Source: Discostella pseudostelligera
Lineage: Eukaryota > Bacillariophyta > Thalassiosirophyceae > Thalassiosirales > Thalassiosiraceae
Assembly (NCBI GenBank): GCA_036940085.1
Contig: JALLBK010000242.1
Location: forward strand, 1 to 25,846
DNA: 25,846 nt
Direction: 5' to 3'
This document shows positions 1 through 25,846 of the stretch, piece by piece. The notes beneath the pieces are model-generated. The model saw only the letters and a list, made by a program, of their open reading frames with translations. It was not told the DNA's origin and did not search any database. Position 1 is the first letter of the stretch. Each line of letters begins with the position of its first letter. The position numbers and the translations under genes are program-made.

Positions 1-211
1 TGTCTCTGTGGAAGTATTTAGCAGAACGGATGTGCCCGCATTTAGTACACTTCTTTTATCGATGGGTGGAGAGTAGAGAATAACTGCATGATTTTGAATG
101 CTTATATCTCAAAGAATGGAAAACACAATTACTCAATACCAAATCGAGGCTATGATCACAAATGAAAGTACCATCACCACTGTAAATAAACTACAAGAGC
201 GATCGTGAGGC

Positions 212-2084
212 CTATCTTAATTTAAATAACGACGATGATAGCAGTATCTCTTTGAGCGAATGCATGAATTCTTCATCCGAGAATCGCTCTGAAGAGTTCC
301 TACCGCACTGTCGTATGTCCAAAATCTCATCCGGCTCCCTACTTAAAATTTCATACATCGCTGTAGCATATTCATCAATTGTGCTTGCTAAACATCCAGT
401 AGCAGCCGTTTTCTCGTTGTTCTTGAAATCCCATGGTCTCAAAATGATATCAGACTTGGGACCGCCAGAATTATGTGCCACTGTCACCAAGCCTGCTGCC
501 ATCATCTCCACAACACCAATACCAAAATGCTCATTCCACATTGTGTGTATACCCACGCTTGCTCTGCGGAAATAGACTAGCAACACCGAATATGGCTGAT
601 TCAATACGAATTCGACACGATCTTGGATGTGCAATTCTCTCGAGAGTTTTCGAAGTTCGTCCACTCTCTTCTCGTCATCTTCTCCTCGGCAACTGCCAAT
701 CAAGACGAGTGAGACATCGACCCTTTTCATTGCCCCATCGTGCAATTGTAGAAGTTTGGCAAATGATGTTAATTGTAATGTATGGTCTTTCTCCGGTCGA
801 AACTGTCCAATGGAAATTATTATATTTTCTCTCTTGGATAATGGCAAATATTTCAAGCTCTTCGTATCACACGGGGGGAACAATATATGGATCTTCCCTG
901 CCAACTTCCACATTTGTTGAATATGACCTTTCGTCCATGATGAATTTACCATGGTTAGATCGGCCAAGCTACCAACCATACCATACCCAATGGCAAAGAT
1001 GGTGTAGTACACCAGTTTCACATACGAAACGATTGGGTTGGCAGCAATCTGCGTGTTGTTATTGTAGGATGGTCGACGCGCCCAAACGAGCGAAAGCATG
1101 TCGGAACTAATTGTTGGATAATGGACATATGTCCCGATCTTGCACCCAGCCAATAGCTTGGCCACCAAAAGTGTAAATGCACACCCCGTCGTGTCGATGT
1201 ATATGTGTGGATTGATAACGTTGAGAGCATACCATGCCAGTTTGACTGTACCCCAAGACTCTGCTATCATCGACAACCGTTTTGGCTTGTCTGAATTTAT
1301 GTGAAGTTGACAATTCAAAAGACGAGATGAAACGAATGTCGTTAGCAGCAATTATTTGTTGAACACCTCCAATTCGGTACATGATGAATACCATTGCAAG
1401 ATTTTGTGACTTACCGAGTAAATATTTGACTTCATGAAGATGAACAAATTGAATATGCAATGATGGAGAAATACCGATAGAAAATTGTTCTCGAACTTTT
1501 TTCATTACATTCTGATCATAATTGTCCGTGGGCTCATCGACAGTGTACACTACCACACTTAAATTTCTGCAATTCCTCCGGATAATATCCTCATCACCCT
1601 TGCCATGATTAGTAGCAGTCGAATGCAAATTTGATTCATTTTCTTTCTTTGTCTTGGAACGACGATTTTGCGTCAATACCGTCTTCTTCTTTCCCTCAAG
1701 ATTCTCCTCCTTCAGCTCACCCAGCGCTTGGATAAATTTCCATAGTACACGTTCACCACCACCTCCCGCGGAGCAATACGGATGGAAGAATCCAATGACA
1801 AATGCCCCGTTATCATTGGCATCGTCTGATGCTGCATCCGCAGCTGAATCCTTCACCGACTGAATGGTATTCTTCTTCTTGCCCTTGTTTTTCGATGTAG
1901 CTTCGACAATGAGTGACGCTGCCTTATTATTACGATCACGTTGTTGCAAGTGTGTCACATAGGCCTCCCGCGTTTGTCGAAATGTGTATCGAGTTTGTTG
2001 AAATATGAGGAATAGAGTGGCAATGGCCGCGAGGAGTGTGGCCTTGGCTATGTGCCAATAGTCGAAGGATTCTGGATCGAACAT
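212..2084 (-). CDS. ALG11: ALG11-type GDP-Man:Man3GlcNAc2-PP-dolichol alpha-1,2-mannosyltransferase, 2 exons
   Basis: Adds the fourth and fifth mannoses to the dolichol-linked oligosaccharide on the cytosolic face of the ER (known for the family). I join exon 1 2084-1415 and exon 2 1290-212 across a 124-bp intron (1291-1414; donor GTAAGT, acceptor TTCAG). The phase-1 junction gives KYLLDKPKRL and a 582-aa protein. Visible features: N-terminal membrane segment (about residues 13-28), a low-complexity Lys/Asp-rich linker (about 50-92), the ALG11 N-terminal motif HPYCSAGGGGERVLW (101-115), YIDTTGCAFT and GSYVHYPTIS-like GTYVHYPTIS in exon 2, and the GT-B retaining EX7E motif in EHFGIGVVE followed by MMAAG. 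Without the intron the gene looks frameshifted in two overlapping pieces. It is longer than human ALG11 (about 490 aa), mainly from the N-terminal linker and an insert after the Gly-rich motif. Its promoter faces that of the kinase gene. Confidence 0.93.
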
Positions 2085-3073
2085 ATTGTAAATCTATGTG
2101 TATGAAACTCAACTATCCCAAAGCCGGGCGATTCTGTCGACGTCTTGACGGCCGAGTCTACTCGTGGAGTGGAGTGAGCGGTGAGCGGTGAGAGATGACG
2201 ATGACGATGACGACAACGACGAAGAAGTACTCCTAGAGTAGGAGCAGATGTGACGGTACGATGGCGGCGAGAGGCCCCTAGAGTAGGAGCCTAGGTAGAC
2301 GATATTGAGCGGCAGAAGGCGGACGGAAGGCGGAAATGATTTTGGCGGGAGATGCTCTCGTGTTGACTCGACTTCAACTCCCAGCGGTCTGTCCCTCGCT
2401 ACCACCAAAGTCATTCTTTCCTACACGTGGAAGATCAATCCGAATCCATATGAATTCCTCTGTACAACATCACTGGGGCGCTTCAACTTCGAAGATCTAT
2501 CGGCATTTTCGCAGATCTATTTCTCCGTTCTCGGAGCACCATAGAGTCCTTCCACGTCCGAACGTGCTCTCTTCTTCTCTTTTTCTTTGCCCATGTATGA
2601 TGTTTCCTCTGTCGAGTCAGACCACCCGGTTGTTGTTGTGTGTGCAAGTGGTGTGTGCGTCGGCGGGCCTCTATCTCTTCGTTGTTCTCCCTGTCCCGCG
2701 ACCTTGTGGTGTTGATGTGTTGTGGTTGATGAACCTTGCCATTCAAGCAAAAATTGATGCCGCACACACTCAAAAGGGCGAACCACACATTCAATTCTCC
2801 TGCTCGACGACCAAGGAGAGTGCAACACACCGCCGTCTTCGTCGTCGCCATGCTGGACCGTCTCTGGCTCGATTATTGCTGAGAGTTGCGGTGGAGGGGG
2901 TTGGCGGGGGTGCATCAACATCGAGTACCTCAATTCATCGATCCCATCCACCAAAGAACAATATTATTTGCATACATCATTACAACATCCCGTCGTCGTC
3001 ACCGTCTCCCGTCAAGCACACTCCTGAGCTATATTTTCCATTATTGTAAATAGAAGCACCGTCGGAAAATAAT
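2085..3073. promoter_or_regulatory. Divergent intergenic region between ALG11 and the kinase gene
   Basis: About 1 kb between two divergent start codons. Visible: a GACGATGACGATGACGACAA simple-repeat patch near 2195-2225; a duplicated word CCTAGAGTAGGAGC at 2232-2245 and 2277-2290, the first copy lying in the inverted repeat CTCCTA-GAG-TAGGAG (2230-2244); and an E2F-like TTTTGGCGGGA at 2340-2350. From about 2560 to 3060 the sequence is rich in TCT/CGT/GTG triplets and has overlapping open frames on both strands with no recognisable protein. No gene is called here. The last 50 bp before 3074 are A/T-rich, as expected for a 5' leader. Confidence 0.6.
2340..2350 (+). promoter_or_regulatory. E2F/DP-like site TTTTGGCGGGA
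   Basis: Exact TTTTGGCGGGA followed by GATG, matching the general eukaryotic E2F/DP consensus TTTSSCGC/TTTGGCGGGA. It lies 256 bp upstream of the ALG11 start and 724 bp upstream of the kinase start. The same extended word (TTTTGGCGGGAGA) recurs at 20411 and 20500. Binding is inferred. Confidence 0.4.
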
Positions 3074-6000
3074 ATGGGTCAACTATTCTGCAAGAATTGC
3101 TGCGACGGTAGCGTCGGGGCATTCAGACGTCCCGCCATCATTTCACCCAAGGGAGGAGGCACCACCACCGAAGGTGAAGACTTCAGTAGCTCATGGGATG
3201 ATTCCACCACCTCCCTAAAAAGTTCACCGTCACTTACCAACCTCGATCCCAAACGACATATTCGTATAAAGAATAAAAAGCGCAGTGTGGCCCTTCATGC
3301 GGAATTTCGTGATAGACAGGAACGGGGAGTGCTCATTGCACCACCATTGGTTACCGAACGGGTTATGGAAGATACTGACAATTTATTTATTGGACAAGAT
3401 TTGGGTGTGGACACTTTGCATGATGGATCAATGAGTCGGCGGCCGTCGGAAGCGCTTGATCCGGTGGTTGCTAGCAGGGAGAGTGGGAGTAGTTGGATCG
3501 ATCAACCGAGTGGTGAAGGTGATGAGAAGGGTACAAATGCCGTTGCAGCAACAGAAGTAGCAGTAGAAGGCGATAACAACAACCATTCTCCCGATCGACC
3601 ACGAAAAAAATCCATATCCTTCGATAAAACACCCGAAGAGAATGCCTTCCTCGATCTAGCATTATCCGACGATGACAATTTTGTCTTTGACGGTATGTCC
3701 GATCGATATCGTCAAAAGTTAAAAGACAGTATGGAGCGTGTCCTAGTTCCCAAAAATACGTTCTTAATACGAAAGGGGGATGATCCCGACTATCTCTATC
3801 TCATACTGGAGGGGGAGGTGGCGGTATACATTGATCCCGAGGAATATATTGATGAAAATGCCGTGGAGATTGGAAAGCATGCCTTGTTGGACATATCGGT
3901 GCCCGCGAATACATTGCCACCGAATTCACTCATGCAAACAACTAAATCATCATCGATGAGCTACAATGAGCCTACCAAACGGGAATTTAAGCAATCGTTC
4001 GTATTACAACTACGCAAGAGTCTCTTCCAATCGAGCTACAAGGAGAATGAAGTTCCGACCAACATAGTTGGACAATTTCTTTCGGTAGTGCGGCATAGCC
4101 TACTAGGGGGTGGGGATGAGTCACAAACCTCGATACTTTCTGGTATTATGGAAGAACAAGCATCGACAGGGACGGGTAGCGAAGAAGAGGACTTTGGTGG
4201 TGGTGGTGGTGGTGGCGACTTTTTTATTTCGATGAAGGAGCTACGGGGATTGAAGCATGAACGAGACCTTGGTCCGTGCGATGTCTTTGGGGAGTTGGGT
4301 ACGTGCTCATATATTCATTCACCGCAGTGTTCATGATCCGATGCATCATACTGATTGTCCTATTATTTTTCCTCCAATGATCACTACGGCACACGATACG
4401 AACAGCACTCATTTATAACTGCGCACGAACGGCAACATGTTTTACCACCACGAATTGTATCTTATATCGAGTAGATGGGGAGACATTCCGAAGCATTCTA
4501 TCATCCTCCAATACCGAAAGAGTAAAGAAGAGATGTACCGAAAGTAAGGCGGCGATACTGTCATTGTACAATATCGGTGTAGTGGAAGAGCTGGATGAGA
4601 AGACATTGCTAGACATTGAGACTGTGTTGCATCCGGTGACGTTTGAAGAGGATGATCTTGTCATGTCAAAGGGGGCGTATGACAACATGATGTTCTTCGT
4701 GATGAGTGGGAAGCTGATTGCTCATGATATTGGGGTTGGTGATTCGAGGAAAGCTGACATTGAACTAGGAGAGGGAGGGCATTTTGGAGAGCTCAACATG
4801 TTGACAGGTCTTCCATCCATTGCGAATGTTACGGTTCTTACTCCCAAAGCTAGGTTGATGGCGGTGACCAAAAAGGATTACACAAAGCGGTGCGTGATAT
4901 CGTGCATTGGCTCTTGCATGACACCCCTTTCTTGACAAATACTAATGAACCGCCTTGCATATCGTTTTGCCGTGATGAAGCCGCGATTCACTTGCTCCGT
5001 TGATGAAAAAGTTATGGCTGCGTAACGCCCTACTCACCATCCCTTTGATTGCCAAGTCGAAACTATTACCCCATGAAATCAACCGTCTCGTTCACAAGCT
5101 TGAAAAGATATCGTTCCCAAGGGGCAATGTGTCCTTTGCTGGAAATATGAAATCGGCACTTTTCATTGTAGAGTCAGGGAAAATACAGATAGCAGTGACC
5201 GATGGCGATGGGGTAGTAAACGCATTTGATCAGGTAATGGCATGCGAGCTTGCATTTCAATTGTGCATAGGTTGAGCATTCAATACGACATTAACCTTGG
5301 TCTCTTCCGTTTCTCCTCATAGTACGATCATTTCGGGGAGAAGTCTTTGTTTGATGATAAGTACTTCGAAAGTAAAAGTGTGCAGGTCAGAGCAGTTCAG
5401 CCAACAGAGTGCATGATGCTTAGCCGCAATGCAATAGTCAATGTCATTGGTAGAATTAATCGTCTCGGCAAACCACTGTTGCCCGTCTCAAGGAAGCTTA
5501 TCAAAAATATGAAAATAAGCGACCTCACCCTCCATCGGATTATCGGTATAGGGATGTTCGGCAAAGTTTGGTTAGTGCAGCATAAGAAAACAAATGCTGT
5601 GTATGCATTAAAGGAAATGGATAAGAAGGAGATCATAGAGAAGAAGATGACGAAGGGAGTTACGCGAGAAAAGAATGTCATGTCTTCGGTGGAACATCCG
5701 TTTATATCGAACCTCGTGTCAACATTTCAGGATGTCCACTCGATATTTATGCTCATGGACTACGTTCAGGGGGGCGAGCTATTTGGGCTTATCTACAATG
5801 TTAGTACGAAAGGCTATCTCTCGAATGATGCGGCTGCATTTTATGGTGCCTGCCTAAGTGAGGCGCTAAGTCATCTCCATTCGAGAAATATTTGCCATAG
5901 AGATCTCAAACCAGGTGAGCTCCCTTGTCGTCATTCAATTTATCCAAGTCTACACCGCTATTTCGATGCATTGTCTCACTGCACCCATCGTTTGTGTGTA

Positions 6001-6850
6001 TCTTATCGCACTGCTTTATTACGCTAGAAAATATCCTCATAAATGGTATGTCCTATTTTCTTTATCCTCGACGAAATTCACTCCTCATGAACTCACTAAG
6101 TGTTTGTCTGATTGTCGGTTACAGCTGCTGGGTATGTTGTGCTGGCCGACTTCGGCTTTGCCAAGATCGTGCTTGACAATACATTCACCACCTGTGGCAG
6201 CCCTGAATACATGGGTAAGTTGGATGAAGTGTTGATTTTTGTTGCCGATGAGCTGATAATGCTCACATCCTATTTAGCTCCGGAAATATTACTCGGAAAA
6301 GGCCACTCTTTCAGCGTCGACCACTGGGCACTTGGCGTACTGTTGTACGAAATGCTTGTTGGGCAGACTCCATTCATTCATGTCGGTGCCACTCGAATGA
6401 CTCTCTTTCGCCGGTGAGTAAACTTATAGCAAACAGTTCACTTTTCTCTCTCCTATCGACATCCACGTTGACCTCTCGTCTGTGCCGAATTGTAGGATAT
6501 GCAACAGCACATTTGCATTTCCTAACCCAAAGAAGCATGGGATTGCTGTCAGTGACGCGGCCAAATTACTGATAAAGGGACTTCTGAATAAAAACTGCGG
6601 AGAACGGATCGGTTCCTCCCTCACTCTTGGAGACGAGGAAATTAGCACAAATCCGTGGTTTCAGGGGCTGCTCACAGAGTATCGAGATGCATTCTTGTCG
6701 GAAAAGGTATCTCCTCCGTGGCTACCCGATATCGAAAACGAGCTGGATGCGTCATATTTTGGGTCGCATGATAGTATAGAGAAGGAGGCTCGCTCCCGGA
6801 ACGAAGTCGCTCTGGACAAAAAGGCTCAAAAGTTATTCGAGGGGTTTTGA
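3074..6850 (+). CDS. cGMP-dependent-protein-kinase-like AGC kinase with three cyclic-nucleotide-binding domains, 8 exons
   Basis: Exons 3074-4298, 4406-4889, 4981-5233, 5323-5914, 6028-6045, 6125-6214, 6278-6413 and 6496-6850 join to 1,050 codons. All introns are GT-AG, 63-113 bp. Order: [11 protein letters not shown]-terminus (possible myristoylation/palmitoylation); disordered region to about 200; cNBD-A (about 205-455) with phosphate-binding cassette [16 protein letters not shown] (405-420); cNBD-B with [16 protein letters not shown] (535-550); cNBD-C with [12 protein letters not shown] (658-669); kinase domain from about 725 with GIGMFG (729-734), Lys751, HRDLKPEN (catalytic Asp848), DFG (866-868), likely activation-loop Thr879, SPEYMAPE (883-890), then a C-terminal tail to 1050. 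Only cassette A keeps the conserved Arg (416); B has Ser546 and C lacks it. cNBD-A carries an insertion of about 135 residues with poly-Gly. The kinase core appears complete, so it is probably active. The nucleotide ligand (cGMP, cAMP or other) cannot be read from sequence. Confidence 0.93.
6028..6045 (+). other. 18-nt micro-exon of the kinase gene
   Basis: A short exon between CTAG (6024-6027) and GGTATG (donor 6046). It supplies the residues ENILIN after HRDLKP and before [11 protein letters not shown]. Without it the catalytic loop would lack the Asn that binds metal in all active protein kinases. Phase 1 on both sides, so skipping would keep frame but lose the metal-binding Asn853. Confidence 0.88.
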
Positions 6851-7011
6851 TCGTTGATTGCCAGATGCTTGTAGCCAGTGCCGTTGAAATGAAATAGAGA
6901 ACGCTTGGCAAGTGTCATATTGTACTAATATTAATCAGATTCAGAATTCACATCTAATTTGTACACCCTCAAAGGTGGTATTTACACTTGTGGTGCTGAC
7001 AACAGAGACGA

Positions 7012-10000
7012 TCAAACGAGTAGTTTCCAATTCCGCCTCATCATATACCATCCAAACCCAATTATCGGCAGCATTGGGAGAAAAGTCACACTCACGAAGT
7101 CATGAAGTGGACTTCTTCCGAAGAATGCACATACAACGATCATACTGTCTCCGGCGACACGGCCAAATGTCCCAACCAGAGTTGCCAACAAGCCCATATT
7201 AATGAAGGTATCGTTGAGTGCTCTGGGAGTTGTTTTAGACACTTCAACAAGTGAAAGACAGTGAGTGGACAATGGTTAGTATGAGCACCAAAAAAATTTG
7301 GGTGGCGTGGTGTAGACGTACTGAGGCTTGTGTTGACTCCCTGGATACATAGAAGGATAGAAGTTTCATTCGTCAGACTCGATGAATTGATTGATGATGC
7401 ATACCCATATTCTCACCTCCATCACGATCGTCGAAAGAAACAACAACGACAGAGAAATGATGTAGACATACACCCCAGCTCCCCAATCATATGGGCTAGA
7501 CATTTCGAGCAGCAGAAGAGAGATCGTCAGGTGTTTCGTTCGAATTATCAGATACTCAACAATTAAGACTTACAATTCGCCGTGCTTAGATTCTCTTTTG
7601 ATAACCTGTCGCAAATGCTTGATGAAAAAAGTCTGTGAATCAGTGCCATCAACGATCAGCCCAATAGCATCTAAGAATAGTCCCTCGATGTTACTGATAG
7701 AAATGATGCTGAACATGATTAATACCATGCTCCACTGCGGTCGGCAATTAATCGAGATAGATCAGAAATGGTTACGAACCAAACCAGGAGATCCAATGAA
7801 TATTGAATATTGAATATTGCTTACCTTCAATATGGTTCTTTCGGAATAATATCTGGATGCTCGTTCAACGATGAAATGAGCAGGTAATACCAAAGCCCCC
7901 AAGGATGCAATGATCAATCCAGCCGAAGATCCGTTCCATCGAAAGTAACGATCTGTAAGCAAAACGTGAGCATGGAATACAAGGAAAAGCTTGTTGGATT
8001 ATTGAAGCCAATTTAACTCACGGATGACCATGGAGCATGAGGAAATCAACACTTCTCCCGACAACTCAATGAACCCAAATAAATACAGAGTGACCTATCG
8101 CATCGGAATACATGAAAGCGTGCGTTGAACACATGAACGAATGCATATTTCTTCAAAAAAGGTGATACACTTACAAGGAAAGCTGAATTCGAAAAGATCA
8201 CGCGCACTAATGCGACACATGAGTTGACGTGCCCAGCCTTGGACGGTCCGTTTTGACCCTTCTTTTTTGTCTTTTCGGTTTCACCCTCGTCACAGGAATT
8301 ATTGATCCGCAAAGGTTCATCGAACATGAAAAGAAGGCCAATCAATAGTGATCCCCAAAGGAAGGCCATGAGAAATCCGGGCATTGTGACATTATTTAGG
8401 ATAATTGCTGAATCGTTTGGACTCCAAGGCAGATGAATGAAAATATCATCCTGAGTGTCTCTTCCAGCCGTCAAGTCCAGGATTGCTGAACAAAGGAACG
8501 GAGAAAAATTGGTGTTATGTGACGGCATAAGTATCAAGAAGGATGGCAATGTAACATCTCACCTGCAATAAGAGGTCCGATGCCCATTCCTATGGCACTA
8601 GCAGTAACGAACAAGGCGCTTGCTCGTGTCATACCTTGAACCGACACACACGCTGAAATCAGTTGCCTATTAATCACTTCCGCGCTACCGAAACCACAGA
8701 GTGCTCTTCCAAACAAAGCAAGTTTCATAGAATTGTATGTGATTGCCAGAGAATAGAGTATATTTCCGATGAAAGGAGAAATTGCCGAGAACAACAGCGC
8801 AGATCGAAACGACGCGCGAGTGTACCACACTGAGTACAAAAAGGCTGAAAACAGAGCTGCAAAAGAAGATGCTGATTGATTTACAATGATTGAACAGGGT
8901 GAATGAGAAATTCCATCGATACTGACGAAAGCATGTCTCTTTGTCTGCAACAGCACAAGACTTACCACCGATCAGAGTAGCTCCAAATTCTCCACTTGTC
9001 CCAAGCAGTATTGCGTAGTGATTTGCAGTTGGGCTGATGATGTAATAGTTGATAGTGTACAGAAGGATAGACAACAAGTTGATGGTCATTGAGGGCCGAT
9101 CGACTCCTCCCCAATATCGCTCCTGCGCCGTCAAGAAGGGGTTGTCAATACTTGCATACTCATGTAGAGTGGGTTTATTCGATATTCGAAGCCACCACTC
9201 ATGCAGTTCCGCATCACTCATATCAAGGATGAAGTCTGGCTCAAACAAAACAAGCACATCGATTGCTTTTTTGTTCGCTGATCCAATTTCTCCTCGATCT
9301 TTTCCTCCATCGATCATTGCTCTCCGCGACAAGAATACTTGGAATGGCTTACTGACATCATTTGCAAAATCCTGAATGGCCTTGATCGATGATACCGTAC
9401 ATTCCAATCGGAGCAACTCGTTGCTATCTTTGAATTTACGTGCAATGGTTTTCGAGTGGAGGAAGGAGTCCAGCAAGTTCTTACTCAAGCCGGTTGAATT
9501 CATAATTGCCTTTTGAGTTTCTACAAGAGCATCCTGTAAGGACGCATAAATGACACTGAATGATTGGTCATTGCTCAACGAAAGTAAACGATCGTAGCTG
9601 CTATTCTCATTCAACATCACAGTGTCATGGAGACTTTCCCCCGTTACAAGAGGAAACTCAATGAATGCCTTCTCATACTTCTTCACGATTTTCCGTATCT
9701 GAATGTGATGATTCGAGAATAACAAGTGAGATGTCAGATGAAGGGAGCAAGATATTGAATCGAGGAAAGGCAATTTTGTCCTCACCCCCACAGCATTCAA
9801 GCAAGTAAATCGAAGCAGATGCAATAGTTCCACCCCAATCACCGAGTAAATGCGTACACTATCTTCGGCGTCATTGAAATCTCGTCCAACCAACGTGAAT
9901 AGATTTTCCTCCTTGAATAATTTCCCATATGGTGTACGACTATTCCGTCGCGAATCGGACACGTAGCTTCCAAATCTGGGTCTCGATGTCGGTAGGAGAC

Positions 10001-10442
10001 AGGCCAGTTCCCCCAACGAATCCGGAGTAAAGACTTCTTTTTCATTGCCATTCTCTGCTTCTTCCTCTAGAGCATCACTTTTGTCTCCATTCTCCATGCT
10101 GTCGTCCTGCATTGCTCCACCACCCATGGAACTCTCATCAAATCGTAATGCACCCAACGAATGAGCCAGATCTCCCAACATCGCCAAGCAAAAGAGTGTC
10201 ACCTTTTCAATTTCCTGGTGTAGTTTCGATGTAAATTGGGCCGTGTAGCAATGGAGCTCCTCCTCCAATCTAGCCGATGTGGTGGTCGAATCTTGTGCCG
10301 GGTCCCCAGTAAGATGTCGTTCTCTCTCGGCTAGCAATTGGCGTACATGACGACCGACGTCTTTGAGCCCTTCATAATCCAAGTAGGCATTTTCCCAACC
10401 GGGCCGCTTTGATTTGGATAGCAAATCTCCAAAGTTGACCAT
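7012..10442 (-). CDS. SPX-MFS vacuolar phosphate transporter (VPT/PHT5 type), 10 exons
   Basis: Exons on the minus strand: 10442-9786, 9698-8966, 8856-8563, 8485-8175, 8094-8022, 7952-7825, 7734-7574, 7495-7417, 7340-7322 (19 nt) and 7241-7012. They total 894 codons plus stop. The SPX domain starts at the initiator (MVNFGDLLSKSKRPGW) and ends with the Lys cluster LNAVGIRKIVKKYEK (Lys222, 225, 226, 229), the inositol-pyrophosphate sensor surface known for SPX domains. MFS segments follow from about residue 420: TINLLSILLYTINYYIISP, GATLIGGALFSAFLYSVW, GRALCGFGSAEVINRQLI, GPLIAAILDL, LYLFGFIELSGEVLISSCSM, SSAGLIIASLGALVLP, EGVNTSLMSKT, GRVAGDSMIVV, and a short tail. Order and motifs match plant PHT5 and algal vacuolar phosphate transporters, so import of phosphate into the vacuole is the inferred role. 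It is convergent with the kinase gene, with 161 bp between stops. Confidence 0.93.
7322..7340 (-). other. 19-nt micro-exon of the SPX-MFS gene
   Basis: Between acceptor CCAG (read on the minus strand, ending at 7341) and donor GTACGT (starting at 7321). It codes GVNTSL plus the first base of Met, completing EGVNTSLMSKT, which corresponds to the EGVN-SLLS motif of plant PHT5 proteins. Joining exon 8 straight to exon 10 shifts frame, so the micro-exon is needed. Confidence 0.82.
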
Positions 10443-11222
10443 GATATCGTCGAATCGGTTTCGTTGAAATTATGGGAGAGAGAGTAGATATCTTTTGAAT
10501 CCATTCGATGTGTCGTCGTCTGCTGGCAGTAGGCCCGCCCCCGGGAGTGTCATCTTCGGCCTAAACTAAATCACAGGTGATGAGAGATTCAATCAAGAAG
10601 ATGAAGGGGGAAAAAAAATGAAAATGAAATGCTGCGGAGGTGGGGGATTTTGGCGACGTCCGCAGACCAAAAATCTATCGCCACCCTCACGAACAAAAAT
10701 AGACCTTGACCATGGCGGCCAAAATCCGCCGCCCGTTCTTCGCGCCATTTTCGCCACCACGACCCGCCCCTTGACCATGACGGCCGAAATCCAGATCCAC
10801 AGATACTATCACGGCTGCGCGAGGAGATGCTTCCAGCCTCTTTCAACAAATATCTTGGTCCTACAGGAGATAGGTATGGTATGAGTATTGATCTGTTATC
10901 ATCGCGGAGATTAGACGTACGATACGATGACTGCAGTAGCAGAGTGTAGAGAGAAAATGGAGCTCTATTAGGAGTAATTCTTTAACGATGCTACTCTTAC
11001 TTGTTAATATTATCCAGGGCTTAAGAGAGACACATAAAGAGATCCAATTCTCCATATAAATATGAATAATTTCATAATGTATAAATGATGATGATGAGCT
11101 GAAGAAGAGGTGTCATGATACGGCCAACGTAATCAATGACACAATATTCTGCTGCGGACCACTTGGAACACACCACGCGACAATATCCTACCGGGCCCAA
11201 CTATCAAAAAATGCCAAAGGGA
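10443..11222. promoter_or_regulatory. Intergenic region: SPX-MFS promoter and MYB 3' flank
   Basis: Between two minus-strand genes. The proximal half (10443-10850) is GC-rich with several GGCGGCC/GGCGAC words and an imperfect 23-bp direct repeat (separate entry). The distal half (10850-11222) is A/T-rich and probably holds the MYB 3' UTR. Short open frames around 10590-10884 on both strands come from the GC-rich repeats and match no family I know. No P1BS element (GNATATNC) was seen near the start. Confidence 0.5.
10705..10792. repeat. Two 23-bp imperfect direct repeats upstream of SPX-MFS
   Basis: Copies at 10705-10727 and 10770-10792 both begin CTTGACCATG and continue R-CGGCC-R-AAATCC, with two mismatches in 23. 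They start 65 bp apart, 263-350 bp upstream of the SPX-MFS start codon, and enclose GCGCCATTTTCGCC. A duplicated regulatory site is possible (inference); TTGAC is also a W-box-like core. Confidence 0.6.
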
Positions 11223-14200
11223 TTAATCCAGGTCGTCATCGCCTGCCGCCTTGGAACCACGACGTTTCCAAATACTACCTTTCTTTGCACCCGTCGTCGT
11301 CGACTTGGATCTTGTCCCAATTAGTGACGTCATCTCTTGACTAAGGTTGCCAATAGGTGATTGCCATGCATCGAAGTGATGTGTGGAGAAATCAGTGTTG
11401 GTAGCCTTTAATCTCATGCGTAGTGGACCATGACCAGAGTCGGTAACGGCCGTGGCATGGACCTTGTCGATCTTGTCGTCGTGGTGTTTGGTGGGTGACA
11501 ATACATCCGAGAAGGAGAATGTGGTATTAATTATTGGTAGTTCATCCTTCTCATCATCATAGTTGTCGTCATGGCTTAGTTTGGGCAATGGACGTGCCAA
11601 TTCTTCCGTCGACGGCAGCTTGGGACCGGTGCCAGTGGCCTCCAAGAAGGCATCGAGTTTACGACTGGGCGTCTCTCCAAAGGAGAATGACGCACTCAAC
11701 ATTTTGGAATCTACCGCCTCCCATGAGGGTGGTACCTCCAAGGAATGCTGTACCGATGATCCATCAACAATGTTTCCGGCGGGTGTCATGGTCATTGGAT
11801 CGGACATGACTGCCGCCATGTAATTTGGTGAGATGAATGGGCTGAATGATGAAAATGCCGAGCCTGGTACGGGAGGTAGGCCCGACGATGATGAATCCAA
11901 CATTATTCGCTCGGGTGTCGCGGCAGAAGTATCCATGTGAGACAACGAATCCATGTGATGTATACTACCACTTCGACTTCTTCCAGTGGATGCAGCGGCG
12001 GCCACCGCAGCTTCCTCGGTCATCTTCCGTGTGGCAGGCGAGAAGGGGTTGAACGCAAGTGCATCAAATGTTTCACGTTGACTCTTGGATGTTACCGGAG
12101 AAGGACGGAGCTGTGGCTGAAGCAAAACCTTCTTCAACGAACTCACAGATGGTGTCAAGCGGCCTCGGCTGCCAGCGGGCGTATTAGCGATCATGTCATC
12201 AAATCCAACCAGATGAAAGGATGGAGTCGATGGTGGCGGATGTGGTTGTTCCTTCCTTGCACTGTTGAGAAGAGTCGAAGTAGTCGTAGATGACGCCGAT
12301 GATGATTCCTTTGGCGGTGGCGGAACCTTGTACTCAACAAGAAGCTTCAATACATGCTCCTTGTAAAACGGTGGAAGAGTCGATCGCTCATTGACAGAAA
12401 GATTCAAAGCATTGAATGCCCCCACGAGAGCCATTTTACCCGTACCACACTTGGCGGTATTCTCAGCCATCTTACGACGCTCGACAGCTGATCGGTAAAC
12501 ACCATTGACATCATAACCACCTCGTAACGTTCTACAGAAATCTGCCAATTGTTGCTGGTCGGAAGCGGATGCTTGGAGAATGTCTGCCATCGCCGCCGCT
12601 GCCGCTGCTACCGAAGTTTCTCCACCAGTTGGCGTGGTAGTTCTCGTCGCGCCAACACTACTAATGTTGCTACTGCTGCCACCAATCCTCTCAGCCATGG
12701 TACTACTCAAACTCTTGACCAAGGAAGGAGCAATGGCCGGTGAAAACAAGGAATTCAGTTGATCCGACTTTCGCTTCTTTCGTGTACTGCTTCCCGCGGT
12801 GCTGGGTGTCGTCAATGTCGTCGCCGCACCAGCAGTACTACAACTAGGTCGCACCATCCCTACCTTGATATTCAACGGTGGTGTCGGATGGATACTACTT
12901 CGACTTATTGTTGCACTGGCCGAATGACTGGCCGGCGCTTGTCGTGCTGCACGCAAACATCCCTCAATATCGGTTCCTACCAAATAACGATCCTCGGCAT
13001 CCTTGAGTCGATGCACCCCGTCAATATTCTTGCTGTAGAGATACTTCTCCACCTTGCGTTTCATACTGGAATTCCAATGATTTTTGATAGCATTGTCCGT
13101 ACGACCTGGTAGACGTTTGGCAATATCAGCCCAACGATTGCCACAGCCATCCTTTTGGAATTCGAGGATGATACGATCTTCGGCCTCGGACCAGGGTGCT
13201 TTGGAGATGTTGGGATTGAGATGATTGTGCCATCGTTCTCGACATTGTTTGCCAATCCGTCCTGCATAGTAATATGAGGTGCAGAGAATGATCAAATGGT
13301 GCATCATGGGTTAGAGATATATTGAGGGAACATGTCAAATGCACAATCATCATCTGTTCTACTACCACTCACCAGGCAATTCACTCGCAATCTGACTCCA
13401 TCGTTTCGGACCATGCCGTTGCACCAGCTCAATCACCTTTTGATCCTCTTCATCGGTCCATGGACCCTTGGAGGCACCGGCCTTTTCGGCACCTCCCTTG
13501 GCGGCACCACGTAACTTGGTATACCGTCGCATACATTCGGCTGGTTTGCGAATGTATGCATTGGAATTGGACGATTTGAGTGCTTCAATTTTGCTTTTAT
13601 GGAGTCGATCGGAAACGGTGGACCAATGGATGTCACGAATTTGTTCGGGCTGGATTTGGGGTGCTGAGGCAATGGTGGGATGTAATACTTGGACTATTTC
13701 ACGTAGTTTTTCATCCTGTGATGTGCATTATTTATGAACCAGATGAGTAGATAAACAAAGAAAGGAAGGAAAGAAGGGATTAGATGTAACGAAGATGCAA
13801 AGCATGCTTTGTCATAACTGTAACAATTAGAGTTGCATATATTCACTCTGCACGTACCTCATTTTCCGTCCACCTCGGAGGACGAGTTGACAGCGATGGT
13901 GGCGACTCCATTCTTTTGCTTTTCACCGCTGATGGTGTCACCAATGTAGTAGTAGGAGTAGCCTTGCTGGGAAGTTGCTGTGGTTGTTTCTTTGCCGATG
14001 TTGCTGCCGCAGCAGATGCACTACTCACTACGATCGGAGGTGGGATCATAGTGCTGCGTTGTTGTTGTTGAGGTTGTGTTCCATGTCGTGCCACCATGCT
14101 TGGATGATGCTGTTGATGAGTTCCCGGCGGAGGAGGCATTGCATGAGGATGGTGCGGCGGTGGCATGGGAAAGGGGTGACGGTGCATGCCTGGATGAGGC

Positions 14201-14535
14201 GGTGGTGGGTATACACCAAACGGCATCATGGGTCGCCCCGTTGGTGGTGGTGGATGGCCAACTGGTACTGGTACACCTGGCTGACCAGAGATTCGAGGAT
14301 TGACTCCCAATGTCACTGGCGCTGGCATGGAAGGATGATGAGCTATGGAAGACGCTGCCGCGGGTGCTGGTCCTGCCACCCGACGGGGAGCCATGGGCGT
14401 CGCCCCTCCCACTCTGCCATTCACCGCCACGCCGCTTGTTATTGCTGCTGGTGACGCATTAGAGGGTGCCAGCGGCATGTTACTGCTACTACTACCGCCG
14501 CCGGCGGCAGTAGTAGCTTGGCGTCCGTCGCTCAT
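11223..14535 (-). CDS. Three-repeat (R1R2R3) MYB transcription factor, 3 exons
   Basis: Exons 14535-13858, 13715-13373 and 13261-11223 give 1,019 codons plus stop, with introns of 142 and 111 bp. Residues 1-210 are Pro/His/Gln/Ala-rich. R1 begins at PRWTENE (Trp222), second Trp257, third position Tyr291 (CMRRYTKL). R2 has [12 protein letters not shown] (Trp312), HGPKRW (332) and [11 protein letters not shown] (351). R3 has [12 protein letters not shown] (364), [30 protein letters not shown]2 and R3 are near-canonical c-Myb/3R-MYB repeats; R1 is stretched by insertions. The remaining ~600 residues are Ser/Thr/Pro-rich with acidic patches ([10 protein letters not shown]) and end in [10 protein letters not shown]; they probably act in activation or as phosphorylation targets. 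In animals and plants 3R-MYBs control mitotic genes; here that is inference. Confidence 0.93.
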
Positions 14536-15094
14536 ATCACTATCACACGCACTCCAATCTTTAGACCTCTGTCACTATGTCCACCTCGTAGCAACCACTC
14601 TATCAAAAATCTCTCGCGGTGAAACTATTTACTGGACGAATCCCTTTTCGAGCTCAATTGTCACTCGCGCAGTCGTCCACTGCGAATTTCCTGGAAGATG
14701 ATTCTGAAAAAGAGAAGACGATTGATGGCCTTGAGTGAGTGATCGGGTGGTATTCAAAAGCAGAGAGATTCCCAAAGACAAAGTCAAACATGCACCGAGA
14801 GTATGAGCCAATCGTCATGATCCCCACCCCCGACGAGACAACAAGAGTGACTCGATAGAATTGACGCCGATGCACACAATCATAGCCCCATGATCGATCG
14901 GACCATCGTCGTCGGCATCACCATCAGCATCATCTTACATTCACCGATGACCAATCCAGATGATGGCCAAAGTCTACCAAAGCATCAACATGAGCCACTC
15001 TACACACCAAGCTGCACTCTTCTCCCTATCATAATATCTCCATCGCCGCGCCCAAAATTGCTCCATTCAAAAATGAAAGAGTTCTCTTTCATTC

Positions 15095-15401
15095 AATTCA
15101 AATTATCATGGTCCTTCCTCCATGCTTCCGCTTTTCATTCATTCATCGCTGTCACAAATTCAAATCGCATGGCAACCCGTCATGATTTGGTACCATCCTA
15201 CCTACCCACAAATGAGTAGGAATTCCGTAGTAGGAGGTATGAAATTCAAATTGGATCCGTTGGTCGAGTTTAAATTTGTGCCTTTCTCGTAATGAGAATG
15301 GCCCAAGAGAGATTCTTCGTAAGTTCAAATGGGAGAAGAAGGCTTTCTGTCTCTTTCTGCATGAAAATGTCTCATTTTTGAATGTGTGTCGAATTTGAAT
15401 T
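15095..15401. repeat. Five dispersed AATTCAAAT-type words
   Basis: AATTCAAATT at 15095-15104 and 15243-15252, AATTCAAAT at 15157-15165, AGTTCAAAT at 15322-15330 and the reverse orientation AATTTGAATT at 15392-15401. Spacing is irregular (62-86 bp). They lie 560-866 bp upstream of the MYB start. The region is A/T-rich, so part of this could be composition. Confidence 0.45.
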
Positions 15402-16842
15402 CATTTTAATTCATCGAAATCCTTGCCTCACCTTCTTTTTGCATCCATCCATCGCATCAACACCAACAAGCGTGCATGCATGCAGCATGCAGCATCAGCA
15501 GGTGGCGATGACATGACGACGACGAGGACGATGATCATGATCGATCTTTCCATTCCGCCCGCGGGTCGGAAACAGCACACTCGACATTCACATTCGACCT
15601 CACGCTTCGTTCTCGGAGAGCGAAGAGAAAGATGTGATTGTGCGTTTGAATACCGTCCTTCGATGAAATGTTCCGATGTCCGAGACAAGGTGATAAACTG
15701 CCATCGTCATTCATTCACTACATAGGAGCATGTCTACATAGGAGTATGGATATACCACCATCGCCATCGTGATCAAGATCATGATCGTCATCTATGGCAT
15801 CGTTCTCTCCGTATTCGTATGGTAGTACCATTGCGTCAGGAGCGGAAATGGGAGTATCAAATATCGATGCCATAGGCGATGGGCGGCCGGGGGCAGTATG
15901 CAACGGCAGCGATAGATCATTGATCACATGACATGTGTATGTGTACGATGGATCTTATCTTCAATAGCGACGCCAAAATAAATAATGGTGATTCACACTG
16001 ATTACTTGAGATGCGATATGATAGCTTCGTCGTCGGACATGTGCCAATGCGTCTCCACTACAATGAACACTCAGTGGTGGGATGACGTGATCTCTGCGCT
16101 GGCTTCGTCGTCGTCGTTTTGACATGAGTACATTTAGTGAGCCATGTGATTATCGTTAATCGTCTCTTCAGTACGCCGCATTATTGTTATTGGTGATGTT
16201 CGCGTCTTCATCATCGAGTTCGTCGTTTGACAACGTGACAATCAACACATTTGTAGTATCAGTTGCAGGATCATCCTTCACATCATGATTGCAGTGTTGC
16301 GCAATGGCGACGATGTAGGTGCTTGTACGATGATATGAGTGGTACTGCTTGCTCTCTCTCCAGTGGCAATCTAACGCTCCGAATGGAATACTCCCTCTCA
16401 CTCGTGCATGCGTCGGAAATATGTTACTGATCCAATTCTCTCCCAAACGTCGGAATTTCACCAGTGAACAAGACAATTCGGGAAAAAGCAAACAAAAACA
16501 ACCTTACCTTTGCTCCCGGGTACCCTCGACTTGGATTTTTTGGTTGATCATACGATAAGTACGTTTCCTTCGAAAGGCTTTGCACCGAAACCCGGTTGTC
16601 GAATTGAATATTGCAAAACCTGAGGCTTCGATTTTCGTTTTCCTTTCAATAAAAAGATGTCTGTGAAATTTATTTCCACGTCCGCGCATCGATGTTTGCA
16701 AAATGCAGATCGTCCAAGAATGGATGGATCATACTATTGTACACGTCATTTTTGTCTGTGGTACTACCTAATCTCATTCGCCCTTCGTACCATTAGATGA
16801 AGATCCCAGTCGGCTCGTCGTCCGCTGCTCTTCATCACTATT

Positions 16843-16977
16843 CCACGTGGCGAAAGGAGTCGAATTGTTGCCGACCCTGTAATTCCACGTGGATATCGGC
16901 TGGGTCAAAGTTCATCCGCATCTTTACTCCACGTGGCAGTCGAGTCAAATTATCGCCGAACGTGGTCTTCCACGTGG
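16843..16977. promoter_or_regulatory. Four CCACGTGG palindromes at about 42-bp spacing
   Basis: Perfect CCACGTGG at 16843-16850, 16885-16892, 16929-16936 and 16970-16977; start-to-start distances 42, 44 and 41 bp, about four helical turns. CACGTG is the G-box/E-box core bound by bHLH and bZIP factors (known). The cluster ends 232 bp upstream of the Arb2-domain gene. The spacer sequences are not clearly alike, so this is a site cluster rather than a simple tandem repeat. Confidence 0.7.
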
Positions 16978-17209
16978 CCGATGGACAAGCCGACACGGCG
17001 CTCATGCTGGGCCGTCTTTCGGCTTCGGCCGCTGCCATAACAGCCTTCCCCCCAACAAAGGAAATGAATTGGAAGATGATGATGAAATGGTACAAAAGAG
17101 TGGTATTGTAGAAGAATCTCACATCCATACCACCACGTAATATAATCACTGATATTTAGTCAACGTCGCGAAATAACAAATAAAATATGGTCTAGGGGCT
17201 GGCGGCAAC

Positions 17210-19300
17210 ATGAAATCCACAGATGAAGTTGATGTTGCTAACGATGGTGAACCTTCGGGCATGGAAAATAATGGTGTCCACCAAACGCCTCTACCGACGA
17301 AGGCGACTCGAAAAGTATTCATCTTCGATAGATTATTGCATGCAATAACCGGCGACAATCCGTCGATATCATGCATGCCGCACGCTCACTCCTCGGCTAC
17401 GGTACCTCGACACCATCACCAGGGGCACCGTCTTGATAGTATTATGAGCACGCAGCACGAGGAAAGCAGCCATGTCTGTTCAGTAGATTGTTCTCCGCAC
17501 TGTTCTCTACGGCAAGAAGATCAGCAACCGCAACATAAACATGATCCATCCAACAAAAACACTCGCGGTTCACGTCATCAATCGCAAAATTCCGCCTCAT
17601 CTGCATTCTCATGGTCAAATATGTTTGCTCCAACCTGTCAACCACAATTACATGATAAGAGCAACAACAAAACTGAATCGAACGATGAGAAGAAATCACC
17701 AAAGCCATTTTCCCCCTTTTTATTCTATTCCAAACGGCAGTCGTCGCGGCCATCAAACAGTAGCACTATTACTCGATGTACCAAAGACCCACTTCTTTAC
17801 GGCACATCGAATGATGATCAGCACGAGGCTGTTATCATGACTGCATTGCATGTCTGCGATTTGTATCATCGGGGGTTTGATATGTCAACGATGAATCGCT
17901 GCAACGAAAGTGATATTGCTGCTAGTAGTGACGTACTACAGAGTAATTCTGCTGATAGTGAAGGTGTCGGAGACGAACCAAAGGATGTAGACGGTGGCCA
18001 CTTCCATTCTGGCTTTGATCATCGAGCCAAAAATGCATTGCGTTCACTTGGGTTTGAGTTTCGTTTGGAAGAATGTCAAAAATGCTCACAGAAACATAAT
18101 GACTCCGCGGATTCAACGGAGAACTGCAAGGGTGACAATGAGTGTGAATATATTAGATGCCCAAATTGCGTAACGCGGCTATATCATGTACCATCAGGCA
18201 TAGCGGTCTCGAAAGATAACAGAAAACAATTCATAGCGGACGGAAAGATGTATGATGCAATTGCGGATTTATGCCAAGAGGTGGCGCAAGAGATCATGGC
18301 AGAAATATGTGATCTGGTTTGGGTAACCGTTTGTGATGGCGGCAGGGGGAATGATTTAGCTGGTCAGAATGGGCATCATGCTCCTCAATCAACGTCGACC
18401 TCCAATGGTTGCAGTATTCCAATTCAAAATCCGATTAGGGCATTAGTGGGGAGAAAGCAACACGATGTAGAATATGATCATCATCCACACGATACATTCT
18501 TGATTTCTACCGGCAACGGAAAAGTTCGCGCTGGAATATTTAGCCGATATCATTTGCTAACGACTGGGTTAGATCAGTCGACGGCTCTTCCTTTACTATG
18601 TGAGGCGCGAAGTCGCGGCATGAATTGCGTTGTGATTGATCCAAATGCTCGAGGAGACGGTTTTGATGTTAGCATCCGAAGGCTCTTTGAAGAACAAGGC
18701 AGCCTACTAGAGAAAGACGCACAACTTCGGACGAGTGGAATAATACCCGCAGATGATGTTCATGGCTCTGTTTATGTTCTCGCTCACTCGGCAGCGGGTG
18801 GGCAGCTTGTTAGATATCTCCTGAATCAGCAACAATTGGACGCGCCACTGCTACCTCGAATTCGTTGCATCACGTTCACAGACTCAACACATTCGGTCCA
18901 ATGGGTGAAAAATTACCCTAATATCTCGTCACTGATTCAATCTTCGAAGTCGCTCTACGTAAAGTCAGCAAATCCCATGCGTGATGATAATTGGGAAAAT
19001 GCAGCTCCTGGCGATGTATGTCCTAGAGATCATTTCTGGTCGCATCGCTTCGGTAGCATCAAAACTGTGTGGGCTGGTAAGTTAAGTATTTTATGAACCA
19101 ACCATCACTTCAAACGATAATCGTCCGCACTGATTGTATCTGTCACGTGTTTCCCAGGAACAACTGAACATTCCCTCTCGAACTGGACATCGCAAAAGGT
19201 AATTTGGGATCATGTTGATAAAGTTCGTGGACAGGTGGACGTCGAAGCAAGGAGCGATAATGAAAGCCAAGAACCACGTGATAAGCCATCCACTAAATAG
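17210..19300 (+). CDS. Arb2/FAM172-domain protein, 2 exons
   Basis: Exons 17210-19076 and 19158-19300, intron 81 bp (GTAAGT...CCCAG), phase 1, 669 codons plus stop. Residues 1 to about 260 are Ser/His/Asn-rich and not conserved. The Arb2 domain starts near ALRSLGFEFR and runs through YDAIADLCQEVAQEIM, an alpha/beta-hydrolase-like core (GIFSRYHLLTTGLDQSTALP, GMNCVVIDPNARG, VYVLAHSAAGGQLV with Ser527, CITFTDSTHS with Asp558) and FGSIKTVWAGTTEHSLSNW, which crosses the splice junction. The same layout occurs in human FAM172A/ARB2A and fission-yeast Arb2, linked to Argonaute-dependent silencing and splicing; role here is inferred. A second CX2C-like patch (ECQKCSQKH; CPNC) sits inside the domain's N-terminal part and could bind metal. 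The start at 17210 is the first in-frame Met and is not certain, since the N-terminus is unconserved. Confidence 0.9.
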
Positions 19301-19328
19301 GAAGTTATCCTTGATCATTTCTATCACC

Positions 19329-20234
19329 TTATTTATCCTTCACCTTCGACGACCAATGACCAGTGTTAGCTTGCACATCATGTATCAAAGAGGGTATGTA
19401 TGCAATGATCTCTGCCGGTGATTTATTCTTCAATGAAAGAAGAAACTCATTGTATGCATCGCCATCAGGAATGAAACATGTGAATCCTATGAAGATTTGT
19501 GATATTTCAGTGAACAAGCCTGAATGATCCACAGCATCGAAGTTGCTTCCCAACACTATTGACCAGATGCCTTTACCCTTCAAATTTAATACCGTGTCGA
19601 ACTTCATTGAATTTCCGCAAAGAATTGTTGGAGACAATGCATTCTTCTCACTCTCGTAAATTTTAATAGCTGTCGGAGGAATATTAATGAGATCCTTGTC
19701 GTGTTCATAAATGATGCTCTGTGCCCAAATTGTTTGATGCCTCATCATCTCGCTCGTTGCATCTGGGAACAAACAATATTGATATCTACAAATTACTTCC
19801 GTTCCAGATTCATATGGAAGAGTCTGTGCAATGAAGTACGGGGTGAGCGTAGTATCAATATTCTTTTCTGTAATAAACTTGAGTAGTGGCTGAGGTACTA
19901 AATCAGCATTGGGTAGGATGACTGCCAGCGGCACTTGCAAAATATTATCATCCCCGTCATCACGATCATGGGTGACATTCTTGAATGGGTGATATGGATG
20001 ATACATGGGGAGTTTTGGAATAATCATTCCGGCTGGTTTGTACAGTTCTGACTGCTGCACCCCCCAAAATCGTGTCTCATACTTGTCGAGTATTTGTGGC
20101 ATCAAAGCAAATGGTGCATCAATGAGATTATTTTCATGAAGGCCTACGATGTTTTCTGATGTTGGTGATGACTTATCATCGCCGTTATCGAACAACATTA
20201 TGGATTTATGTGTTTCAAAGAGACCGGGAAGCAA
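19329..20234 (-). CDS. Unrecognised 301-aa protein
   Basis: A single uninterrupted frame from Met at 20234 to TAA at 19329. A second possible start is Met13 (MLFDNGDD). I do not recognise a family. It has no signal peptide or membrane segment, is soluble in composition, and holds patches such as PAGMIIPKLPMYHPYHPF, RYQYCLFPDATSEMM and GKGIWSIVLGSNFD with evenly mixed hydrophobic and charged residues, which argues for a folded protein rather than a chance frame. Its 3' end is 28 bp from the stop of the convergent Arb2-domain gene, so their 3' UTRs must overlap. Upstream lie five GGCGGGA sites. Exons further upstream cannot be excluded. Confidence 0.7.
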   Translation of the reverse strand: MLPGLFETHKSIMLFDNGDDKSSPTSENIVGLHENNLIDAPFALMPQILDKYETRFWGVQQSELYKPAGMIIPKLPMYHPYHPFKNVTHDRDDGDDNILQVPLAVILPNADLVPQPLLKFITEKNIDTTLTPYFIAQTLPYESGTEVICRYQYCLFPDATSEMMRHQTIWAQSIIYEHDKDLINIPPTAIKIYESEKNALSPTILCGNSMKFDTVLNLKGKGIWSIVLGSNFDAVDHSGLFTEISQIFIGFTCFIPDGDAYNEFLLSLKNKSPAEIIAYIPSLIHDVQANTGHWSSKVKDK

Positions 20235-20714
20235 AATTGCGTATTAATGCTCTCGTAATGGACGGGTCGGCGATGATATTATGTTCATACTACTGCCGCT
20301 TTCGGCCAGGCTATGCATGGTCGTCGTCGTCAGTCGTCGTCGTCATCGTCATCGTTCGTCGTCGGCGGGAGACTTGGCAGGGCGGCGGGAAGAAGCGCGC
20401 GAGATTTCAGTTTTGGCGGGAGACTTCGAAAAATGGCGGGAAAATGCGACCAAGCGGAGAATTCGTTGACTCGACTGAAAGTCTACACGTGGCAGAGAGT
20501 TTTGGCGGGAGACAGGACGCACAAGTTCCCCGTGGCATTCTTCATGCGTGAGGAGAGGCGTCTATTATTGATTGTAGATACCATAGTATCTCTTGAGAGG
20601 CGTGGTGAACAAGCAAAGGGTGCTGAATTAGAATGGTCTATCTTTATGCAATTGCATAGGTCGCATATCGGGTGCGAGTATCTACTGGGTGGTAGAAATG
20701 CCAATTGAATCTCA
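20235..20714. promoter_or_regulatory. Intergenic region with clustered E2F-like GGCGGGA sites
   Basis: Upstream of the 301-aa gene and downstream of the DUF6824 gene. GGCGGGA occurs at 20361-20370 (GTCGGCGGGA), 20381-20390 (GGCGGCGGGA), 20411-20421 (TTTTGGCGGGA), 20431-20444 (AAATGGCGGGAAAA) and 20500-20510 (TTTTGGCGGGA), all in the same orientation, plus CACGTG at 20486-20491. Sites at 20361, 20411 and 20500 continue as GGCGGGAGAC. A CGTCGT-rich patch precedes them (20320-20360). E2F/DP binding is inferred from the consensus. Confidence 0.6.
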
Positions 20715-23420
20715 TCATCCACTAAGTGATGCTCTCCCTCCATCTTCACACAAATTCAAACTCGCCTTATCAATGCTAGCTGGACTTCCACTCCTTCGAC
20801 TACCTCTACTCAAACTACCACCGGATCCGGAACCGGAACCGGAACTGCTATTCTGACTACTACCGGCGTACCCTCCCTTACTGTGAGTGTTGCTACTTAC
20901 GCTCATCATGTCCATACCTCCTAGCAATATACTGGATGCACCCATGAAGCTCTCATCATCAATGTTACCGGCGTAACCCTGTCCCTCTTTACTATGCATA
21001 CCCACACTGCCCACACTAAAATCCATAATTGCACTGGATACACCAATCAAGCTTTCACTATCACCGTACAGAGAAGAAGATTGTGGATTATTCATACTGT
21101 CCCTGCTCTCCTGGTGTGCATGCGACTCCGGATGATGATGCAATCCCAACCCACTTTGTGGTGAATAGTTACTACTACTCGTAGCACCCGAGGGATGACT
21201 TCCCACACTCACAGTCATATCCATCAAGGTGGCACCCACGCCTGCACTACTATTGTCTTCATGATCATCAAATACATGACACAACGATGCTCCGCCTATA
21301 CTCCCACCCATTGTGGATACATTCTCTGTACCGCACAAGCTCATTTTATCCAAGTCGAGACTAAACACTGGACTGGTGGGTGTCGAATCCAATGGATGAG
21401 TTCTTCCGTACATTGATCCTGCTGGTGGAGGTGGTGGTGCTGTCGTACATGGCATAGCTGCGCGATATAGGCCAGAGCTTGACCTGCGCAATGGCGATGT
21501 TAACATGACGCCACAGGGTAAGGTCGGAGCAAGTGGAGGTGACGATCGAGGCGTAGTGCCACCCATTGCTGCACCTACTTCCACAGCGGATCCTAACGTG
21601 GATAGGTCCAGCTGTACCTTTCCCGAATTGGACGGAGCGTGTGTGCCAGTATGTCGTTTGCGTCGACCAGAGCCACTGCCGCTTCGAGTACTATCGCCAC
21701 GCATTATATGATGTCGTGGTGGTGTGGAGCGACTGTACGATGGTATACCTCCATGATGATGATGTCGTGTAAGATGGGCATGAGTTGTTGGTGGTGGAAC
21801 CTCCTGACTACGCTGCTGATATTGTTGTTGTTGCTGCTGTTGTAGCTGCTGCTGCTCCTCATAATACAAGGGAGCATGCGCCACCAACTCCACCTCCTGT
21901 CCAACATCCCCCGATATTTCATCCTCTAATTCCTTCAAATAGTAATTTAAGCTGTCCGATGTCTTTACTGAAAAGTCACCCGATAGGAATGCTAGGGGTG
22001 TGGCTTGGGAGAGGTAAGTGGTGTGACTTATTACTGAACCGGTGTTGTTGTTGCTGTTGTTGTTGGTGGGTGATGGTGGTGAGGATGTTACATCGTGTCC
22101 TGGAATGGTGGTTGCGATGGAATTTGGCAACGTGGTTGCAGCTGAGGAGGAAGTAGTTCCCGAAGAAACACTGGAATGAATACTACTCGAAGGATGCTGT
22201 TGCTGATGATTCCTAGTCATTGAGTTAATGACCAATGGAATATCATTGACATTGCTACTACTCCCAGTGCCTCTGTGTGATGGATGGTGCATTGTATCAT
22301 TGTGGAATTGCACATGTTTATCGCTCGGTGAGCTATCTCGTGAGCTTGACAGGGAGGACCGTCGCATATTGGTTGTGGTTGTTGAGGATGGAGCTGGTCC
22401 TGCAAGCGGTATTGTAGTGATGTTGGAGGTGGTGGCGGTTGGAGGAGGACCCATGATGTTGGAATGATGATGCTCACCGTGCATTGCTGGAACTGGTGGA
22501 GGATTGATAGTAGACTGAAATCCCAATGTCGATGGATGCATTGCTGGAGAAGGTGTTGTATTGTGCGATAATTCTCTTGAAGGGAGCATAATTGGTTGTG
22601 AATGGTGTTGTTGCTGTGGATGCGATTGCAGGTTTGGAATGTATTCTGGATATTGAGAGTGTGGCGGTGGTCCTCTGTAGAACGGTGCAGCCACATGCTG
22701 CTGTTGCTGTTGCTGCTGATCTAGTGGTAGCTGTTGCATTCCCCCAGTTGGATGCAGAGCCGATGACGAGAATGAGTACGGATAATGAAGTGGGGGTGGT
22801 TGATGAGATTGACCGGCACCATGATGATGATGATGATGATGATGATGATGCGCAGGATGGGAAATTTGCAGTGGTGGGGGATGAAATCCCCATGAAGCCT
22901 GAGGCAATGCCGACTGTTGTTGTTGCTGCTGTTGCTGCTGAATGTGTCCACCAAACCCATTAGTAGTAGAAGTAGCAGCAGGTTTGGAGTCATCCCCCGC
23001 ACTCAAAGGCACATCTGACTCCTCTCCACCTCCCTCCTCTTGCATCTCCAGCCGTCGTTTCTCTAATATTTCTACCTCCATCTCCTTCCGTACATTCGAT
23101 GCATTCTCTCTCAATGCCTGGGAGGTTTTATCCCTTGCCTTTTCGTCTCCAATCTCATGCCATACATTATTCTTTATTGGGTCTTTGATTAGAAATCGTC
23201 CTGGTGGATCCATACTGCGTATTTCCTGTACGATGGAGGAGGCAATTAGTCGCTTTTCACGTTTGAATCGAGCAGTTAGATAGATTCGCTTTTTGCGTTC
23301 CACAATTTCACGGTATTGTTCATTGCCAGGATGGGAGTTGACGACACCTCCACGGCCGCAGAGGACATCGTTGTTGTGTGGATTCGTGATGTTGGTGGTG
23401 GGTTGCTCGTTGGAGGGCAT
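20715..23420 (-). CDS. DUF6824-domain protein with poly-Gln and poly-His tracts
   Basis: One 901-codon exon. The N-terminal domain (about residues 15-110) has NDVLCGRGGVVNSHPGN, YLTARFKREKRLIASSIVQE, PPGRFLIKD, WHEIGDEKARDKTSQALRE; this is the pattern of DUF6824, a domain abundant in diatoms and other stramenopiles with unknown biochemical role. A short charged helix follows (NVRKEMEVEILEKRRLEMQ). The remaining ~770 residues are low complexity: Gln runs near 161-169 and 237-243, a His10 run at about 191-200 encoded by a pure ATG/CAT triplet array, further Gln runs near 525-540, many Ser/Pro/Thr stretches and a C-terminal (Gly-Ser)n segment. The composition suggests a disordered nuclear regulator, which is inference. 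No intron is needed. Confidence 0.9.
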   Translation of the reverse strand: MPSNEQPTTNITNPHNNDVLCGRGGVVNSHPGNEQYREIVERKKRIYLTARFKREKRLIASSIVQEIRSMDPPGRFLIKDPIKNNVWHEIGDEKARDKTSQALRENASNVRKEMEVEILEKRRLEMQEEGGGEESDVPLSAGDDSKPAATSTTNGFGGHIQQQQQQQQQSALPQASWGFHPPPLQISHPAHHHHHHHHHHGAGQSHQPPPLHYPYSFSSSALHPTGGMQQLPLDQQQQQQQHVAAPFYRGPPPHSQYPEYIPNLQSHPQQQHHSQPIMLPSRELSHNTTPSPAMHPSTLGFQSTINPPPVPAMHGEHHHSNIMGPPPTATTSNITTIPLAGPAPSSTTTTNMRRSSLSSSRDSSPSDKHVQFHNDTMHHPSHRGTGSSSNVNDIPLVINSMTRNHQQQHPSSSIHSSVSSGTTSSSAATTLPNSIATTIPGHDVTSSPPSPTNNNSNNNTGSVISHTTYLSQATPLAFLSGDFSVKTSDSLNYYLKELEDEISGDVGQEVELVAHAPLYYEEQQQLQQQQQQQYQQRSQEVPPPTTHAHLTRHHHHGGIPSYSRSTPPRHHIMRGDSTRSGSGSGRRKRHTGTHAPSNSGKVQLDLSTLGSAVEVGAAMGGTTPRSSPPLAPTLPCGVMLTSPLRRSSSGLYRAAMPCTTAPPPPPAGSMYGRTHPLDSTPTSPVFSLDLDKMSLCGTENVSTMGGSIGGASLCHVFDDHEDNSSAGVGATLMDMTVSVGSHPSGATSSSNYSPQSGLGLHHHPESHAHQESRDSMNNPQSSSLYGDSESLIGVSSAIMDFSVGSVGMHSKEGQGYAGNIDDESFMGASSILLGGMDMMSVSSNTHSKGGYAGSSQNSSSGSGSGSGGSLSRGSRRSGSPASIDKASLNLCEDGGRASLSG
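22819..22850. repeat. (ATG)n/(CAT)n microsatellite encoding poly-His
   Basis: Ten uninterrupted triplets inside the DUF6824 coding sequence. Because the codons are identical, slippage can change the number of His residues without shifting frame. Confidence 0.9.
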
Positions 23421-24150
23421 TGTTTAGGATGGAATATTAGGAGTACGGGTGTTGACACAGAGATGATAGATGAAGTGTGCACTCTATCTCGACTCGCGAG
23501 CGCGAGTGTTTGTGTAGGCGATGGTGTCGGTGTCGAGGAGCGAGGAGGCAGTGTCAGAGTGCCCAAATCGAATGAATGTCGATTCAGATTTCTGAAGTGG
23601 ATGGATTGGATATACTACCTTATGGTGACGATATCCAACTCTGCCGGGAGATATCTTTGTCATCGTCGCAACGAAGGATTGGGTTCGTACTCCCATAAAT
23701 TGCCATCATGTTGTTGTGGTTGTGGGCTGGTGGGGTGGTGGTGTCGTTTTTGTTTTTTGGTCGAGTGTATGGCATGGGTATGGGTTGGCTCTCGCGAGAA
23801 TCGAGAGGGGGAGATCGGCACTCGCTACTGGTTCCTACGTGCCTTTGTACCAATCACGCACATCCTCAAGGGTTGGGCCATGACTTTTGTCGAAGCGGGG
23901 GGAGTATCTAGCGTTGGATTGGCTCTTTTAGTTTTCTTGAGCCGCATGTAGAGTACTGGTACGGGTCTTTTTGAGAACGAAAGATCGCTCTCAACGGATG
24001 GTGGATGTCGAATTTGACTTCCCTCCGACTTCAACGCGCATCCTCATTTCATTTCATGTGCAACCATCGATGGCGAAGAGAATTGAGCAACAACAACACA
24101 AATTTGTGAAGCCAATTGCATCATAATCCCATCAACAAACAATAAAAATC
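23421..24150. promoter_or_regulatory. Divergent promoter between the DUF6824 gene and the secreted-protein gene
   Basis: 730 bp between start codons. Visible: the palindrome CTCGCGAG at 23493-23500 and again in TCTCGCGAGA at 23790-23799, T/G-rich runs (23700-23770), and an A-rich leader (CAACAAACAATAAAAATC) directly before 24151. A long plus-strand frame (23316-23951) enters from antisense of the DUF6824 gene and shows no family signal. No gene is called here. Confidence 0.5.
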
Positions 24151-25132
24151 ATGATCAACACTAAGGTTTTAGTCGCTGTCCTTGCAGTCGTTGCGTGTGC
24201 TTCCGCCGATGGAACTACCAAGATCCGCAGGAAGAGAGCATTGCGTCATCGAGCCGGGGTGTCAGCAGCGGCGGCAACCAATGATCTTACCGAAGATGTT
24301 GCATTTTGGACGCGATCGTTGCAGGCGTCCCTTCCACCAGTGCCACCGCCCACAGAAGGAGGGTGAGTTTCCCCATCTGAGCTTTACATGGATGCTTTTA
24401 CTAAGATGTGAAACATCATTCTCCTGACCCGCATTCAATCAAAAACAGGTCGCCTATTCCAAGTCCTACGGGAAGTGGTGTCGTTTCTGGCCCACCCGTC
24501 GCGTGAGTGGTTTTAATGGTCGAATGTCGAATAAGAACGCCGATATTTCTGACACCCTGAATCGCGCCCATTCATTTTAACAGGTCGCCTATCCCAAGTC
24601 CTACGGGAAGTAGTGAGGTTTCTGGCCCACCCGTCGCGTGAGTATTACTTTGGTGGTCGAGTATCGAATAGAGAAACAACCCAATATTTCCTGACGCCCT
24701 AAATCACACCCATTAATTTTTAACAGGTCGCCTATCCCAAGTCCTACGGGAAGTGGTGTCGTTTCTGGCCCACCCGTCACACTATTCCCAACCCCTGATT
24801 CCTCCGTTGCCGGCACAGCTTCAAAGGCTTCCGAACCACCCGTTTCACCCAACCTGCCCGTGGCGCAGGACGACGCCGAAACAGTCAGTGCCGCCGATGG
24901 AGTATCTTTCATTGATGTCCTCGTGAATGATACTTCCAGTACGGATCAGACTCTTACTGTCAAATCCATTACATCAAATGCGAGCAATGGAGATTGTTCC
25001 ATTGGGCTTGATTTACTCACAGTGGTGTACGTTCCCAATGAAGGGTTCGCTGGTACTGATAGCTGTGAATATGAAGCTTGTGATCTTGTGCCAAATTGCG
25101 TTACGGCAACTGTGACAATTACAGTGAATTAG
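24151..25132 (+). CDS. Secreted Ser/Pro-repeat protein with Ig/cadherin-like C-terminal domain, 4 exons
   Basis: Exons 24151-24362, 24449-24502, 24584-24637 and 24727-25132 give 241 codons plus stop. Residues 1-19 form a signal peptide ([14 protein letters not shown], likely cut before Asp20). RRKR at 26-29 followed by AL is a possible dibasic or RXL processing site. Exons 2, 3 and the start of exon 4 code three near-identical 18-residue units, [18 protein letters not shown], with variants SSEV in unit 2. The C-terminal ~95 residues ([45 protein letters not shown]) match the bacterial-type Ig/cadherin-like tandem domain (Big_9-like), with four Cys that could pair. Role is probably extracellular or wall-associated (inference). 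The Ser/Pro units look like O-glycosylated spacers. All introns are phase 2. Confidence 0.85.
24449..24780 (+). repeat. Tandem triplication of a 54-nt exon with its intron
   Basis: Units start at 24449, 24584 and 24727 (periods 135 and 143 bp). Each exon starts GTCGCCTAT and ends CCCACCCGTCRC; copies differ by 2-5 bases in 54. The two intervening introns (81 and 89 bp) are also related (GGTCGARTRTCGAATA, ATATTTC-TGAC-CCCT, CCCATTMATTTTTAACAG) but more diverged. In the third copy the donor CGC|GTGAGT is changed to CAC|ACTATT, so it reads through into the final domain. Confidence 0.93.
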
Positions 25133-25597
25133 GAAAGATAGTCGTGTTTAGGGTCATGCTGCAGGGACTTGCTTCGTTTGACAAGTTGTTTCGTCCTTGC
25201 TATGTCCCGGATAGAGTGGAGATTAGAGTTTATTTCATATATGTCTGAGATGGCAATCGTTAGGTACCAGTTTTAGAAAAGACAAATACTAAGACGAGTA
25301 CATTATTGTTTGCATCATGAATATGAAGCGAGATAAATTCAGTAACCACAGTGATGACACGTTCGTAAGGTAGAGGTAAAACGTGGAGCACCTGGCACCT
25401 GCCACCTGCCACCTGCCACGTGAAAGATAGTCGAGTCCGCGCGCCAGAGTCACCGGTCGACGGACAGAGAGGATGCAGAGTGAGGTACTTGCGCGGCGAT
25501 TCTTCCCGCCATTTTTATCCACCGCCACCAAGCAAGCAAAGAGAAGCAAAGCAACACCTGCACCATGCACCATGCACCGTCACCATCACCATGAACC
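25133..25597. promoter_or_regulatory. Intergenic region with E-box array and E2F-like site
   Basis: 3' flank of the secreted-protein gene and promoter of the next gene. Contains the 7-bp-period E-box array at 25389-25422 (own entry), a reversed E2F-like site in TTCCCGCCATTTTTATCC at 25503-25520, and CACCATGCACCATGCACC just before the start, which carries several upstream ATGs in other frames. 25133-25380 is A/T-rich with nothing else recognised. Confidence 0.5.
25389..25422. promoter_or_regulatory. E-box array: four CACCTG then one CACGTG at 7-bp period
   Basis: CACCTG at 25389, 25396, 25403 and 25410, then CACGTG at 25417, each exactly 7 bp after the last. It lies 176 bp upstream of the next start codon. 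E-boxes are bHLH or zinc-finger sites by general knowledge. A plain 7-bp tandem repeat with one changed base is the alternative. Confidence 0.65.
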
Positions 25598-25846
25598 ATG
25601 AACTATGCCGAAGATCGACTTGATCGACGTGCGACGGCAAAGGTAGATAGTAGCTCTCATGATCAGCTTGAGTACGATTTGAAGCGAGCGCACTCCGTCT
25701 TGAATGAGTATGCGTGTCGTCGTCATCACGGGGGCGACACACTGCTGTCGTCACATACCGACGACGACGACGTCGATGAGGCATCACCATTCATTAGTCC
25801 ATCGCTTCGTGAATTACGAGCAGCACACGAATTAGCGGGGAAGACT
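25598..25846 (+). CDS. 5' part of an unrecognised protein gene (runs off the window)
   Basis: An open frame from ATG at 25598 continues to the last base, 83 codons, with an in-frame TGA at 25592-25594 directly upstream, so 25598 is the first possible start in this frame. The protein begins MNYAEDRLDRRATAKVDSSS and holds an acidic run (HTDDDDVDEAS) followed by a charged helical stretch (SPSLRELRAAHELAGKT). No family is recognised. An E2F-like site and an E-box array lie in its promoter. The next ATGs upstream (25591, 25572, 25565) open only short frames. Confidence 0.6.
   Translation, partial: MNYAEDRLDRRATAKVDSSSHDQLEYDLKRAHSVLNEYACRRHHGGDTLLSSHTDDDDVDEASPFISPSLRELRAAHELAGKT

What the first reader, a model, noticed from the sequence alone, without database searches (positions are those of the whole stretch)
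24449..24780. Tandem exon-plus-intron triplication with loss of the last donor
Three copies of a symmetric phase-2 54-nt exon are separated by homologous introns. Exons are 91-96% alike while introns are visibly more diverged, suggesting constraint or gene conversion on the coding units. In copy 3 the donor is mutated, which fused the unit to the domain exon. The number of Ser/Pro spacers can change by exon skipping, or by unequal crossing-over, without changing frame.
Basis: seen in the sequence. Interest (0 to 1): 0.75.

Follow-up and report, generated by a model that had tools for sequence, protein, structure and literature searches.

The report
Tripled exon-intron unit in diatom gene
A diatom gene for a probably secreted protein carries the same small exon three times, so the protein's flexible stalk could be lengthened or shortened without breaking the code; it is a neat but fairly ordinary case of exon duplication.

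Summary
A 54-nt phase-2 exon occurs three times (24449-24502, 24584-24637, 24727-24780); pairs match at 50, 52 and 50 of 54 positions. The two introns between copies are homologous (68 of 81 aligned positions, 8 gap columns); the intron before copy 1 is not detectably related. The gene (24151-25132, 241 aa) encodes a putative signal peptide, an [11 protein letters not shown] segment, a Ser/Pro/Thr linker made largely of the units, and a Big_9 Ig-like domain. Its named closest relatives are Thalassiosirales diatoms.

One correction. Copy 3 shows no sign of a donor lost by mutation: the sequence after it has no trace of the homologous intron. A close relative (P0002) has an intron-1-like tail running straight into ONE unit already fused to the domain. 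So the fused unit is probably old, units 1 and 2 are the added ones, and unit number seems to differ between near relatives. Exon constraint is not supported: 3 of the 4 codons that differ change the residue. Splicing is inferred, not seen; P0002's DNA was out of reach. A new instance of a known kind, of low to moderate interest.

The parts
24151..24362 (+). Exon 1: putative signal peptide (by eye), basic stretch, [12 protein letters not shown] segment, start of linker; ends in phase 2
   Evidence: Open frame; matched at 100% over 29% of the 241-aa query by an ORF of another assembly (P0061); N-terminus conserved in relatives
24363..24448 (+). Intron 1 (86 nt, GTGAGT...AACAG); not detectably homologous to introns 2 and 3
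   Evidence: its 3' tail recurs in relative P0002 as VKHHSPDAHSIKN
24449..24502 (+). Unit 1: 54-nt symmetric exon, (G)[17 protein letters not shown](A)
24503..24583 (+). Intron 2 (81 nt), homologous to intron 3
   Evidence: only itself found in a genome search
24584..24637 (+). Unit 2: 54-nt symmetric exon, [17 protein letters not shown](A)
24638..24726 (+). Intron 3 (89 nt), homologous to intron 2
   Evidence: only itself found in a genome search
24727..24780 (+). Unit 3: [17 protein letters not shown] fused to the domain exon; no donor at its 3' end
   Evidence: same fusion in P0002
24781..25132 (+). Rest of last exon: remaining linker (TLFPTPDSS...), Big_9 Ig-like domain, stop TAG
   Evidence: Pfam Big_9 E 1.2e-12 at residues 150-239; open frame 24695-25132

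Best explanation
This is a coding tandem array whose repeat unit is a whole symmetric exon plus its following intron (periods 135 and 143 bp). It lies in the Ser/Pro/Thr linker, probably disordered, of a small and probably secreted diatom protein, between a conserved N-terminal segment ([12 protein letters not shown], perhaps a pro-region cut at its RXL site) and one Big_9 Ig-like domain. The underlying gene is exon 1 - intron 1 - linker-plus-domain exon, with the linker unit already fused to the domain; units 1 and 2 with introns 2 and 3 are additions in front of it. Each unit is 54 nt in phase 2 and each intron is removed whole, so unequal crossing-over or slippage adds or removes 18 residues of stalk without touching frame or domain. 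Shown: the array, its frame logic, the relation of introns 2 and 3, and a near relative whose predicted protein has a single fused unit. Inferred: that the introns are spliced, the direction of change, stalk length as the trait that varies, and secretion. Not shown: exon skipping in vivo.
For: Array and frame. Intron 2/3 homology and lack of it for intron 1. No intron remnant after unit 3. Single fused unit in P0002, read from an intron-1-like tail that differs from the window's at 1 of 13 codons. Window against P0002 from the unit to the end: 11 of 134 residues differ, 10 of them in the first 54, so the linker is the fast part. Linkers of relatives are also Ser/Pro/Thr-rich and repetitive but of other sequence and length. 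In Conticribra weissflogii two sequences of this kind (P0037, P0041) differ in number of in-frame linker repeats, 5 and 7 by eye. Introns of this length and donor type occur elsewhere in the window: two introns of a kinase-like gene, 6215-6277 and 6414-6495, are 63 and 82 nt.
Against: No transcript or read data. Introns 2 and 3 differ more (13 of 81) than the intron-1 tail does between window and P0002, which suggests the array is older than that split (P 0.03 for at most one change if all introns evolve at the intron 2/3 divergence; 0.04 at 0.15 and 0.17 at 0.10), so that P0002 would have lost units instead of never having them. Where introns 2 and 3 came from is unexplained, because they do not resemble intron 1.
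Confidence: 0.72

Rival explanations
1. One reading: three complete exon-intron units; the donor of copy 3 mutated, fusing it to the domain exon.
For: Copy 3 parts from copies 1 and 2 at the donor position.
Against: A lost donor leaves the intron in the transcript; nothing in 24779-24900 resembles introns 2 or 3, and the sequence there reads on as linker also seen in P0002 (TLFPTPGSS).
Confidence: 0.05
2. Precise loss of a former intron between unit 3 and the domain exon (for example via a cDNA intermediate), so the fused unit is the derived state.
For: P0029 (87% identical over 75% of the 145-aa query) reads MKSCIKTR-TLAPSS..., which can be an intron tail joined directly to the residues that follow unit 3; the repeat ends within 2 nt of the donor position.
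Against: That tail resembles intron 1 (HSIKNR / KSCIKTR) more than introns 2 and 3, so P0029 may simply have no unit; only a few residues bear on this.
Confidence: 0.17
3. Introns 2 and 3 are mobile (introner-like) insertions into an in-exon Ser/Pro repeat.
For: They are unrelated to intron 1 and interrupt a repeat of a kind that relatives carry within one frame (P0004, P0037, P0041, L017).
Against: Only self matches in the 23-Mb assembly at E up to 10, though that search skips very common words and could miss an abundant family; one duplication of exon plus intron explains their similarity.
Confidence: 0.08
4. Assembly artefact.
For: Repeat in a draft assembly of 963 contigs.
Against: The three copies follow three distinct introns, so false joining would have to invent distinct sequence.
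Confidence: 0.03

Closest known systems
Tandem exon duplication in eukaryotic genes (PMC9013439: abstract and Introduction read; it cites a 2002 study finding about 10% of animal genes with tandemly duplicated exons)
   Same: Neighbouring homologous exons with their introns inside one gene, here symmetric so that number can vary
   Different: Here in a diatom, in a linker, three copies of 54 nt, with the last copy fused to the next domain; no evidence of mutually exclusive choice
Internal tandem repeats that change gene structure (De Grassi and Ciccarelli 2009, PMC2812944: outline with headings and one-line abstract seen)
   Same: A repeat array inside a gene changes its structure between close relatives
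   Different: Human paralogues in segmental duplications there; here each repeat carries its own splice sites
54-bp exons of fibrillar collagen genes (recalled; one search listed a single paper, on bone-related variation, not read)
   Same: Short symmetric exons of 54 bp encoding an extended Pro-rich segment
   Different: No Gly-X-Y repeat, three copies only, no homology implied
Thalassiosirales Big_9 proteins with Ser/Pro/Thr linker (P0014 T. pseudonana, P0012 T. exigua, P0007 Cyclostephanos tholiformis, P0037 and P0041 Conticribra weissflogii)
   Same: Same N-terminal segment, linker and domain order (the partial model P0041 starts at the linker)
   Different: Linker repeats differ in sequence; in C. 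weissflogii they read through in one frame (P0041), with no spliced unit in view

Membership tests
Tandem exon duplication | Two or more adjacent homologous exons with homologous flanking intron | tested here: met
   Units 50-52 of 54 identical; introns 2/3 homologous, 0 of 2000 shuffles as high
Tandem exon duplication | Exons used in mature mRNA | not testable with these tools
   No transcripts; only frame and splice-site logic
Mutually exclusive exon cluster | Only one exon of the set included per transcript | not testable with these tools
   All four inclusion patterns of units 1 and 2 keep frame, so frame does not force exclusivity
Big_9 (PF17963) domain protein | Profile match above curated cut-off | tested here: met
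   48.9 bits against cut-off 23.6
Introner elements | Many near-identical introns across the genome | tested here: inconclusive
   Only self matches for introns 2 and 3, but the search skips very common words and scores only best candidates
Frustule-associated diatom proteins with RXL processing | N-terminal signal peptide followed by RXL | tested here: inconclusive
   RSL present; RXL in 18 of the 20 rows with an [12 protein letters not shown] motif other than P0001, a piece of the window protein (21 rows among 84 sequences; P0013 and P0037 lack it). Rows include near-duplicates and were gathered by similarity. Signal peptide judged by eye; cleavage and location untested

The most novel reading that the evidence does not exclude
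A spliceable minisatellite: a repeat whose unit is a complete exon plus intron, kept in register by conversion of the exon part while introns drift, giving a surface protein whose stalk length is tuned both by heritable copy-number change among strains and by exon skipping within a cell.
Probability: 0.15. Interest if true: 0.5.

Novelty: new member of a known kind. Interest (0 to 1): 0.3.

Why it matters
It is a small, clean case in a diatom where relatives with apparently one and three units can be compared, so the origin of a new exon-intron pair and the change of a linker's length could be dated directly. If strains prove polymorphic, it would be a handy marker of recombination in a planktonic alga and a test of whether stalk length matters for an Ig-like protein at the cell surface.

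Tried and rejected
Donor mutation in copy 3: rejected as stated, no intron remnant downstream. Homology of intron 1 with introns 2 and 3, which a simple intron-plus-exon duplication would need: not detected, whole or by halves. Mobile introns: only self matches in the genome, with the limits of that search. Whole-array search of the genome: only itself. A second close gene copy: the domain search gave 9 matches, the other 8 at 30-47% identity. Exon constraint: not supported by the kinds of change. A first estimate of 113 nt for the kinase-like gene's intron near 5915 did not hold: a recheck gave four other candidates of 177-210 nt, so that intron is left out. Literature: 'tandem exon duplication' with 'diatom' gave 0 papers, which shows only that this pair of terms is absent from that library. 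Other searches: 6 of 6 papers listed, 15 of 42 (26), 10 of 381 (39), 10 of 75 (40), 1 of 1 (44), 8 of 12 (45), 8 of 29 (46); I saw no closer precedent in these listings. Papers: PMC9013439 abstract and Introduction; PMC2812944 outline with one-line abstract; PMC9650480, PMC5501833, PMC5859163 and PMC4557024 passages only; all others search listings only. No structure was predicted.

Full report
What is there. The gene runs from 24151 to 25132 on the + strand. Four exons splice to a 726-nt frame encoding 241 residues. Exon 1 (212 nt) ends in phase 2. Three copies of a 54-nt exon follow at 24449, 24584 and 24727; the third continues without interruption to the stop codon. The introns are 86, 81 and 89 nt, all with a GTGAGT donor and an AACAG acceptor. 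Each intron kept in brings a stop; each combination of units 1 and 2 dropped keeps the frame. Two introns worked out for a kinase-like gene in the same window are 63 and 82 nt with GTAAGT and GTGAGT donors (the junctions were picked by recalled kinase motifs), so the proposed introns look normal for this genome. A third candidate in that gene could not be settled (113 nt, 177-210 nt) and is left out.

How alike the copies are. Units 1/2, 1/3 and 2/3 match at 50, 52 and 50 of 54 positions. Introns 2 and 3 match at 68 of 81 aligned positions with 8 gap columns, and none of 2000 shuffles with fixed splice ends scores as high; intron 1 against introns 2 and 3 is at noise level (583 and 572 of 2000). 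Of the four codons that differ among units, one change is synonymous and three change the residue (G/S, V/E, and A/T at the end), so purifying constraint is not the explanation. Recent duplication with indel-prone introns, or conversion between units 1 and 3, fits better; neither is proven.

The protein. Residues 150-239 match Big_9 (E 1.2e-12). The N-terminus looks like a signal peptide (by eye) followed by a basic stretch and [12 protein letters not shown]. Relatives with this N-terminus, a Ser/Pro/Thr-rich linker and one Big_9 domain come from Thalassiosira pseudonana, T. exigua, Cyclostephanos tholiformis and Conticribra weissflogii as well as from metagenomes; taxonomy places the three of these four that I looked up in Thalassiosirales. 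More distant hits of the profile search include bacterial Big_9 proteins. The window's genome (23.0 Mb in 963 contigs) is therefore most likely a centric diatom's. RXL is present in 18 of 20 rows with an [12 protein letters not shown] motif other than a piece of the window protein; these proteins were gathered by similarity and include near-duplicates, so this is not independent evidence. RXL is described as a likely endopeptidase site in silica-associated diatom precursors (passages in PMC4557024, PMC5501833, PMC9650480). Calling this a frustule protein would go beyond the evidence.

Polarity. P0002, a metagenomic predicted protein standing for 7 members, reads [38 protein letters not shown].... 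The window reads [24 protein letters not shown]... across the end of intron 1 into unit 1 (24405-24506). So in P0002 the intron-1-like tail is followed by one unit that is already fused to the domain, as unit 3 is in the window. From the unit to the end, 11 of 134 residues differ. The simplest reading is that the fused unit belongs to the basic gene and the window's units 1 and 2 are additional, or that P0002 has contracted. Introns 2 and 3 differ at 13 of 81 positions, whereas about 31 amino-acid-changing sites of the intron-1 tail show one change between window and P0002; at equal rates this has P 0.03 (0.04 at 15% and 0.17 at 10% divergence), which leans towards an array older than the split and a contraction in P0002. 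This is weak, since an intron tail can be constrained.

Loss of the last donor. If the donor of copy 3 had simply mutated, intron sequence would remain after it. The stretch 24779-24900 has no similarity to intron 2 or 3 (469 and 910 of 1000 shuffles reach the scores), and it reads as linker shared with P0002. A precise intron loss cannot be excluded: P0029 reads MKSCIKTR-TLAPSS, which may be an intron tail directly before the residues that follow unit 3. Its tail is closer to intron 1, which would make P0029 a relative without any unit. A handful of residues cannot decide this.

Elsewhere in the family. In Conticribra weissflogii the gene model P0041 starts with what looks like an intron tail and enters the linker (KPTSV...) at a place that corresponds to intron 1, with its repeats in one frame. 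P0037, whose label carries the taxid of the same species and an MMETSP code (a transcriptome project, recalled), has the same linker with 5 repeats instead of 7, counted by eye. Whether these are strains or paralogues is not known. In the window's own genome a paralogue (L017) has the same N-terminal motif, a linker with in-frame repeats of about 15 residues, and leucine-rich repeats in the next ORF instead of Big_9. Variable repeats in this linker thus look common; packaging them as spliced exons is the special feature of this locus.

Mechanism and standing. The best account is a coding tandem repeat with an exon-plus-intron unit, whose number can change without harm to frame or domain. Copy-number change is supported by P0002; exon skipping is possible (it is reported in the diatom Phaeodactylum tricornutum, passages of PMC5859163) but untested here. 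Tandem exon duplication is widespread in animals (PMC9013439 Introduction). A search for 'tandem exon duplication' with 'diatom' found no paper, which says little. The finding is real, correctly located and modestly interesting.

Noticed in passing
L017 (G000:C383, about 24996-25157 and downstream): Own-genome paralogue: EDVSFWTRSLQSSLPP N-terminus, in-frame tandem Pro/Thr repeats, then an ORF with leucine-rich repeats; suggests a modular diatom family with a shared N-terminal segment, variable linker and swapped recognition domain.
   Followed up: partly
G000:C89, C876, C183 (L003-L010): Other Big_9-like loci in the same genome, 30-47% identical to this domain, including a 545-aa ORF with long Pro/His/Trp-rich repeats.
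   Followed up: partly
P0004, P0008, P0012, P0014 (proteins of relatives): Linkers made of short repeats (ATPQPTDQV, TPRPP, ATPNPTDP, TPQPTD..), different between these proteins: rapid turnover of linker sequence.
   Followed up: partly
P0037 and P0041 (Conticribra weissflogii): Two sequences of one species with 5 and 7 linker repeats by eye; strains or paralogues not told apart.
   Followed up: no
window 20715-23420, - strand: 901-aa ORF with long Gln and His runs; trinucleotide-type repeats were found in the same stretch.
   Followed up: no
window 25389-25419 and 25555-25608: Two short 7-bp tandem repeats (CACCTGC, CACCATG) downstream of the gene.
   Followed up: no
window 6215-6495: Kinase-like gene with introns of 63 and 82 nt worked out from recalled kinase motifs; a further intron from about 5915 is unresolved.
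   Followed up: partly
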